Assembly: GCA_017445385.1 (NCBI GenBank)
Contig: JAFSUG010000029.1
Span: 1 to 64,000 of the forward strand
Origin: Oscillospiraceae bacterium
GTDB taxonomy: Bacteria > Bacillota > Clostridia > Oscillospirales > Oscillospiraceae
Length of the DNA stretch: 64,000 nucleotides
Direction: 5' to 3'
The notes below the pieces were generated by a model that saw nothing but the letters and a program-made list of their open reading frames with translations, searched no databases and was not told where the DNA came from. A program made the position numbers and the translations under genes. This document shows positions 1 to 64,000 of the stretch, in pieces; the first letter of the stretch is position 1, and every line of letters begins with the position of its first letter.

Positions 1-347
1 CTGCGCCGCTTGCCTTGCATTGAAAAAAGCGCGCACTGTGAAAACTGCATGCACCCGTGAGCAAGCAATTTTTAGTCGATATTTGTTTGGAAGAGCGCAG
101 ATGGGCTGACGCCCATCAAGTGATACCGAGCAAATATCGGCAAAAAGGGCCGCTCACGGGCGGCAGTGCGCAGCGTTTATCGCCTCTTCACCGCAAAGCG
201 AGAGATTTTTGCGCAAGACAAGACAGAAAAAGAGGGAATCCTTGTCGGATTCCCTCTTTTGATAACGCAGTATTGCACGAAAAGATCCGCTTTGCGGCTA
301 TCGCGTCCTTAAGTGAACACGCCCAAACCTCAACGGTTTTTTCTTAG
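1..347. other. Intergenic sequence at window edge
   Basis: No convincing gene is visible here. A 96-codon open frame on the plus strand has no ribosome site and no recognisable protein character. The only supported element is the hairpin terminator listed separately. The aminopeptidase stop codon on the minus strand marks the right edge of the gap. Confidence 0.5.
227..261. terminator. Bidirectional intrinsic terminator
   Basis: The arms AAAAAGAGGGAATCC and GGATTCCCTCTTTT are near perfect, separated by a short loop, and flanked by A and T runs that work in both directions. It lies about 90 bases beyond the aminopeptidase stop, so it probably ends the prfA-sua5-coaE-aminopeptidase transcript on the minus strand. 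Confidence 0.75.
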
Positions 348-1736
348 TTAGTTTTCAAACAGGACTTTCACGCAGCGGTAGGTCATGTAGCAATCGAGCT
401 TTGCGACCGTTTCGAACGGCGCGTGCATGCTCAGCACGGGCACGCCGGCATCGATCGTATCAATGTTGCGGTTTGCCATGTATTTTGCAACCGTTCCGCC
501 GCCGCCGACGTCGGCTTTGCCAAGCTCGGTCATCTGCCAGCGGACGCCGTTTTCATTGAGCAGGCGGCAGAGATAGCCGACAACCTCCGCCGAGGCATCG
601 GACGCGCCGGCTTTGCCGGCATGACCGGTATATTTGCAGAGGCCCACGCCATAGTTGCAGCGCGCTGCTGTATGGCGATCGTAGACATCGGGGAAGTTGG
701 GATCAAACGCCGCGGTTACGTCCGCCGAAAGGCAGAAGGAATTTGCAAAACAGGTTTCCATGCAAACGCCCTGCGATTTACAGAGGTCTTTCATGAAATA
801 CTCGAAGGCATGCGATTGCATACCGCTGACACCGTCCGAACCGATTTCTTCTTTATCGGCGAAGACGCAGACTGCCGTTCTGCGCGGCGTTTCGGTTTCA
901 AGGATCGCCGCAAGCTCTGCGTAGGCGCAGACGCGGTCGTCATGTCCGTAGGCGCCGATGAAGCTGCAGTCGAAGCCGATGTCGCGCGCGTTTGCAGCCG
1001 GAACAGCCTGCAGCTCGGCGGAGATAAGGTTCTCCTCCACGATGCCGTAGCGCTCGTTGAGCAGGCGCAGCACCTCCAGCTTGATGCGCTCCGAGCCATC
1101 GTCATCCTTAAGCGGACGGCCGCCGACAAGAATATTGAGCGAATCGGACGGGATCGCCGTATTGAGCGGCTTTTTCCCCTGCTCCAAGCCAAGGTGCGGC
1201 AGAAGATCGTTGATGACAAACTGCGGATCTTCCGGCGCGTCGCCGATTTTCACGGTGATTTTGCTGCCGTCGGACAGCATTACAACGCCGTGCAGAACGA
1301 GCGGCGTTGTAACCCAATGATACTTGCGGATACCGCCGTAATGGTGGGTTTTGAGGTACGCCATTTCGCTTTCTTCATACAGCGGCGTGGGCTTGATATC
1401 CAGGCGCGGCGCATCGGTATGCGCGGCGGCAATCACTGCGCCGTTTGCAAGCGACTCCGTGCCGATCACGGCAAGGAAGATCGCCTTTTCGCGGTTTACA
1501 TAATAAATCTTGTCGCCGGGGTTCAGCTTTTCGCCGGGCTGCCACGCATGGAAATCATGCGTTTCGGCAAGGTAGACCGCCGTTGCGACTGCCTCGCGCT
1601 CGGTTTTGCTCATATCCAAGAAGATTTTATACGCCTCGCAATAGCGATCCATTGCTTCGCGCTCTTCCGCGCTGATGGTATCATAGCCGTTTTTCGGACG
1701 ATACATCAGTTTTTTACGCAGTTCACTTTCTGCCAT
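348..1736 (-). CDS. M18 family zinc aminopeptidase
   Basis: A 462-residue cytoplasmic metallopeptidase of the M18 (aspartyl/aminopeptidase I) family, which removes N-terminal residues from peptides using two metal ions. The family metal-site signature HTDAPRLD is at residues 106-113, the acidic DKEEIGSDG segment falls in the middle, and the C-terminal SMHAPFE motif supplies the last histidine. The length matches the family (430-480). The start is well supported by AGGAGG ten bases upstream. It is the last gene of the run prfA, sua5, coaE, with 11 bases after coaE, and probably recycles peptides. Substrate preference cannot be read from sequence. Confidence 0.9.
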   Translation of the reverse strand: MAESELRKKLMYRPKNGYDTISAEEREAMDRYCEAYKIFLDMSKTEREAVATAVYLAETHDFHAWQPGEKLNPGDKIYYVNREKAIFLAVIGTESLANGAVIAAAHTDAPRLDIKPTPLYEESEMAYLKTHHYGGIRKYHWVTTPLVLHGVVMLSDGSKITVKIGDAPEDPQFVINDLLPHLGLEQGKKPLNTAIPSDSLNILVGGRPLKDDDGSERIKLEVLRLLNERYGIVEENLISAELQAVPAANARDIGFDCSFIGAYGHDDRVCAYAELAAILETETPRRTAVCVFADKEEIGSDGVSGMQSHAFEYFMKDLCKSQGVCMETCFANSFCLSADVTAAFDPNFPDVYDRHTAARCNYGVGLCKYTGHAGKAGASDASAEVVGYLCRLLNENGVRWQMTELGKADVGGGGTVAKYMANRNIDTIDAGVPVLSMHAPFETVAKLDCYMTYRCVKVLFEN

Positions 1737-1747
1737 TGGATTGCCTC

Positions 1748-2338
1748 CTAATTCAGATATTCCGCAAGCAGCGACAGCGCGTTTTCACAAAGCGTCTGTT
1801 CGCTGCCATCGTTTATAAGGGTTTGTTTCGCGCGGGCGGTAAAGGTTTCATCCGTCTGCTGCGCCGCAATGCGCTTTTCCGCCTGCGCCCGATCGATACC
1901 GTCACGCGCCATGATCCGCGCGATGCGCGTATCGAGCGGCGCAAGCACGGCGACGGTTGTATCGCAAAGCTCGCCGAGTCCGCTTTCGATGAGGTTCACC
2001 GCATCGATCACGGCGAGCTTTTTGCCGCTTTTTTTCGCCGCGGCAAGCTCCTCGCGCACGGCGATGCCGACGTGGTAATAGACAATCGCGTTGAGCTTGA
2101 GAAGCTGCTTCGGATCGGAAAAGACCGTTTCCGAGAGCGTTTTGCGATCAAGGCTCCCATCGGGCAGAAAGACCTGCCCAAAGGTTTTTACAAGATCGGC
2201 GCGGAGCGCTTCGCTCGTTTGAAGCAGCGAATCATACAGGCGGTCGCAATCAATCGCCGCCGCGCCGCGATCACGGAGCAGATTCAGCACGGTTGTTTTA
2301 CCCGAACCGCTGCCGCCGGTTAAGCCGATGACGTTCAT
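1748..2338 (-). CDS. coaE: Dephospho-CoA kinase
   Basis: A 196-residue kinase for the last step of coenzyme A synthesis, phosphorylating the 3'-hydroxyl of dephospho-CoA with ATP. The P-loop GGSGSGKT is at residues 8-15, followed by the IDCDRL segment and a C-terminal CoA-binding lid region with IARIMARDG. The frame is open further upstream, but the ATG at 2338 overlaps the preceding stop as ATGA and puts the P-loop at the usual distance from the N-terminus, so this start is preferred. It is translationally coupled to sua5. Confidence 0.92.
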   Translation of the reverse strand: MNVIGLTGGSGSGKTTVLNLLRDRGAAAIDCDRLYDSLLQTSEALRADLVKTFGQVFLPDGSLDRKTLSETVFSDPKQLLKLNAIVYYHVGIAVREELAAAKKSGKKLAVIDAVNLIESGLGELCDTTVAVLAPLDTRIARIMARDGIDRAQAEKRIAAQQTDETFTARAKQTLINDGSEQTLCENALSLLAEYLN

Positions 2339-3366
2339 TCCGCCACCTCCACAACGTGGAAGCCTGCCGCCTTTTTGAGGCGGTTGGAAACGGCGAGTCC
2401 CAAGCCGGTGGGATCGGGGCATTGGGCAAAAATTTCTGTAACGGGCGTTTGGTCGAAGCGGCGCAGCGCATCGAAAACGCGGCGTGCCTGCTCGCCTTGA
2501 TCGTTTTCACTGCCGAGCGACTGGGTAATACGATCGGAAAAAAGCGCCAGATACTCCTTAAAGCAGAGAACGCCTGCGCCCTCGGGCGCATTGGCAGCGA
2601 TATAAGCCGCCGATGCCTTGGGGCTTCCCGTAACAACAGTGACGGGCGCTTTCGGCGCATAATGGCGGTATTTCATGCCGGGCGCGCGCGGCCGTTCCCC
2701 TTCCGCAAGTTTTTCCGTTACGGCACGGTCAACCGCAACTTCGCCGAGGACTTCCCTGAGCGATTCCAGCGGCAATCCGCCCGGACGGAGCAGACGCGGC
2801 GGTGTAACCGTTAAATCTATAATCGTGGATTCCACGCCGACGGCGGACGCGCCGCCATCGAAGATGCCGTCAATTTTTCCATCCATATCCGCCAGCATGT
2901 GCTGAGCGGTTGTGGGGCTGGGCTTGCCGGAGGTGTTGCCCGACGGCGCGGCGATCGGTACGCCGGATCGGCGGATCAGCTCGCGCGTGACGGGATGGTT
3001 CGGGCAACGGATGCCGACCGTTTCCAGTCCGCCGGTTGTTTGCAGCGGAATGGAGGGATGACGCGGCAGAATGATCGTGAGCGGTCCGGGCCAGAAGCGC
3101 TCGGCAAGGCGATATGCCGCATCGGGCACGGAGGCCGCGCAGCGCGGCAGCCACGACGCATCCGGGATATGGACGATCAGCGGATTATCCTGCGGTCTGC
3201 CCTTGGCGATGAAGATATTTTTGACCGCCGTTTCATTCAGCGCGTTTGCGCCGAGCCCGTAGACCGTTTCGGTTGGGATGCCGAGCAAGCCGCCATCGCG
3301 CAGGATCGCCGCCGCTTCGTTCAGCTCCTGCTCGCTATTTGGATTTTGGAAGAGTTTCGTTTCCAT
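2335..3366 (-). CDS. sua5: L-threonylcarbamoyladenylate synthase (Sua5 type)
   Basis: A 343-residue enzyme making threonylcarbamoyl-AMP from threonine, bicarbonate and ATP for the t6A37 modification of ANN-decoding tRNAs. The YrdC/TsaC catalytic domain occupies about residues 1-200 with PTETVYGLG and KGRPQDNPL. The PGMKYRHYAPKAP linker leads into the C-terminal Sua5 domain, so this is the long form rather than short TsaC. The stop is shared with the coaE start, and the gene begins one base after prfA ends. It is often found beside prfA in Bacillota, and both act in translation. Confidence 0.93.
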   Translation of the reverse strand: METKLFQNPNSEQELNEAAAILRDGGLLGIPTETVYGLGANALNETAVKNIFIAKGRPQDNPLIVHIPDASWLPRCAASVPDAAYRLAERFWPGPLTIILPRHPSIPLQTTGGLETVGIRCPNHPVTRELIRRSGVPIAAPSGNTSGKPSPTTAQHMLADMDGKIDGIFDGGASAVGVESTIIDLTVTPPRLLRPGGLPLESLREVLGEVAVDRAVTEKLAEGERPRAPGMKYRHYAPKAPVTVVTGSPKASAAYIAANAPEGAGVLCFKEYLALFSDRITQSLGSENDQGEQARRVFDALRRFDQTPVTEIFAQCPDPTGLGLAVSNRLKKAAGFHVVEVAE

Positions 3367-3367
3367 A

Positions 3368-4438
3368 TTACGTTTCCTGCTGCTGTAATTTTTCCGCCTG
3401 GTCGGCAGTGACGAGCGCATCGATCAGCTCATCGAGATCGCCGTCCATAATCTGGTCGATTTTATAAAGCGTGAGCCCGATGCGGTGATCGGTGACGCGC
3501 CCCTGCGGGAAATTATACGTTCGGATGCGCTCGTTGCGCATACCCGTTCCGACCTGGCTTCGGCGCAGTCCTGTGACGGCGCTATCGAGCTTTTCCTGCT
3601 CGATCTCATAGAGCTTGGATGCGAGCATCTGCATACATTTTTCGCGGTTTTGCACCTGGCTGCGCTCTTCCTGGCACGAGACAACGATGCCGCTCGGCTT
3701 ATGGATGAGGCGCACGGCGGACGAGGTTTTATTGATATGCTGGCCGCCTGCGCCCGACGAGCGATAGACCTGCATTTCGATATCCTCCGGGCGGAGATCG
3801 ACCTCCGCCTGCTCAACCTCCGGCAAAACGGCGACCGTTGCCGTTGAGGTATGGACTCTGCCGCCGGATTCCGTTTCCGGCACGCGTTGCACGCGATGCA
3901 CGCCGCTTTCGAATTTCAGGCGCGAAAACGCGCCGTCGCCAACGATCATGAAGTCCGCTTCTTTCACGCCGCCAAGCTCGGTTTCGTTATAATTGAGCAG
4001 CTCGATCTGCCAGCCGTTTCGCGCGGCGTACATGCTGTACATTCGGAAAAGGCTATGCGCAAACAGCGCGCTCTCCTCGCCGCCGACACCGCCGCGCAGC
4101 TCCATGATAACGCTTTTTTCATCGTTGGGATCGCGCGGAAGCAGCAGCACTTTCAGCTCCTGCTCCAGCCGATCAAGTTCTTTTTTGCTCTGGATATACT
4201 CCTCCTGCGCCATCTTGCGCAGCTCGGGATCAAGCGTTCCATCGAGCATTTCGCGCAGATCCTTCTGCTCTTGCAGCGTTTTTTGATAGCTGCGATACGC
4301 CGCGACGATCGGCTCAAGGCGCTTTTGCTCCTTGAGCAGCTTGGTTGCAAGCGTGCTGTCGCTATAAAAATCCGGCTGCGCCGCTTTCGCTTCCAGCTCC
4401 AGATAGCGCGCCTCGACAAGGCGGAGTTTTTCCAGCAT
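3368..4438 (-). CDS. prfA: Peptide chain release factor 1
   Basis: A 356-residue class I release factor for UAA and UAG. The GGQ motif lies in SSGAGGQHINKT near residue 230, and the domain signatures MELRGGVGGEES, HRVQRVPETESGGR and RTYNFPQGRVTDHR are all present. A start at 4450 (four residues longer) is possible. I chose 4438 because GGTGAT, complementary to the extended anti-Shine-Dalgarno, sits just before it, the protein then begins MLEKL like relatives, and the promoter -10 box lies so close that 4450 would be nearly leaderless. First gene of a four-gene unit. Confidence 0.93.
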   Translation of the reverse strand: MLEKLRLVEARYLELEAKAAQPDFYSDSTLATKLLKEQKRLEPIVAAYRSYQKTLQEQKDLREMLDGTLDPELRKMAQEEYIQSKKELDRLEQELKVLLLPRDPNDEKSVIMELRGGVGGEESALFAHSLFRMYSMYAARNGWQIELLNYNETELGGVKEADFMIVGDGAFSRLKFESGVHRVQRVPETESGGRVHTSTATVAVLPEVEQAEVDLRPEDIEMQVYRSSGAGGQHINKTSSAVRLIHKPSGIVVSCQEERSQVQNREKCMQMLASKLYEIEQEKLDSAVTGLRRSQVGTGMRNERIRTYNFPQGRVTDHRIGLTLYKIDQIMDGDLDELIDALVTADQAEKLQQQET

Positions 4439-4454
4439 TTGAATCACCATCGCT

Positions 4455-4483
4455 ATTCTATCGCATTTTGCCCAAGCCGTCAA
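4455..4483 (-). promoter_or_regulatory. Promoter of prfA operon
   Basis: Read on the minus strand: TTGACG, 17 bases, TAGAAT. The predicted transcription start falls within about ten bases of the prfA start codon, giving a very short leader. Confidence 0.6.
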
Positions 4484-4497
4484 CGGTGGGCAAGGCA

Positions 4498-4527
4498 AGA
4501 AAAAACCGCCCAAGGGCGGCTTTTTTA
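4498..4527. terminator. Terminator after lysC
   Basis: The stem GCCGCCC/GGGCGG has a tiny loop and is followed by TTTTTT when read on the minus strand, just past the lysC stop. An A-rich left arm makes it partly bidirectional. It separates the lysine operon from prfA. Confidence 0.75.
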
Positions 4528-4528
4528 T

Positions 4529-5833
4529 TTAGGACAGTTCGTTATACAGTTCCTGCAGCGCGATGGGCAGATCCGATTCCGCCACGCCGAGGATAATGTT
4601 CATTTCACCGGGACCCTGATCGATCAGACGCACATTGACGCCGGCTTTATGCATCGCATGGAAGACCTTTGCAGATATGCCTCTTGCGCCCATCATGCCA
4701 TGGCCGACGACCGCGATCAGCGCGATGGAATCATCCACCGAGATATGGTCGGGGCGAAGCTCCTTTTCGATCTCCGCGAAGATCGCATCGCGCTCCGCCT
4801 CAAACGGCGCGGAGGCGACCACAACGGACATCGTATCGATGCCGGAGGGGCAATGCTCAAAGGAAATGCCGTGCTTTGCGAAAATCGTAAGCAGTTTCGC
4901 GCCGAAGCCAATCTCGCCGTTCATCATGCCCTTTTCAACCGTGATGCACGCGAAGCCCGGACGGCCCGCAACGCCGGTTACGGCAGTTTCGCTCTGCTCC
5001 GCACGATCAACGGGAACGATCATGGTGCCTGCGTCGGCCGGGCGGTTTGTATTGCGGATATTGATGGGAATGCCTGCCTTGCGAACGGGAAAAACGGCGT
5101 CCTCATGCAGGACGGACGCGCCCATATAGCTCAGCTCACGCAGCTCCCGATACGTTACGAACGCGACCGGGCGCGGATCTTTGACAACGCGCGGATCGGC
5201 AAAGAGCATGCCGGAAACGTCCGTCCAGTTTTCATAGAGGTCGGCACCGACGGCGCGCGCAACAAGCGAGCCGGTAACGTCCGAGCCGCCGCGCGAGAAC
5301 GTGCGGATTACGCCAGAGGCATCCGCGCCGTAAAAGCCGGGGACGACCGCGCGATCTACGTTAGAGAGCGCGGATGCGAGCAGCTCATTCGTCAGCTCAT
5401 AATCCGGGCGACCATTTCGCAGAAAGCGCACGCTTTCCGCCGCGTCATAGAACGGCACGCCGAGGTATGCCGCAAGGATCTTGGAATTGAGGTATTCGCC
5501 GCGGCTTGCCATATAATCGCGCTCGCGCAGGCGGCTGCGAATGATCGCCATTTCCGTTTGCAGATCAAATTCAATGCCGAGATCTTCGATGATCTCGGTG
5601 AAGCGCGCGGTGATCTGATCCAGCACGGGCGTGGGATCGGCATGGCGCGCGGCAAGCGCCTGGCATTCATAAAGCAGGTCCGTGACTTTTACGTCGTTCG
5701 CGCTGCGCCGACCCGGCGCGGAGGCAACGATGAAACGCCGCTGCGGATCGCTTTCGATGATTGCGCGGACTTTTCGAAACTGCGCGGCGTCCGCAAGCGA
5801 GCTGCCGCCGAATTTTGCAACAATGGTTTTCAT
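4529..5833 (-). CDS. lysC: Aspartate kinase
   Basis: A 434-residue aspartokinase that phosphorylates aspartate, the first step toward lysine, threonine and methionine. The kinase domain begins with KFGGSS at residues 7-12 and contains the TFSRGGSDVTG segment. The C-terminal third has paired ACT-type regulatory repeats (GEIGFGAKLLTIFAKHGISFE; MMGARGISAKVFHAMHKAGV), so feedback control by an amino acid is likely. It is the last gene of the dapA-dapB-ddh-lysA-lysC operon, ten bases after lysA, which suggests this isozyme is dedicated to lysine. The ribosome site is AAGGAT. Confidence 0.93.
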   Translation of the reverse strand: MKTIVAKFGGSSLADAAQFRKVRAIIESDPQRRFIVASAPGRRSANDVKVTDLLYECQALAARHADPTPVLDQITARFTEIIEDLGIEFDLQTEMAIIRSRLRERDYMASRGEYLNSKILAAYLGVPFYDAAESVRFLRNGRPDYELTNELLASALSNVDRAVVPGFYGADASGVIRTFSRGGSDVTGSLVARAVGADLYENWTDVSGMLFADPRVVKDPRPVAFVTYRELRELSYMGASVLHEDAVFPVRKAGIPINIRNTNRPADAGTMIVPVDRAEQSETAVTGVAGRPGFACITVEKGMMNGEIGFGAKLLTIFAKHGISFEHCPSGIDTMSVVVASAPFEAERDAIFAEIEKELRPDHISVDDSIALIAVVGHGMMGARGISAKVFHAMHKAGVNVRLIDQGPGEMNIILGVAESDLPIALQELYNELS

Positions 5834-5843
5834 ATGCTATCCT

Positions 5844-7148
5844 TTACAGATCGTATTGAACAAGGTCTTCAAGCGTTTCGCGCCGCACGGCAACGCGCGA
5901 TTTCCCGCCGCTGAGCATTACGATTGGCGGACGCGGAACGCGATTATAATTGGACGCCATGGAATAATTATATGCGCCGGTTGTGCACGCGGCGAGCAGG
6001 TCGCCGCGCTGCACCGTTTCCGGGAGCAAAACGTCCGTTCGGATCACGTCGCCGCTTTCGCAGCATCTGCCGACAACATCGCAACGGAAGGTGCGCGGCG
6101 CAAGCGCATCGCTTGCCGACACAACCTCATGGATCGCGCCATAGAGCGCGAAGCGCGGGTTATCGGTCATGCCGCCGTCTACGGAAACGTAGTTCTTATA
6201 GCCGGCAATGCGCTTCACCGTTCCGACGGTATAGAGCGTAAGCCCTGCATCGGCAACGATGCTGCGCCCCGGCTCCATGAGGATTGCCGGCTGCGGATAA
6301 GCGAGCTTTTCGCACGTTTTGCCGATAACCGCCGAAAGTTGCCGCAGCTTTTCGGAAAGCGAATACGAAGGATCATCGGGCAGGTAGCGAACGCCGTAGC
6401 CGCCGCCGAGGTTCAGCTCCTTCGCGGTATAGCCATAATGATCGCGGAAGGAAGCGAGAAATTCCAGCATAACGACCGCCGTGCGCTCGAAAACGTCTTC
6501 ATCGAAGACCTGCGAGCCGACGTGGCAATGGAAGCCGACAAGCTCCAATTGCTGCTGCGCAAGCGCAAGCGCCGTTACGGCATCCGCCTGCCCCGTTTCG
6601 ATGGCGACACCGAATTTGGAATCCACCTTGCCGGTGGAGATTGCTTCATACGTATGCGGATCGATGCCCGGCGTAATGCGGAGCATGACCTTTTGCCGGA
6701 TACCGCGCGCGGCTGCCGCCTGCGCAATAGCGAGGATTTCCTCTTCGCTTTCGGCAACAAAGCAGCCGACGCCGTTTTCCGTGGCGAAGCGAATGTCTTC
6801 ATCCGTTTTATTATTGCTGTGGAAATAGGCGTTTGAGAGATCAAAGCCCGCTTTTTTCGCGGTATAAATCTCGCCGCAGGACACGACGTCCGCGCCGAGC
6901 CCTTCCTGCTGCACGATGCGGAAAATTTCCGCAAACGCATTCGCCTTTGCCGCATAGAGCACGCGCGAGCCTGCCGGGAAGTAGGCGCGGAAGGCCTCTG
7001 TATAGGCGCGGCAGTTTTTGCGGATACGGTCTTCATCGAGGAGGTACAGCGGCGTTGCATACTGCTTTGCAAGCTCCGCCGTATCCTGCCCGGCAAACGT
7101 TAAATGACCTGCCTCGTTTACCCCGAGGTTTTCACAAAGCGCCGCCAT
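5844..7148 (-). CDS. lysA: Diaminopimelate decarboxylase
   Basis: A 434-residue PLP enzyme (fold type III) converting meso-diaminopimelate to lysine. YAAKANAF carries the PLP lysine. The glycine-rich phosphate-binding stretch is LNLGGGYGVRY, followed by EPGRSIVADAG and the C-terminal RCCESGD and GAYNYSMASNYN segments typical of DAP decarboxylases. The start codon overlaps the ddh stop by one base (TGATG), so the two are translationally coupled. Length is normal for the family. Confidence 0.95.
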   Translation of the reverse strand: MAALCENLGVNEAGHLTFAGQDTAELAKQYATPLYLLDEDRIRKNCRAYTEAFRAYFPAGSRVLYAAKANAFAEIFRIVQQEGLGADVVSCGEIYTAKKAGFDLSNAYFHSNNKTDEDIRFATENGVGCFVAESEEEILAIAQAAAARGIRQKVMLRITPGIDPHTYEAISTGKVDSKFGVAIETGQADAVTALALAQQQLELVGFHCHVGSQVFDEDVFERTAVVMLEFLASFRDHYGYTAKELNLGGGYGVRYLPDDPSYSLSEKLRQLSAVIGKTCEKLAYPQPAILMEPGRSIVADAGLTLYTVGTVKRIAGYKNYVSVDGGMTDNPRFALYGAIHEVVSASDALAPRTFRCDVVGRCCESGDVIRTDVLLPETVQRGDLLAACTTGAYNYSMASNYNRVPRPPIVMLSGGKSRVAVRRETLEDLVQYDL

Positions 7149-8125
7149 CAGAGCAGGTTTTTGCGCAGCGCTTCGCCGGAGAGCGGCGAAAGATCCGCAG
7201 GCGCGATATCGAAGATGGTTTTGCAGCCAAGCTCGCCGCGGCGATGCAGACGATCAACCGCGCGCGCAAGCGCAACGAGAACGCCGGAGGTAAATTCCGG
7301 ATTGGAATCGAGCGTTAAATGGTACTCGATCGTATGGGTATGTTCACCATTGAGCCCCGTTTTGCCGCTGCGCAGAACGACGCCGCCGTGCGGCAGCTCC
7401 TTATGATCGCGCTGCAGCTCCTCGAGCGAGATGAAATGGACGGTTGTATCGTATTCATCGAAATAGTTGGGCATGGTTTTGATCGCCTGTTCAATCTTTG
7501 CGCGGTCTGCGCCCTCCGCCGCGACAACGTAGCATTCGCGCCGGTGCTTCTGCCGCGTGGTCAGCTCCGGCTGCTTACCGCTGCGGACGGCTTCGAGCGC
7601 CTCCGGGATCGGCACGGTATACTGCCGCGCATCCACAACGCCCTCGATCCGGCGGATCGCATCGGAATGGCCCTGACTCACGCCGCGCCCCCAGAACGTA
7701 TAATCCTTGCCATCGGGCAAAATCGCCTGCGCATAGAGGCGATTGAGCGAGAACATGCCGGGGTCCCAGCCGCCGCAGATCAGCGCGGTATTGCCGCCGC
7801 GCTTCGCCGCATCGTCCACGCGCGCGAAATGCTGCGGAATCTTTGCGTGGGTATCGAAGCTATCGACAACACAGAACTGCTCGGCGAGCATAGGCGTCAT
7901 ATCGGGAAGGTCGGTTGCGCTGCCGCCGCAGATGACGACAACGTCGATCTCCGATTTATGGGAAAGGATCTCGTCCGCTGCGTAGACGGGCAGACCGGTG
8001 AGCGTTTTGACGGAGGACGGATCGCGGCGCGTATAAACGCCGGTGACGGTAACGTCCGGATTTTGCTTTGCGGCGAGCTCTACGCCCTTACCGATGTTGC
8101 CGTAGCCATAGATTGCAAGTTTCAT
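7148..8125 (-). CDS. ddh: meso-Diaminopimelate dehydrogenase
   Basis: A 325-residue NADP-dependent enzyme that converts tetrahydrodipicolinate, ammonia and NADPH directly to meso-DAP, bypassing the succinylase/acetylase and aminotransferase branches. The N-terminal dinucleotide-binding motif is YGYGNIGKG at residues 6-14. Family landmarks include VICGGSATDLP, the SFDTHAKIP segment and WDPGMFSLNR. It sits between dapB and lysA, exactly where the pathway needs it, and no dapD, dapL, dapE or dapF is seen in the window. Ribosome site AAAGGAG. Confidence 0.95.
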   Translation of the reverse strand: MKLAIYGYGNIGKGVELAAKQNPDVTVTGVYTRRDPSSVKTLTGLPVYAADEILSHKSEIDVVVICGGSATDLPDMTPMLAEQFCVVDSFDTHAKIPQHFARVDDAAKRGGNTALICGGWDPGMFSLNRLYAQAILPDGKDYTFWGRGVSQGHSDAIRRIEGVVDARQYTVPIPEALEAVRSGKQPELTTRQKHRRECYVVAAEGADRAKIEQAIKTMPNYFDEYDTTVHFISLEELQRDHKELPHGGVVLRSGKTGLNGEHTHTIEYHLTLDSNPEFTSGVLVALARAVDRLHRRGELGCKTIFDIAPADLSPLSGEALRKNLL

Positions 8126-8154
8126 GAGTTCTCCTTTCCCGATTATGCTGACTT

Positions 8155-8895
8155 CTAAAACGACGCAAGATCCTGCATTGTATAAAGGCCGGCAGGTTTT
8201 CCTGCAAGATATTCCGCCGCGGCATATGCGCCTTCGGCGAAGAGCGCACGGCTGTGCGCTTCATGCTTGAGGGTTATGGTTTGGCTCTGCGTGCCGATGA
8301 GCACTTCATGCATTCCGGCGTAGTTCCCAAGGCGGATTGCATGGACGCCGATTTCATTTTCCGTGCGCTTGCCATGGCCGCTGCGCCCTGTGACGACGGC
8401 GGAATGCGGACGCACCTCGCATATCGCATCGGCAAGCGCAAGCGCCGTACCGCTGGGCGCATCGAGCTTGCGATCGTGATGCGCTTCGACAATCTCGATC
8501 TCCGCTTCCGGCATTGCCTTCGCCACTTTTTTGGCAAGCTCCGTTAAAAGCGCGATGCCGAGCGAATAGTTCGCCGCGAAGAAGATCGGAATTTGCTCCG
8601 AAGCGCGGCGAATCGCTTCGCGCTCGGGCTCAGTCTGCCCGGTTGTGGCGAGGACGAGCGGAATGTGATTGCTCGTTGCGAACGCAAGAAGCTGCTCCGT
8701 TGCCGCATGATGCGAAAAATCAAGGATGCAATCCACGTTCGTTTCCGCGCTTGCAAAGTCTTTTGCGACAGGCACGGCGCATTCCGCGCTTGCGCCGAGG
8801 TCTACGCCGGCGACGATCTCAACACCGCGGCATCCCGAAAGCGCGAGAACCTCGCGCCCCATGTGGCCATGGATGCCGCTGAGCAGCGCCCTCAC
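8155..8895 (-). CDS. dapB: 4-Hydroxy-tetrahydrodipicolinate reductase
   Basis: A 246-residue reductase forming tetrahydrodipicolinate with NAD(P)H. The N-terminal cofactor motif is GIHGHMGRE. The active-site stretch EAHHDRKLDAPSGTAL holds the catalytic histidine and lysine and the substrate-binding loop. The start is a GTG overlapping the dapA stop as GTGA, with GGAG six bases upstream inside dapA. It is 29 bases before ddh, whose substrate it makes. Confidence 0.94.
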   Translation of the reverse strand: MRALLSGIHGHMGREVLALSGCRGVEIVAGVDLGASAECAVPVAKDFASAETNVDCILDFSHHAATEQLLAFATSNHIPLVLATTGQTEPEREAIRRASEQIPIFFAANYSLGIALLTELAKKVAKAMPEAEIEIVEAHHDRKLDAPSGTALALADAICEVRPHSAVVTGRSGHGKRTENEIGVHAIRLGNYAGMHEVLIGTQSQTITLKHEAHSRALFAEGAYAAAEYLAGKPAGLYTMQDLASF

Positions 8896-9779
8896 AGCAG
8901 CTCCAGATCGCGCATGATATTCAGCAGATTCTGCTCATGCGCGCTTTCCATGGGAACGAGCGGAAGACGCAGGTAGTTTTCGCAATAGCCCATTGCCGCC
9001 ATCGCCGCTTTCGCAGGGATGGGGTTGACCTCGCAGAAAAGCGCGTGGATCAGCGGCAGATATTTCATCTGCATCTGCGCCGCGCCGGCAACGTCGCCCC
9101 GGAAGAAGCGATGGCACATTTCGGACGTTTCCTTCGGCGCAACGTTCGACAGCACCGAGATAACACCCTGACCGCCCATGGAGAGGATCGGCACGATCTG
9201 ATCATCGTTGCCGGAATAGATATCCATACGGTCTTCAATGCGCGCGGCGGTTTCCACGATTTTGGAGAGATTGCCGTTTGCCTCTTTGATGCCGACGAGA
9301 TTCGGATGATGCGAGAGCGCTTCATAGGTGGACGGCTCGCAGCCGACGCCGGTACGGCTCGGCACGTTATAGATGATGATCGGCTTCGTAACAGCATCGG
9401 CAATCGTATTGAACATTTTTACAAGACCGTTTTGCGTGGTCTTATTATAGTACGGGGTAATGACGAGCAGCCCGTCCGCGCCGAGATCGCACGCGCAGCG
9501 CGAAAGCTCGATTGCGTAGGATGTATCGTTGGAGCCGGTTGCGCAGATGGCAGGCACGCGCCCTGCGATCCGGTCAATCGCGAAGCGCATCACGTCGCGG
9601 TGCTCTTTATCCGAAAGCGTTGAGCCCTCGCCGGTGGTTCCTGCGATGACGAGCGCATCGATCCCCTGCTCAATCTGCCAATCGATCAGTTTTCCGTAAT
9701 TTTCGTAGTCAACACCGGTTGCATTGAGCGGTGTGATCAGCGCGGATGCCGCGCCGCGGAAGATGGGATGGTTTGTCAT
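8892..9779 (-). CDS. dapA: 4-Hydroxy-tetrahydrodipicolinate synthase
   Basis: A 295-residue aldolase-type enzyme condensing pyruvate with aspartate semialdehyde. GTTGEGSTL is the pyruvate-binding loop, YNVPSRTG carries the catalytic tyrosine, and VGIKEANGN the Schiff-base lysine. The start at 9779 is chosen over the 13-codon longer frame because GGGAG lies seven bases upstream and the protein then begins at the usual point before the (beta/alpha)8 barrel. It is the first gene of the lysine operon and is preceded by the lysine riboswitch. Confidence 0.94.
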   Translation of the reverse strand: MTNHPIFRGAASALITPLNATGVDYENYGKLIDWQIEQGIDALVIAGTTGEGSTLSDKEHRDVMRFAIDRIAGRVPAICATGSNDTSYAIELSRCACDLGADGLLVITPYYNKTTQNGLVKMFNTIADAVTKPIIIYNVPSRTGVGCEPSTYEALSHHPNLVGIKEANGNLSKIVETAARIEDRMDIYSGNDDQIVPILSMGGQGVISVLSNVAPKETSEMCHRFFRGDVAGAAQMQMKYLPLIHALFCEVNPIPAKAAMAAMGYCENYLRLPLVPMESAHEQNLLNIMRDLELL

Positions 9780-9892
9780 ATCTTTCTCTCCCTTTCTTTC
9801 AGAGGAAGCAGCCAACACTTCCCCACTATTAGATTCGATTTATTATACTCTATATTTAGCGTTCCTGCAATCCCAAATATACAAAATACACA

Positions 9893-9920
9893 CAAAAAAG
9901 CCGACGCTGCTGCATCGGCC
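9893..9920 (-). terminator. Riboswitch-controlled terminator before dapA
   Basis: Read on the minus strand, the stem GCCGATGC/GCGTCGGC (one G-U pair) is followed by TTTTTT. It lies between the lysine aptamer and dapA. A second long hairpin just upstream, about 9925-9960 with arms built from TTTCGCGC and GCGCGAA, is a possible alternative structure in the expression platform. Confidence 0.8.
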
Positions 9921-9966
9921 GTTATTGCACTTCGCGCCGGTTCCCCTGCGCGAAATCGCAATCAAT

Positions 9967-10132
9967 CCATAGCTCTCCGCAGCTTATTAAAGCGCGACAG
10001 TCGGGCGGATGTTCTCCGAACGACCAGGAAAAGGTTGCAAAGCTTTTCCTTCGGCAACTGTCCCTTTTTCGCGCGGCAACGGCCTTGCAAGCCTTTGCGC
10101 CGCGGATACTGATGGCAGATGCACCTCTATCC
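9967..10132 (-). promoter_or_regulatory. Lysine riboswitch (L box)
   Basis: The minus strand carries the conserved L-box core in order: GGATAGAGGTGC, then AGTAT, then GGGACAGTTGCCGAAGG, then ACTGTC, and finally GGAGAGCTATGG, which closes the P1 helix with GATAG. It is about 166 bases long and is followed by the transcription terminator before dapA. From established knowledge of the class, lysine binding should favour termination and shut off dapA-dapB-ddh-lysA-lysC. Confidence 0.93.
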
Positions 10133-10167
10133 TTTCATTGCAAAATTCAATTTTTAGAATTGCCACA

Positions 10168-10173
10168 ATTATA
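10168..10173 (-). promoter_or_regulatory. Promoter -10 of lysine operon
   Basis: A perfect TATAAT on the minus strand about 35 bases before the aptamer. The -35 region at the expected distance is T-rich but not close to TTGACA. Confidence 0.55.
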
Positions 10174-10277
10174 CCGCTTTCTTATCCGAAAGAAAATTCA
10201 TAAATTGGATAAACATAATACGCTTGCGCCTGCAAAAACTATGCAAAGCGACGGATTTTGCAGCCTTTTCCTGTTTG

Positions 10278-10300
10278 ATGCGCACAAATTTTGCGCATCC
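10278..10300 (+). other. Hairpin in leader of the deacetylase gene
   Basis: The inverted arms GATGCGCA and TTGCGCATC lie about 20 bases before the start codon. There is no T run, so this is not a terminator. No clear promoter was found for the downstream gene. Confidence 0.35.
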
Positions 10301-10319
10301 TATTTGCGGAGGGAGCGCA

Positions 10320-11000
10320 ATGGAAAAAAGGCGTAAATGGATGGTAATCTTGCTGCTGCTGTTCGGGCTGCTGCCGCACATCGATGCAGCGGAGAAAAAG
10401 CGCGTTGCGCTGACGTTTGACGACGGACCATGCGCGAAAAGCACCGCATATCTTTTACAGGGACTGCGCGATCGCGGCGTTCACGCGACGTTTTTTCTTT
10501 CCGGCTACCGCATCGACAGCGACCCGGAAGACGCCCTGCAAATTGCAAGCGAGGGGCATGAGATCGGCATTCACGGGCAGACGCACGCCTACTTTCGCGG
10601 CATAGGACGCGAAAGACTTGAAGGCGAGATTCTTTCGGTTGGCAATAAGATTGAAGCTTTGACGGGCGAAACGCCGAAGCTGGCACGGCCGCCCGGCGGC
10701 CTTATGGACGATCAGGTAAAGCAGTTTTGCAAGGACAACGATTTGGCACTGATCCTATGGTCGGTCGATCCGGAGGACTGGGATCCGAAAAAGCGCGCGC
10801 AGACGGCAAGCAGCGTTGTTTCCAAAGCAAAAGACGGCGATATTATTCTGCTGCACGATCTGACTACGGCAAACGCCGATCAGGCGTTTGCGATCATTGA
10901 CCGGCTGAAGGTTGCGGGATATGAATTTTGCACCGTTTCCGAGCTTGCGGAATCCTGCGGCAAAGAGCTTTGCTGCGGCGAATCCTATTTCAGATTCTAA
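10320..11000 (+). CDS. Secreted polysaccharide deacetylase (NodB fold)
   Basis: A 226-residue CE4-type enzyme, expected to remove acetyl groups from cell-wall or exopolysaccharide N-acetylhexosamine. An N-terminal signal peptide (hydrophobic core about residues 8-18, likely cut near residue 23) exports it. TFDDGP supplies the catalytic and metal aspartates, HGQTH is the metal-binding HxxxH, RPPGG is motif 3, and LHD near the end is motif 5. The start at 10320 has a strong GGAGGGAG site; the upstream in-frame extension has none. Single gene, divergent from the lysine operon and closed by a strong terminator. Confidence 0.9.
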   Translation: MEKRRKWMVILLLLFGLLPHIDAAEKKRVALTFDDGPCAKSTAYLLQGLRDRGVHATFFLSGYRIDSDPEDALQIASEGHEIGIHGQTHAYFRGIGRERLEGEILSVGNKIEALTGETPKLARPPGGLMDDQVKQFCKDNDLALILWSVDPEDWDPKKRAQTASSVVSKAKDGDIILLHDLTTANADQAFAIIDRLKVAGYEFCTVSELAESCGKELCCGESYFRF

Positions 11001-11034
11001 AAGGATGCGCATGAGAATCATGCGCATCCTTTTA
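10999..11034. terminator. Bidirectional terminator between deacetylase and folD
   Basis: The 16-base arms AAAAGGATGCGCATGA and TCATGCGCATCCTTTT are perfect around GAA. It serves both converging genes. Confidence 0.9.
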
Positions 11035-11877
11035 TTCCGTTTCAGCCGCGCGGACGACGTGGTCCATCAAAACCGCGGACGTGACCGCTCCGACACCGCC
11101 GGGGACGGGCGTATACGCCGCGGTAAGCGACGATGCTTCCGGCTGCAGATCGCCGGCAAGCGTTTCCCCTTCCCAGCTTGCGCCAAGGTCCAGAACGACC
11201 GCGCCGGGGCGGATATGCTCCGCGCCGATCAGCCCTGCCGAGCCGGCAGCGGTCAGCAGAATGTCCGCCTGCCGCGTTTGCGCGGCAAGATCGCGCGTTT
11301 TACGGTGGCAGACGGTGACCGTTGCGTTTTTTTCAAGCAACAGCATCGCCGCAGGCTTTCCGATCACCGCGCTGCGCCCGACGACGACGGCTTTTTTGCC
11401 GGAGCAATCAAAGCCGTAATAATCGAGCAGGCGGATGCACGCTTCCGCCGCGCAGGGCGTGAAGCCCCACGGTTTACCGAGGTATGTCCCTGCTGCGGAA
11501 AGCGGCGTTACGCCGTCTACATCCTTTTCCGGTTTGATCGACGCGCAAAGCGCTTTTTCCGCGCCGTGCAGATGGTGCGGCAGCGGCAGAAAAATGAGAA
11601 TACCGTGGACGCTTCGATCTGCGTTGAGCCGTTCGATCTCCGCGCGGACGGTTTTTTCATCGGAAGACGGCGCAAGCGTAACCGTCTTTACCGCGACAAG
11701 CGTGCTTTCAGCGCTGCCGAGCAGGCGTTCACGGTAGCCCGCGGCGGCAGGGTCATCCCCCACGCAAAGCAGCGCAAGCGTTGGGGTGACGCCTTGCGCG
11801 ATACAGTTTTCGGCGCGTTTTTTTACTTCGTTAAGCAGAGCCTGCGCAGGTTCCGCTCCGCTCCAGCAAATTGCCAT
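11032..11877 (-). CDS. folD: FolD-family methylene-THF dehydrogenase lacking cyclohydrolase residues
   Basis: 281 residues, normal for FolD. The dehydrogenase landmarks are intact: KPEKDVDG, VVVGRSAVIGKP (dinucleotide-binding region) and TPVPGGVGAVT. The cyclohydrolase site is not. The tyrosine of GDDPAAAGY is present, but the residue four positions later, a lysine in E. coli (Lys54) and human (Lys56) enzymes, is leucine. The glutamine normally preceding LPLP (human Gln100) is phenylalanine (FLPLP). I infer a monofunctional dehydrogenase, with the neighbouring FchA supplying the cyclohydrolase step. The start overlaps the fchA stop (TGATG). Confidence 0.9.
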   Translation of the reverse strand: MAICWSGAEPAQALLNEVKKRAENCIAQGVTPTLALLCVGDDPAAAGYRERLLGSAESTLVAVKTVTLAPSSDEKTVRAEIERLNADRSVHGILIFLPLPHHLHGAEKALCASIKPEKDVDGVTPLSAAGTYLGKPWGFTPCAAEACIRLLDYYGFDCSGKKAVVVGRSAVIGKPAAMLLLEKNATVTVCHRKTRDLAAQTRQADILLTAAGSAGLIGAEHIRPGAVVLDLGASWEGETLAGDLQPEASSLTAAYTPVPGGVGAVTSAVLMDHVVRAAETE

Positions 11878-12503
11878 CAGGGTTCTCCTTTCAGCGCGCT
11901 TTGCACGCTTTCAAACACGCGCGCGGCTTTTTCGCCCGATTTGAGCAGCTCCGCTGCGCGGCTTTCCAGCGCGGCAGCTTTCGCGCGGTTTTGCATGGAT
12001 TTCGTATTGATAAAAATATTCAGGCTTGCGCTTTCGAGCGCGGCTTTCGCAAGCGAGGCGCAGCAGCCGACGTCGCTGAGGGCAAGGCGCGAGCCGATTT
12101 TTTCAAGGCGCGCGCTCAGATCAATCACATTGCGGCACTGCTCCATAATGGCAAGCGGCGCAGTGCAGGCGGTTTCCAGCGCGTTTTCCAAATTCTGCGC
12201 GCGGTTTGGATCGTCCTTCGCCATGGCATACGACGCGGCAAGCGGCAAAAAGCATTCCGCATCCGCGCGGACAAGATCGAGCAGCGCATCGCGCAGATTT
12301 TCGCACTGCGCTTTGCATGCCTGCATTTCCGCTTCTACGCTTTCATACGATTTCTTGCCGAGGGTTAAATTTGCCACCATGCTGCCGAGCGACGCTGCAA
12401 GCGCGCCGACAAGCGCAGAGGCGCCGCCGCCGCCCGGCGCAGGCGACGCCGAAGAAAGCAAATCCGCAAACGCGCGGCAGGAAATCTTGGTTGTATCTTC
12501 CAT
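11877..12503 (-). CDS. fchA: Methenyl-THF cyclohydrolase FchA (cyclodeaminase family)
   Basis: A 208-residue alpha-helical protein of the formiminotransferase-cyclodeaminase C-terminal family. SPAPGGGGASAL near residues 19-30 is the folate-site signature. Stand-alone members act as 5,10-methenyl-THF cyclohydrolase (FchA) or formimino-THF cyclodeaminase. Coupling to a FolD that has lost the cyclohydrolase residues favours the former. The start at 12503 has GGGAG; the longer upstream frame would begin above the -10 box of its own promoter. It is transcribed away from the folT riboswitch. Confidence 0.88.
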   Translation of the reverse strand: MEDTTKISCRAFADLLSSASPAPGGGGASALVGALAASLGSMVANLTLGKKSYESVEAEMQACKAQCENLRDALLDLVRADAECFLPLAASYAMAKDDPNRAQNLENALETACTAPLAIMEQCRNVIDLSARLEKIGSRLALSDVGCCASLAKAALESASLNIFINTKSMQNRAKAAALESRAAELLKSGEKAARVFESVQSALKGEP

Positions 12504-12525
12504 AGCAATACTCCCTTTCGAGCGC

Positions 12526-12554
12526 ATTATAGCACACGAAAACTGAATTGACAA
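12526..12554 (-). promoter_or_regulatory. Promoter of fchA-folD
   Basis: On the minus strand: TTGTCA, 17 bases, TATAAT, giving a leader of about 15-20 bases. It lies back to back with the folT promoter. Confidence 0.75.
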
Positions 12555-12559
12555 ACTAT

Positions 12560-12587
12560 TTGCATTTTCTGAAAACTATGCTATACT
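12560..12587 (+). promoter_or_regulatory. Promoter of folT-folC
   Basis: TTGCAT, 16 bases, then TGCTATACT, an extended -10. Transcription would begin close to base 12594, at the 5' edge of the riboswitch. Confidence 0.7.
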
Positions 12588-12593
12588 AACTGC

Positions 12594-12705
12594 GACCTGA
12601 CAGGAGTAAGGTCAGCGCGTTAAGTGCCGCCGGATGGGAGGTTGCCGGCGGACGAAGGGGCTTGCCCCGCGGTGCTGATCTGCTGCCGCCTGCCGAATAC
12701 AGGTC
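12594..12705 (+). promoter_or_regulatory. THF (tetrahydrofolate) riboswitch
   Basis: The aptamer core matches THF class I: CAGGAG, GTCAGCGCGTTAAGTG, GGATGGGAGGTTG, CGAAGGGGCTTGCCCCGCGG, GCTGATCTGCTGCC, then CCTG pairing back with CAGG. Outer GACCTG (12594-12599) can pair with CAGGTC (12700-12705), extending P1. It lies immediately before a folate transporter gene, as is typical of the class. Confidence 0.93.
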
Positions 12706-12714
12706 TATTTTGCA

Positions 12715-12744
12715 ACCTCCTCCAGACGAATGGAGGTCTTTTTT
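12715..12744 (+). promoter_or_regulatory. RBS-sequestering, terminator-like hairpin of THF riboswitch
   Basis: ACCTCC (12715-12720) pairs with GGAGGT (12732-12737), which contains the folT ribosome site, and is followed directly by CTTTTTT. The hairpin could block translation, end transcription, or both when folate is bound. Confidence 0.7.
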
Positions 12745-13287
12745 ATGTCTGAAAACGCTCGTTTTTCCGCGCGCAGGATCGCAGCCGACGGTATTTTGAT
12801 CGCGCTGTTCTTCCTTTTGAGCCTGCTCTCATTTGAAGTTGGCGGCGTGAAGCTGACGCTTGACGCGTTTCCGGTTTTGATTGCCGCCGTTTTATTCGGT
12901 CCAATCGACGGTTTTCTCGTTGGACTGCTCGGCGCGTTTTTAGAGCAGATGGCGCACTTCGGCTTTACGGCAACGACCGCGCTTTGGATCCTGCCGCCGG
13001 CGATCCGAGGACTTGCAGTCGGGCTGGGGCTGAAAAAAGCGCAGCTTGGCTCGATTCGCTATTTCGCGGTGAATCTCTTTGCCGCGCTTCTGGTTTCCTG
13101 CGGAAACACGGCGGTTTTTTACGCAGATTCAAAGCTGTTCGGCTACTATCAGTATAGCCTGATTTTCGGCGTTTTCTTCTGGCGGATCATCAGCAGCTTG
13201 CTGACCGGCGCGGTAATTGCGGCGATTGCGCTGCCCGTTTTCTCGGCGCTGAAAAAAAGCGGCATCGGAAAGGATCTGCGTCTATGA
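12745..13287 (+). CDS. folT: ECF transporter S component for folate
   Basis: A 180-residue membrane protein with about five or six hydrophobic helices, of the energy-coupling-factor S-component type. The LTLDAFPVLIAAVLFGP and GFLVGLLGAFLEQM segments fit FolT proteins, and the THF riboswitch in front makes folate the likely substrate. It needs an EcfA/EcfT module, which is not in the window. The ATG at 12745 is chosen because GGAGG lies eight bases before it; an earlier in-frame ATG at 12730 overlaps that ribosome site. Coupled to folC by ATGA. Confidence 0.92.
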   Translation: MSENARFSARRIAADGILIALFFLLSLLSFEVGGVKLTLDAFPVLIAAVLFGPIDGFLVGLLGAFLEQMAHFGFTATTALWILPPAIRGLAVGLGLKKAQLGSIRYFAVNLFAALLVSCGNTAVFYADSKLFGYYQYSLIFGVFFWRIISSLLTGAVIAAIALPVFSALKKSGIGKDLRL

Positions 13288-14555
13288 ACGCGCGGGAGGC
13301 AATCGAGTACATCCACTCGGTAAGCTGGAAGGGCAGCGTCCCCGGTCTTTCACGGACGGAGGAGCTCTTAAGGCGGATCGGCAATCCCGAAAAGCAGCTC
13401 AGATTTATCCACATTGCCGGGACGAACGGCAAGGGATCGACTGCGGCGACGCTCGCTTCGATTTTCCGCGCTGCCGGGTATCGGACAGGACTTTACACGT
13501 CGCCGTATCTGATCCGCTTCAACGAGCGGATCCAGATGGACGGCGAATGCATCACGGATCGGGAGCTTGCCGAGATCACGGAGTTTATAAAGCCGCACGC
13601 CGAGGCGATGGAAGACACGCCCACGGAATTTGAGCTTGTGACTACAATCGGATTTGAATTTCTCCGCCGAAAACGCGCGGAGATCGTTATTTTAGAAGTG
13701 GGCATGGGCGGAGAACTGGATTCCACGAACGTGATCCCCGCGCCCGAAGCCGCCGTGATCTGCAACATCGGGCTTGACCACACGGAGTATCTCGGCGCAA
13801 CGCTTGCGGAGATTGCAAAGACGAAAGCCGGAATCATCAAAAGCGGCTGCGTTTGCGTGCTGTATCCGAACGAAAAAAGCGTGGAAAATGCGGTTGCGGC
13901 GAAATGCCGCGCGGTTGGCGCGGAGCTGCGCATTGCGGACTTTTCCCTGCTCTCGCCGGTTTCCCACAGCCTGGACGGGCAGGAATTTTCATTTAGCGGC
14001 AAGCGATACAAAACGCCGCTGCTGGGCGAGCACCAATTAAAAAACGCAGCCGTTGCGCTGACGGCAGTGGATGCGCTTTGCGAAAAGGGATGGAATATCC
14101 CCCAAGCGGCAATCACGCGCGGCATGGCGCAGACCGTCTGGCCCGGGAGATTTCAGATTTTGCGGCGCGAGCCGCTGATGATCATTGACGGCGGTCACAA
14201 TCCGCAGTGCATGGACGCGATGGTGAAAAACGTTGACGACTATCTGCAAGGGTACGACTTGACGATTCTCACCGGCGTACTTGCGGACAAGGATTACAAG
14301 GCGATGTACCGGGAGCTTGCAAAGCGCGCGAGCCGCTTTTTAACCGTTACGCCGCCATCGCCGCGCGCGCTGGACGGCGCGGAGCTGGCAAGGTATTTGC
14401 AGACGCTCGGCAAAAGTGCTGAACACTATACCGCGATCGACGACGCGGTAGCTGCTGCCCTTTCGATTGCGCGGCAGACGGGCGGCGCGGTGCTTGCCTG
14501 CGGATCGCTTTATATGCTCGGCGACGTGATCCGAGCGGAAGAAAAGAGACATTAA
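13284..14555 (+). CDS. folC: Folylpolyglutamate synthase / dihydrofolate synthase
   Basis: A 423-residue Mur-ligase-family enzyme that adds glutamates to folates (and, in many bacteria, makes dihydrofolate from dihydropteroate). The P-loop HIAGTNGKGST is near residue 44. LYTSPYLIRFNERI and EVGMGGELDSTN are family motifs, and IDGGHNPQCM marks the C-terminal domain. It shares ATGA with folT, so the riboswitch controls uptake and intracellular trapping of folate together. Whether it has dihydrofolate synthase activity cannot be seen. Confidence 0.93.
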   Translation: MNAREAIEYIHSVSWKGSVPGLSRTEELLRRIGNPEKQLRFIHIAGTNGKGSTAATLASIFRAAGYRTGLYTSPYLIRFNERIQMDGECITDRELAEITEFIKPHAEAMEDTPTEFELVTTIGFEFLRRKRAEIVILEVGMGGELDSTNVIPAPEAAVICNIGLDHTEYLGATLAEIAKTKAGIIKSGCVCVLYPNEKSVENAVAAKCRAVGAELRIADFSLLSPVSHSLDGQEFSFSGKRYKTPLLGEHQLKNAAVALTAVDALCEKGWNIPQAAITRGMAQTVWPGRFQILRREPLMIIDGGHNPQCMDAMVKNVDDYLQGYDLTILTGVLADKDYKAMYRELAKRASRFLTVTPPSPRALDGAELARYLQTLGKSAEHYTAIDDAVAAALSIARQTGGAVLACGSLYMLGDVIRAEEKRH

Positions 14556-14589
14556 AAAAAACACGGTTCGGTAACGAACCGTGTTTTTT
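14554..14589. terminator. Bidirectional terminator after folC
   Basis: The arms ACACGGTTCG and CGAACCGTGT surround a GTAA loop and are flanked by A and T runs. It also serves the converging surface-esterase gene. Confidence 0.88.
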
Positions 14590-14596
14590 GATTCTT

Positions 14597-16186
14597 TTAG
14601 ACGATTGTTTTGAGGAATGCCGAAAGCTCTTCGGCGATCTTTGCCTGCCCTGCATCGCTCGGATGCTTCATGCCGGACGCGGACGAGCTGCCGCCGCCGT
14701 TATTGCGCGTGACCTTGAGGCTGTATACGCCGGCTTCTTTTGCGACTTCCGGAAGCTCATCGGCATGAGCAGTTGTCATCATGCCGTAGAGAATCACAAT
14801 CTTGACCGATGCGCCGTTTTTGGCTTTGATCTGCCCGATCATGCTCTTGACCGCGTTTTTGAACTCCGCGCCGGTGACGTTATCGTTCGTGCCGAGGGCA
14901 AGGACGACGACGTTTGCTTTGCGCGAGAAATCATACGGTTTCAGCTCCGCATCGGCAGCAAACGGGTTTACATAATCATAGCACTGCGCCATCGTTTTGG
15001 GGCAGGAGCCGCCGCCGTTTTCCGTTGTGCGGATCAGCGCGATGCCGCTGCGCGCGGTAAGCATCCAATCGGCATCCATCGCCTGCGCGGTGAGGTAGGA
15101 ATAGGCATAGGCTGCCGCGTGCGCCGGATCATCGGAGGTATACGTGCCGCCGTTGGAGAACACGCCCTTGCCGACCGTTATGGAGTCGCCGACGAATTCG
15201 ATCAGCAGCTTCTTTTCAGCCGTTGCCTTTACGCTGTCCTTCACGCCGGTGAAGGTAACAGAGCGCCACGTGACGAGGTTGTTCGATTTAGAGATGTCCG
15301 AATCGCGGACGATGCGGATTGTATGCGCGCCGGGACGAACGTTCGAGGCGACCTTGACGTTTTTCGCGGTTTTCGTTGCCGTGAGGCGCGGACGGCTGTT
15401 TTCCGCGCCGTCAACATAGGTGCGGAGGTAAACGCCCTCATCCGCCGTATAGGTCAGAAACACGTCGCCGGAAAGCTCGGCGGTAAATTCGATTGCGTTG
15501 CCCGCCCAAAGCATGACGACGCCGTTTTCATCGAGGTAGCTGCGGCCGTAGGTTTTATAGAGGGCGGTATCCGTGAGCGAGAAGCCCGTGGACTTGACGT
15601 AGGCGGTTGTATCCGCCGCCGGGAACGTGAAGTTATACGCAAGCTGGCAGGCCTCCTGGCGCGAGACGGGGCTGTTGGAGGCGGCGACGAGATAATCTCT
15701 GCCCTCTTTTTTGAGCAGTTCATCCGTATGCGTATCCCAGCCGGAGCCGGTCATGCCCTCATCTTCGGCATTATGGCCGTGAGCCACAAGCAGCATTTTG
15801 CCGAACGCATAGCCGGTGAGCTTTCCATTGGGATCGAAGCGTCCGCCGCCAACGCCGCCGACGATGCCTTTCGATGCGCAGTAGCCAATGAAAGTAACCG
15901 CCCAATGCGACTGCGGCACGTCAGTGAAATATTTGCTTGCGGTTACGGCGTCCATGCTCTCCGCGCCGCCGAGCATTGTGCAGATAATCTTTGCAGCCTG
16001 CGCGCGCGTAAGTGTTTCCTGCGGGCGGAACGAGCCATCCGGGAAGCCGCCGATGATCTTTGCATCGCTCATTGCGGCGACCGCATCGGTATAATCTTCG
16101 CCGATGGCGGCATCATCCGTAAATGCAGCCGAGGCAGCGCCTGCAAGCAGCAGAAGCGCCAGCATCAAAGCAATGATTTTTTTCAT
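14597..16186 (-). CDS. SLH-anchored SGNH/GDSL esterase
   Basis: A 529-residue exported protein. There is a signal peptide (residues 1-20, ending AGAASA), then S-layer-homology repeats: one with FPDGSFRPQETLTRAQAA, a second with FTDVPQSHW and RFDPNGKLT, and a weaker third ending near residue 185. A middle beta-rich region (about 200-310) resembles the N-terminal domain of CE2-type acetyl esterases. The C-terminal SGNH hydrolase has VGDSIT (block I), LGTNDN (block III) and HPSDAG (catalytic Asp/His block V). It probably deacylates glycans while tethered to wall polymers. Single gene with its own promoter. Confidence 0.88.
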   Translation of the reverse strand: MKKIIALMLALLLLAGAASAAFTDDAAIGEDYTDAVAAMSDAKIIGGFPDGSFRPQETLTRAQAAKIICTMLGGAESMDAVTASKYFTDVPQSHWAVTFIGYCASKGIVGGVGGGRFDPNGKLTGYAFGKMLLVAHGHNAEDEGMTGSGWDTHTDELLKKEGRDYLVAASNSPVSRQEACQLAYNFTFPAADTTAYVKSTGFSLTDTALYKTYGRSYLDENGVVMLWAGNAIEFTAELSGDVFLTYTADEGVYLRTYVDGAENSRPRLTATKTAKNVKVASNVRPGAHTIRIVRDSDISKSNNLVTWRSVTFTGVKDSVKATAEKKLLIEFVGDSITVGKGVFSNGGTYTSDDPAHAAAYAYSYLTAQAMDADWMLTARSGIALIRTTENGGGSCPKTMAQCYDYVNPFAADAELKPYDFSRKANVVVLALGTNDNVTGAEFKNAVKSMIGQIKAKNGASVKIVILYGMMTTAHADELPEVAKEAGVYSLKVTRNNGGGSSSASGMKHPSDAGQAKIAEELSAFLKTIV

Positions 16187-16224
16187 GATTCTGTTCTCTC
16201 CTTATATACAGTTTTTCTGAAAAC

Positions 16225-16253
16225 AGTATACCAAAATCGGCGGAAATTGTAAA
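16225..16253 (-). promoter_or_regulatory. Promoter of the SLH/SGNH gene
   Basis: On the minus strand: TTTACA, 17 bases, TATACT. An AAGGAGAG ribosome site follows before the ATG. Confidence 0.7.
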
Positions 16254-16256
16254 TAA

Positions 16257-16306
16257 CAAAAAACGGCACGGCAATTCATTAAAATTGCCATGCCGTTTTA
16301 TTTTTT
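16257..16306. terminator. Terminator after galT
   Basis: Long inverted arms AAAACGGCACGGCAATT and AATTGCCATGCCGTTTT (one mismatch) with T runs on both sides. Confidence 0.85.
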
Positions 16307-16311
16307 CGCCG

Positions 16312-17793
16312 TTAAACGGACTGCGCAAAGCGCAAAAACGCAGCCTTGCCCTGTTCGTCACGCGCGTACACGCCGGCGTGCTCCAAGCACTTTGCGAACA
16401 CCGCGCCGACCTCTTCGCGCAGAACGTCATCGATATTCTCCGCAGTAACGCTGCGGCGCGAAAGCACCTCGCGCATCCAGGGCGCGTGCTTTTTCGTGAG
16501 CTCCGAGGCTTCCAGATCGCCGCCGGAAAGCACCGTTTCCCGAACCGCCGCAAGTTCCTTTTTCAGGCGCGAGGGCAGAACTGCAAGACCCATGACCTCG
16601 ATGAGTCCGATGCCCTCCTGCTTGATATGGTGCAGCTCCGCATGGGGATGATACAGACCCGTGGGATGCTCCGCGGTTGTGAGATTATTGCGCAGAACGA
16701 GATCCATTTCATAAAGACCATCGTGCATCCGGGCGATGGGCGTGATCGTATTATGGCGTTCGCCGTCCGTTTCCGCGAAGATCATTGCGGATGCATCCGT
16801 ATACTTCCGCCACGCGGCAAGGATTTTGCCGGAAAGCTCCGCGATGCGCCCACGATCCGATCCGCGCAGGCGGATCACGCTGAGCGGCCAGCGGACGATG
16901 CCTGCCTGCACGTCTTCAAATCCAGAAAAACGCAGCTCCGTTTCGATCGGCGCGCGCGCCATGGCGAACGTATAGCCGCCGCCCTGGAAATGCTCATGCG
17001 TTAAGATGCTGCCGCCGACAATGGGCAGATCGCCGTTTGAGCCGATGAAATAATGCGGAAACTGATGGATAAAATCCAGCAGCTTATAAAATACGCGGCT
17101 GTCGATCGTCATGGGAACGTGCTTTGAATTGAAGACGATGCAATGCTCGTTATAGTAAACGTAAGGCGAATACTGCCAGAACCAGTCTTCCCCATCAATT
17201 TTGATCGGCAGGATGCGGTGGTTCTGCCGCGCGGGATGGTTCTTTCTGCCGGCATAGCCCTCGTTTTCCGGGCAGAGCATGCATTTGGGATAACCCGTTT
17301 GCGGAAGCAGCTTCGCAGCCGCAACCTCCTTGGGGTCTTTCTCCGGCTTGGAGAGGTTGATCGTAATATCCAGTTCGCCGTATTCCGACTGATATTTCCA
17401 GCGCAGGTCTTTTTTGACCCGGTAGGTGCGGATATAATCCGTATCGCGGCTGAGCTTATAATAATAGTTCGTTGCCGCAACGGGGTCTTCCCGATAGAGC
17501 GAGGCAAATTTCCGGCGCACCTCATGCGGCATCGGTGTGAGCGCGCCCATGAGCTTTGTATCGAAAAGGTCACGTTCGGTGACGGTATCTTCGATCAGTC
17601 CGCGCGCTGCCGCGCCATCGAGCAAGCCTTTGAGGATCTGCTCAAGGTCTTCGATGCAAGCCTCCGCCGGTTCTTCATAGCCATCGAGCTGCAGCAGCTC
17701 AAGCAGACGGTTTACCGCAAGGAAACGGTCGTCTTCCTCGATGAGCCCGGTTTTGACGCCGTAGGCAACAAGGCTTTTTATATACAGTTCCAT
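16312..17793 (-). CDS. galT: UDP-glucose--hexose-1-phosphate uridylyltransferase, class II
   Basis: A 493-residue GalT of the second, Bacillota-type class, exchanging galactose-1-phosphate with UDP-glucose in the Leloir pathway. Landmarks are TPMPHEVRRKF, NYYYKLSRDTDYIRT, CMLCPENEGYAGR and the active-site region GGSILTHEHFQGG. This class is about 490-500 residues, longer than E. coli GalT. The ATG at 17793 overlaps the galK stop (TGATG); the preceding in-frame TTG is not needed. It is the last gene of the hexokinase-pgi-galK-galT operon. No galE is visible in the window. Confidence 0.94.
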   Translation of the reverse strand: MELYIKSLVAYGVKTGLIEEDDRFLAVNRLLELLQLDGYEEPAEACIEDLEQILKGLLDGAAARGLIEDTVTERDLFDTKLMGALTPMPHEVRRKFASLYREDPVAATNYYYKLSRDTDYIRTYRVKKDLRWKYQSEYGELDITINLSKPEKDPKEVAAAKLLPQTGYPKCMLCPENEGYAGRKNHPARQNHRILPIKIDGEDWFWQYSPYVYYNEHCIVFNSKHVPMTIDSRVFYKLLDFIHQFPHYFIGSNGDLPIVGGSILTHEHFQGGGYTFAMARAPIETELRFSGFEDVQAGIVRWPLSVIRLRGSDRGRIAELSGKILAAWRKYTDASAMIFAETDGERHNTITPIARMHDGLYEMDLVLRNNLTTAEHPTGLYHPHAELHHIKQEGIGLIEVMGLAVLPSRLKKELAAVRETVLSGGDLEASELTKKHAPWMREVLSRRSVTAENIDDVLREEVGAVFAKCLEHAGVYARDEQGKAAFLRFAQSV

Positions 17794-19019
17794 CAAAGCT
17801 CAACGCCTCCTTCCGGACGAACAGACAGCACGTGGCAGCTGCCTGCGCCGAACACAGCTTCAAATTGCGCGCGGAATTGCGCGAGCAGGTCATTTGGAAC
17901 GAACGCCTGCGCCGTTCCGGCGAAGCCGCCGCCGTGAACGCGGAACGCGCCGCGTCCGCAAAGCAGCTTTTCGCAAAGTGCAAGCGCAAGCGCCATATCC
18001 TGGTGCTGCGTGCTGCCGGCCGGAATCACGTTTTGCAGATACATCCACGACGATCTGCCGCTTTCGCGCACAAGGCGCAAAAATTCTTCAAAATCGCCTT
18101 TTTGCAGCGCCTCCGCCTGCTTGCCTGCGCGCTGATTATCGCCGTAGAAATGGATCGCGCGGAGCGCCGCACGGTCGCCTGCGGTTTTGCGAATTTCCGG
18201 CAGGCGGGCATAGAAGTCCGCTTCGGGAACATCGCGCAAAACTTCTTTGCCGAACATTGCGGAGATTTTTTTCAGCTCCACCGGGATCGCGGCGTATTCG
18301 CCGGTCAGATCGGCATGATCCGCGCCGCAATCGAGAATGCAAAGGCTATGCCCCGTTGCGCCGAAATCGAACGCGAGCGGCGTTACGACGGGCGATTTGG
18401 GATCGGCAAAGTCAATTGCGACGAAGCCGCCGACGGACGACGCCATCTGATCCATCAGACCGCTGGGTTTGCCGAAATAAACGTTTTCGGCATACTGCCC
18501 GATCTGCGCAATCTCGATTGATGTTGCCTTGCCGTCATAGCAAAGCGCGTTGATGATCGCGCCGATCAGCACCTCATACGCTGCCGATGAGGAAAGACCA
18601 CTGCCGCGCAGAACGTCCGAAATTACGTAGGCATCGAAGCCGCGAAGCTTTGCGCCCATTTCGCGGAATTTTGCCGCAACGCCGCGGATCAGCGCAAGCG
18701 TTGTATTGACCTCGTTGGCGCGGACGGAGAGATTATCGAGCGACACGGCGCACATCCGATACCCCTCGGACTGGACGCGGATCACGTTTTCATCGTTTTC
18801 CGAAACCGCCGCAAGCATATCGAGATTGACCGCCGCCGCAAGCACTCTGCCGTGCTGATGATCGGTATGGTTGCCGCCGATCTCCGTTCTTCCCGGCGCG
18901 GAGAATACGCGAAGCGTATCGCGCTTGCCGAACGTTTTTTCAAAGCCGCCAAGCAGCGCTTCCGCCCTGTCGGATGGCAGGCGGTCGCGCCACTGCTGAA
19001 CTGTCATGCCGTTTGCCAT
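17793..19019 (-). CDS. galK: Galactokinase
   Basis: A 408-residue GHMP kinase that phosphorylates galactose at C1. The N-terminal galactokinase signature is GRTEIGGNHTDHQHG, the ATP-binding GHMP motif VLRGSGLSSSAAYE, and the C-terminal motif VHGGGFAGTAQAF. The usual N of GEHTDYNxG-type signatures is kept in spirit as GNHTDHQHG, as in class II neighbours. The start at 19019 follows the pgi stop by one base; the longer upstream frame lies inside pgi. Its ribosome site is weak, so translational coupling is likely. Confidence 0.92.
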   Translation of the reverse strand: MANGMTVQQWRDRLPSDRAEALLGGFEKTFGKRDTLRVFSAPGRTEIGGNHTDHQHGRVLAAAVNLDMLAAVSENDENVIRVQSEGYRMCAVSLDNLSVRANEVNTTLALIRGVAAKFREMGAKLRGFDAYVISDVLRGSGLSSSAAYEVLIGAIINALCYDGKATSIEIAQIGQYAENVYFGKPSGLMDQMASSVGGFVAIDFADPKSPVVTPLAFDFGATGHSLCILDCGADHADLTGEYAAIPVELKKISAMFGKEVLRDVPEADFYARLPEIRKTAGDRAALRAIHFYGDNQRAGKQAEALQKGDFEEFLRLVRESGRSSWMYLQNVIPAGSTQHQDMALALALCEKLLCGRGAFRVHGGGFAGTAQAFVPNDLLAQFRAQFEAVFGAGSCHVLSVRPEGGVEL

Positions 19020-19020
19020 A

Positions 19021-20310
19021 TCAATAGCCCGGCTTTCCAAGCAGGCGGAACATGTTTTTCTTATACGCTTCAACGCCCGGCTGATTGAACGGGTTTACGC
19101 CGAGCATCGCGCCGGAGACAGCGCAGGCATGCTCGAAGAAATAGACAAGCTCGCCGAGGTTCTGCTCATCCATCTTTTCAACCTCAAGCAGCATGCACGG
19201 TACGCCGCCGTCAACGTGGGCAAGGATCGTGGCTTCCATTGCTGTTGCGTTGACCTGCGCCATGGTTTTGCCGGCGAGGTAATTCAGACCGTCAAAGTCC
19301 TCCGCCGCTTTTTCCACCGTGATCTCATCGCGCGCGCTGCCGAAGGAAACGAACGTTTCATAGAGCGTGCGCTCGCCGTCCTGGATGTACTGGCCCATGG
19401 AATGCAGGTCTGTGGAGCAGATGATGGACGCCGGGAAGATGCCCTTGCCGTCCTTGCCTTCGCTTTCGCCATAGAGCTGCTTGAGCCACTCGTTGAACAT
19501 GGTGAACGCCGGATCGAACGAAACGTAAAGCTCCGTCTTCTTGCCGCCGCGATAGAGCAGGTTGCGGATCGCTGCATAGCGGTTCGAGGCATTATCATCG
19601 GCTTTTTCAAATTTCTTCTGACCTGCCTGCGCGCCTGCCATCAGCGCATCGATATCGAAGCCGGCTGCGGCGATGGGCAGCAGACCGACCGCCGTGAGCA
19701 CGCTGTAGCGGCCGCCGACGTCATCGGGCACGACGAACGTTTCATAACCTTCGCGCGTGGAGAGCTCCTTGAGCGTGCCGCGCGCTTTATCGGTTGTTGC
19801 ATAGATGCGCTTTGCCGCTTCCGCCTTGCCGTAGCGCTGCTCCATGTAGTTTTTGAAGATACGGAACGCGATTGCCGGCTCGGTGGTGGTGCCGGATTTG
19901 GAGATAACGTTCACGCTCACGTCCTTGCCCTCGCAAAGGCGCAGGACGGCGGAAAGCTCTTCCGAGCTGATGGAGTTGCCGACGAAATAGACCTTGAGAT
20001 CGGCAAAATCATTATAGAATCTGCCGCCGAGGAACTCGATCGCGGCACGCGCGCCAAGGTAGCTGCCGCCGATGCCGATGACGACGAGCACCTGGCTCGT
20101 TTCACGGATGCGCTTGGCCGCATCTTTGATGCGGGCGAACTCATCACGGTCGTATTCGGTGGGAAGGACGCGCCAGCCGATGAAATCGTTGCCTGCGCAA
20201 TCGCCCTTTTGCAGCTTTTCGGCAGCCGATGCGGCCTGCGCAAGCAGGGGCTTCAGCTCCGAATCTTTCACGAAGCTGCTGAGATACTTTTCGTTCAGTT
20301 TCAGTGCCAT
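19021..20310 (-). CDS. pgi: Glucose-6-phosphate isomerase
   Basis: A 429-residue isomerase interconverting glucose-6-phosphate and fructose-6-phosphate. It is a short bacterial form, compared with about 550 residues in E. coli. [14 protein letters not shown] is the sugar-phosphate-binding SIS motif, and [17 protein letters not shown] and [15 protein letters not shown] are the family signatures, the latter carrying the catalytic lysine. The start at 20310 has GGAGAAGAG upstream, and the long open frame above it overlaps the hexokinase gene. It is 13 bases after the hexokinase gene. Confidence 0.94.
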
Positions 20311-20323
20311 AACTCTTCTCCTT

Positions 20324-21583
20324 TTAATTCGAGACGGCGGCGTATGCCGAGCCCGTAAGCGTTGGGTTTTCCGCCTGTATAATTTCAAACCGGCAGCCGA
20401 ATTTCTGCCGAACGGTTTCCAGTTCTTCCGCCAGATGCGCCTGCAGGCGCGGCGATTTTTGATAGGTTGAGCCCTCCAGCACGATGCACATCGGCTTGCT
20501 CGTTCCCTGCCCCGTATGCAGCGCAACGGACGCGAAAATGATCGCCATCAGCCGTGCCGTGCGGCTATAGAGCCCTTCGATGATCGCGCGGACAGTTTCG
20601 CGGTCCTGCGGCGCGATCAGCGCATCGAGCATGCCCGGCTGATTTGCGAGAAATGCGTTGACGTCCGGCATGGGGATCTCCGAAAGCTCCTGCGGAATTG
20701 CGCTTTGCGTAACGCCTTCCTCGTTTGCCGCCTTCAGCGCATGGCAGAGGATCTTGCCGAGGTAAGCGCCGCTCATCATTTTCTCCGCCTGATGATCGCC
20801 GGGGATCGCAGATTGCGCGTCCACCGCGCGGTCAAGCGCGCCTTTTTCGAAGCCGGAATAGCACCCGGCCTCCATATTGACGATCATATTTTCAGCGCGG
20901 TAAATGCCGCCTGTATATTTTTTGATCCGCTCCGTCCGCTCGGTATAGCAGCCATTGAGCCCTGTTCCGAGGATGAATCCGATATAGCCGCCGTAGCTTT
21001 CGCGGTCGGACGCAGCCATGCCGCCGAGCTGCGTTGCGACAGTATCGTTGAGCTGGACGAACGAATAGGTTTTCTGTATACCGCGCCGCCGGATCGCCTC
21101 GGAAAGCTCCTTGCAGATCTCCGCGCCCTCCGCGCCGGTGACGGTGACTTCTTTGCAGAACGCGACGATCTTCGCATCGTGGTTTTCCATGCAGTCCGCC
21201 GCGTAGGAAAAGCAGAAGCCGATGCGGCTGCCGCGATCGAGATACGGCGCTAATTTTTCAGCGATCGCATCGAAAAACGCCGTTTTTGTAAGCGGTTCCG
21301 ATGTGCCGGGCAACGGATATTTTTGAAAGTCTACATCCGTTACGACGCCGCCGGAAAACGTGACAGCGCCGACACGCAGATTCGTTCCGCCGGCATCGAG
21401 GACGATGACCGTTTGCGGCGCGATCTCCCCTGCCTCCGGGCTGACAAACGTGGGGATCATCAGAAGCGAGCTTTTTTCGCCTTTCAGTCCGCGCTGCATC
21501 TCTTCGCGGAAGCGGCTGACCTCCGTTTCGAGATCGTAGCAGGCGGATGCAAGCAGATACCGTTTCAGAAATTGCATGACCAC
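20324..21583 (-). CDS. Eukaryotic-type hexokinase
   Basis: About 419 residues, resembling the eukaryotic hexokinase family rather than bacterial ROK or Glk glucokinases. The phosphate-1 motif is [10 protein letters not shown], the catalytic region contains NDTVAT, phosphate-2 is [12 protein letters not shown], and VNMEAG follows. SYAAD stands where eukaryotic enzymes have SFP. It should phosphorylate glucose or related hexoses with ATP, feeding pgi. Three starts are possible: ATG 21589 (one base from GGAGG), GTG 21583 (seven bases, chosen) and ATG 21577 (13 bases). Substrate range is not visible. Confidence 0.85.
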
Positions 21584-21610
21584 ACGCATACCTCCCCTTT
21601 TATCATTTGA

Positions 21611-21639
21611 AGTATACCATTTTCAAAATTGACGGTCAA
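21611..21639 (-). promoter_or_regulatory. Promoter of hexokinase-pgi-galK-galT
   Basis: On the minus strand: TTGACC, 17 bases, TATACT. Strong match. No operator could be recognised. Confidence 0.8.
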
Positions 21640-21649
21640 GCGTTTGGAT

Positions 21650-21678
21650 TTGCATTTTGCGAGAAGATACGCTATAGT
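21650..21678 (+). promoter_or_regulatory. Promoter of nucleotidyltransferase gene
   Basis: TTGCAT, 17 bases, TATAGT, about 35 bases before the start codon, divergent from the sugar operon promoter. Confidence 0.65.
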
Positions 21679-21712
21679 GGGATTATAAAGACACGAAAGG
21701 AAGTTTTTCCAA

Positions 21713-22621
21713 ATGGCACAGCCTACTCTCGTAATCCTGGCAGCCGGCATGGGCAGCCGATTCGGCGGACTGAAACAGATCACGCCGATTGACGATCAGG
21801 GGCACATGATCATTGATTTTTCCCTCTACGATGCTTACCGCGCAGGCTTCCGCAAAATCGCATTCATCATCAAGCACGAAATTGAGACGGAATTCAAAGA
21901 GAAGATCGGAAAGCGCATGGAGCGTTTCTTCGACGTGCAGTATATTTACCAGCAGCTTGACGTATTGCCCGATGGATATTCGATCCCCGAAGGGCGCGTG
22001 AAGCCCTGGGGCACGGGACACGCGATTTCCTGCCTGACCGGCAAGGTGGACGGGCCGTTCGCCGTAATCAACTCCGACGATTTCTACGGTCAGAGCGCAT
22101 ACCGCACCATCTATGATTTCCTGGTGCAGGATCTTCCGGAAACGTGCTATGCGATGGTGGCATTCCCCCTGCGCAACACCGTTTCCGAAAACGGCAGTGT
22201 TTCGCGCGGCGTTTGCGAGGTAAAGGACGGCTTGCTTTCCGGCGTAACCGAGCGGACGAAAATCTTTAAGCGCGGCGAAAACGCCGAATACACCGAGGAC
22301 GGCGAAGCATTCTTCCCGCTCGATGGCAGCACGCCGGTCAGCATGAATTTCTGGGGCTTCCGCAAGGGCATCCTTGACCGCCTCAGCCGCGAGTTCCCCG
22401 CGTTCTTGGATGAAAATCTCAAGGTGAACCCGATCAAGTGCGAATTCGCGCTGCCGACGGTCGTGGACCACCAGATTCAAGAGGGTGAAGCAACCGTGCG
22501 CGTGCTGAATACAACGGACAGCTGGTTCGGCGTAACGTACCCGGAAGACCTGCCGACCGTGAAAGAATCGATTGCGAAGCTGAAAGCCGACGGCGTTTAC
22601 CCTGAGCTGCTTTGGAAATAA
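21713..22621 (+). CDS. Sugar-phosphate nucleotidyltransferase
   Basis: A 302-residue Rossmann-like NTP transferase. The N-terminal nucleotide-binding signature is LAAGMGSRFGGLKQ, where related enzymes have GxGTRxxPxTK, and AVINSDDFYG carries the metal-binding aspartates. The middle contains a TERTKIFKR segment seen in relatives. It probably joins a sugar-1-phosphate to a nucleotide; the sugar and nucleotide cannot be told from sequence. It is divergent from the galactose/hexose operon, where glucose-1-phosphate is produced, so a glucose- or hexosamine-1-phosphate substrate is plausible. Ribosome site AAAGGAAG. Confidence 0.82.
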   Translation: MAQPTLVILAAGMGSRFGGLKQITPIDDQGHMIIDFSLYDAYRAGFRKIAFIIKHEIETEFKEKIGKRMERFFDVQYIYQQLDVLPDGYSIPEGRVKPWGTGHAISCLTGKVDGPFAVINSDDFYGQSAYRTIYDFLVQDLPETCYAMVAFPLRNTVSENGSVSRGVCEVKDGLLSGVTERTKIFKRGENAEYTEDGEAFFPLDGSTPVSMNFWGFRKGILDRLSREFPAFLDENLKVNPIKCEFALPTVVDHQIQEGEATVRVLNTTDSWFGVTYPEDLPTVKESIAKLKADGVYPELLWK

Positions 22622-22629
22622 GGCAAATA

Positions 22630-22664
22630 AAAATGAGTGGGTTTTAGTAACCCACTCATTTTTT
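22630..22664. terminator. Bidirectional terminator
   Basis: The arms AATGAGTGGGTT and AACCCACTCATT are followed by TTTTTAT. It ends the nucleotidyltransferase gene and the converging deacetylase cassette. Confidence 0.88.
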
Positions 22665-23955
22665 ATTCCGGTAATGCTTTTAACGCCGTGAAGATGCTGC
22701 GGCGGCTGAAATCAGCGGTTTTTTCGAAATATGCTTCCGGGAGCGATGCGACGGGAAGATCGGCGCAATGCTCCGGCAGGAGCAGCCGATGCTCGATGCA
22801 CCAATCCACAGCGCCCCACGAACACGGCACGGCACGGCGCAATGCGCGGATCTGCGCATTGCGGCGCGAAAGCGCCTCCGCCTTCGGGCAGAGCAGCAGC
22901 GCAAGCTCGCCGTAGGTCATGCGGCGGTCAAGCTGCAGCGTATTATCGCGGTAGGCAACGGCGCGGCGATCGGCAAGATCGCGGAGCTTTTCAAAAAGCG
23001 GATCGTTTCTGCCGAGATCGGCAAAGGGACTTTCCGCCATCAGCTCCGAAACGGTGACGACGCTGTAGCCGTACTGCTGCAGCAGCTCAAGCTGCTTGTG
23101 AAGTCCGAACGCGACCGGCGTGCGGACCGCCATATTATAGCCGTCCTTCTGGAAGATGATCTGACCGCAGAGCGCATCCGGGTCTTTCTCCAAAAGCTTT
23201 TTCATCGGCTCGACCATGGCGCGGACCTCTGCTTCCAGCGCCGCATTGGGATCCTGCAGCGACGACGGCAGCCAACCTGCGCCATCGAACGAAGCCGCCA
23301 TATACTGATAGTCCATTGCCTCATAGGCATCGTAGCTTGTAAAACCGTCGCCGATGGCATCGACGTAGTGCGGCGGACGGGCGAGCTTCAGCGCGTAGCC
23401 GTATTCCGTCTGCATGTGCTCGTGGAGCGATTTGAGATCGTCCACAACCGCATCGAAGCTGCCGAGATAGGCGCGCGCGCCATAGACGAACGGCTTTTTA
23501 CCGAACAGGATATGCTTGCCGCCGTGGTTTGTAACCTGATGTCCTGCATCGAGCATCCGGCGGATCAAACGCGCGTTTGCTTCCGCACCGCCATGCGCAT
23601 CTTCCCCGAAATTGGGGTAATGGTCATAGCGCACGCCGCCCCATGCCGCTGTGCCGAGTTTGCCGGGGCGGTCGGGATAATTCTCTTTTGTAGAGCCGAT
23701 AACGTCAAACGTGCCCTTTGCGCCGAATTCCTCCAGCGTATCGAGCAGGATATCCGTAAGCGATTTGCCGCCGAAGCGGTCCGGCGACGCAGGCAGATCC
23801 ATCGGGCCATCGTCAAAGGTCATGGCGCAGATGCGCCGATCTGTGCAGATCCGCTCGATCCGGCGCGTATAGCGCACCTCAATCGGCTGCGACGGCGCGA
23901 TGAAGTTTTTGAGCAGTTTTTTGCCCTTTTTCCCGATTTTTACGAGCAGCGACAT
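22663..23955 (-). CDS. NodB-type polysaccharide deacetylase, large form
   Basis: 430 residues with no signal peptide; the N-terminus is basic (KIGKKGKKLLK). The CE4 metal site is intact: TFDDGP at residues 46-51, HGGKH as the HxxxH motif, and RPPHY as motif 3. Large inserts (for example the TKENYPDRPGKL region) and a C-terminal extension of about 100 residues distinguish it from the 226-residue enzyme at 10.3 kb. It is the third gene of the ATP-grasp/PHP/NodB cassette, its start overlapping the PHP stop (TGATG). The likely substrate is an acetylated glycan or its precursor, but a cytoplasmic location would be unusual. Confidence 0.85.
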   Translation of the reverse strand: MSLLVKIGKKGKKLLKNFIAPSQPIEVRYTRRIERICTDRRICAMTFDDGPMDLPASPDRFGGKSLTDILLDTLEEFGAKGTFDVIGSTKENYPDRPGKLGTAAWGGVRYDHYPNFGEDAHGGAEANARLIRRMLDAGHQVTNHGGKHILFGKKPFVYGARAYLGSFDAVVDDLKSLHEHMQTEYGYALKLARPPHYVDAIGDGFTSYDAYEAMDYQYMAASFDGAGWLPSSLQDPNAALEAEVRAMVEPMKKLLEKDPDALCGQIIFQKDGYNMAVRTPVAFGLHKQLELLQQYGYSVVTVSELMAESPFADLGRNDPLFEKLRDLADRRAVAYRDNTLQLDRRMTYGELALLLCPKAEALSRRNAQIRALRRAVPCSWGAVDWCIEHRLLLPEHCADLPVASLPEAYFEKTADFSRRSIFTALKALPE

Positions 23956-24668
23956 CAGCGATTCCCCCTAAAAAGGTCTTCTATGCAGCATTTCAGCGCG
24001 AATACGCTCCACTTTGCGTAAGACAGCACGCCGGCGTTCGTTTTGCGGCGCTTTGTAAGCTGGCTCATTGCGACGTAGCGGCTTTTTGCGCTTCTCCCCT
24101 CGGTGCGCGCAGCGCCGGACAGCAGCGCAGCTTTGACCGCTTCGGGCGACTGCGCCGCAACGATTGTGACGCTGCCGCCGATCTCCTGCGGAACGTGCGC
24201 GTCGCTGCCGGCAAACGGCAGCAGATGATGCAATCGCGCAAAATCTTTTGCCTGCGCGTTCGCATTTTTGTTTTTGCGGTTTGCGCGGCTGTTTTGCACC
24301 TCGATCCCATCGAGGGAATCAAGATACGGCAGAAGGCGGTTTTCATCCGGGTTATGCTGGAACGGGTGCGCCAAGACGGCGATGCCGCCCTGCGCGTGGA
24401 TCGCCGCAGCCGCTTCCGGCAGGTCTTTTGCTGTGACCGGCTCGGTGACGAAAAGTCCGAGCAAATGTCCCTGCTTTGTGGAAACCTCCGTTGCCGGAAT
24501 GATGAGAAAATCAGGCACGCTCGGAACGGACGCCATGACCGCGTCGTGATCGCAGATCGCAACGCCGCTTAGTCCGCGCGATTTTGCCGTTTCGATGATC
24601 TCCGCAAGCGTCATGCGCCCGTCCGCCGAGCGGTCGGAATGCACGTGAAGATCGAGCTTCCATTCCAT
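23955..24668 (-). CDS. PHP-domain phosphoesterase
   Basis: A 237-residue metal-dependent hydrolase of the PHP family (YciV/TrpH-like). LDLHVHSDRSADG gives the first HxH metal motif, ICDHDAV the second, EVSTKQGH a third, AVLAHPFQ the fourth, and AGSDAHVPQEIG the last Asp/His pair. The family cleaves phosphoesters of nucleotides or sugars. The start at 24668 has GGAGG seven bases upstream; the much longer upstream frame runs antisense-like through the ATP-grasp gene. Middle gene of a three-gene cassette; the reaction is unknown. Confidence 0.86.
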   Translation of the reverse strand: MEWKLDLHVHSDRSADGRMTLAEIIETAKSRGLSGVAICDHDAVMASVPSVPDFLIIPATEVSTKQGHLLGLFVTEPVTAKDLPEAAAAIHAQGGIAVLAHPFQHNPDENRLLPYLDSLDGIEVQNSRANRKNKNANAQAKDFARLHHLLPFAGSDAHVPQEIGGSVTIVAAQSPEAVKAALLSGAARTEGRSAKSRYVAMSQLTKRRKTNAGVLSYAKWSVFALKCCIEDLFRGNR

Positions 24669-24672
24669 TTTA

Positions 24673-25776
24673 TTACCTCCGCAGGCTGCCGCGCAGGTAG
24701 GCGCGGTAGGGTTTGGGATCATCGGGATCATACAGCGCATCCGGCACGCGCAGCGCATCCGCCGCCGCCGCGATACCTTCGCGGAAATGACCGCGCAGAA
24801 ACTGCGATACGCCGGAGGCGGCATCGCTGATCGTAAAGCGCGCTTTAACGTTTTGCTTATAATCGCAGGGCGTATAGGCGATTTCCAAGCCGCTCGCCGC
24901 CTCGGCATAGCGCACGATGAGCGGGCTTTGCGCTTGCGCTGTGAGCGGAAAGCTGCCCCAGATGCGCGGATTGACTTCCAGAATCGAATCGCCTTTCCAT
25001 TCCACCATTGCAAGCCCGGTGAAGGAGAACGATTTTAATAGCTGATACGATTTTTCGATACGATCGGGATCATAGAAGCTTTCGCAGCAGGAGGACGGGC
25101 CGCCGCTGATCGGAAATTCCCGAATCCGCCGATGGCAGAACGCGCCGAGCAGTTCGCCGCTTTTGCCGAGCGCCATGCTCACGCCGATTCCCTGCCCTTC
25201 GATCTTTTGCTGCACGATGGGATTGGGATCGTATTTCTGCACGGCTTCCATTGCGGAAAGGTACGATGCTTCATCGTTTGCGACGATATAGCGGTCGCCG
25301 GCTTTGAGCCCGAACTTTTCGCCGCAGCGCGGCTTGACGATCACAGGATAGGCATCCGGCGCATCCCGATAGGTTTTCGGCGTCGGCAGTCCAAGCTCCG
25401 CCGCGCGCTGCTGGACCTGCTGCTTATCATTGAGCGCGTCGAGCGTTTCAGGCGGCGCGATCAGAAAATCGCAGAGGTTCGAGAAGCGGTCGAGCCGCTT
25501 GGAAACTGCATGGAGCGTTTTTGCGCCAAGCGCAAGCAAAACGGGGCGGTCATACCGCGAGAGCAGCTCCGCAAGGCGGTCGGCATACGAAGCATCCGCG
25601 CTGCTGCCGGGAATCCAATGCGTTTGCGCGGCGTATTTTGAGAGAAACGACGGCGGCGTGCCATGGGCGTCCGCTTCCGTTTGCGTTACGACAACGCGCC
25701 AGCCTGCGCGCCCGAGTGTGCGCACCGCAGCGATTGACATTCGATATTTTCCATCGGTTACGATGACTGTTCGCAT
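24673..25776 (-). CDS. ATP-grasp domain ligase
   Basis: A 367-residue protein with an N-terminal Rossmann-like region, then an ATP-grasp fold: LNDKQQVQQRAAELGLPTPKT starts the A domain, YPVIVKPRCG carries the ATP-binding lysine, and LEVNPRIWGSFPLT holds the Mg-binding Glu/Asn pair. Such enzymes join a carboxylate to an amine or thiol through an acyl phosphate. It resembles carboxylate-amine ligases found in polysaccharide loci, but no specific product can be assigned. First gene of the cassette, with the PHP gene four bases on. Confidence 0.84.
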   Translation of the reverse strand: MRTVIVTDGKYRMSIAAVRTLGRAGWRVVVTQTEADAHGTPPSFLSKYAAQTHWIPGSSADASYADRLAELLSRYDRPVLLALGAKTLHAVSKRLDRFSNLCDFLIAPPETLDALNDKQQVQQRAAELGLPTPKTYRDAPDAYPVIVKPRCGEKFGLKAGDRYIVANDEASYLSAMEAVQKYDPNPIVQQKIEGQGIGVSMALGKSGELLGAFCHRRIREFPISGGPSSCCESFYDPDRIEKSYQLLKSFSFTGLAMVEWKGDSILEVNPRIWGSFPLTAQAQSPLIVRYAEAASGLEIAYTPCDYKQNVKARFTISDAASGVSQFLRGHFREGIAAAADALRVPDALYDPDDPKPYRAYLRGSLRR

Positions 25777-25797
25777 GGCATTGCCCCCTTTTTTTCA

Positions 25798-25826
25798 ATC
25801 ATAACAGACCGCGCCGGGAAAGACAA
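25798..25826 (-). promoter_or_regulatory. Promoter of ATP-grasp/PHP/NodB cassette
   Basis: On the minus strand: TTGTCT, 17 bases, TATGAT, followed by a GGGGG-containing ribosome site. Confidence 0.65.
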
Positions 25827-25853
25827 CAAAGTTTTTTATTGGCGGTGCGTTGC

Positions 25854-26193
25854 GGGCGATCAATGATCGCCCCTACGGGTGCGGCGCAATTGATAATGGA
25901 TAATGGTGCGTGCGTTTCCCGTTTTCCATTGTTAATTGTCAACTTTCCATTGCTTTCTACCCCTCAGTCAGCTTCGCTGACAGCTCCCCTCTCAAGGGGC
26001 GCCTTGGGTAGCGCGGTGGAATTGAGCTTCCGTTTTTTCGGCAGCATGAGGGCATGCCGCCCTACGGGGTGATCGGTGGTGCGATGCATTTCGGGCGATC
26101 GATGATCGCCCCTACGGGTGCGGTGCAATTGGAAATGGATAATAGAACGTTTTTTTCGGCGGCATGAGGGCATGCCGCCCTACGGGGTGATCG
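25854..26193. repeat. Cluster of palindromic intergenic repeats
   Basis: No gene here. Two unit types alternate. Type 1 is a palindrome GGGCGATCAATGATCGCCC (25854-25872; variant at 26093) followed by CTACGGGTGCGG. Type 2 is GCATGAGGGCATGCCGCC followed by CTACGGGGTGATCG, at about 26043 and 26162. Between them are AATTGATAATGGA-type remnants. The units resemble REP-like elements that sit only between genes. Confidence 0.75.
25960..26001. repeat. CAGCTTCGCTGACAGC repeat, copy 1
   Basis: CCCCTCAGTCAGCTTCGCTG continues into ACAGCTCCCCT and AAGGGGC. Other copies are at about 26295 and 40178, with the same palindromic core and the same run of C then G. Confidence 0.65.
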
Positions 26194-26294
26194 AATTGAT
26201 AATGGAAAGTTGAAAATTGGTTTGCTATTGCACGGGATTGGCTTTTGAGTAAGGTTCATTTTTCATTTTCAATTTTCTATTTTGAATTGGTTTT

Positions 26295-26344
26295 CCCCCC
26301 TCTGTCGGCTGCGCCGACATCTCCCCCGCAGGGGGCGATATTTC
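26295..26344. repeat. CAGCTTCGCTGACAGC repeat, copy 2
   Basis: CCCCCCTCTGTCGGCTGCGC continues with CGACATCTCCCCC and AGGGGGCGATATTT. It shares GGGGGCGATATTTC with the copy at 40.2 kb. It lies at the 3' edge of the decayed solute-binding gene. Confidence 0.65.
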
Positions 26345-26358
26345 ATGATGCGGTTTCC

Positions 26359-26399
26359 AAAAAACGCCTTGGGTTGTTCACAACCCAAGGCGTTTTTTG
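26359..26399. terminator. Terminator at 3' end of decayed solute-binding gene
   Basis: Arms of about 18 bases, AAAACGCCTTGGGTTGT and CAACCCAAGGCGTTTT, around TCA with T runs both ways. The C-terminal frame of the pseudogene reads through it, meaning its own stop codon has been lost. Confidence 0.85.
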
Positions 26400-26401
26400 C
26401 G

Positions 26402-27152
26402 TTATTATATTTGCCGATCGAGCGGTTATATGCGGACTGCTCAAGGGCGATCCACTGCTCGGTGCCGAGCCCGTGGAGGTTATTGACGTAGGTTTCCCAA
26501 TCGCTGTCGTTCGCGGGATCGAGAATGCCGTTGCAGAACTGGGTACGCGAGGTTTTGATGTACTCGATGATGTCCGGGCGGATTTCATCGCGCTGCTCGC
26601 TTTCTTCCACCGTATAGTTGACGGTTGTGAAGACTTCTTCGGGCTGGCCTGCATCCAGCGCGTTCTGATAGTTCTTGAGCAGCTTCATTGCGCGGTTGGT
26701 GTCCCAATCGGTCAGATCGGAAAATCGACCTCGTACTCATAATGCCGTACTGCTCGCCGGTTGCTTTATTGATGCCGCTGAACGCCCACAGGATATCCGG
26801 CAGCTTTTCGCCGGCTGCCATCATCAGGCTGATCTGCGTTGCGGCGTCTTTGTTTGTGCCTGCGAACTGGACGAACTCCAGATCGATACCAGTCTGCTCT
26901 TCGAGCCAAGCGGTATAGGCATTGTCGTTATAATCGGTAACCTTACCGGCGTTGACAATACCGATGGTGAGCGTTTTCTGCTCGCCTTCCGCTACGAGCG
27001 GAAGCTCGCCGTGGTAATCGCTGTCGGCAGCGATCAGATCGTTGACGGAGCCCATACCGCCGCCGTTTGCCGTTTCGCCTGTTTCGCCGCATGCGGCAAG
27101 CGCAAACAGCATCACGACGCAAAGCAGCATTGCGATCCATTTTTTATAAAAT
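26402..27152 (-). pseudogene. Decayed extracellular solute-binding lipoprotein
   Basis: The minus strand keeps a lipoprotein signal (KKWIAMLLCVVMLFALAACG) and about 120 residues of a family-1-type solute-binding protein (TYNDNAYTAWLEEQTGIDLEF-like). It then jumps to a short C-terminal segment ending near GTEQWIALEQSAYNRSIGKY. Roughly 300 residues are missing and at least two frame changes lie at 26690-26750 (a HYEYEVDFP piece is in a third frame). The start codon also seems lost: AGGAGG is followed by TTTTATAAAAAATGG, where one added G would restore ATG-Lys-Lys-Trp. No transporter permeases are adjacent. The family is inferred; the decay is seen directly. Confidence 0.8.
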
Positions 27153-27333
27153 GATCCTCCTTTGCTGTTCCATGTTTGGACAGAGCTAACATGTGATAAA
27201 TTTATTATACTCTTATACTCTTCCCGCTCTTCCCGCAATAAATTGCAAGGGTTTTGCAAATTTTTGTCTTTCATGTGCAAACAAAAGGCGGAATTTTTGT
27301 GCGCCGCAGAGCGTACTTTTTGCCATGAAATCG

Positions 27334-27362
27334 TTGACAGCGTTGCGCGGCAGTTGTATAAT
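27334..27362 (+). promoter_or_regulatory. Promoter of antiporter operon
   Basis: TTGACA, 17 bases, TATAAT: a perfect consensus sigma-A promoter, 34 bases before the start codon. Confidence 0.88.
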
Positions 27363-27395
27363 GTGTTTTTACAAATTGCGGAAAGGAGATCGCAT

Positions 27396-28838
27396 ATGCA
27401 GCAGGTTTACGCCGGTTCGCCGGCAGCTTCCATCATTATTTCCATTGCGCTGATGCTGTTTTTCGGCTTTGCGATGACACGGCTGACGAAGCTGGCGAAG
27501 CTCCCGAACGTGACAGCCTACATAATCGCCGGTATTTTGATCGGTCCGTACTGCCTGAATCTCGTTCCGAAGCAGATCATAGAGGGCATGGATTTCCTTT
27601 CCGATATTGCGCTGGCGTTCATTGCGTTCAGCACGGGCGAATTTTTCCGCTTCTCCGCGCTGAAGAAAAACGGCGGCAAGGTTGTGATCATTACGGTTTT
27701 GGAAGCCTGCACCGCTTCCGTTTTTGTTTTCGTGGTTGTCTACTTCCTGCTTGGGCTGAGCCTGCCGTTCTCGGTTGTGCTTGCGGCGCTTGCCGCCGCA
27801 ACCGCACCGGCTTCCACGATGATGACGATCCGCCAGACCGGCGCAAAGGGCGATTTTGTTGATACACTTTTACAGGTTGTTGCGTTGGACGACATTGTTG
27901 GTCTTGTTGCCTACAGCATTGCGATCTCCGTTGCGCTTGCCGCACGCGACAATGTGGGCATCGACTTTTTGAGCATTCTCAAGCCGCTCGGCATCAACAT
28001 CGGCGTCTTGCTGCTCGGCGGCGGTTTCGGCTTTATCATGAAGCTGCTGCTTTCAAAGCGGTCAACCGACAATCGGCTGATTATCGCAGTGGGGCTGCTG
28101 TTCGCGTTTTGCGGCATTTGCGCGGTGCTGGATATTTCACCGCTGCTCGGCTGCATGTCGATGAGCACGGTTTACATCAACCTGACAGACGACGACAAGC
28201 TCTTTAAGCAGCTCAACTATTTCTCGCCGCCGATCCTGCTGATGTTCTTTGTACGGTCGGGCCTTTCGTTCCAGCTTGATCTGCTGTTCTCGCCCTCCTC
28301 CCCGATCGGCGGCGTTTCGCTGATCGTTGTGGGCGTGCTTTATTTCCTCGTTCGAATTGCCGGCAAGTACACCGGCGCGTTCGCCGGCTGCGCGGCGGTG
28401 AAGAAACCGAAAACCGTTCGGAACTATCTCGGTCTCGCGCTGATTCCGCAGGCCGGCGTTGCGATCGGTCTTGCGGCGCTCGGCGCGCGGACGCTCGGCG
28501 GCGATATGGGCAGCGCGCTGAACACGATCATTCTTGCATCGAGCGTGCTCTATGAGCTGATCGGCCCGGGCTGCGCGAAGCTTTCGCTGTATCTTTCCAA
28601 ATCTTATTCCACGCTGGAGGAGCTTGCGCCCGTTCCCGAAATTGCCGACACCGGCCAGAAAAAGACGGCGGCGCAGCTGCTGATTGAGCGGATTCAAAAA
28701 ATCCAGCAGGAGCTGCCCGAGCCGAAATCCTGGAACGAAGAAAACGAACAAGCATTCCTGGACGCTGCCATGGAGCAGGAGCAGGCAATGCGCACCTATT
28801 ACCGCAACAATCATAAAAGGAGGAATCTGTTCCGATGA
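27396..28838 (+). CDS. Cation:proton antiporter (CPA2-like)
   Basis: A 480-residue membrane protein with about 12 hydrophobic segments over residues 8-400. LPNVTAYIIAGILIGPY and the charged stretch VVALDDIVGLVAYS, with paired aspartates in a membrane segment, fit Na+/H+ or K+/H+ exchangers of the KefB/CPA2 type. The C-terminal tail (about 410-480) is hydrophilic and glutamate/lysine-rich with no TrkA-N domain. The start at 27396 has AAAGGAG; upstream frame is promoter DNA. The stop overlaps the next start (ATGA). The ion is unknown. Confidence 0.88.
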   Translation: MQQVYAGSPAASIIISIALMLFFGFAMTRLTKLAKLPNVTAYIIAGILIGPYCLNLVPKQIIEGMDFLSDIALAFIAFSTGEFFRFSALKKNGGKVVIITVLEACTASVFVFVVVYFLLGLSLPFSVVLAALAAATAPASTMMTIRQTGAKGDFVDTLLQVVALDDIVGLVAYSIAISVALAARDNVGIDFLSILKPLGINIGVLLLGGGFGFIMKLLLSKRSTDNRLIIAVGLLFAFCGICAVLDISPLLGCMSMSTVYINLTDDDKLFKQLNYFSPPILLMFFVRSGLSFQLDLLFSPSSPIGGVSLIVVGVLYFLVRIAGKYTGAFAGCAAVKKPKTVRNYLGLALIPQAGVAIGLAALGARTLGGDMGSALNTIILASSVLYELIGPGCAKLSLYLSKSYSTLEELAPVPEIADTGQKKTAAQLLIERIQKIQQELPEPKSWNEENEQAFLDAAMEQEQAMRTYYRNNHKRRNLFR

Positions 28839-29545
28839 TCCATACGATAGATCCCCTGACGAAGGCGCTTGGTCCATGGGCTTCCGAACTGACGATTTAC
28901 GCAGTTGTGCTTCGCATCGTGCTTTCGATTTTATTCAGCGCCATCATCGGCTGCGAACGATCCAGCAAGCGACACGCGGCAGGTCTGCGCACGTTTATTC
29001 TTGTTTCGTTTGCATCCACGCTTGCAATGACGCTTGATCTTGCCAACGGCGGCGCATTCTATCTCTCCGCGGCAACCGTGATCGCGATTGCGGTTATTAC
29101 GGTCAACTCCATTCTCTACAGCTCGAAAAATCAGATCAAGGGGCTGACGACCTCGGTTGGTCTTTGGGCGTGCGGCATTCTCGGCATGACGATCGGCGCA
29201 GGGCTTTACACCGTTTCGATCATCGCCTTCATCGCGCTGATTTTCAGCCTTTCACTCTTTCCCGCGATTGAGGTTTATCTGAAAAACCGCTCGAACCATT
29301 TTGAAATCCACGTTGAGCTGACGAGCCCGGAGCATCTGCAAACGTTTGTTTCCACGATCCGCCAGCTCGGCATGACGATTGATGATATTGAGCTGAACCC
29401 GGCGTATGCCGGCTCCGGTCTCAGCGTTTACTCCATTGCGATTTCGATCAGCTCCCACGAGCTGCACAAATACAAATCGCACCAGGAGATCATCGAAGCG
29501 CTCGACACGCTGGAATACGTCCGTCACATTGAGGCACTGAAGTAA
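28835..29545 (+). CDS. MgtC/SapB family membrane protein
   Basis: 236 residues. The N-terminal about 150 residues form four or five membrane helices with family motifs: LSILFSAIIGCERSSKRHAAGLRTF and SVGLWACGILGMTIGAG. The C-terminal about 80 residues (HFEIHVELTSPEHLQTF onward) look like an ACT-type soluble domain. MgtC-family proteins affect Mg2+ and membrane energetics and in some bacteria bind the ATP synthase. Coupling to an antiporter suggests an ion-homeostasis unit. Confidence 0.87.
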   Translation: MIHTIDPLTKALGPWASELTIYAVVLRIVLSILFSAIIGCERSSKRHAAGLRTFILVSFASTLAMTLDLANGGAFYLSAATVIAIAVITVNSILYSSKNQIKGLTTSVGLWACGILGMTIGAGLYTVSIIAFIALIFSLSLFPAIEVYLKNRSNHFEIHVELTSPEHLQTFVSTIRQLGMTIDDIELNPAYAGSGLSVYSIAISISSHELHKYKSHQEIIEALDTLEYVRHIEALK

Positions 29546-29546
29546 G

Positions 29547-30314
29547 ATGAAGCTTGTTTTTATCCGGCACGGCGATCCGGACTACGAAATTGACAGTTTA
29601 ACGCCGGACGGCAGAATCGAAGCGCAGCTGCTTGCGGAATATCTTGCGGACAAACGAATGGACGAAATTTTCGTTTCGCCGCTCGGCAGAGCGCAGGCAA
29701 CCGCATCGTACACGCTGGAAAAGCTCCACCGCACTGCCGAAACGATGCCGTGGCTGCGCGAGTTTAACGGCAGAGTGCGCGTTTGGGAAGACCCGGAGCT
29801 TCAGGCGGCGATGCCATCGGAATACGTGAGCGATCCGCATACGCCGCTGATCCCATGGGACATTCTGCCCGCCTATCTCGCGGCGCGCCCGAATTACTTC
29901 CATCCGGAAAACTGGCGCGATACCGAAGTTTGCAAGCACGGCGATATGGCAGAGGTTTACGAAAGCGTAACCGCAGCGTTTGACGAGCTGCTGAAAAAGC
30001 ACGGCTACGCGCGCGACGGAAAAATCTACCGCGCGGAGGAAAACAACGACAAGGTTCTCGTTTTCTTTTGCCACTTCGGCGTAACCTGCGTACTGCTTTC
30101 GCATCTGCTGGGCATTTCGCCGTTCGTGCTTTGGCACGGGTTCGTTTCCCTGCCGACGGGCATCACGGTTGTAAACACCGAGGAGCGCGTAAAGGGCGTT
30201 GCCTGCTTCCGATGCGAGCGCTTCGGCGATCTGACGCATCTTGCGCTCGGCGGAAAAGCGCCTTCCTTTGCAGCAAGGTTCTGCGAGCGGTTTGAAGACG
30301 ACACAATGCATTAA
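29547..30314 (+). CDS. Histidine phosphatase family protein
   Basis: 255 residues of the phosphoglycerate-mutase-like superfamily. The catalytic RHG is in FIRHGDPDY at residues 7-9, with SPLGRAQATA after it and the second histidine in VFFCHFGVT. The start follows the MgtC-like stop by one base, so it is the third gene of the antiporter unit. The substrate is unknown; the context does not point to a sugar phosphate. Confidence 0.85.
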   Translation: MKLVFIRHGDPDYEIDSLTPDGRIEAQLLAEYLADKRMDEIFVSPLGRAQATASYTLEKLHRTAETMPWLREFNGRVRVWEDPELQAAMPSEYVSDPHTPLIPWDILPAYLAARPNYFHPENWRDTEVCKHGDMAEVYESVTAAFDELLKKHGYARDGKIYRAEENNDKVLVFFCHFGVTCVLLSHLLGISPFVLWHGFVSLPTGITVVNTEERVKGVACFRCERFGDLTHLALGGKAPSFAARFCERFEDDTMH

Positions 30315-30319
30315 AAAGA

Positions 30320-30356
30320 ACGGGCGCCGGTCATTGACCGGCGCCCGCCCTTTTTA
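30320..30356 (+). terminator. Terminator of antiporter operon
   Basis: GGGCGCCGGTCA and TGACCGGCGCCC form a perfect 12-base stem, then GCCC and TTTTT. Confidence 0.9.
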
Positions 30357-30388
30357 GAGAAAGAGGAGAAAAGAGAGGAAAACATTCA

Positions 30389-30551
30389 AGGCAACGCCGC
30401 GCAATTCACGGCACGCGTTTCACTTGCTTAATATTCCGCCAAAACGCCCGAAAATCCTCGCCAATCCACAAAGGATTGCCTGCGGTTTTCAAGCATTCTG
30501 GCGAAAATTCTGCTGCGCGAGCCGCGCACCAGAATTACGCTGTGTTGCCTT
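30389..30551. repeat. 163-bp inverted-repeat element
   Basis: The ends are 20-base imperfect inverted copies: AAGGCAACGCCGCGCAATTC at 30389-30408 and GAATTACGCTGTGTTGCCTT at 30532-30551 (four mismatches). The interior holds a further hairpin (CAATCC/GGATTG) and CGCCA/TGGCG arms, so almost the whole element could fold as one long stem. There is no open reading frame. It could be a MITE-like element or a structured RNA. It sits between a terminator and the clpB promoter. Confidence 0.6.
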
Positions 30552-30670
30552 ATTCTCGCTTCCATTTGTAGAATAACAGCCAATTATGAACAAACAAAGC
30601 ATAGATTGTAAACAATCTGTAACGCATTTTTGAACGGCAGGAAAAATTTTGAAAAACGACGCTTCGCCTC

Positions 30671-30698
30671 TTGACAAAGAAAAAGAGGGTGGTATGAT
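30671..30698 (+). promoter_or_regulatory. Promoter of clpB
   Basis: TTGACA, 16 bases, TATGAT, with the CIRCE box directly downstream around the transcription start. Confidence 0.82.
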
Positions 30699-30710
30699 GT
30701 AGAAAAAAGA

Positions 30711-30737
30711 TTAGCACTCTCATGCGTAGAGTGCTAA
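30711..30737 (+). promoter_or_regulatory. CIRCE element (HrcA operator)
   Basis: A perfect copy of the consensus: TTAGCACTC, nine bases, GAGTGCTAA. It overlaps the predicted start of the clpB transcript. HrcA binding would repress clpB until heat shock. Confidence 0.95.
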
Positions 30738-30757
30738 TACCGAAAGGAGTGCGCTTT

Positions 30758-33361
30758 ATGAATGCACAGAAATTTACGCAAAAATCTTTGGAAGCCGTGC
30801 AGTCGGCGCAGAACTTAACGCTTTCGGCAGGCAATCAGCAGATGGAGCAGATCCACTTGCTCGCCGCGCTGCTGAAGCAGGAGAACGGACTCGCCGCGCA
30901 GCTGCTGAAAAAAGCCGGCGTGACGGTGGAGAGTCTGGCGGCGGCGGTTGACGCGGAGCTTGGAAAGCTGCCTGCCGTTTCCGGAAGCGGACGGGAAGCG
31001 GACAAATACTACGTTTCCCAGGCGCTGGATCAGGCGCTTGCAAAGGCGGAGGACATTGCCGCGCGCATGAAGGACGAATACGTTTCCGTTGAACATTTGC
31101 TGCTTGCGCTGCTCGAAACGGCGGATCCCACGCTGAAGCGCCTGTTTGAAACGTATCGCATTACGAAAGAGACGGTGCTTGCAGCGCTGCAGGAGATCCG
31201 CGGCAATCAGCGCGTGACGACCGACACGCCGGAAGACACCTACGACGCGCTGAAAAAATACGGCACCGACCTTGTGGAGCAGGCGCGAAACAAGAAAACC
31301 GACCCCGTGATCGGACGCGACGACGAGATTCGAAACGTGATCCGCATTCTTTCGCGTAAGACGAAGAACAACCCCGTTCTGATCGGCGAACCTGGCGTTG
31401 GCAAGACGGCGATTGCCGAAGGGCTTGCGCAGCGGATCGTGCGCGGCGACGTGCCGAAGAGCTTGCAGGAAAAGACGATCTTCTCGCTGGATATGGGCGC
31501 GCTGGTTGCCGGCGCGAAATACCGCGGCGAATTTGAAGAGCGGCTGAAAGCCGTTCTCGAAGAGGTGAAAAAGTCCGAAGGGCGCATCATTCTCTTTATT
31601 GATGAGCTGCACACAATCGTAGGCGCAGGCAAGACGGAAGGCTCGATGGACGCCGGAAATCTGCTCAAGCCGATGCTGGCGCGCGGCGAGCTGCACTGCA
31701 TCGGCGCGACGACGCTGGATGAATACCGCAAGTACATTGAAAAAGACCCGGCGCTCGAGCGCAGATTCCAGACGGTTCTCGTTTCCGAGCCGACCGTTGA
31801 GGACACGATTGCAATTCTCCGAGGCTTGGAGGAGCGGTATGAGGTCTTCCACGGCGTAAAGATCACGGACCCTGCGATCATTGCCGCCGCGACGCTCTCC
31901 GACCGGTATATAACCGACCGCTTCCTGCCGGACAAGGCAATCGACCTGATTGACGAGGCGTGCGCCATGATCCGCACGGAGATGGATTCGATGCCGACGG
32001 AGCTGGACGTTGTAAGGCGGAAGATCATCCAGATGGAGATCGAAGAAGCCGCGCTGAAAAACGAGACGGACGAGCTTTCGCGCGGACGGCTTGAAGAGCT
32101 GCGCAAGGAGCTTGCCGAAGAGCGCGAAAAATTCAACGCCATGAAGGCGCAATGGGAAAACGAAAAGAACGCAATCGGCAAGGTACAGCAGCTGCGCGAA
32201 AAGATTGAAGACCTGAACCGCGAGATCGAACGCGCGGAGCAGAGCTACGATCTGGAAAAGGCGGCAAAGCTCAAATACGGCGACCTGCCCGAGGCGAAAA
32301 AGCAGCTTGAGCAGGAGGAAAAGCTGGCGCAGAATGCGCAGTCCGCTTCCCTGCTGCGCGACAAGGTAACAGAGGAAGAGATCGCGCGGATCGTGGAGCG
32401 CTGGACGGGTATTCCCGTTGCAAAGCTCGTTGAGGGCGAGCGCGAAAAGCTGCTGCATCTTGATGAAATCCTCCACAAACGCGTGATCGGTCAGGACGAA
32501 GCCGTGCAGCGCGTAACGGAAGCGATCCTCCGCAGCAGAAGCGGCATTCAGGATCCCGGTCGTCCGATCGGCTCGTTCCTGTTCCTCGGTCCGACGGGCG
32601 TTGGCAAGACGGAGCTTGCGAAGACGCTTGCCGAGGCGCTGTTTGACGATGAAAAGAACCTCGTTCGGCTGGATATGTCCGAATACATGGAGAAATTCTC
32701 CGTATCGCGGCTGATCGGCGCGCCTCCCGGATACGTCGGCTATGAGGAAGGCGGTCAGCTGACCGAGGCGGTTCGACGCAGACCGTACAGCGTTGTGCTG
32801 TTCGATGAGATCGAAAAGGCGCATCCGGACGTATTCAACGTGCTTTTGCAGGTGCTTGACGACGGCAGAATCACCGACAGTCAAGGCAGAACCGTGGACT
32901 TTAAGAACACGATCATCATTCTGACCTCGAACCTCGGCAGCCAGCTGCTGCTGGACGGCATCGGCGCGGACGGCGAGATCAAGGACGATGCGCGCAATGC
33001 GGTTGAGCAGCTTCTGCGGCAGAATTTCCGCCCGGAATTCCTCAACCGGCTTGACGAGATCGTATTCTACAAGCCGCTGACGCGCGAAAACGTGACCGGC
33101 ATCATCGATCTGCAGATCGCGGCGCTCAACCGCCGCCTTGCGGATAAGCAGCTCGTGTGCCTTCTGACGCCGGAGGCGAAATCGTTTATTCTCGACGCGG
33201 CTTACGATCCGCAGTTCGGCGCACGGCCCCTGCGCAGATACGTACAGCACACGGTGGAAACGCTGCTTGCGCGGCGCATTTTGCAGGGCGATATTCACCC
33301 CGGCACGAAGCTGCAGGTCGTCGTTGAAAACGGCGAGCTGCAAGTCGTCCCGATGAAGTAA
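30758..33361 (+). CDS. clpB: ATP-dependent chaperone ClpB
   Basis: An 867-residue Hsp100 disaggregase acting with DnaK on aggregated proteins. The N-terminal Clp repeat domain covers about 1-145. NBD1 has GEPGVGKT and [13 protein letters not shown]; the pore loop follows [13 protein letters not shown]. The middle coiled-coil (about 405-520, rich in Glu, Lys, Arg) marks ClpB rather than ClpA or ClpC. NBD2 has [26 protein letters not shown] and GYVGYEEGG. The start at 30758 has AAAGGAG; the upstream in-frame codons lie in the CIRCE region. Confidence 0.96.
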
Positions 33362-33365
33362 AAAC

Positions 33366-33401
33366 AAAAAACACGGAGGCAACTGTCTCCGTGTTTTTTT
33401 G
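33366..33401 (+). terminator. Terminator of clpB
   Basis: The stem AAACACGGAG/CTCCGTGTTT is followed by a T run; a matching A run precedes it. Confidence 0.88.
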
Positions 33402-33469
33402 TTTCATGCGCCGAAGGCGTTATTCATGCACGAAGTGCAATTCGCACAACCATACTGCGTCGCACCCTC

Positions 33470-33596
33470 GCGGCGGGATGAGGGCATCCCGCCCTACGCA
33501 GATTTGGCAGGTTTCGCCGTAGGGGCGGCCAATGGCCGCCCGCTCGGGTGCAGGGCGCATCCGCAGATTTCGGGCGGCTGATAGCCGCCCCTACGA
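33470..33596. repeat. Palindromic repeat cluster after clpB
   Basis: No gene here. Three palindromes each border the word CCTACG or CGTAGG: GCGGGATGAGGGCATCCCGC (about 33472), GGGCGGCCAATGGCCGCCC (about 33522, opposite orientation) and GGGCGGCTGATAGCCGCCC (33572-33590). The logic matches the cluster at 25.9-26.2 kb: variable palindrome plus constant CCTACG. Confidence 0.7.
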
Positions 33597-33619
33597 TGCA
33601 GTGATGATGGCGCGGTGCA

Positions 33620-33656
33620 AAACAGGCGGTATCGCAAACGCGATACCGCCTGTTTC
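33620..33656. terminator. Terminator of the M20 pseudogene
   Basis: AAACAGGCGGTATCG and CGATACCGCCTGTTT surround a short loop. The T run is short, so efficiency is uncertain. Confidence 0.65.
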
Positions 33657-33684
33657 ATATATGCTTCAGAAAACCGATTTCAGC

Positions 33685-34345
33685 TTACTTCAAAATCAGC
33701 TCGATATCGAGCAGCTTGCAGATATCCTTGACGGTTTCAAGGTAGTTGCCGTAAGCCACGATGACGTGCTGTCCGCAGACCTGCTGCGCGAACGGAGGTA
33801 TGGATCAGCGTTACAAGGTCCACGCCTTCCATCATGCCGCGCGAGAGAAACTCCTGCTTGCCGCCGAAATAGCGGATCACGCCCTGCTTGCGGAGGTCTT
33901 CGCGGAAGTCAATCTCAATCGCTTCCTCGGCAGGGACTTCCATCAGGCGGATCTTGCCGGAAAGTCCATCGAGCGCGCCGGGCTCTTTGAGCGCGGCGGC
34001 TACGCCGAGCAGCCCTGCCGACTGGCAGCAATGGCCGCAGGCATGGACGGCTTTCGTTTCCGGATCGCACGACGGATGGCTTTCAACGATCAGCGCATCC
34101 ATCTCCGCCATGATGAGAACCGTAGGTCCGGGCCTTCCGGTATCGATTTCCGTATAAAAGCCGGGGATATTTCCGGCTTCTACGAGCGTATAGCCGAGTT
34201 TTTCATATTCCGCTTTCAAAAAAGCATGGGTCTGCCATTCTTTATAGCCGGTCTCCGGGTGCTTCCAGAGCCAGTCCGCCGCGCGGAAAATCAGTTCGCG
34301 CTGCTTTTCCGCCTGCCGGATGGCAACCTGACAGGATTCGCTCAT
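33685..34345 (-). pseudogene. Truncated M20-family amidohydrolase with foreign-looking tail
   Basis: The first about 183 residues are a good M20 peptidase/amidohydrolase N-terminus: HPETGYKEWQTHAF, AEMDALIVESHPSCDP, HACGHCCQSAG and VPAEEAIEIDF. After the word LIHT the frame is disrupted. A second minus-strand frame then encodes AQQVCGQHVIVAYGNY and about 17 more residues to a TAA at 33685. That tail is not M20-like; it faintly resembles the end of L-fucose isomerase family proteins, but this is a guess. The metal-ligand and dimerisation parts of the hydrolase are missing. A deletion fusing two genes is the simplest reading. Confidence 0.75.
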
Positions 34346-34422
34346 AGCGAGTCTCCTTTCTGATCAACTGCCGTTATTATACAATTATTTTCGTCCAGTG
34401 TAAACACATTTATATAAAATGT

Positions 34423-34836
34423 TTATGCTTTGCGGACAGGTTTTGCCGTATCGATACTCTTTGCGAAAACGTAAAACCGCTGATAGAGGAACTCCGTTAC
34501 GAGGTTTACAAGCATCGTCAGTCCGAGGACGATATACTCGTTCCAGCCGGCGACGTCGGTAAGCAGGTGCGTCCACCATGTGGAAAGCGGCGTGAAGACG
34601 ACGTAGAACGCGGCGACCTTCAGCATGGCAATGGGGATATTTGCCGCGGAATGGAACGTGAATTTCCGATTGAATGTGAAGTTCCAGATGACCGACAGCA
34701 CAAGTCCGATCAGGTACGACAGCCACGGCGATAAATGAAACAGCTCGTTGCAGAGCGTATCCCCCGCGATTTGGATGATGCCGGCACTTGCGGAGAACAG
34801 CACGAATTTTATCGTTCGAACAACCTCTTTATTCAT
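34423..34836 (-). CDS. GtrA-family membrane protein
   Basis: 137 residues with four predicted membrane helices of the GtrA/DPMS flippase type. The features are FVLFSASAGIIQIAGDTLCNEL, the loop NFTFNRKFTF and a basic C-terminus. The family is thought to move lipid-linked sugars across the membrane for glycosylation. Such genes usually sit beside a glycosyltransferase; none is visible here. The start at 34836 has GAGGAG, and the upstream frame has no ribosome site. Confidence 0.85.
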   Translation of the reverse strand: MNKEVVRTIKFVLFSASAGIIQIAGDTLCNELFHLSPWLSYLIGLVLSVIWNFTFNRKFTFHSAANIPIAMLKVAAFYVVFTPLSTWWTHLLTDVAGWNEYIVLGLTMLVNLVTEFLYQRFYVFAKSIDTAKPVRKA

Positions 34837-35011
34837 GATTCGCTCCTCTTTCCCAATGCGCGAAAGCGCATCGTTTTGCCTGTAGTGTATCACATTTTTT
34901 CGCGGTTTTCCAGCATCCGGAAGATCGCTGTTTCCGCCGCCGAAAAGCGCTTTTGTACAATATCACGAAAATCAGCCCTTTTTCGAGAAAAATTTACTGA
35001 ACTTTACAGGA

Positions 35012-35040
35012 TTGCAACAAAAAAAGAAGTGCGGTACAAT
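35012..35040 (+). promoter_or_regulatory. Promoter of BMP transporter operon
   Basis: TTGCAA, 17 bases, TACAAT. The remaining about 75-base leader ends in an AGGAGG site. Confidence 0.65.
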
Positions 35041-35118
35041 ATGTTGCATAAGGTGGTAGGATTTTTTCGTTTTACCACAAAATAACGCGCTGAAGCGCAA
35101 CGTTTTAGGAGGAAAACC

Positions 35119-36339
35119 ATGAAAAAAGTTCTTGCTCTGTTGCTCGCACTCGTACTGGTGATCGGCCTTGTTGCTTGCGGCGAAACCGCAACGACCGAAA
35201 CCACCGAAACCACGGAAACTACCGAGACCGCTAACAACGTAAAGGTTGGCTTCATCTATCTCCATGATGAGCAGTCCACCTACGACCTCAACTTCATGAA
35301 CGCTGCAAAGGAAGCTTGCGAAAAGCTCGGCGTTGAATACGTTCAGAAGGTTGGCATCCCCGAAGGTCAGGAATGCTATGAAGCCGCTATGGAGCTCGTT
35401 GACGAAGGCTGCAACATCGTGTTTGCCGACTCCTTCGGTCATGAAGACTACATGATTCAGGCTGCAAAGGAGTGCCCGGACGTTCAGTTCTGCCACGCAA
35501 CCGGCACCAAAGCACACACCGAAGAACTTTCCAACTATCACAATGCGTTTGCTTCTATCTATGAAGGCCGCTATCTTGCCGGTATCGCCGCAGGCATGAA
35601 GGTTGCCGAAATGATCGACAATGGCGAGATCACCGCCGAGCAGGCGAAGATCGGCTACGTCGGCGCTTACACCTATGCCGAAGTTATCTCCGGCTACACC
35701 TCCTTCTTCCTGGGCCTGCGCTCCGTCGTTCCGGAAGCCACCATGGAAGTTACCTTCACCGGTTCCTGGTACGACATGGCGCTTGAGACCGAAGGCGCTC
35801 AGAAGCTGATCGACGACGGCTGCGTCCTCATCAGCCAGCACGCCGACTCCCTCGGCGCTCCCTCCACCTGCGAGGCTGCAGGCGTTCCCAACGTCTCCTA
35901 CAACGGCAGCACCATTGCCGCCGGCCCGAACACCTTCATTGTTTCCTCCCGTATCAACTGGGCTCCGTACTTTGAGTACATCATCGGCTGCGTTGCAAAC
36001 GGCGAAGCCATCGATACCGACTGGACCGGTACGCTTGCAACCGGCTCTGTTGAGCTCTCCGAGATCAACGAGGCCGTTGCCGCGGAAGGCACTGCGGAAG
36101 CCATCGAGGCTGCAAAGGCTGCGCTTGAAGCCGGCACGCTGCACGTTTTCGATACCGCAACGTTCACCGTTGGCGGCGAGACGCTGGAAAGCTACACGGC
36201 TGACGTTGACACCGATGAAGCCTACACCGGCGACACCGAGGTCATCGCAGACGGCTACTTCCACGAGTCCGAGTTCCGCTCCGCTCCGTATTTCGATCTG
36301 CAGATCGACGGCATCACCCTGCTTGATACCAAGTTCTAA
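35119..36339 (+). CDS. BMP-family substrate-binding lipoprotein
   Basis: A 406-residue exported lipoprotein: signal peptide, lipobox ending at Cys20 (GLVAC), then a Thr/Glu linker (TTETTETTETTET, encoded at about 35190-35231). The BMP/PnrA-type periplasmic-binding fold follows: VKVGFIYLHDEQ, DSFGHEDYMIQAAKE, ASIYEGRYLAGIAAG and IGYVGAYTYAEVISGY. The family binds purine nucleosides or related solutes, and the following genes are the matching BmpA-NupOPQ-type permease. AGGAGG lies before the ATG. Ligand identity is inferred only. Confidence 0.9.
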   Translation: MKKVLALLLALVLVIGLVACGETATTETTETTETTETANNVKVGFIYLHDEQSTYDLNFMNAAKEACEKLGVEYVQKVGIPEGQECYEAAMELVDEGCNIVFADSFGHEDYMIQAAKECPDVQFCHATGTKAHTEELSNYHNAFASIYEGRYLAGIAAGMKVAEMIDNGEITAEQAKIGYVGAYTYAEVISGYTSFFLGLRSVVPEATMEVTFTGSWYDMALETEGAQKLIDDGCVLISQHADSLGAPSTCEAAGVPNVSYNGSTIAAGPNTFIVSSRINWAPYFEYIIGCVANGEAIDTDWTGTLATGSVELSEINEAVAAEGTAEAIEAAKAALEAGTLHVFDTATFTVGGETLESYTADVDTDEAYTGDTEVIADGYFHESEFRSAPYFDLQIDGITLLDTKF

Positions 36340-36347
36340 TTTATATA

Positions 36348-36376
36348 TTGGGCAGCCCCTCCGGGGGCTGCCCAAT
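36348..36376 (+). other. Strong hairpin between lipoprotein and ATPase genes
   Basis: TTGGGCAGCCCC and GGGGCTGCCCAA pair perfectly around a very small loop, with no T run. It probably protects the lipoprotein mRNA or dampens read-through, so the binding protein is made in excess. Confidence 0.7.
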
Positions 36377-36485
36377 CCGCTTGAACCGCTGCAAAGGGCA
36401 GCGCAGTGACATATTTGCCGCCGCGTTGCCCTTTGCATATCCCCGATGCGGTTGCTTCGAATCGGTTTATTAGGAGTGTTGTGAT

Positions 36486-38018
36486 ATGGAGAACAAAACC
36501 CCCGCCGTTAAAATGCGAAACATCACAAAGGTTTTCGCAGGAAAGGTGGTTGCAAACGACAAGGTCTGGTTGGACATCTATCGCGGCGAGATTTTGGCGC
36601 TGCTCGGCGAAAACGGCAGCGGCAAAACCACGCTGATGAATATGCTGTCCGGTATTTATTTTCCGGACGAGGGCACGATCACGATTGACGGCAAGGACGT
36701 TGTGATCCGCTCGCCGAAGGACGCCTTCGCGCTCGGCATCGGCATGATCCATCAGCATTTTAAGCTGGTTGACGTTCTGACCGCCGCGGAAAACATTGTG
36801 CTTGGCTTAGAGGGCAAGCTCGACCTGAAGACCGCCGAGCGCGAGATCCGCGAGATTTGCGACAAGTACGGCTTCGAGGTTGACCCCAATCAAAAGATTT
36901 ACGATATGTCCGTTTCGCAGAAGCAGACGGTTGAGATCGTAAAGGTTCTCTATCGCGGCGCGGATATTCTGATTTTAGACGAGCCGACCGCGGTTCTGAC
37001 GCCGCAGGAAACGGACAAGCTCTTTGCCGTTCTGCGCAATATGCGCGAAAGCGGCAAGGCGATCGTAATTATCACGCACAAGATGCACGAGGTGGAAGCG
37101 CTTTCCGACCGCGTTGCGATTTTGCGCCACGGCCAGTTCGTTGGCGATATGCTGACGAAGAACACGAACGCGCAGGAGATGACCAACATGATGGTTGGTC
37201 ATGCCGTGACGCTGAACATCGACCGTCCCGAGCCAGTTGATCCGAAGCCGCGCATCATTGTGGAAGGGCTGACCGTTCGCAGCGAGGACGGCATTGTGAA
37301 GCTGGACGACGTTTCCTTTACCGCAAACGCCGGTGAGATCCTCGGCATTGCCGGCATCTCCGGCTGCGGACAGAAGGAGCTGCTGGAAGCGATTGCAGGC
37401 TTGCAGCCCGTTGAGCACGGCAGCATCCGCTACATTGAAGATAACGGCGAGGAAGAAGAGCTGCTCGGAAAGGATCCGCTTGCGATCTCCAATATGGGCG
37501 TTTCCCTCTCGTTCGTTCCCGAAGACCGGCTGGGCATGGGGCTTGTCGGCAACATGGACCTTGCGGACAACATGATGCTCCGCTCGTTCCGCCGCGGTCA
37601 TTCGCTCTTTGCCGACCGCCGCTTCCCGCGCGACCTTGCGCAGACGGTTGTTGAGGAGCTGGACGTGAGCACGCCGGGCATCTCCACGCCGGTTCGCCGT
37701 CTTTCCGGCGGCAACGTGCAAAAGGTTCTCGTCGGGCGCGAGATTGCGTCCGCGCCGACTGTTCTTCTCACGGCTTACGCCGTGCGCGGACTGGATATCA
37801 ACTCCTCTTACACGATTTATGATCTGATCAACCGGCAGAAGCAAGCCGGTGTTGCCGTGATCTACGTCGGCGAAGATCTGGACGTTCTGCTGGAGCTTGC
37901 CGACCGCATTCTCGTTCTCTGCGGCGGAAAGGTCAGCGGAATCGTACCCGGCCGCGGCGCAAGCAAGCGTGACGTCGGCATGATGATGACTCGGTTGGGA
38001 GGGAACGGCAATGCATGA
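36486..38018 (+). CDS. ABC transporter ATPase, two NBDs (nucleoside/BMP type)
   Basis: A 510-residue fused ATPase. NBD1 has GENGSGKTT (Walker A) and ILILDEPTAVLT (Walker B). Its signature reads MSVSQKQ where relatives have LSVGxQQ. NBD2 has the degenerate Walker A GISGCGQKE normal for this sugar/nucleoside class and the signature LSGGNVQKV. Relatives (YufO/NupO, RbsA-like) energise two different permease subunits, both present downstream. AGGAG lies ten bases before the ATG. The stop overlaps the next gene by eight bases. Confidence 0.92.
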   Translation: MENKTPAVKMRNITKVFAGKVVANDKVWLDIYRGEILALLGENGSGKTTLMNMLSGIYFPDEGTITIDGKDVVIRSPKDAFALGIGMIHQHFKLVDVLTAAENIVLGLEGKLDLKTAEREIREICDKYGFEVDPNQKIYDMSVSQKQTVEIVKVLYRGADILILDEPTAVLTPQETDKLFAVLRNMRESGKAIVIITHKMHEVEALSDRVAILRHGQFVGDMLTKNTNAQEMTNMMVGHAVTLNIDRPEPVDPKPRIIVEGLTVRSEDGIVKLDDVSFTANAGEILGIAGISGCGQKELLEAIAGLQPVEHGSIRYIEDNGEEEELLGKDPLAISNMGVSLSFVPEDRLGMGLVGNMDLADNMMLRSFRRGHSLFADRRFPRDLAQTVVEELDVSTPGISTPVRRLSGGNVQKVLVGREIASAPTVLLTAYAVRGLDINSSYTIYDLINRQKQAGVAVIYVGEDLDVLLELADRILVLCGGKVSGIVPGRGASKRDVGMMMTRLGGNGNA

Positions 38019-39111
38019 GAAAACGCATAATCCGCTGATCCATATTTCAAAGCGCAGCGCGATGCCATGGTATACGGCGTGGGCGATTCGCGGTATCGCG
38101 CTCGTTGCGGCGCTTGTTGTTTGCGCGATCGTAAGCGTGATCGTTACGGGCGAAGACCCGTTTCAGATCTACGCAACCATTTTTGAAGGCTCGTTCGGCA
38201 GCAGCCGAAAAGTTTGGATGCTGCTGCAGAACATTGCGATTTTGCTCTGCGTGGCGCTGGCGCTGACGCCGGCGTTCAAGATGCGGTTTTGGAACCTCGG
38301 CGGCGAAGGGCAGATGCTGGTTGGCGGTCTTGCAACTGCCGCTTGCATGATCCTGCTGGCAGGCAAGATTCCGAACTGGCTGCTGATTGTTCTGATGGTT
38401 GCGGCGAGCATTCTCGCCGGCGCGATTTGGGGCATGATTCCGGCGATCTTCAAGGCGAAATGGAACACGAATGAAACGCTCTTTACGCTGATGATGAACT
38501 ACGTTGCAACGCAGCTTGTTGCCTATTTCATCATTCTTTGGGAAGTGCCGAAGGGCGCCGGACAGATCGGCATTATCAACCAAAAGACCGAGGCCGGCTG
38601 GCTGCCGATGCTCTTCGGGCAGAAATATATGCTGAACGTTTTGATCGTTGCGCTGATCTGCGTTGCGATGTACGTTTACCTCAAATACTCCAAGCACGGC
38701 TATGAAATCAGCGTTGTCGGCGAAAGCGAACGCACCGCCCGATACGTTGGCATCAAAGTCGGCAAGGTTATCATCCGCACGATGCTCCTTTCCGGCGCGC
38801 TCTGCGGCTTTGCCGGCATGCTGCTCGTTGGCGGCACGGAGCATACGCTGACCACGACGATCACCGCAGGCCGCGGCTTTACCGCCGTTATGGTTTCCTG
38901 GCTTGCAAAGTTCAATCCGATTTGGATGGTTCTGACGAGCTTCTTGATCGTGTTCCTGAGCCGCGGCGCAGGACAGATCGCTACAAACTTCGGGCTGAGC
39001 CCGTCGTTCGCTGATATTCTGACGGGCGTGATCCTGTTTTTCATCATCGGCAGCGAATTCTTCATCAACTACAAGCTCAATTTCCGCAAGCACGAGGCAA
39101 AGGAGGGTTAA
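38011..39111 (+). CDS. ABC transporter permease (NupP type)
   Basis: A 366-residue inner-membrane permease with about ten hydrophobic segments, of the BPD_transp_2 family. FKMRFWNLGGEGQMLVGG and RGFTAVMVSWLAKFNP are family landmarks. It begins inside the end of the ATPase gene with GGGAGG as ribosome site, and ends four bases before the second permease. It forms a heterodimer with that protein. Confidence 0.92.
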   Translation: MHEKTHNPLIHISKRSAMPWYTAWAIRGIALVAALVVCAIVSVIVTGEDPFQIYATIFEGSFGSSRKVWMLLQNIAILLCVALALTPAFKMRFWNLGGEGQMLVGGLATAACMILLAGKIPNWLLIVLMVAASILAGAIWGMIPAIFKAKWNTNETLFTLMMNYVATQLVAYFIILWEVPKGAGQIGIINQKTEAGWLPMLFGQKYMLNVLIVALICVAMYVYLKYSKHGYEISVVGESERTARYVGIKVGKVIIRTMLLSGALCGFAGMLLVGGTEHTLTTTITAGRGFTAVMVSWLAKFNPIWMVLTSFLIVFLSRGAGQIATNFGLSPSFADILTGVILFFIIGSEFFINYKLNFRKHEAKEG

Positions 39112-39114
39112 GCA

Positions 39115-40098
39115 ATGTTTGATTTTATCGGCTTTATCCCCCGCGCCGTTATGCAGGGTACGCCGCTGCTGTTCGGCAGCACCGGCGAAACGCTGACGGA
39201 AAAATCCGGCAATCTGAACCTCGGTATCCCCGGCACGATGTACGTTGGCGCGATTTGCGGCGTAATCGGCTCGTTCTTCTATGAGCAGGCTGCAGGCGCG
39301 AACATGAACCCCGTTTTGGGCGTTGCGATTCCCCTGCTCTGCTCGCTGCTCGGCTCGCTGCTGATGGGGCTGCTGTACTGCTTCCTTACAGTTACGCTGC
39401 GCGCAAATCAGAACGTGACCGGCCTTGCAATGACAACCTTCGGCGTTGGCATCGGCAACTTCTTCGGCGGAAGTCTGATTAAGCTTTCCGGCAGTGAAGT
39501 TCCGGCAATCGTGCTTTCAAACACAAGCGCACTTTTCAGCCGTCCGCTCATCGGCGGAAACAGCTGGTTTGCGAAGCTCTTCCTCTCCTACGGCTTCCTC
39601 GCCTACGCTGCAATCATCATTGCGCTGATCGCGGCATACGTGCTCAAGCGCACGCGAAAGGGTCTGCATCTGCGCGCGGTCGGCGAGGACCCCAAAACGG
39701 CTGACGCCGCAGGCGTGAACGTTGCGCGCTACAAGTATATCGCAACCTGCCTCGGCAGCATGATTGCAGGGCTTGGCGGTCTTTACTACATCATGGACTA
39801 CACGAGCGGCATCTGGTCGAGCGACGCCTTCGGCGATCGCGGCTGGCTTGCCATCGCGCTCGTGATCTTCACGATCTGGCGTCCGAACGTCGGCGTTTTG
39901 GCTTCGTTCCTGTTTGGCGGTCTTTACATTCTGCATATGTACATCCCCTCCGGCATGAACCTTGCCGTTAAGGAGCTTTACAAGATGATCCCCTACGTTG
40001 TTACGATCATCGTGCTCGTAATCTCCAGCATGCGCAACAAGCGCGAAAATCAGCCGCCCGCAAGTCTGGGCATCCCCTATTTCCGCGAAGAACGATAA
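39115..40098 (+). CDS. ABC transporter permease (NupQ type)
   Basis: A 327-residue second permease of the same family: TEKSGNLNLGIPGTMYVGA, LRANQNVTGLAMT and RGWLAIALVIFTIWRPN are conserved positions. About eight to ten membrane segments. The last gene of the importer operon, followed by a terminator. Confidence 0.92.
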   Translation: MFDFIGFIPRAVMQGTPLLFGSTGETLTEKSGNLNLGIPGTMYVGAICGVIGSFFYEQAAGANMNPVLGVAIPLLCSLLGSLLMGLLYCFLTVTLRANQNVTGLAMTTFGVGIGNFFGGSLIKLSGSEVPAIVLSNTSALFSRPLIGGNSWFAKLFLSYGFLAYAAIIIALIAAYVLKRTRKGLHLRAVGEDPKTADAAGVNVARYKYIATCLGSMIAGLGGLYYIMDYTSGIWSSDAFGDRGWLAIALVIFTIWRPNVGVLASFLFGGLYILHMYIPSGMNLAVKELYKMIPYVVTIIVLVISSMRNKRENQPPASLGIPYFREER

Positions 40099-40101
40099 GC
40101 A

Positions 40102-40134
40102 TAAAACACGGTCTCCTTTGGGAGACCGTGTTTC
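40102..40134 (+). terminator. Terminator of BMP transporter operon
   Basis: AAACACGGTCTCC and GGAGACCGTGTTT form a 13-base stem around a short loop; the T run is only three bases. Confidence 0.8.
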
Positions 40135-40177
40135 TCACGAATTTTGGGGGTTCCATTTTACTGTCAGTTAAGAATCT

Positions 40178-40233
40178 GCCCCTCATCAGTCGGCTTCGCT
40201 GACAGCTTCTCCCCACAGGGGGCGATATTTCGC
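40178..40233. repeat. CAGCTTCGCTGACAGC repeat, copy 3
   Basis: CCCCTCATCAGTCGGCTTCG continues with CTGACAGCTTCTCCCC and AGGGGGCGATATTTCG. It matches the two copies at 26.0 and 26.3 kb. Confidence 0.65.
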
Positions 40234-40267
40234 GGCTGAACAAAAAGTATTTCGTTTTGGAGGCGCT

Positions 40268-40912
40268 ATGCAAATTCTTTATGAGGACAAGCAGCTCGTG
40301 ATTGCCGTGAAGCCGGCAGGCGTACTTTCCGAGCCGGCGGACGGGAAGGGCTTTCCCGATCTGCTTTCGGCGCATTATCGGGAAAACGGTCAGCCGGACA
40401 CGATTCTGACTGTGCATCGGCTGGACAAGATCGTAGGCGGCGTGATGGTTTTCGCGCGGACGAAGGACGCCGCCTCCAAGCTGACGCGGATGGTTGCCGA
40501 GCGGACGGTTGAAAAAGAATATCTTGCCGTGTTGCGCGGCAAACCCGAACAGCCGGAAGATACGCTGACCGATCTTTTATTCCGCGACGCGGCGAAGAAC
40601 AAGACTTACGTTGTGAACCGGATGCGCAAAGGTGTGCGCGAAGCATCGCTTTCCTACAAAACCGTTGCGGAAAAGGACGGGCTGACGCTTGTGCGCGTGC
40701 GCCTGCACACCGGCAGAACGCACCAGATCCGCGTGCAGTTCGCATCGCGGCAGCTTCCGCTGCTCGGCGATATTCGCTACGGCAGCAAGGACGCGCGGTG
40801 CGACGCCGCGCTCTGGTCGCACCGGCTGTCGTTCGCGCATCCGGCGACCGGAAAGGCTGTAGACGTTTCCTGTCCGCCGCCAAGCGCGTATCCGTGGGAT
40901 CTATTTGAATGA
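40268..40912 (+). CDS. RluA-family pseudouridine synthase
   Basis: A 214-residue short member of the RluA family, lacking an S4 domain. VHRLDKIVGGVMVFA holds the catalytic aspartate (HRLDK), and HTGRTHQIRVQFA and SLSYK-type segments are typical. It isomerises uridine in rRNA or tRNA; the site cannot be assigned. Single gene. Ribosome site GGAGG directly before the ATG region. Confidence 0.9.
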   Translation: MQILYEDKQLVIAVKPAGVLSEPADGKGFPDLLSAHYRENGQPDTILTVHRLDKIVGGVMVFARTKDAASKLTRMVAERTVEKEYLAVLRGKPEQPEDTLTDLLFRDAAKNKTYVVNRMRKGVREASLSYKTVAEKDGLTLVRVRLHTGRTHQIRVQFASRQLPLLGDIRYGSKDARCDAALWSHRLSFAHPATGKAVDVSCPPPSAYPWDLFE

Positions 40913-40920
40913 GCATTTGC

Positions 40921-40944
40921 TGCCTTTCCCACAAGGGAAAGGCA
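40921..40944. other. Perfect hairpin after the pseudouridine synthase gene
   Basis: TGCCTTTCCC and GGGAAAGGCA are perfectly complementary around ACAA. It has no T run, so it is not the terminator; that follows at 40962. Confidence 0.6.
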
Positions 40945-40961
40945 GTGGTACGGCGCAGAAT

Positions 40962-40991
40962 AAAATGCGGGCTGCAAGCCCGCCTTTTATT
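40962..40991. terminator. Terminator shared with SHOCT gene
   Basis: GCGGGCT and AGCCCGC around GCA, then CTTTTATT on the plus strand and an A/T-rich flank on the other. Confidence 0.78.
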
Positions 40992-40992
40992 C

Positions 40993-41208
40993 TTATTTGC
41001 TCAGAAGCGCATGTTTCTTTTCTTCAAACTCTTCACGCGTTATAATGCCTCTTTCCATGAGGTTTTGCAACTTCTCGATGTCTTCGAGTTTTGAGAGCTT
41101 TTGATCCAGTGTGTTACACTGCGGTTTCGATGCATTGCTCTGCGGAACGGCTTCCCGTACACGCTTCTGGAAAGTGTCAGAATGATTACAAAATTGTGAG
41201 TATATCAT
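40993..41208 (-). CDS. Small SHOCT-domain protein (possibly a fragment)
   Basis: At most 71 codons. The last about 35 residues (IEKLQNLMERGIITREEFEE and following) are a clear SHOCT motif, a short C-terminal oligomerisation/binding motif. The N-terminal part is not recognisable. A promoter-like pair (TTGACT, 18 bases, TATACT) overlaps the proposed ATG at 41208, which would leave no start codon on the transcript. Either the promoter call is wrong or this is a truncated gene. A longer start at 41238 is possible. Confidence 0.5.
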   Translation of the reverse strand: MIYSQFCNHSDTFQKRVREAVPQSNASKPQCNTLDQKLSKLEDIEKLQNLMERGIITREEFEEKKHALLSK

Positions 41209-41316
41209 TTCAAACACAGGAAAGTCAATTCTTGGCAAATATCCTGCCGCAAATCTGCGACAGTTGCATCATTTTCCGCTTGTTTGCCCAATTTTCCCTC
41301 ATTTGTTTTTGGTTGC

Positions 41317-41357
41317 AAAAAGCGGCGCCCAATCGTTGGATTGGGCGCCGCTTTTAT
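41317..41357. terminator. Terminator after DUF4349 gene
   Basis: AGCGGCGCCCAATC and GATTGGGCGCCGCT form a long GC-rich stem with T runs on both strands, immediately after the DUF4349 stop. It probably ends the ATP synthase transcript. Confidence 0.88.
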
Positions 41358-42266
41358 TTACGGTTTGGTTTGCGTATTTGCTTTTTTCTTTTTTCTGCGT
41401 TTCGACGCCTTTACGATCCAGACGATGACCGCGGCGAGAACGCCCAGCGGGACGATCGCGCCGGCAACGCCAACGACAATATTGCCGAAGAATTCCAGAA
41501 CGTCCTTTAGTCCGCCGACAAACGCATCGCCGAGACGCTCAAAGAACGACCGGTTCGCCGCCACAGGCGCGCGGTAACCGCTGACCTCGCGGATATCGAT
41601 ATCCACCGTGGAATAGGCGATCTGCTGATCATAATCGCGCAGTGTGCCCTGAATGGACTCGATCTCATAGCGCACGTCTGACAGCTTATCCTCCAGCACG
41701 ATCAGGTCTTCGATCTTATCCGCCTGGGCGATCAGCTCCAGCAGTCTGCCCTCTTCGGTCTCCAGCGATGCTTGCCGCCGCTCATTATCGGCGTAGATCG
41801 CCGTGACGTTCGTTGCGCTCTTATTGCTGTAAGTCACGTTGCCGAGGGTGCCGGTCTGCTTCAAAAACGCATCCAGCTTATTTGACGGAATGCGCACGGT
41901 ATAGTACGCAGAACGATTGATGATCGTTACAGAGCCGTCCACACCATAGGACGTATCGCCGCTGACGTTGGAATTCTGCGTGAAGCCGCCAAGATCCGAG
42001 ACCGTGTGCTCCAGCGCGGTAATCGTTTCATCAAACGACGTCGTTTCCATTGTCAGTTCGGCGGTGTAGATGATTTTATCGGCGCTTTCCGCCGCCTGTA
42101 CGCCTTCCGCAGGCATTTCCGCCGCTTCGGACGTTACCGTGGAAAACTCCGCGTCCTCATAAGCACCGGTATCATAGCCGTTTTGCACGAAATCGGTTTC
42201 GCCGCATCCTGCCAAAAGCAGAAGCGCAAGGGCGATCGCAAGGATAGAGACAATGCGCTTGTTCAT
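41358..42266 (-). CDS. DUF4349 lipoprotein
   Basis: 302 residues. Signal peptide with lipobox ending at Cys21 (LLLAGC). An acidic linker is followed by the DUF4349 core: IIYTAELTMETTSFDETITAL, VRIPSNKLDAFL and LEDKLSDVRYEIESIQGTL (coiled-coil). One membrane helix sits near 265-288 and the protein ends in a Lys/Arg-rich tail. Function unknown. It begins 12 bases after atpC with AGGAGG and no promoter or terminator between, so it is probably co-transcribed with the ATP synthase. Confidence 0.85.
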   Translation of the reverse strand: MNKRIVSILAIALALLLLAGCGETDFVQNGYDTGAYEDAEFSTVTSEAAEMPAEGVQAAESADKIIYTAELTMETTSFDETITALEHTVSDLGGFTQNSNVSGDTSYGVDGSVTIINRSAYYTVRIPSNKLDAFLKQTGTLGNVTYSNKSATNVTAIYADNERRQASLETEEGRLLELIAQADKIEDLIVLEDKLSDVRYEIESIQGTLRDYDQQIAYSTVDIDIREVSGYRAPVAANRSFFERLGDAFVGGLKDVLEFFGNIVVGVAGAIVPLGVLAAVIVWIVKASKRRKKKKANTQTKP

Positions 42267-42278
42267 AAAAAGCCCTCC

Positions 42279-44077
<1,799 letters not shown>

Positions 44078-44086
44078 CTATCCTCC

Positions 44087-44932
44087 TTACGCTTCCGATC
44101 CGGCAACGATCTCCGTGATCTCCTGCGTAATCGCGCCCTGACGGGCACGGTTGAATTTCAAACTCAAATCATCGATCATTTCATCAGCGTTTTTCGTTGC
44201 CGCGTCCATGGCGGTGCGCCTTGCCGCCTGCTCGGAGGCAATGGACTCGCACAGCGCGCCGTAGATCAGTCCGCCGAGGTATTCCGGCACGATTGCGCGC
44301 AGGACGCTTGCGCTGTCCGGCTCATAGAGCACGGTGTGGCTCGGCTTTTCCGCGGCTTTCTCCGCCTTGAGCGGCAGAAGCTCCAGCACCGCCGGAGACT
44401 GATTGAGCAGCGATACGAAATTGGTATATGCCAGCACGATGCGGTCAAACTCGCCGGCGAGGAACTTCTCGCACAGCAGCCGCGCCATCGAGAAGCAATC
44501 GCCCACCGATATGCCTGCGGCTTCGGAATGCGCCTGCGTGAGCATCGGAACGCCGCGCGCACGGAAGAAATCAACCGCTTTTCTGCCAAGCGGCAGAACG
44601 GTTGCATCCTGCCCTTCCAGCGCGCTGTAAGCCATCTTCAAAACGCCGGAATTGTAGCCGCCGGCAAGTCCGCGGTCGCCCGCGATGACGATGCAGCAGG
44701 TTTTATTGCCCTCCCGCGCAAGCGTGAACGGCGAGGGATCATCCTGCCGCCGCTGCGCAAGATCGCTCATTGTTTCATAGAGCGTTTCAAAATACGGGCG
44801 GCTTTCCAGCGCGCGTTCCTGCGCGCCGCGCAGCTTGGAGGCTGCAACCATCTCCATGGCTTTTGTGATCTGCCGCGTGTTTTCCATGCTGCGGATCCGG
44901 CTTTTCAGTTCTTTTGCAGATACGCCTGCCAT
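44087..44932 (-). CDS. atpG: ATP synthase gamma subunit
   Basis: 281 residues, the rotary shaft. The N-terminal helix KELKSRIRSMENTRQITKAM and the C-terminal helix ending FNRARQGAITQEITEIV are the conserved coiled-coil halves. ITGDRGLAGGYN-type middle motif appears as IAGDRGLAGGYN. 56 bases follow atpA, with AGGAGG in between. Confidence 0.95.
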   Translation of the reverse strand: MAGVSAKELKSRIRSMENTRQITKAMEMVAASKLRGAQERALESRPYFETLYETMSDLAQRRQDDPSPFTLAREGNKTCCIVIAGDRGLAGGYNSGVLKMAYSALEGQDATVLPLGRKAVDFFRARGVPMLTQAHSEAAGISVGDCFSMARLLCEKFLAGEFDRIVLAYTNFVSLLNQSPAVLELLPLKAEKAAEKPSHTVLYEPDSASVLRAIVPEYLGGLIYGALCESIASEQAARRTAMDAATKNADEMIDDLSLKFNRARQGAITQEITEIVAGSEA

Positions 44933-44988
44933 TGGTTACTTCCTCCTTTCAGACGTATTGGATTTCCTTCTCCAGAGGGAGAAGACAT

Positions 44989-46491
44989 TCAGAGCGTTTT
45001 TGCGTATGCTTCAAGCGCCGCTTTGAGCGCGGTTTCCGTTTCGGCGGAAAGCGCGCCGCTTTCGCGGATTGCTTCGAGCATGGGCAGATGATGCTTTTCA
45101 AGATACGGATACAGCCCTGCCTCGTAATCGCGGATCGCATCGACCGCGACGCTGTCGAGGTAGCCGTTTGTGACGGCATAGAGAATGCAGACCTGCAGCG
45201 CGACTTCTACCGGTTCGCCTCTGCCCTGCTTGAGGACTTCGACGATGCGCTCGCCCTGCGCCAGACGGCGCTTTGTATCACTATCGAGATCGGAGCCGAA
45301 CTGCGCGAACGACTGCAGCTCACGATACTGCGAATAGAGCAGCTTCAGGTTGCCGGCGACTTTCTTCATCGCCTTGATCTGCGCGCTGCCGCCGACACGC
45401 GAAACGGAAATGCCGGGGTTGACCGCCGGCATGATGCCGGCATGGAACAGCTCGGTTTCCAGGAAGATCTGACCATCGGTGATGGAGATCACGTTCGTGG
45501 GGATATAGGCGGAAACGTCGCCTGCCTGCGTTTCGATGATGGGCAGTGCGGTCAGCGAGCCGCCGCCGTATTCCGGGGCGATGCGCGCCGCGCGCTCAAG
45601 CAGGCGCGAATGCAGATAGAAAACGTCGCCGGGGTATGCCTCACGGCCGGGCGGACGGCGGATCAGCAGCGAAAGCGCACGGTAAGCAACCGCGTGCTTG
45701 CTGAGGTCATCATAGATGACGAGAACGTCCTTGCCCTGCGCCATGAAATATTCGCCCATAGCGCAGCCGGCATACGGCGCGATATATTGCAGCGGAGCAA
45801 GTTCCGAAGCGGACGCGGAGACAACGGTTGTATACTCCATTGCGCCGCCCTGCTCCAAGGTGGAGACAAGCTGCGCGACGGTGGAGCGTTTCTGACCGAT
45901 GGCAACGTAGACGCAGAGCACGCCCTTGCCCTTTTGGTTGAGAATCGTATCGACCGCGATGGCGGTTTTACCCGTTTGCCGGTCGCCGATGATCAGCTCA
46001 CGCTGGCCTCTGCCGATGGGGATCATGCTATCGATTGCCTTGATGCCCGTTTGCAGCGGCACGGAGACCGATTTCCGCTTGATGATGCCGGGCGCAGGCG
46101 ATTCGATGGGGCGGTACTCCGTGGGGAAAATCGCGCCCTTGCCATCGATCGGCTGACCGAGCGCATCGACGACTCTGCCGATCATGCAATCGCCCACGGG
46201 AACGGATACGACCTTGCCCGTTCTGCGGACGGTATCTCCTTCCCGAACGCCCTCGTCCGAGCCGAGCATAACGACCGACACGGCGGTTTCTTCCAAATTG
46301 AGCGCCATACCGTAGGCGCCGTTTGAAAACTCCACAAGCTCGTTGACCATGCAGTTTTCAAGCCCGGAAACACGCGCGATGCCATCGCCGATCAGAATAA
46401 CGACGCCCGTTTCCGTTTGGCGGATGGCGCTGTCATACTGTTTAATTTGCTCCCGAATGATTTTACTGATTTCTTCCGGTTTCAGTTCCAT
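44989..46491 (-). CDS. atpA: ATP synthase alpha subunit
   Basis: A 500-residue non-catalytic nucleotide-binding subunit. The P-loop [22 protein letters not shown], and the arginine-finger region [17 protein letters not shown] are all intact. It follows atpH by 17 bases. Confidence 0.97.
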
Positions 46492-46508
46492 ACTGTCACC
46501 AACTTTTC

Positions 46509-47045
46509 TTACAGGATAAGCGTTTTCAGCTCGCTCTCAATGCGATCCAGTTTGCCGCGGACAGTTCCGTCCAGCTCCTGGCCGCTCCACTCGAGGCGAA
46601 CGCCGCCAAGCACCGCCGGATCGACCTTGCAGGTGATGCGCGGCTGTTTGCCCGTTTTTTCCGCGAGCGTTTTCACAAGCGCGGACTTTTGCTGCTCCGT
46701 CATCGCAACGGCGGTAACCGCCGTGACTTCCACGATGCCGTGATCTTCAAAATAGCGCAGCTCATACTGACGGATCGACTCCGGCAGATGATGCGCCAGG
46801 TTTTTTTCACAGAGGATTTTCAACCAATTGCGCAGATACGGCGCGAACGCCGAAAAGCAGCGATCAACAACCGCTTTGCGTTCACCGAGCGAAAGCGCGC
46901 GTGTGGAAAGCAGCTTCAGAAGATCGGGGCTCTCCGAAATCTGCGCACGAAGCACGCCAAGCTGCTCATAATACAGCTCGGCTGTGTTCTCCTCCAGCGC
47001 AAGATCATAAAGCGCATCGCCGTAGACGGCTGCTGCGGCGGTCAT
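46509..47045 (-). CDS. atpH: ATP synthase delta subunit
   Basis: 178 residues, peripheral stalk (OSCP homologue). The N-terminal helical bundle ([22 protein letters not shown]) and the C-terminal [29 protein letters not shown] region are typical. Start and atpF stop overlap as ATGA. Confidence 0.92.
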
Positions 47046-47545
47046 GACGGTTCCTCCAGTTTTTCAAGGAAGGAATCGATCAGCTCCGCGTGGGCAGTTT
47101 CGTCCAGCTCGCGCTCGGTAACCTTTTCGGCAAGCGCAACGGCAAGCGAGGAGAGCTCGTCCTTCATTGCGTTGACGGCTTTCTTGCGCTCAAGCTCGAT
47201 GTCCGCTTCGGCGCGCGTTTTCAGCGCAGCGGCTTCCTCGCGCGCGGCTTGGAGCATCTGCTCGCCCTTTTCCTGCGCGGCGGCTCTTGCCTTCTGCGTG
47301 ATTTCGGCTGCCTCGGCGTTTGCCGCATTCAGTTTTCCCTCGTAGGCATCGCGCTCGTTTTCGGCTGCTTTTTTCGCTTCCTCGGCATCTGTATAAAGCC
47401 CGTCGATCTGCGCTTTGCGCTCGGCGATGATCTTCTTTACCGGCTGAAAGAGAAACTTCTTAAACAGCCACGCCTGCAGCAGCAGATTGAGGATCTGCGC
47501 TATAAACGTCCACGGCGCGATTGAAATCAGGGATTGATGATCCAT
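47042..47545 (-). CDS. atpF: ATP synthase b subunit
   Basis: 167 residues: one N-terminal membrane helix (FIAQILNLLLQAWLFKKF) and a long, Ala/Glu/Lys-rich coiled coil that makes the peripheral stalk. Only one b-type gene is present, so b2 homodimers are expected. 12 bases after atpE. Confidence 0.93.
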   Translation of the reverse strand: MDHQSLISIAPWTFIAQILNLLLQAWLFKKFLFQPVKKIIAERKAQIDGLYTDAEEAKKAAENERDAYEGKLNAANAEAAEITQKARAAAQEKGEQMLQAAREEAAALKTRAEADIELERKKAVNAMKDELSSLAVALAEKVTERELDETAHAELIDSFLEKLEEPS

Positions 47546-47557
47546 GTTGCTTCCACC

Positions 47558-48602
<1,045 letters not shown>

Positions 48603-48624
48603 CTCGCTTTCTTACGGTTGCGCG

Positions 48625-49011
48625 TTATTGCGCGGATTGTTTCTTTTCGATTGCCTGCAGGATCAGGATCACAGGCGTTGCAAACAGGTATGGGATGATG
48701 ACCGCGAAGGTTTGGAACCACGGAAGCAGAAAGCCGACAATGCAGACGGCGATCATCATGAGCATCCGCAGCGTATAGGAAAGCTGAACGGCTTTTTTCT
48801 GGCCGGATTCGCGGTTCATCGTTTTCTGCATGGTTACGCCGAGCAGATAGAAATTGAGCAGCGAGCCTGCCGTTCCGAGCAGCGCGCCGAGCACAACCGT
48901 ATAATCGAACGCGCCAAGCAGCGCGAAAACGGCGCACATCAGCGCATCGCCGATCAGCATACCGCAGGCGAGCTTAAGCGTTTCGCGCGCGGCGATTGAT
49001 TTTCCTTTCAT
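48625..49011 (-). CDS. atpI: ATP synthase subunit I-like membrane protein
   Basis: 128 residues with four hydrophobic segments (KLACGMLIGDALMCAVFALLGAF and others). It is placed between atpZ and atpB, where AtpI assembles or stabilises the c-ring in many bacteria. Identification rests largely on size, topology and position. AGGAG precedes the ATG; eight bases follow atpZ. Confidence 0.82.
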   Translation of the reverse strand: MKGKSIAARETLKLACGMLIGDALMCAVFALLGAFDYTVVLGALLGTAGSLLNFYLLGVTMQKTMNRESGQKKAVQLSYTLRMLMMIAVCIVGFLLPWFQTFAVIIPYLFATPVILILQAIEKKQSAQ

Positions 49012-49019
49012 ATTGGCTC

Positions 49020-49274
49020 CTAACTATGGTCGTTAAACGACGGCGGATTCTCTTTTTTCTCTTTTGCGAGGAGGCTTTTTGCAAGGCGGTAAACGCTGAC
49101 GGCGGACGAGATCAGCCCGATCACGATTGCCGCAATCATCGCCCATGCGCCCCAGCCCCAATGCGTTTGCGCAAGGTGCGCAAGGTACGCCATCAGCAGC
49201 GGCGGCGCGACGATGGAAAGCCCGAGCTGCGTCAGCATCGTCAGCCGGCGGAGGATTTTGATACCGCTTTGCAC
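49020..49274 (-). CDS. atpZ: AtpZ-like small membrane protein
   Basis: 84 residues with two membrane helices (LGLSIVAPPLLMAYLAHLAQ; WAMIAAIVIGLISSAVSVYRL) and a charged tail. This is the AtpZ/AtpQ family often found first in atp operons and linked to Mg2+/Ca2+ transport or assembly. I chose the GTG at 49274: GAGGTGAT precedes it by about seven bases, whereas the longer ATG (49289) has no site and lies at the promoter edge. Confidence 0.75.
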   Translation of the reverse strand: MQSGIKILRRLTMLTQLGLSIVAPPLLMAYLAHLAQTHWGWGAWAMIAAIVIGLISSAVSVYRLAKSLLAKEKKENPPSFNDHS

Positions 49275-49298
49275 GAAATCACCTCTCATATTTTTGTT

Positions 49299-49327
49299 AA
49301 TATACCATATCTCGGAATTTTTTTCAA
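49299..49327 (-). promoter_or_regulatory. Promoter of ATP synthase operon
   Basis: On the minus strand: TTGAAA, 17 bases, TATATT. Confidence 0.75.
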
Positions 49328-49344
49328 TGGAGAAACCGCAGAAA

Positions 49345-49373
49345 TTGCACAAACCGATGCGCTGTGTTATAAT
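49345..49373 (+). promoter_or_regulatory. Promoter of LOG-znu operon
   Basis: TTGCAC, 17 bases, TATAAT, 25 bases before the start codon and back to back with the atp promoter. No zinc-repressor box could be recognised. Confidence 0.72.
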
Positions 49374-49398
49374 GGCAAAAACGAAGGAGGGCGATCGG

Positions 49399-49944
49399 AT
49401 GCGGATTTGCGTATACGGCGCGGCAAGCAATGAGATCGATCCGCGCTATCTCTCCGCCGGGGAAGCGCTCGGGCGGATGATGGCGCAGCGCGGCCATTCG
49501 CTCGTTTTCGGCGGCGGCGCGAACGGGCTGATGGGCGCGGTTGCGCGCGGCGTAAGTGATGGCGGCGGTGAAATCCTGGGCGTTGCGCCGTCTTTTTTCA
49601 ACGTGGACGGCGTGCTCTTTCAGCACTGCACGGAGCTGCGCTACACAAAGACGATGCGCGAACGCAAGCAGACGATGGAGCAGAGCGCGGACGCTTTTAT
49701 CATGACGCCCGGCGGCATCGGCACGTTTGAGGAATTTTTCGAAATCCTCACGCTGAAGCAGCTCGATCAGCACAGAAAACCGATTGCGATCCTCAATACG
49801 CTCGGCTACTACGACGATTTGCGGCAGATGCTGCAAACGGCGGTGAAGCAGGGGTTCTTAAAAGAAAACTGTTTACAGCTGTTCGGCACGTTTGACGCGC
49901 CGGATGCGCTGCTGGATTATTTGGAAGGTGCGTTTACGAAATGA
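49399..49944 (+). CDS. LOG-family (TIGR00730) nucleotide phosphoribohydrolase
   Basis: 181 residues. SLVFGGGANGLMGAVARG and TPGGIGTFEEFFE are the two LOG motifs (GGGxxGLMG; PGGxGTxxE). Members cleave nucleoside 5'-monophosphates at the N-glycosidic bond, releasing a base such as cytokinin in plants. Bacterial roles are less clear. The start has GGAGGG; the long upstream frame includes the promoter. ATGA couples it to the next gene. Confidence 0.88.
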   Translation: MRICVYGAASNEIDPRYLSAGEALGRMMAQRGHSLVFGGGANGLMGAVARGVSDGGGEILGVAPSFFNVDGVLFQHCTELRYTKTMRERKQTMEQSADAFIMTPGGIGTFEEFFEILTLKQLDQHRKPIAILNTLGYYDDLRQMLQTAVKQGFLKENCLQLFGTFDAPDALLDYLEGAFTK

Positions 49945-50888
49945 AAATTGTAATTTTGGACGGCTATGCCGCAAACCCCGGCGATCTGAGCTGGGAGGCG
50001 ATTACATCGCAGGGTGATCTGACCGTTTACGAGCGCACCGCGCCCGAAGACGTGATTGCGCGGATCGGCGACGCGGAGGCGATCTACACGAACAAGACGG
50101 TGATTTCGGAGGCGGTGATGGACGCTTGCCCGAACCTCAAGCTGATCTCCGTTTTGGCAACGGGCTACAACGTTGTAGACCTTGCCGCGGCAAGCGCGCA
50201 CGGAATCACCGTTTGCAACGTGCCAGCCTACTCCACGCGCGACGTTGCGCAGCTGACCTTTGCGCTGCTGCTTGAAATTTGCCATCACGTAGGCCATCAC
50301 GCCGAGACGGTGCGCGAAGGCAGATGGACAAGCTGCAAGGATTTTTGCTACTGGGACTATGCGCCGATTGCGCTTTACGGCAAGACGCTCGGCATCATCG
50401 GCTTCGGGCAGACCGGGCAGGCGGTTGCAAAGCTTGCAAAAGCCTTCGGCATGAACGTTTTGGTGAATACGCGGACGATACGCGATTGCCCGGAGGTGAC
50501 GTTCTGCGATCTCGATACGCTGCTTGCGCAATCGGACGTTGTTACGCTGCACTGCCCGCTGACGGAAAAGACCGAGCGGATAATCCGCAAGGAAACGATT
50601 GCGAAAATGAAGGACGGCGCGATTTTGCTGAACACCGGCAGAGGTCCGCTGCTCGATGAGCAGGACGTTGCCGAAGCGCTACGCTCGGGCAAGCTCTCCG
50701 CGCACGGCGCAGACGTTGTTTCCAAAGAGCCGATCTCGGCGGACAACCCCCTGCTGACCGCGCCGAATTGCTACTTAACGCCGCACATTGCCTGGGCGAC
50801 GAAGGACGCGCGGACGCGACTGCTTGCCGTTTCGGCGGAAAATCTGCGGCAATTCCTGCTGGGTACGCCGCAAAACGTTGTGAATTGA
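49941..50888 (+). CDS. D-2-hydroxyacid dehydrogenase
   Basis: A 315-residue NAD(P)-dependent dehydrogenase. The cofactor motif is GIIGFGQTGQAVAKLA. The catalytic triad is Arg in LNTGRGPLLDE, Glu in VVSKEP and His in TPHIAWAT. It may be a glycerate/hydroxypyruvate or lactate-type enzyme; the substrate is not clear. It is coupled to the LOG gene and sits eight bases before znuA. Confidence 0.88.
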   Translation: MKIVILDGYAANPGDLSWEAITSQGDLTVYERTAPEDVIARIGDAEAIYTNKTVISEAVMDACPNLKLISVLATGYNVVDLAAASAHGITVCNVPAYSTRDVAQLTFALLLEICHHVGHHAETVREGRWTSCKDFCYWDYAPIALYGKTLGIIGFGQTGQAVAKLAKAFGMNVLVNTRTIRDCPEVTFCDLDTLLAQSDVVTLHCPLTEKTERIIRKETIAKMKDGAILLNTGRGPLLDEQDVAEALRSGKLSAHGADVVSKEPISADNPLLTAPNCYLTPHIAWATKDARTRLLAVSAENLRQFLLGTPQNVVN

Positions 50889-50896
50889 GGGAACGC

Positions 50897-51727
50897 ATGA
50901 AACGCATTTTACCGATTATATTGATTCTTCTCCTGCTTGCCGGATGCGGCGCGCAGGAATCTTACGCGCAGATCGCGGCGACGACGAAGCCGATTGCGCA
51001 GTTTGCCGCCGCGATTGCGGACGGCACGGGACTGACGGTTGACACGCTTGTAACGGAGCCGGTTTCCTGCCTGCACGATTACTCGCTTTCCGTAAAACAG
51101 ATCCAAAAGGCGCAGCACGCGGAGCTCGTACTGCTCAACGGCGGCGGCTTGGAGGATACGATGGAGGGCGCGCTTGCCGGCACGAACACCTTTAATTGCT
51201 CTGAGGGGCTTACGCTTTTGCAGGGCGAGGAAGGCGCCGATCCGCATTACTGGCTCGATCCCGCATTTGCGCGGACGATGGCGGAAAACATTGCTGCCGC
51301 GCTGACGGCGCAGTATCCGCAATACGCGGATACGTTCGCTGCGAATCTGCAAACGCTGCAAGGTGCGTTTGACGCGCTTTGCGGCTACGCCGCGCAGCAT
51401 TCGTTCGGCGGCGCGGAGATCATCACGTTCCACGATGGGTTCGCGTATTTTGCAGATGCGATGGATCTGACGATCCTTGCTGCGATCGAGGAAGAAGCCG
51501 GCAGCGAGGTTTCCGCCGGCGATCTGACCGAGATCATTGCACTTGTGCGCGAACACGAGCTGCCCTGCGTTTTTACGGAGGAAAACGGCTCGCAGGACGC
51601 GGCTCGGATCATTGCGGACGAAACGGGCTGCAAAGTTTACCGGCTCACGACCTGCATCACGGACGACGACTACTTTGCCGCGATGCGAAAGAACATCGAC
51701 ACGGTTTCGGAGGCGCTTTCATGGTGA
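50897..51727 (+). CDS. znuA: Zinc/manganese ABC transporter binding lipoprotein
   Basis: 276 residues. Signal peptide with lipobox Cys17 (LLLAGC). The cluster A-I binding-protein features are LHDYSLSVKQIQKAQHA, DPHYWLDPAFA and FHDGFAYFADAMDL, giving histidine ligands. The long His-rich loop of Gram-negative ZnuA is absent. It captures divalent metal for the permease encoded next. Start at 50897 follows the dehydrogenase gene with GAGGGA upstream; the stop overlaps the ATPase start. Confidence 0.9.
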   Translation: MKRILPIILILLLLAGCGAQESYAQIAATTKPIAQFAAAIADGTGLTVDTLVTEPVSCLHDYSLSVKQIQKAQHAELVLLNGGGLEDTMEGALAGTNTFNCSEGLTLLQGEEGADPHYWLDPAFARTMAENIAAALTAQYPQYADTFAANLQTLQGAFDALCGYAAQHSFGGAEIITFHDGFAYFADAMDLTILAAIEEEAGSEVSAGDLTEIIALVREHELPCVFTEENGSQDAARIIADETGCKVYRLTTCITDDDYFAAMRKNIDTVSEALSW

Positions 51728-52476
51728 TACACAACCACTGCCGCGGCGGCGATTGCAACCACGCCTGCTGCCTGAAAATTGAAGATCTCACGGTGAAATT
51801 CGGTTCGGAGATCGTGCTCGATCACGTGGGACTGCACATGCACTGCGGTCAGATTGCGGCGCTGATCGGTCCGAACGGCGCAGGAAAATCCACGCTGATC
51901 CGCGCCATTTTGGGGCAGCAGCCGTATGAAGGGAGCATCGCCTTTTCCGCGGACGGAAAATCGCAGCAGCTTCGCATCGGCTACGTGCCGCAGAGCCCGA
52001 CGTTTGACCGCGGCGACCCGGTGAGCGTATTGGATCTTTTCCGCTGCTGCGTTTCGAAAAAGCCGGCGTTTTTGCCCGCAGGCAAGGCGATGCGCGAAAA
52101 GGTGCTTGCATCGCTTGCGACCGTTCACGGCGAAGGGCTGATCGACAAGCGCATCGGCGCGCTTTCCGGCGGCGAGCTGCAGCGCGTGCTTTTGGCGCTG
52201 GCGCTCGAGCCGATGCCGCACATTCTGATTTTGGACGAGCCGCTTTCCGGCGTTGACGTGGAGGGCATGGAGCTGCTGATGGAAATGCTCGATGAGATTC
52301 GGAAAAAGTTTGACCTTTCCATTTTGATGACAACGCACGATTTTTCCATGCTGGAACGGTACGTTGACAAGGTTGTGCTATTGCAGAAAAAAGTCCTGCG
52401 CACGGGCACGCCGCTGGACGTGCTTTCCTCGCAGGAGTTTGCGCAGGCATTTCACATGGGAGGCGGTGCGGTATGA
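51721..52476 (+). CDS. znuC: Zinc/manganese ABC transporter ATPase with Cys/His N-terminus
   Basis: 251 residues. Walker A is GPNGAGKST, the signature LSGGELQRV, Walker B ILILDEPLSGVD. Before the ATPase domain there is an unusual 17-residue head HNHCRGGDCNHACC rich in histidine and cysteine, which looks able to bind metal. The ATG at 51721 overlaps the znuA stop by seven bases; the longer upstream frame is out of znuA frame and unsupported. Confidence 0.9.
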   Translation: MVIHNHCRGGDCNHACCLKIEDLTVKFGSEIVLDHVGLHMHCGQIAALIGPNGAGKSTLIRAILGQQPYEGSIAFSADGKSQQLRIGYVPQSPTFDRGDPVSVLDLFRCCVSKKPAFLPAGKAMREKVLASLATVHGEGLIDKRIGALSGGELQRVLLALALEPMPHILILDEPLSGVDVEGMELLMEMLDEIRKKFDLSILMTTHDFSMLERYVDKVVLLQKKVLRTGTPLDVLSSQEFAQAFHMGGGAV

Positions 52477-53312
52477 CGGTTTGGTATTGGCTGACGGAGC
52501 AGCTTCCCTTTTCCTTTTTGGAAATGACGTTTATGAAAAACGCGCTGCTTGCCGTGATCGTGATGGCGCCGCTGTTCGGCATTCTCTCAACGATGATCGT
52601 AACGGGAAAGATGAGCTTTTTCTCAGACGCGCTCGGGCATTCCGGCTTTACGGGCATTGCGATCGGCGTGCTTTGCGGACTTGCAAAGCCGACCTACATG
52701 GCAGTTGCGCTTGCCGTTTTATTTGCGCTGCTGTTCTCCTTTGTGCGCGCGCGGACGAACCAGGCAGCCGATACGATCATCGGCGTATTTTCCTCAACCG
52801 CCGTTGCGCTCGGCATTTTCATCGCGACGCTCGGCGGCGGCAGCTTTACGAAATTCAATCAGTTTTTGATCGGCGACATTCTCTCGGTAACGCCGGGCGA
52901 GATTGGGCTGCTTGCGATTGTGCTTGGTGCGGTGATCGCGCTTTGGGTGATCGCATCAAACAGGCTCGTTCTAACGGCGATCCATCCGCAGCTTGCCTCT
53001 TCAAGGGGGCTGAAGGTGCAGTCGTGGCAAACGCTGTTTACCGCCTGCGTTGCGGTTGTTGTGACGTTGGCGATGAGCTGGGTTGGGCTGATGGTAATCA
53101 ACTCGCTTTTGGTGCTGCCGGCGGCGGCAAGCCGCAACGTTGCGAAAAATCTGCGGCAGTATCACCTGTTTTCCGTTTTGCTTGCGCTTTTGGGCAGCAT
53201 TGCCGGATTGGTAACGGCATACTATCTCGGCAGCTCGGCAGGCGCTGCGATCTCGCTGTATTTGGCGCTGTTTTTCGCGGTGACGTTCCTGCTGCGCAAA
53301 CGCGCGGAATAG
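52473..53312 (+). CDS. znuB: Zinc/manganese ABC transporter permease
   Basis: A 279-residue ABC-3 family permease with about eight membrane helices. SDALGHSGFTGIAIGVLCG and the conserved MSWVGLMVINSLLVLPAA are typical. Coupled to znuC by ATGA. Last gene of the LOG-znu unit. Confidence 0.92.
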   Translation: MTVWYWLTEQLPFSFLEMTFMKNALLAVIVMAPLFGILSTMIVTGKMSFFSDALGHSGFTGIAIGVLCGLAKPTYMAVALAVLFALLFSFVRARTNQAADTIIGVFSSTAVALGIFIATLGGGSFTKFNQFLIGDILSVTPGEIGLLAIVLGAVIALWVIASNRLVLTAIHPQLASSRGLKVQSWQTLFTACVAVVVTLAMSWVGLMVINSLLVLPAAASRNVAKNLRQYHLFSVLLALLGSIAGLVTAYYLGSSAGAAISLYLALFFAVTFLLRKRAE

Positions 53313-53347
53313 AAAAGACGCACAAACAATGCTTGTGCGTCTCTTTC
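53313..53347 (+). terminator. Terminator of LOG-znu operon
   Basis: AGACGCACAA and TTGTGCGTCT pair around a seven-base loop and end in CTTT. Confidence 0.8.
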
Positions 53348-53376
53348 TGCTTTAACAAGTTTACGCGCTGCCGAAA

Positions 53377-53850
53377 TCACTTGCGGACGTCAAAAAACGT
53401 ATACGGTACGATTGCGGTAAGGTCAGCCGGCTTCATTTCCACCTGCCAGCCGATTTTTCCGGCGCTGAAGACGATCGTTTCCTGCGATGCTGCCGTTTCA
53501 TGCAGCACGGTTGGAAACGGTTTTTTCATGCCGATCGGCGAGCAGCCGCCGTGGATATAGCCCGTAAGGGGCAGCAGCTCCTTTTGCGGAAGCATGGAGA
53601 TGCTTTTCTCCCCGACCGCCTGCGCCGCCTTCTTGAGATCGAGCTCCTTTGCGACCGGGATTACGAACACGTAATGCGCGCCGGATTTGCCGGTTGTTAC
53701 GAGCGTTTTATAAACGTGCGCCGGATCCTGCCCGAGCACCGATGCAACTTCAACGCCCGATATGGCGTTCGTTCCCAAATAGCAATGCGCCGTATAGGGC
53801 AGCTTCTTTTGATCGAGCGCGCGCATGACGTTTGTTTTTTCCTGCTTCAT
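53377..53850 (-). CDS. ybaK: Cys-tRNA(Pro)/Cys-tRNA(Cys) deacylase
   Basis: 157 residues, a YbaK/EbsC editing enzyme that hydrolyses mischarged Cys-tRNA(Pro). The family landmarks are QDPAHVYKTLVT, LDLKKAAQAVGEKSISML and GGCSPIGMKK. Coupled to pncB by ATGA, an unexplained pairing. Confidence 0.92.
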   Translation of the reverse strand: MKQEKTNVMRALDQKKLPYTAHCYLGTNAISGVEVASVLGQDPAHVYKTLVTTGKSGAHYVFVIPVAKELDLKKAAQAVGEKSISMLPQKELLPLTGYIHGGCSPIGMKKPFPTVLHETAASQETIVFSAGKIGWQVEMKPADLTAIVPYTFFDVRK

Positions 53851-55289
53851 TTCGACTTTTCTTTCAGCAGCTGATAACGGATACCCCAGAGCTTTTTGGA
53901 CAGGTCCACATAGTAGGTATGCGGATTATCGAAGCGCTTGACTTCGTCCCAGAGCGTATCCACCTGCTCGCGGCAGTAGGATTGGATCTCCTTGAGTGTC
54001 GGCAGTTTATAGACGAGCTCGCCGTTTTTGAAGATCGGAACCTGCAGCTCCTTCGCCGTGAAATTATAAACGGTTTTCTCTTTCCATGTGGCTTCGGGAT
54101 CGAAGATCGTGAGATCCTTCGTATCGTCCACGGTTTCATCGTATACGCAGAGATAGTCCGCGATGGCTTTGCCGGTATCGTTGCCGTAGAAACGGTAGAG
54201 CTTCTTGAAATGCGGATTTGTGATCTTGGCGGTGTTTTCGCTGATCTTAATGCGCGGAATGACGGTTCCGTCTTCGCCTTCGATTGCCGCGAGCTTATAC
54301 ACGCCGCCGAACACGGGTTCGGATCGCGCCGTGATCAGCCGCTCGCCGACGCCGAACATATCAATCTGCGCGCCCTGCTGCAGCAGATCGCGGATTATAT
54401 ACTCATCGAGCGAGTTCGATACGGAGATTTTGCAGCTCTCCCATCCGGCATCGTCCAGCATTTTCCGCGCCTTTTTCGTGAGGTACGTCATGTCGCCGGA
54501 ATCGAGGCGGATGCCGCACTTGGTCAGTCCACGCGGCTTAAGGACTTCATTGAACGCGCGGATTGCATCCGGCACGCCGCTTTTGAGCGTGTTATACGTA
54601 TCAACGAGCAGCGTGGGGTTATCGGGATAGACCTCGCAATAGGTTTTGAACGCTTCATACTGCGTGGGGAACATCTGAACCCAGGAATGCGCCATCGTGC
54701 CGCCGGCAGGTACGCCGAACAGCTCATCGGAGATTGTGCACGCCGTGCCGGCGCAGCCGCCGATATACGCGGCTCTCGCGCCGAGGATCGCGCCATCCGC
54801 GCCCTGGGCGCGGCGGCTGCCGAACTCCAAAACGGTTCTGCCCTCCGCCGCGCGGACAACGCGGTTTGCCTTCGTTGCGATCAGGCTTTGATGGTTGATC
54901 GTGAGCAGCAGGAACGTTTCAATCAGCTGCGCCTGGATCGCCGGCGCGCGGACGGTTAAAATCGGTTCGCGCGGAAAGATCGGCGTACCTTCCGGCACGG
55001 CGTAGATATCGCCCGTGAAGCGGAAGTCCGCAAGGTAACGGAGGAAGCCCTCATCGAACATCTTGCGCTCGCGCAGGTATGCGATGTCCTCCGCGGAAAA
55101 ATGCAGATTTTTGATATACTCCACGATCTGCTCCAAACCGGCTGCGATTGCAAAGCCGCCGCCGTCCGGAACGCTGCGGAAAAAGACGTCAAAATACGTA
55201 ATATGGTCGGCATAGCCGTATTTGAAGTAGCCGTTGCCCATGGTCAGCTCGTAGAAGTCGCAGAGCATTGTCATATTGCGGCGATCCAT
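53847..55289 (-). CDS. pncB: Nicotinate phosphoribosyltransferase
   Basis: 480 residues. It makes nicotinate mononucleotide from nicotinate and PRPP for NAD salvage. DFYELTMGNGYF starts the protein; EFGSRRAQGADGA and IRLDSGDMTYL are the catalytic and PRPP-site segments; FGVGERLITARSEPVFGGVYKL is conserved. The 480-residue long bacterial form is normal for Bacillota. Ribosome site TTGGAGGG. Confidence 0.95.
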   Translation of the reverse strand: MDRRNMTMLCDFYELTMGNGYFKYGYADHITYFDVFFRSVPDGGGFAIAAGLEQIVEYIKNLHFSAEDIAYLRERKMFDEGFLRYLADFRFTGDIYAVPEGTPIFPREPILTVRAPAIQAQLIETFLLLTINHQSLIATKANRVVRAAEGRTVLEFGSRRAQGADGAILGARAAYIGGCAGTACTISDELFGVPAGGTMAHSWVQMFPTQYEAFKTYCEVYPDNPTLLVDTYNTLKSGVPDAIRAFNEVLKPRGLTKCGIRLDSGDMTYLTKKARKMLDDAGWESCKISVSNSLDEYIIRDLLQQGAQIDMFGVGERLITARSEPVFGGVYKLAAIEGEDGTVIPRIKISENTAKITNPHFKKLYRFYGNDTGKAIADYLCVYDETVDDTKDLTIFDPEATWKEKTVYNFTAKELQVPIFKNGELVYKLPTLKEIQSYCREQVDTLWDEVKRFDNPHTYYVDLSKKLWGIRYQLLKEKSK

Positions 55290-55319
55290 GGCTCTCCCTC
55301 CAATTGGTTGATTTTCTGT

Positions 55320-55348
55320 ATCATATCACGCTTTTCCCCGTTTGACAA
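55320..55348 (-). promoter_or_regulatory. Promoter of pncB-ybaK
   Basis: On the minus strand: TTGTCA, 17 bases, TATGAT. Confidence 0.75.
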
Positions 55349-55349
55349 G

Positions 55350-55378
55350 TTGCGCACTTGCGGCAATTATGGTATACT
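55350..55378 (+). promoter_or_regulatory. Promoter of HD-domain operon
   Basis: TTGCGC, 17 bases, TATACT, back to back with the pncB promoter. A GAGGTGA ribosome site follows. Confidence 0.65.
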
Positions 55379-55396
55379 TTTTGTGAGGTGAACGCC

Positions 55397-55966
55397 ATGA
55401 CGCCAAAGGAGCTGCTTTCGATTTTATCCGTGGCGGAAAAACTGAAATCCGCTACGCGCCACTGCTTTACCGCGCCCGACCGAAAAGAGAGCGTTGCCGA
55501 CCACAGCTGGCGCATCGCGCTGACGGCAATGCTGCTTGAAGGCGTGCCGGAATTTGCCGATTACGACATGAGCCGCGTGGTCCGAATGTGCCTGATCCAC
55601 GATCTCGGCGAGGCGTTTACCGGCGATATTCCGACGTTTCTGAAAACGGAAGCGGAAGGACGCCACGAGGACGATCTGTTAGGCGCGTGGGTTGCAGCGT
55701 TTCCAGAGCCGCAGCGCGAAAATTGGCAAGCGCTGCTTCGGGAGATGGCTTTGCAGGAAACGAACGAAGCGAAGCTCTACAAGGCGCTGGACAAGTTAGA
55801 GGCGCTTATATCGCACAACGAATCGCCGCTTTCCACATGGCTGCCGCTGGAATATGATTTACAGTTTACCCACGGGCGCGAGCAGGTGCAGTTTTCGCCG
55901 TATCTGCGCGCGCTGAGAGAGGCGATTGACGCGCAATCGCGCGAAAAGATCGAAGGAGGCAAATAA
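55397..55966 (+). CDS. HD-domain hydrolase (YfbR-like)
   Basis: 189 residues. The HD metal site is visible as DHSWR, then HDLGEAFTGDIPT and a later aspartate in KALDKLEAL. The family includes 5'-deoxynucleotidases and related phosphohydrolases. The start at 55397 has GAGGTGA; the earlier ATG has none. The thioesterase gene starts at the next base. Confidence 0.86.
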   Translation: MTPKELLSILSVAEKLKSATRHCFTAPDRKESVADHSWRIALTAMLLEGVPEFADYDMSRVVRMCLIHDLGEAFTGDIPTFLKTEAEGRHEDDLLGAWVAAFPEPQRENWQALLREMALQETNEAKLYKALDKLEALISHNESPLSTWLPLEYDLQFTHGREQVQFSPYLRALREAIDAQSREKIEGGK

Positions 55967-56350
55967 ATGGAACTCGGCAAGATCGGCACGGCGGAGCTGA
56001 CTGTTACGGAAGATGTAACGGCAAAGGCGGTCGGATCAGGCAGCCTGACCGTTTTTTCCACGCCGCACATGGTTGCGCTGATGGAAGAAGCCGCCTGCAG
56101 CTGCATTCAGGATGATTTGGAGAACGGACAGTCCTCCGTTGGCACAAAGCTGGATATTGCGCACGTTGCGGCAACGCCTATCGGCATGCGCGTCCGCGCG
56201 GAGGCAAAGCTGACCGCCGCCGACGGCAGAAGGCTGACCTTTGCGGTTTCAGCGTTCGACGATTCCGGGCTGATCGGCGAAGGAACGCACGAGCGGTTTA
56301 TCATTTCTACAGAAAAATTCCTCGGCAAAACTTACGCAAAATTGGGATAA
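55967..56350 (+). CDS. Hotdog-fold thioesterase (FlK-like)
   Basis: 127 residues. VTEDVTAKAVGSGSLTVFSTPHMVALMEEAA is the hotdog core with an acidic catalytic residue, and GTKLDIAHVAATPIG the conserved strand. Related to fluoroacetyl-CoA thioesterase FlK and general acyl-CoA thioesterases. The acyl group is unknown. Immediately follows the HD gene. Confidence 0.83.
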   Translation: MELGKIGTAELTVTEDVTAKAVGSGSLTVFSTPHMVALMEEAACSCIQDDLENGQSSVGTKLDIAHVAATPIGMRVRAEAKLTAADGRRLTFAVSAFDDSGLIGEGTHERFIISTEKFLGKTYAKLG

Positions 56351-56365
56351 TCAGGAGGTTGCAAA

Positions 56366-56968
56366 ATGGGCGTATTTTCAAAGCATCATCGCTTCCATGA
56401 GGCAGGCGAAAGCGCAAACGTAAACAACGTTGAGCGGTTTGGCGAGCCGCACCATTCGCTCTTTACGTCAACGAAGGTTCTTACCCTGCACCACCGCATC
56501 GATATTACGGACGCAAATGAAACGGTCGTTTATCAGGCGAAGACAAAGTTCCCCTCCCTGCACGATAAAACCGACATCACCGACGCAAGCGGCAACCCCG
56601 TTGCGCACATCGAGAGAAAGCTTCTCACGCTCCATCAGCGCCATTTCGTTACAATGGCGGACGGTCAGAGCTTTGAGCTTTCCAACGAGCTGTTCCATCT
56701 GATCCGGGACATTACGAACATCGTAGGGCTCGGCTGGCAGCTGCGCGGCAACGTCCTCGGGCTGAATTTCGAGCTGTACGACGCAAACGGCGAAGTGATC
56801 GCCGTGATCGGGCAGAAGATATTCTCCCTGCACGATAAATACTGCGTGGACATCTACAAGCCAGAGCTTGAAAAGACCGTAGTCGCAATTCTCATCACGC
56901 TGCAGCACATGATCAAGGACCGTGAGGCTGCCGCCTCGAGCTCCTCGTTCTCCTCTTCTTCCGATTGA
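56366..56968 (+). CDS. LURP-one-related protein
   Basis: 200 residues of the LURP-one/YxjI tubby-like beta-barrel family: repeated strands TLHHRIDITDANETVVYQAK, SLHDKTDITDASGNPVAHI and SLHDKYCVDIYKPE. The C-terminus is a low-complexity Ser-rich tail (ASSSSFSSSSD). Function unknown; possibly lipid or membrane binding. Third gene of the HD/thioesterase unit, with AGGAGG. Confidence 0.84.
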   Translation: MGVFSKHHRFHEAGESANVNNVERFGEPHHSLFTSTKVLTLHHRIDITDANETVVYQAKTKFPSLHDKTDITDASGNPVAHIERKLLTLHQRHFVTMADGQSFELSNELFHLIRDITNIVGLGWQLRGNVLGLNFELYDANGEVIAVIGQKIFSLHDKYCVDIYKPELEKTVVAILITLQHMIKDREAAASSSSFSSSSD

Positions 56969-56986
56969 GCGCGGCAAAAGAAATGC

Positions 56987-57015
56987 TTGCATTTTCCATT
57001 CGGGTATGCTATCAT
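56987..57015 (+). promoter_or_regulatory. Promoter of tRNA-Val
   Basis: TTGCAT, 17 bases, TATCAT, about ten bases before the mature tRNA. The spacer overlaps a palindrome CGGGTATG/CATACCCG at 57001-57020 that may also act as the end of the upstream gene. Confidence 0.7.
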
Positions 57016-57025
57016 ACCCGAGCAA

Positions 57026-57102
57026 GGAGGCTTAGCTCAGCTGGTTAGAGCGCATGCTTCACACGCATGAGGTCACTGGTTCGAGTCCAGTAGTCTCCAC
57101 CA
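57026..57102 (+). tRNA. tRNA-Val (anticodon CAC)
   Basis: A complete cloverleaf: acceptor GGAGGCT/AGTCTCC, D stem GCTC/GAGC, anticodon stem CATGC/GCATG with loop TTCACAC (anticodon CAC at 57060-57062), T stem ACTGG/CCAGT with TTCGAGT, and an encoded CCA tail. Confidence 0.96.
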
Positions 57103-57139
57103 AAGAAAAACACCGCCGTTTGGCGGTGTTTTTCTTTGT
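57102..57139 (+). terminator. Terminator of tRNA-Val
   Basis: AAAGAAAAACACCGCC and GGCGGTGTTTTTCTTT are perfect 16-base arms around GTTT. Confidence 0.9.
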
Positions 57140-57277
57140 GTTTGGAGTTTTACGAATGGACTCGAAAGCCGGCTCTTAGCGGCGTGCCGGTGGCACGCCG
57201 CAACCGGCGTGGCTTTGCCGCAGCAAAGCGAGTCCAGTCAATTTTACAACGCCGTTTGGCGGTGTTTTTCTTTGTGT
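57115..57277. repeat. Duplicated terminator sequence flanking an inverted repeat
   Basis: The 27 bases beginning GCCGTTTGGCGGTG at 57115-57141 recur exactly at 57251-57277. Between them is an inverted repeat: TGGACTCG at 57157 with CGAGTCCA at 57229, and inside it GCGGCGTGCC/GGCACGCCGC. The right arm CGAGTCCAGT equals part of the tRNA T arm. This looks like a partial copy of the tRNA tail plus terminator. Confidence 0.7.
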
Positions 57278-57345
57278 ATGGATTATTCCTGTCAAAAAGC
57301 ATTTGTCCGAATTACGCAGATATGCTATGATAGAATCAGAATACT

Positions 57346-57686
57346 GAGGCTGCCGGGTACTCGGTGCCTTATCAAGCGCGAAGGAGAACGCATTACGAAA
57401 AGAAGGACTGGACGTCACAGTACAAACGATGCTGATGAAAGCTGTTGCGGGTGAATTTACAGGCGGCATCGTTGACAATCTCGGCATCGTTTCGGAAAAC
57501 GCCGCGGAGAACTTCGTGCAGCTTCCGGATACCACGCAGTTCGCCGCCGGCTTTACCCGGGCGGACTACGATGCGCTGGTTGCGGATCTCTACAGCGGCA
57601 AGCTGACCGTTTCGAGCAGCATCACAAACAAACCCTCTGATTTTGCGACGGTGATCACCGTAAACGATTTCGGAACAATCAAATAA
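57346..57686 (+). pseudogene. C-terminal remnant of a binding lipoprotein (BMP-like)
   Basis: About 110 codons are open (GALSSAKENALRKEGLDV, MKAVAGEFTGGIVDNLG, YDALVADLYSGKLTV, VITVNDFGTIK) with no plausible start region, signal peptide or ribosome site. The DGTFKGG-like GEFTGGIVDNLG segment and the Asp/Tyr-rich end resemble the C-terminal third of BMP-family binding proteins. It is not a copy of the intact BMP gene at 35.1 kb, whose end differs. Family assignment is tentative; truncation is clear. Confidence 0.55.
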
Positions 57687-57704
57687 ACGATTGCAAAGAA
57701 GATA

Positions 57705-57733
57705 TTGCAAAACAGTGTCCGATTTGATAAAAT
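57705..57733 (+). promoter_or_regulatory. Promoter of Ldh2-malic enzyme unit
   Basis: TTGCAA, 17 bases, TAAAAT. An inverted repeat CAGGCGGCAGGACTGCCTAT-like stretch follows in the leader. Confidence 0.55.
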
Positions 57734-57801
57734 GTCTTTATCTGACGAACACCTACAGGCGGCAGGACTGCCTATAGGACAAACTAAAGGAGGAGCCAGA
57801 C

Positions 57802-58911
57802 ATGGAAACCAGACCTTACGTATCCTGGGAACTGATGAACAACTTTATGATCGACGTGTTCCAGAAGTACGGCGTACCCGAAGAAGACGCAAAAATCTGC
57901 GCGGACGTCCTGCTGGAGAGCGATCGCCGCGGCATTGAAAGCCACGGCTGCAACCGCTTCAAGCCGATCTATCTTGACCGCATCAAGAACGGCACGCTGC
58001 TGCCCGTTACGAAGATGGACATCGTGAAAGAAACGCCGACGACGGTCGTTATGGACGCGAACAACGGCATGGGCATGGTGGCAAGTTACCACATGATGCA
58101 AAAGCTGATTGAAAAGGCGAAAACCTACGGCATGGCAGGCGGCGCGATCTACAATTCCACGCACTACGGCATCGCCGGCTACTGGACGACGATGGCGGAA
58201 AAGGCCGGCATGATCGGTATTTCCGGCACGAACGCGCGTCCCTCCGTTGCGCCGACATGGGGCGTTGAGCCGATGATGGGCACGAACCCCCTGACCTTCA
58301 CGATGCCGACGGATGAGGATTTCCCCTTCAACTTTGACTGCGCGACGAGCATCGTGCAGAACGGCAAGATCGAATTCTATGAACGCAGCGGCAAGGAGAC
58401 CCCGGCAGGTCTGGTTGTTACGAAGGACGGCGGCACGATGACCGATTCCGGCGAGATCCTGCGCACGATGCGCAAGGGCGATTGCGCGCTGCTTTCCATC
58501 GGCGGTCTCGGCGAGGCGACCGGCGGCTACAAGGGCTACGGCTTCACCACGATCGTTGAGATCCTCTCGGCAGCACTGGCCGGCGGCCCGTTTATGAAGG
58601 AGCTGAGCGGCAAGGACGAAAACGGCAACAACAGAATGTACCGCCTCGGCCACTTCTTCTTTGTGATCAACCCCGAATTCTTCATGGGCTTGGACACCTT
58701 CCGCAAAACCAGCGGCGATATTCTGCGCGGTCTACGCGCATCGAAAAAAGCGCCCGGCGCAGAGCGCATCTACACCGCCGGCGAAAAAGAATGGGATTCC
58801 TGGCTGGAGCGCAAGGACAAGGGCGTTCCCGTGGGCGAATCGATCCAGAAAGAGCTGATCCAGCTGCGCGACGAATTCAAGCTGGATTACAAGTTCCCGT
58901 TTGAGAAATAA
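57802..58911 (+). CDS. Malate/L-lactate dehydrogenase family oxidoreductase (Ldh2)
   Basis: 369 residues of the Ldh_2/YlbC fold, NAD(P)-dependent oxidoreductases distinct from classical MDH/LDH. DRRGIESHGCNRF contains the conserved catalytic histidine, and NSTHYGIAGYW and GTNPLTFTMPT bind the cofactor. Substrates in the family include malate, sulfolactate, ureidoglycolate and 2,3-diketogulonate. Pairing with malic enzyme ten bases downstream makes malate plausible. AGGAGG precedes the ATG. Confidence 0.88.
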   Translation: METRPYVSWELMNNFMIDVFQKYGVPEEDAKICADVLLESDRRGIESHGCNRFKPIYLDRIKNGTLLPVTKMDIVKETPTTVVMDANNGMGMVASYHMMQKLIEKAKTYGMAGGAIYNSTHYGIAGYWTTMAEKAGMIGISGTNARPSVAPTWGVEPMMGTNPLTFTMPTDEDFPFNFDCATSIVQNGKIEFYERSGKETPAGLVVTKDGGTMTDSGEILRTMRKGDCALLSIGGLGEATGGYKGYGFTTIVEILSAALAGGPFMKELSGKDENGNNRMYRLGHFFFVINPEFFMGLDTFRKTSGDILRGLRASKKAPGAERIYTAGEKEWDSWLERKDKGVPVGESIQKELIQLRDEFKLDYKFPFEK

Positions 58912-58921
58912 GAGGTAAAAA

Positions 58922-60094
58922 ATGGACTACGCCAAAGAATCCCTCCGCTTGCACGAGCAGTGGAAAGGCAAGATCGAAGTAGTTGCAACGGTTGAGACGA
59001 AGACGAAGGACGATCTCTCCCTGGCTTATACGCCGGGCGTTGCGCAGCCGTGCCTGGAAATTCAAAAAGACATCGACAAAAGCTATGAGCTCACCCGCCG
59101 CCACAACCTCTGCGCCGTTATTACCGACGGCTCGGCGGTGCTCGGACTCGGCGACATCGGCCCGGAAGCCGGCATGCCCGTTATGGAGGGCAAATGCGTT
59201 CTGTTTAAGAACTTCGGCGGCGTTGATGCGTTTCCGCTCTGCGTGAAAACGAAGGACGTTGACGAATTTGTAAACGCGGTTTATCTGATTTCCGGCAGCT
59301 TCGGCGGCATCAATCTTGAGGATATTGCCGCGCCGCGCTGCTTTGAGATCGAGCGCAAGCTGAAGGAAAAATGCGATATTCCCGTTTTCCACGACGATCA
59401 GCACGGCACGGCGATCATCACCCTTGCCGGACTGACCAACGCGATGAAGCTCGTTGGAAAGAAGAAGGAAGACGTGAAGATCGTAACCTCCGGCGCAGGC
59501 GCAGCCGCAATCTCCATTACGAAGCTGCTGCTTTCCGCAGGCTACAAAAACATCTTAATGACCGACCGCAAGGGCGCGATCTACGAAGGACGCGACGGGC
59601 TGAACTGGATCAAGGAAGAGATGGCGAAGGTTACGAACCGCGCGATGGAAAAAGGCTCGCTTGCGGACGTGATCAAGGGCGCTGACGTTTTCATCGGCGT
59701 TTCCGCGCCGGGCACGATGACAACAGACATGGTGAAAACCATGAACCGCGACGCGATCGTTTTTGCCTGCGCGAACCCCACGCCCGAGATCTTCCCGGAC
59801 GACGCGAAAGCCGGCGGCGCGAGAGTTGTTTCCACCGGCAGAAGCGACTATCCGAACCAGATCAACAACGTCCTCGCATTCCCCGGCGTTTTCCGCGGCG
59901 CATTTGACGTGCGCGCGAGCGACATCAACGAGGAGATGAAGATGGCGGCTGCCAATGCGCTTGCCGAGCTGATCACCGACGAAGAGCTTTCCGAGGATTA
60001 TATCATCCCGAAAGCGTTTGATCCGCGCGTCGGTCCGGCGGTTGCGAAAGCGGTTGCAGAAGCCGCGCGTAAATCGGGCGTTGCGAGAATTTAA
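58922..60094 (+). CDS. NAD(P)-dependent malic enzyme
   Basis: A 390-residue short-form malic enzyme (no phosphotransacetylase domain). It decarboxylates malate to pyruvate. [14 protein letters not shown] gives the N-terminal tyrosine site, [21 protein letters not shown] and [12 protein letters not shown] are metal/substrate motifs, and [11 protein letters not shown] is the cofactor loop. Operon partner of the Ldh2 gene, together possibly linking malate, oxaloacetate and pyruvate pools. Confidence 0.94.
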
Positions 60095-60097
60095 GAA

Positions 60098-60141
60098 AAA
60101 AAGGCAGCTTGCATTGGGTGTCCAATGCAAGCTGTTTTTTA
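60098..60141. terminator. Bidirectional terminator after malic enzyme and mutY
   Basis: AGCTTGCATTGG and CCAATGCAAGCT, a 12-base perfect stem, then GTTTTTT, with an A run on the left. Confidence 0.9.
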
Positions 60142-61152
60142 TAAGCAAATTCGGAAGGCGGTTGGGAGCGCGATTTCGGTTTGCAGCTCCTCCTTTGTGA
60201 CCCAGCGGAAGAGGTCCGGCGAGGCGGCGCATTCGATGGTATAACAGCGCAGATCCCACTCGATATGCGTGAAGATATGCTTCGCGCTTTTCACCGATTC
60301 CGGCGCTGAAGGGTGCACGCCCCACGCTTCCGCCTGCGCGATGGCAGCTTCCAGCGAAAGATGGTGTTCTGTGTTCGGAAGCTCCCAAAGGCCTGCAAGC
60401 AGACCTGTTTCCAATCGCTTTCTTACGGCGATCCGATCGCCGCACCGAAGCACAAGCACGGTTTTCTCTTCTATGCGGCGCGGCTTTTTCGGAATGCGGA
60501 CGGGAAAGTCCGTTTCGTTTCCCTGCGCGTGGGCTTTGCAGTCCGCCACAAGCGGACAGTTTTCGCAATCCGGCACGCCGTTCGGCGTGCAGACGACCGC
60601 GCCGAGCTCCATGAGCGCTTGGGTAAAATCGCCGGGGCGATCCTTTGGATAAACCGATGCAAGCAATTTGCGCAGTTCACTGCGCAGCTTGGGATCGGCA
60701 GGGCGGCAATCCGCCGTATAGCGCGTAAGCACGCGCTCAACGTTGCCGTCCACCGCAGGCACCGGAAGGTCGAAGCAGATGGACGCGATTGCGCCAGCCG
60801 TATAATCGCCGATGCCGGGCAATGCGCGGATCGCATCGTAATCGCGCGGAAATGCGCCGCCGTATTCCGATACGATCACCTTTGCCGCCTTTTGCAGATT
60901 GCGCACGCGGCTGTAATAGCCGAGCCCCTCCCAGAGCTTTTGCAGCGTTTCCGAGGAAGCATCGGCAAGCGCGGCGATATCCGGCAGGGTTTCCAAAAAA
61001 CGCGCGTAATAGCGTTTGACCGCTTCTACGCGCGTCTGCTGGAGCATGATTTCCGAGAGCCAGACATGATAAGGCGCGCGATCTTTCCGCCAAGGGAGAT
61101 CGCGGCGGTTTTTTTCATACCACGGCAGCAGCCGCTCCGGAAGGCGCTTCAT
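60139..61152 (-). CDS. mutY: A/G-specific adenine glycosylase
   Basis: 337 residues. It removes adenine opposite 8-oxoguanine. The HhH-GPD core has LPGIGDYTAGAIAS and AVDGNVERVLTR (catalytic Asp). The [4Fe-4S] ligands appear as Cys-x6-Cys-x2-Cys-x5-Cys (C in VVCTP, PDCENC, ADC). The C-terminal NUDIX-like domain recognises 8-oxoG. Coupled to the exonuclease gene by ATGA. Confidence 0.95.
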   Translation of the reverse strand: MKRLPERLLPWYEKNRRDLPWRKDRAPYHVWLSEIMLQQTRVEAVKRYYARFLETLPDIAALADASSETLQKLWEGLGYYSRVRNLQKAAKVIVSEYGGAFPRDYDAIRALPGIGDYTAGAIASICFDLPVPAVDGNVERVLTRYTADCRPADPKLRSELRKLLASVYPKDRPGDFTQALMELGAVVCTPNGVPDCENCPLVADCKAHAQGNETDFPVRIPKKPRRIEEKTVLVLRCGDRIAVRKRLETGLLAGLWELPNTEHHLSLEAAIAQAEAWGVHPSAPESVKSAKHIFTHIEWDLRCYTIECAASPDLFRWVTKEELQTEIALPTAFRICL

Positions 61153-62093
61153 ACGGCGCTTCTCTTTCTGCGGCGCGGCTTATCGCGGAGCTTGATGAGC
61201 CGATCATAGGATTTCGCGGCGTCGCAATCGCCCGGGTAGACGCTGCGCCCGGCACGGACGGTGCCGTCCTCTTTTGATTGGAGACGGACGCGAACCAAGA
61301 AAGCGCCGCAAGCATCGCAGGCTGCGCGCGTCATATAGCGGTTGCCCGGCTGACCGAGCCACTGCTGTGAAAGCAAACGCTTGCCGCACCTTGGGCAGAC
61401 GTTTTCCGCGCCGGTCATTGCCTCGAGCGCGGCGGAGCGATCCGCGAAGCCATCGAAAGCGCGGCGGTCCAAGCACTCCGCAGGCGTCGCAGGAGGCTGC
61501 TTTGCCGGCTTCTCTTTTGCCTTTGCGTATTCCGCGATGCCCTTTTGCAGATCAAGCTGCGCACAGATCAGCGCGGTATGGTACGCATCGCCGAGCGCAT
61601 CATGCGCAGGGCGGCTCGGCGCAATGCCCATCATTTCGAGCGCCGTCATCAGCGCGAGCTGCGCATGCTCGCCGCCGCGCTGGGCGTTGAAGATGAGCTG
61701 CGCGTTATACCACCGCTCGATCCAAGCCGTTTCCAGATGATACAGCTCCAAATTTTGGCGCAGAACGCGGATATCATCAAAACCCCACGTTAAAAACGCG
61801 AAATCCTCGCCAATCCATTTCCGGAACGCTTCGATCGCCTCCGGGAGCGTGACGCCGTTTTCCTTGAGCGCGGCATCCTTGATTCCGGTGAGCTTTGAGA
61901 TCTTACTATTCATTTTTCGGATATACTGCGGACGAACCAGCACCTGAAATTCATCGAGGACAGCTTGGCGCTCCGAAACGCGAACCGCGCCGATCTGCAC
62001 GATCTCGCCGGCAAACGGCGTTTCAAACTGCCTTGCCGCGCGGCTGCCCGGCCACGCCTGGTTCCATTCCATATCCAAAACGATATACTGCAT
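61149..62093 (-). CDS. DEDDh 3'-5' exonuclease with C-terminal zinc ribbon
   Basis: 314 residues. The exonuclease fold starts at once: VLDMEWNQ (first acidic pair) then FLTWGFDDIRVLRQN and the Exo III block with HDALGDAYHTA, so it is an ERI1/KapD-like DEDDh enzyme on DNA or RNA. After a linker, CPRCGK and CDACG form a four-cysteine zinc-ribbon-like domain. The start at 62093 has AGAGGT. Confidence 0.87.
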   Translation of the reverse strand: MQYIVLDMEWNQAWPGSRAARQFETPFAGEIVQIGAVRVSERQAVLDEFQVLVRPQYIRKMNSKISKLTGIKDAALKENGVTLPEAIEAFRKWIGEDFAFLTWGFDDIRVLRQNLELYHLETAWIERWYNAQLIFNAQRGGEHAQLALMTALEMMGIAPSRPAHDALGDAYHTALICAQLDLQKGIAEYAKAKEKPAKQPPATPAECLDRRAFDGFADRSAALEAMTGAENVCPRCGKRLLSQQWLGQPGNRYMTRAACDACGAFLVRVRLQSKEDGTVRAGRSVYPGDCDAAKSYDRLIKLRDKPRRRKRSAV

Positions 62094-62116
62094 ATAATTA
62101 CCTCTCAACAGAGGGT

Positions 62117-62145
62117 ATTGTATCACACTTTAACGCCCGTGTAAA
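62117..62145 (-). promoter_or_regulatory. Promoter of exonuclease-mutY
   Basis: On the minus strand: TTTACA, 17 bases, TACAAT. Confidence 0.72.
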
Positions 62146-62200
62146 TGTGGGATTTTCTCAAGTTTCCGCGCATATTCATAGAGCGAAAGGTGGCTTTGCG

Positions 62201-62950
62201 ATGGCGTTTTTATATCTGAGCCCTTCCACGCAGGAATTTAATCCCTATGTGACGACGGGCAACGAGGAATACTGGATGAATCTGCTTGCCGATGAGATGG
62301 AACCGTTTTTACGCGCATCGGGCATCAACTTTACGCGAAACGACCCGGCAACCTCCGCCGCTGCAGCGATCCGCGCATCGAACGCCGGAACGTACGATTT
62401 CCATCTTGCGCTCCATTCCAACGCGGCAGGCAGCAGCGGATCGGGAAACGTGAGAGGGATCGACGTTTATTATTATCCGACAAGCCGGGAAGGTCTTTCG
62501 ATGGCAAATCTGATCGTTGACAACTTGAAGCCCATCTATCCCCTGCCCGACCGCATCCGCGCGCTGCCGACTACGAGCATCGGCGAGGTGCGCCGCACGA
62601 ACGCGCCGGCGGTGCTCGCGGAGCTTGGCTACCACGACAACGCGGACGACGCGATGTGGATTGAAAATAACCTTACCGGAATCGCTTCCGCGCTGTCCGA
62701 AGCCGTAACGCAGTATTTCGGAATGCCGTTTATCCGCCCCGGCACGGTAAGGACTGGGGTTGTGCGCGTGCGAAGCGGCGGCGTGAATCTGCGCGAGATG
62801 CCGGATTTGAACGCCGGCGTTTATCTGACGATTCCGAACGGCGCGGAGGTGCGCATTTACGGAAGCTACGACGATTGGTACACCGTTGGATACAATGGGA
62901 CATACGGCTACGTGAAGGCGCAGTATATAGACGTTGTGGAGCAGGTATGA
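62201..62950 (+). CDS. N-acetylmuramoyl-L-alanine amidase with SH3 domain
   Basis: 249 residues. The N-terminal Amidase_3-like domain has FHLALHSNAAG (zinc ligand His) and VLAELGYHDNADDAMWI (catalytic Glu). The C-terminal about 60 residues, VNLREMPDLNAGVYLTIPNGAEVRIYG, are a bacterial SH3 domain that binds peptidoglycan. There is no signal peptide, so export is not explained. The expected first zinc His and the Glu of the classic DPGHGG motif are not visible in the shortened N-terminus, so activity is uncertain. The start has GAAAGGTGG. Confidence 0.85.
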   Translation: MAFLYLSPSTQEFNPYVTTGNEEYWMNLLADEMEPFLRASGINFTRNDPATSAAAAIRASNAGTYDFHLALHSNAAGSSGSGNVRGIDVYYYPTSREGLSMANLIVDNLKPIYPLPDRIRALPTTSIGEVRRTNAPAVLAELGYHDNADDAMWIENNLTGIASALSEAVTQYFGMPFIRPGTVRTGVVRVRSGGVNLREMPDLNAGVYLTIPNGAEVRIYGSYDDWYTVGYNGTYGYVKAQYIDVVEQV

Positions 62951-62978
62951 AAAAGCAGGGCGTTAGCCCTGCTTTTTC
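62949..62978. terminator. Bidirectional terminator between amidase and nifU
   Basis: AAAAAGCAGGGC and GCCCTGCTTTTT around GTTA. Confidence 0.9.
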
Positions 62979-63337
62979 TTATAATCGTCCAGCGCCGCGC
63001 GGATCGCTTCTTCGGCGAGGACGCTGCAGTGCAGCTTATGCGCAGGCAGTCCGTCCAGCGCCTCGGCAACCGCCTTGTTTGTAAGCTGCATCGCCTCGGA
63101 GACGGGCTTGCCCTTGATCAGTTCCGTTGCCATGGAACTTGAGGCAATCGCGCTGCCGCAGCCGAACGTTTCGAACTTCACATCGCGGATCACATCGTCC
63201 TCGATTTTGAGATACATTTTCATAATATCGCCGCATTTGGCATTGCCGACTTCGCCGACGCCATCGGCATCTTCGATCACGCCGACGTTCCGCGGATTGC
63301 GGAAATGATCCATCACTTTTTCGCTATACAGTGCCAT
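62963..63337 (-). CDS. nifU: Fe-S cluster scaffold NifU/IscU
   Basis: 124 residues, NifU N-terminal/IscU-type scaffold. Three cysteines for cluster assembly are in NAKCGD, FGCGSA and HCSVLA. No NifU C-terminal domain follows. The start at 63337 has AGGAGG; the longer frame does not. It lies 11 bases after the desulfurase gene, forming a NifS-NifU pair. Confidence 0.93.
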   Translation of the reverse strand: MALYSEKVMDHFRNPRNVGVIEDADGVGEVGNAKCGDIMKMYLKIEDDVIRDVKFETFGCGSAIASSSMATELIKGKPVSEAMQLTNKAVAEALDGLPAHKLHCSVLAEEAIRAALDDYKKKQG

Positions 63338-63348
63338 ATTGAACCCTC

Positions 63349-64000
63349 CTAAAGAATAAATTCCGCTTTGCCGCTGATGCGGTCGCGCCACATGGGCGAA
63401 AATCCGCGGAGATATTCCACGACTTCTTTGACGCTTTGAATGAGATAATCCACTTCCTCCGGCGTAATATCCGGGGCGATTGTGAGCCGCAGAGAACCGT
63501 GGGCAACGTCATGCTTTCTGCCGATTGCAAGCAGAACGTGGCTCGGCTCGAGCGCGCCGGAGGTGCAGGCGCTGCCGGAAGAGGCGCTGATGCCGCGGTC
63601 ATCGAGCAGCAGCAGCAGCGATTCGCCCTCGATGCCCTCGAAGCAGAAATTGACGTTGCCGGGCAGACGCTGCGATGCGTCGCCGTTCAGCGCGCAATGC
63701 GGAATTTCGCGCAGTCCCGCAATCAGCCGATCGCGCATGGCAAGCTGATGCGGCGCGGTTTTTCCGATTGACGATGCCGATTCCTTCAGCGCCGCCGCCA
63801 TGGAGACGATGGCAGGGACGTTTTCCGTTCCGGCGCGTTTGCCGCGCTCCTGCGCGCCGCCCTCGATTAGGCTTTCAAGGCGCACGCCCTTTCTTGCATA
63901 GAGGAAGCCGATTCCCTTCGGGCCGCCGAATTTATGCGCGGACGCGGAGAGCAGATCGATGTTTTCATCCGCTACGCTGATCGGCAGATGCCCCACCGCC
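63349..64000 (-). CDS. nifS: Cysteine desulfurase NifS/IscS (partial, 5' end beyond window)
   Basis: The C-terminal about 216 residues are present; the rest continues past the window edge. SAHKFGGPKGIGF carries the PLP lysine. SSGSACTSGALEPSHVL is the mobile catalytic cysteine loop of the class I (NifS/IscS) enzymes. It supplies sulfur to the NifU scaffold encoded next. Confidence 0.94.
   Translation of the reverse strand, partial: AVGHLPISVADENIDLLSASAHKFGGPKGIGFLYARKGVRLESLIEGGAQERGKRAGTENVPAIVSMAAALKESASSIGKTAPHQLAMRDRLIAGLREIPHCALNGDASQRLPGNVNFCFEGIEGESLLLLLDDRGISASSGSACTSGALEPSHVLLAIGRKHDVAHGSLRLTIAPDITPEEVDYLIQSVKEVVEYLRGFSPMWRDRISGKAEFIL

Follow-up and report, generated by a model that had tools for sequence, protein, structure and literature searches.

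The window, by which we mean the whole 64,000-nucleotide stretch of DNA that was analyzed, carries fchA and folD as an adjoining gene pair with fchA directly upstream; divergent from it are a THF riboswitch and the folT-folC genes (Table 1). Since the riboswitch is on the other strand from fchA-folD, it is placed to act on folT-folC; it also adjoins fchA in three congeners (L003, L004, and L011). The two genes had been described as overlapping by TGATG and as fused by translation. The overlap was found as described and amounts to one base, which rules out a true FchA-FolD fusion in the window; with folD likely possessing its own ribosome-binding site, translational fusion is an overstatement. 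The genome of this gut-type anaerobe (1.51 Mb, 95% complete) contains a single FolD (its sole PF00763 gene), a single FTCD_C protein, and a single full-length Fhs; fhs is located on a different contig from fchA-folD. A lysine riboswitch (positions 9962-10137, minus strand) is present ahead of dapA-dapB-diaminopimelate dehydrogenase genes (9818-7148, minus strand), an ordinary arrangement.

Table 1. Positions of the genes, diagnostic residues, and signals at the fchA-folD locus and beside it.
Feature	Position	Strand	Description and basis
folD	11032..11877	minus	281-codon ORF; predicted cyclohydrolase-less methylene-THF dehydrogenase; PF00763 and PF02882
Asp121	11515..11517	minus	Folate-binding Asp, kept; E. 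coli D121/human Asp125
Phe96	11590..11592	minus	Codon TTT; aligns with E. coli Gln98/human Gln100
Leu52	11722..11724	minus	Codon CTG; aligns with E. coli Lys54/human Lys56
Tyr48	11734..11736	minus	Active-site Tyr, kept; E. coli Tyr50/human Tyr52
TGATG	11875..11879	minus	fchA stop and folD start with one shared base (A)
fchA	11877..12503	minus	Putative methenyl-THF cyclohydrolase of the FTCD_C family with an ATG start, 208 aa; PF04961, E=4.8e-56
AAAGGAG	11885..11891	minus	Likely folD ribosome-binding site within the 3' end of fchA; read from sequence
THF riboswitch	12600..12693	plus	RF01831, 76.4 bits; ahead of folT-folC, divergent from fchA-folD
folT family	12730..13287	plus	ECF transporter S component; TIGR04518, 50.5 bits, under the 60-bit cut-off
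folC	13284..14555	plus	Folylpolyglutamate/dihydrofolate synthase; TIGR01499, 388 bits

The window FolD belongs to the FolD family by both of its domains (PF00763, 88.1 bits; PF02882, 168.4 bits), and its AlphaFold2 model (mean pLDDT of 93.5) matches the structures of bifunctional FolD proteins with TM scores of about 0.93-0.95. We aligned it with E. coli FolD, using a reference sequence that is identical to PDB entry 1b0a over 288 residues. In this alignment, Y48-R-E-R-L52 of the window protein is found opposite Y50-V-A-S-K54, and G-I-L-I-F96-L-P-L-P opposite G-I-L-V-Q98-L-P-L-P. Two hallmarks of bifunctional FolD proteins, the Tyr-x3-Lys motif and the Gln before LPLP, are therefore missing, with Leu52 and Phe96 in place of the Lys and the Gln. 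Both replacements had been claimed in the original prediction, and neither results from misalignment: no alignment places a gap between the Tyr and the missing Lys, and the next lysine follows 16 residues past the Tyr, so that a lysine displaced by a small gap can be discounted. The NAD(P) motifs (GRSAVIGKP and PVPGGVG) and the folate-binding residues Tyr48 and Asp121 are intact, as had also been stated. All NCBIfam matches listed for this protein are bifunctional models and fall below their cut-offs, and no solved structure of a FolD of this type is evident among the PDB matches of the clade profile, which are all titled bifunctional, C1-THF synthase, or eukaryotic MTHFD.

The FchA protein of the window possesses the FTCD_C domain, and among its PDB matches the methenyltetrahydrofolate cyclohydrolase 7vg4 (123.5 bits) scores above the cyclodeaminases 1o5h (84.8 bits) and 1tt9 (59.1 bits). 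Its sole family match is the NCBIfam model FchA (NF045657), with 163.6 bits against an equivalog cut-off of 275 bits. This cut-off appears strict, since nine FchA-like proteins from the survey genomes also score below it (175-210 bits). We discarded PGGGG versus PGGGS as a motif dividing FchA from cyclodeaminases because it did not separate the classes.

To relate the loss of the two residues to the presence of fchA, we searched 60 relatives and 200 members of the phylum for FolD and FTCD_C proteins. The 200 distinct FolDs that we then examined come from 193 genomes; adjacent loci were picked by the coordinates of, or similarity to, FchA and not by FolD residues. Lys54 and/or Gln98 are missing in all 73 FolDs whose genes adjoin fchA, whereas both are intact in 62 of the 67 FolDs from genomes without any FTCD_C protein (73/73 versus 5/67 changed; Fisher p of about 3e-34, uncorrected for relatedness). 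Of the five exceptions, one is a FolD of the window type; the others are extra or divergent FolDs, and in three of these four cases an intact FolD was read from the same genome as well. In the metagenome-assembled genome with the window-type exception (G031; 91% complete, 6% contaminated), folD follows directly after fhs (L024, G031:C2:70634-73147) and no fchA was detected; either sequence is missing or this genome depends on spontaneous hydrolysis.

Genomes with an FTCD_C protein encoded elsewhere than beside folD contributed 40 intact and 18 changed FolDs. The mere presence of an FTCD_C protein was rejected as a proxy for FchA, as 34 intact FolDs (40 if weak matches are included) come with a clear FTCD_C protein that does not adjoin folD. 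At least one of these non-adjacent proteins is part of a histidine-degradation cluster, with a formiminotransferase-like ORF and an imidazolonepropionase-like ORF beside it (L081). Fhs did not serve as a discriminator either; fhs scored over the cut-off in 54 of the 60 relatives, with both types of FolD. We also ranked the 66 positions that are at least 95% conserved in the FolDs of FchA-free genomes by how often they are lost in FolDs with the gene order fchA-folD. Lys54 came first (0% kept) and Gln98 second (2% kept), which argues against chance, while Tyr50, Asp119, Pro100, Pro102, and most glycine positions are 98-100% kept.

In a tree of 194 FolD rows, calculated with the diagnostic columns removed, the window FolD falls inside one clade of 50 rows (SH-aLRT of 98), in which the Lys is replaced by Ala, Leu, Ile, or Val, the Gln by Phe, Leu, Met, or Tyr, and the gene order is fchA-folD. 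FolDs of the window genus are on long branches (0.4-1.07). A separate clade with the order folD-fchA retains Lys54 and has Gln98 changed to Glu, and fchA is almost always located directly downstream (L067, L068, L135, L177, and others); within it, a subclade has the Lys changed to Leu and the Glu to Leu or Met. Further cases of loss are on long branches (G229, with Val/Leu, and G135). Near an FchA-like gene, Streptomyces sulfonofaciens (L352) encodes a FolD with Lys54 changed to Ile and the Gln kept, which may be an additional independent case from Actinomycetota.

A scan of named genomes, which was seeded with the alignment of the window-type clade and hence gives its spread and not its frequency, found window-type FolDs in Lachnospiraceae (Blautia hansenii, Robinsoniella, and Pseudobutyrivibrio), Oscillospiraceae, Coriobacteria, Treponema, Synergistaceae, Cryosericum, and Nitrospirota; most of these folD genes directly follow fchA. 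The loss is therefore not specific to the window genome, and the original wording that the enzyme "has become" a dehydrogenase only should not be read as an event in this genome: judged from the tree, the loss of the residues is old in the window lineage, is a trait of a widespread FolD clade, and has been repeated elsewhere.

Lys56 and Gln100 of the human enzyme set up the active site, and folate is bound by Tyr52 and Asp125 (PMC3368264). In E. coli FolD, cyclohydrolase activity is undetectable in the K54N variant, which keeps about 19% of the wild-type dehydrogenase activity; Q98H retains about 1% of the cyclohydrolase and about 8% of the dehydrogenase (PMC5688156). These results predict that a FolD devoid of both residues would have no cyclohydrolase activity. 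We consider it very likely that the window FolD is an NAD(P)-dependent methylene-THF dehydrogenase lacking the cyclohydrolase half-reaction, and that FchA supplies this step. With Leu and Phe in place of the Lys and Gln by which the hydrolytic step is shaped and activated, FolD would interconvert methylene-THF and methenyl-THF with NAD(P); FchA, encoded directly upstream in an operon with a one-base overlap, would interconvert methenyl-THF and 10-formyl-THF; and Fhs, encoded elsewhere in the genome, would link 10-formyl-THF to formate. We infer the loss of the cyclohydrolase, the retained dehydrogenase, the direction of the flux, and the role of FchA as physiological replacement from sequence. 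Co-occurrence, gene order, the published mutants, and clostridial precedent strongly support the part of the original prediction that concerns residue loss and replacement by FchA; its dehydrogenase-only part requires compensation elsewhere in the window FolD because the E. coli single mutants at these two positions lose most of their dehydrogenase activity as well. The in-frame fusions of FchA and FolD in two relatives, described below, also speak for the proposed pairing, whereas the window-type FolD of G031, found without fchA, and the sub-cut-off NCBIfam score of the window FchA count against it.

This same drop in dehydrogenase activity, together with the long branches in the genus, could be taken to mean that FolD is decaying or inactive, with Fhs and FchA making formyl- and methenyl-THF and serine hydroxymethyltransferase providing methylene-THF. 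We regard this as extremely unlikely, since the clade keeps all remaining catalytic and NAD(P) motifs, the fold is predicted with confidence, and folD is intact and near-universal as a single copy in the family. FolD might instead still be bifunctional through another residue or a water network, with FchA being an extra enzyme or having another job, e.g., as a formimino-THF cyclodeaminase. FchA and cyclodeaminases do belong to one Pfam family, within which the NCBIfam model and the PGGGG motif both failed to draw a clean line, and some FTCD_C proteins of the survey, such as the one mentioned above, reside in histidine-degradation clusters. However, changes at either position leave E. coli FolD with no or nearly no cyclohydrolase, nearly all survey genomes with the double loss encode an FTCD_C protein as well, and fchA adjoins folD, in several relatives directly after fhs, and not histidine genes; retained bifunctionality is therefore very unlikely.

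It is also unlikely, in our assessment, that the association merely reflects vertical inheritance of an operon, with a single ancestral drift of the residues that had nothing to do with FchA. Shared ancestry does account for much of the statistical association, because the main clade has one origin: window-type FolDs are essentially that single well-supported clade, and an independent-pairs test, with just four well-supported contrasts, has low power. Against a single drift stands the recurrence of the loss beside fchA on separate branches that differ in their substitutions and show the opposite gene order, namely in the Gln-to-Glu clade and its Lys-to-Leu subclade, in the two long-branch cases, and in the Streptomyces FolD (Lys to Ile only).

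A FolD devoted to the dehydrogenase step and complemented by FchA has counterparts in known systems. In Acetobacterium woodii, the genes are arranged as fhs1-fchA-folD-rnfC2-metV-metF (PMC10472528). As in the window, fchA directly precedes folD there; this cluster is a Wood-Ljungdahl methyl-branch operon of an acetogen, whereas fhs of the window genome is on another contig. Aluri, Sah, Miryala, and Varshney, writing in 2016 (Microbiology 162:145), reportedly found that Clostridium perfringens has a monofunctional FolD dehydrogenase, a separate FchA cyclohydrolase, and Fhs. The split between a dehydrogenase and FchA is what this system, compared by its described activity, shares with the window pair; the window genes differ by their one-base overlap and by their location beside folT/folC and a THF riboswitch, away from fhs. 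Wohlfarth is said to have described, in 1991, an NADP-dependent methylene-THF dehydrogenase of Peptostreptococcus productus. The MTHFD of this organism, now Blautia producta, is called monofunctional in PMC6443876. We liken it to the window FolD via its congener Blautia hansenii: the B. hansenii FolD (L300), encoded directly after fchA, has Lys54 replaced by Ala, unlike the Leu of the window protein, and Gln98 by Phe. That some microorganisms have a separate FchA is also stated elsewhere (PMC7219735, citing Aluri 2016). The bifunctional enzymes from E. coli (1b0a) and humans (MTHFD1 DC domain, 1a4i) have the two-domain fold, the Tyr and Asp, and the NAD(P) site in common with the window FolD, which lacks their catalytic Lys and Gln for the cyclohydrolase step. 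NAD-dependent yeast MTD1 (1edz), going by reference titles, likewise counts as monofunctional within the MTHFD family; it is very distant from the window protein (E=4.8e-7), eukaryotic, and of a separate lineage.

Although no fusion is present in the window, FchA and FolD are joined in two relatives, each represented by one assembly. A congener (G002) encodes a single in-frame FchA-FolD ORF of 508 aa, in which no start codon lies close to the FolD portion (L003:1495-3021, minus strand), and a member of a different genus of the same family (G283) encodes an in-frame fusion of 494 aa with an ATG start (L254:480-1964, minus strand). No further FchA-FolD fusions were found in 291 genomes of the class, where seven other spanning matches all contain a stop; long FolD frames in G276, G318, G511, and G227 are not FchA fusions. 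The overlap in the window and the fusion in its congener suggest balanced, roughly 1:1 co-production of FolD and FchA, possibly with a hand-over of labile methenyl-THF between them. Such tight co-production argues against the proposal that the split renders the individual steps separately controllable, which has no support from genes that overlap by one base here and form one polypeptide in a congener.

The split of FolD and FchA is already known in kind from a few clostridia; what is new is its breadth over a large FolD branch, the two-residue rule, and the re-fusion of the two enzymes. None of the papers that our searches covered, which took in a minority of subscription titles, states this rule or an FchA-FolD fusion; the residues may be treated in Sah and Varshney (2015) and in Aluri (2016). 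On balance, it is probable that loss of Lys54/Gln98 is a reliable and repeatedly evolved signature of FchA-dependent, dehydrogenase-only FolDs in several phyla, that some lineages re-fused the two enzymes (494-508 aa) and so rebuilt a lost bifunctionality with an unrelated cyclohydrolase domain, and that natural insensitivity to carolacton-type FolD inhibitors may follow. Annotation pipelines label this FolD "bifunctional," and for many gut anaerobes metabolic models consequently assign it a reaction that is probably beyond the enzyme; the two residues offer a simple rule for correcting this. For the question of why one bifunctional enzyme gives way to two specialists, the clade constitutes a natural test; the fusions offer one for what is gained by rejoining them.

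In E. coli FolD, Lys54 mediates the binding of carolacton, and resistance changes map to K54 and Q98 (PMC5688156); bacteria with window-type FolDs are, for this reason, predicted to be naturally insensitive to carolacton-like inhibitors. A different change at this lysine, Lys54 to Gln combined with Asp121 to Glu, was noted in FolD paralogs at five loci (L160, G125; L188, G192; L234, G113; L235, G153; L236, G209), and an intact FolD is encoded in the same locus at L160, L188, L234, and L235.
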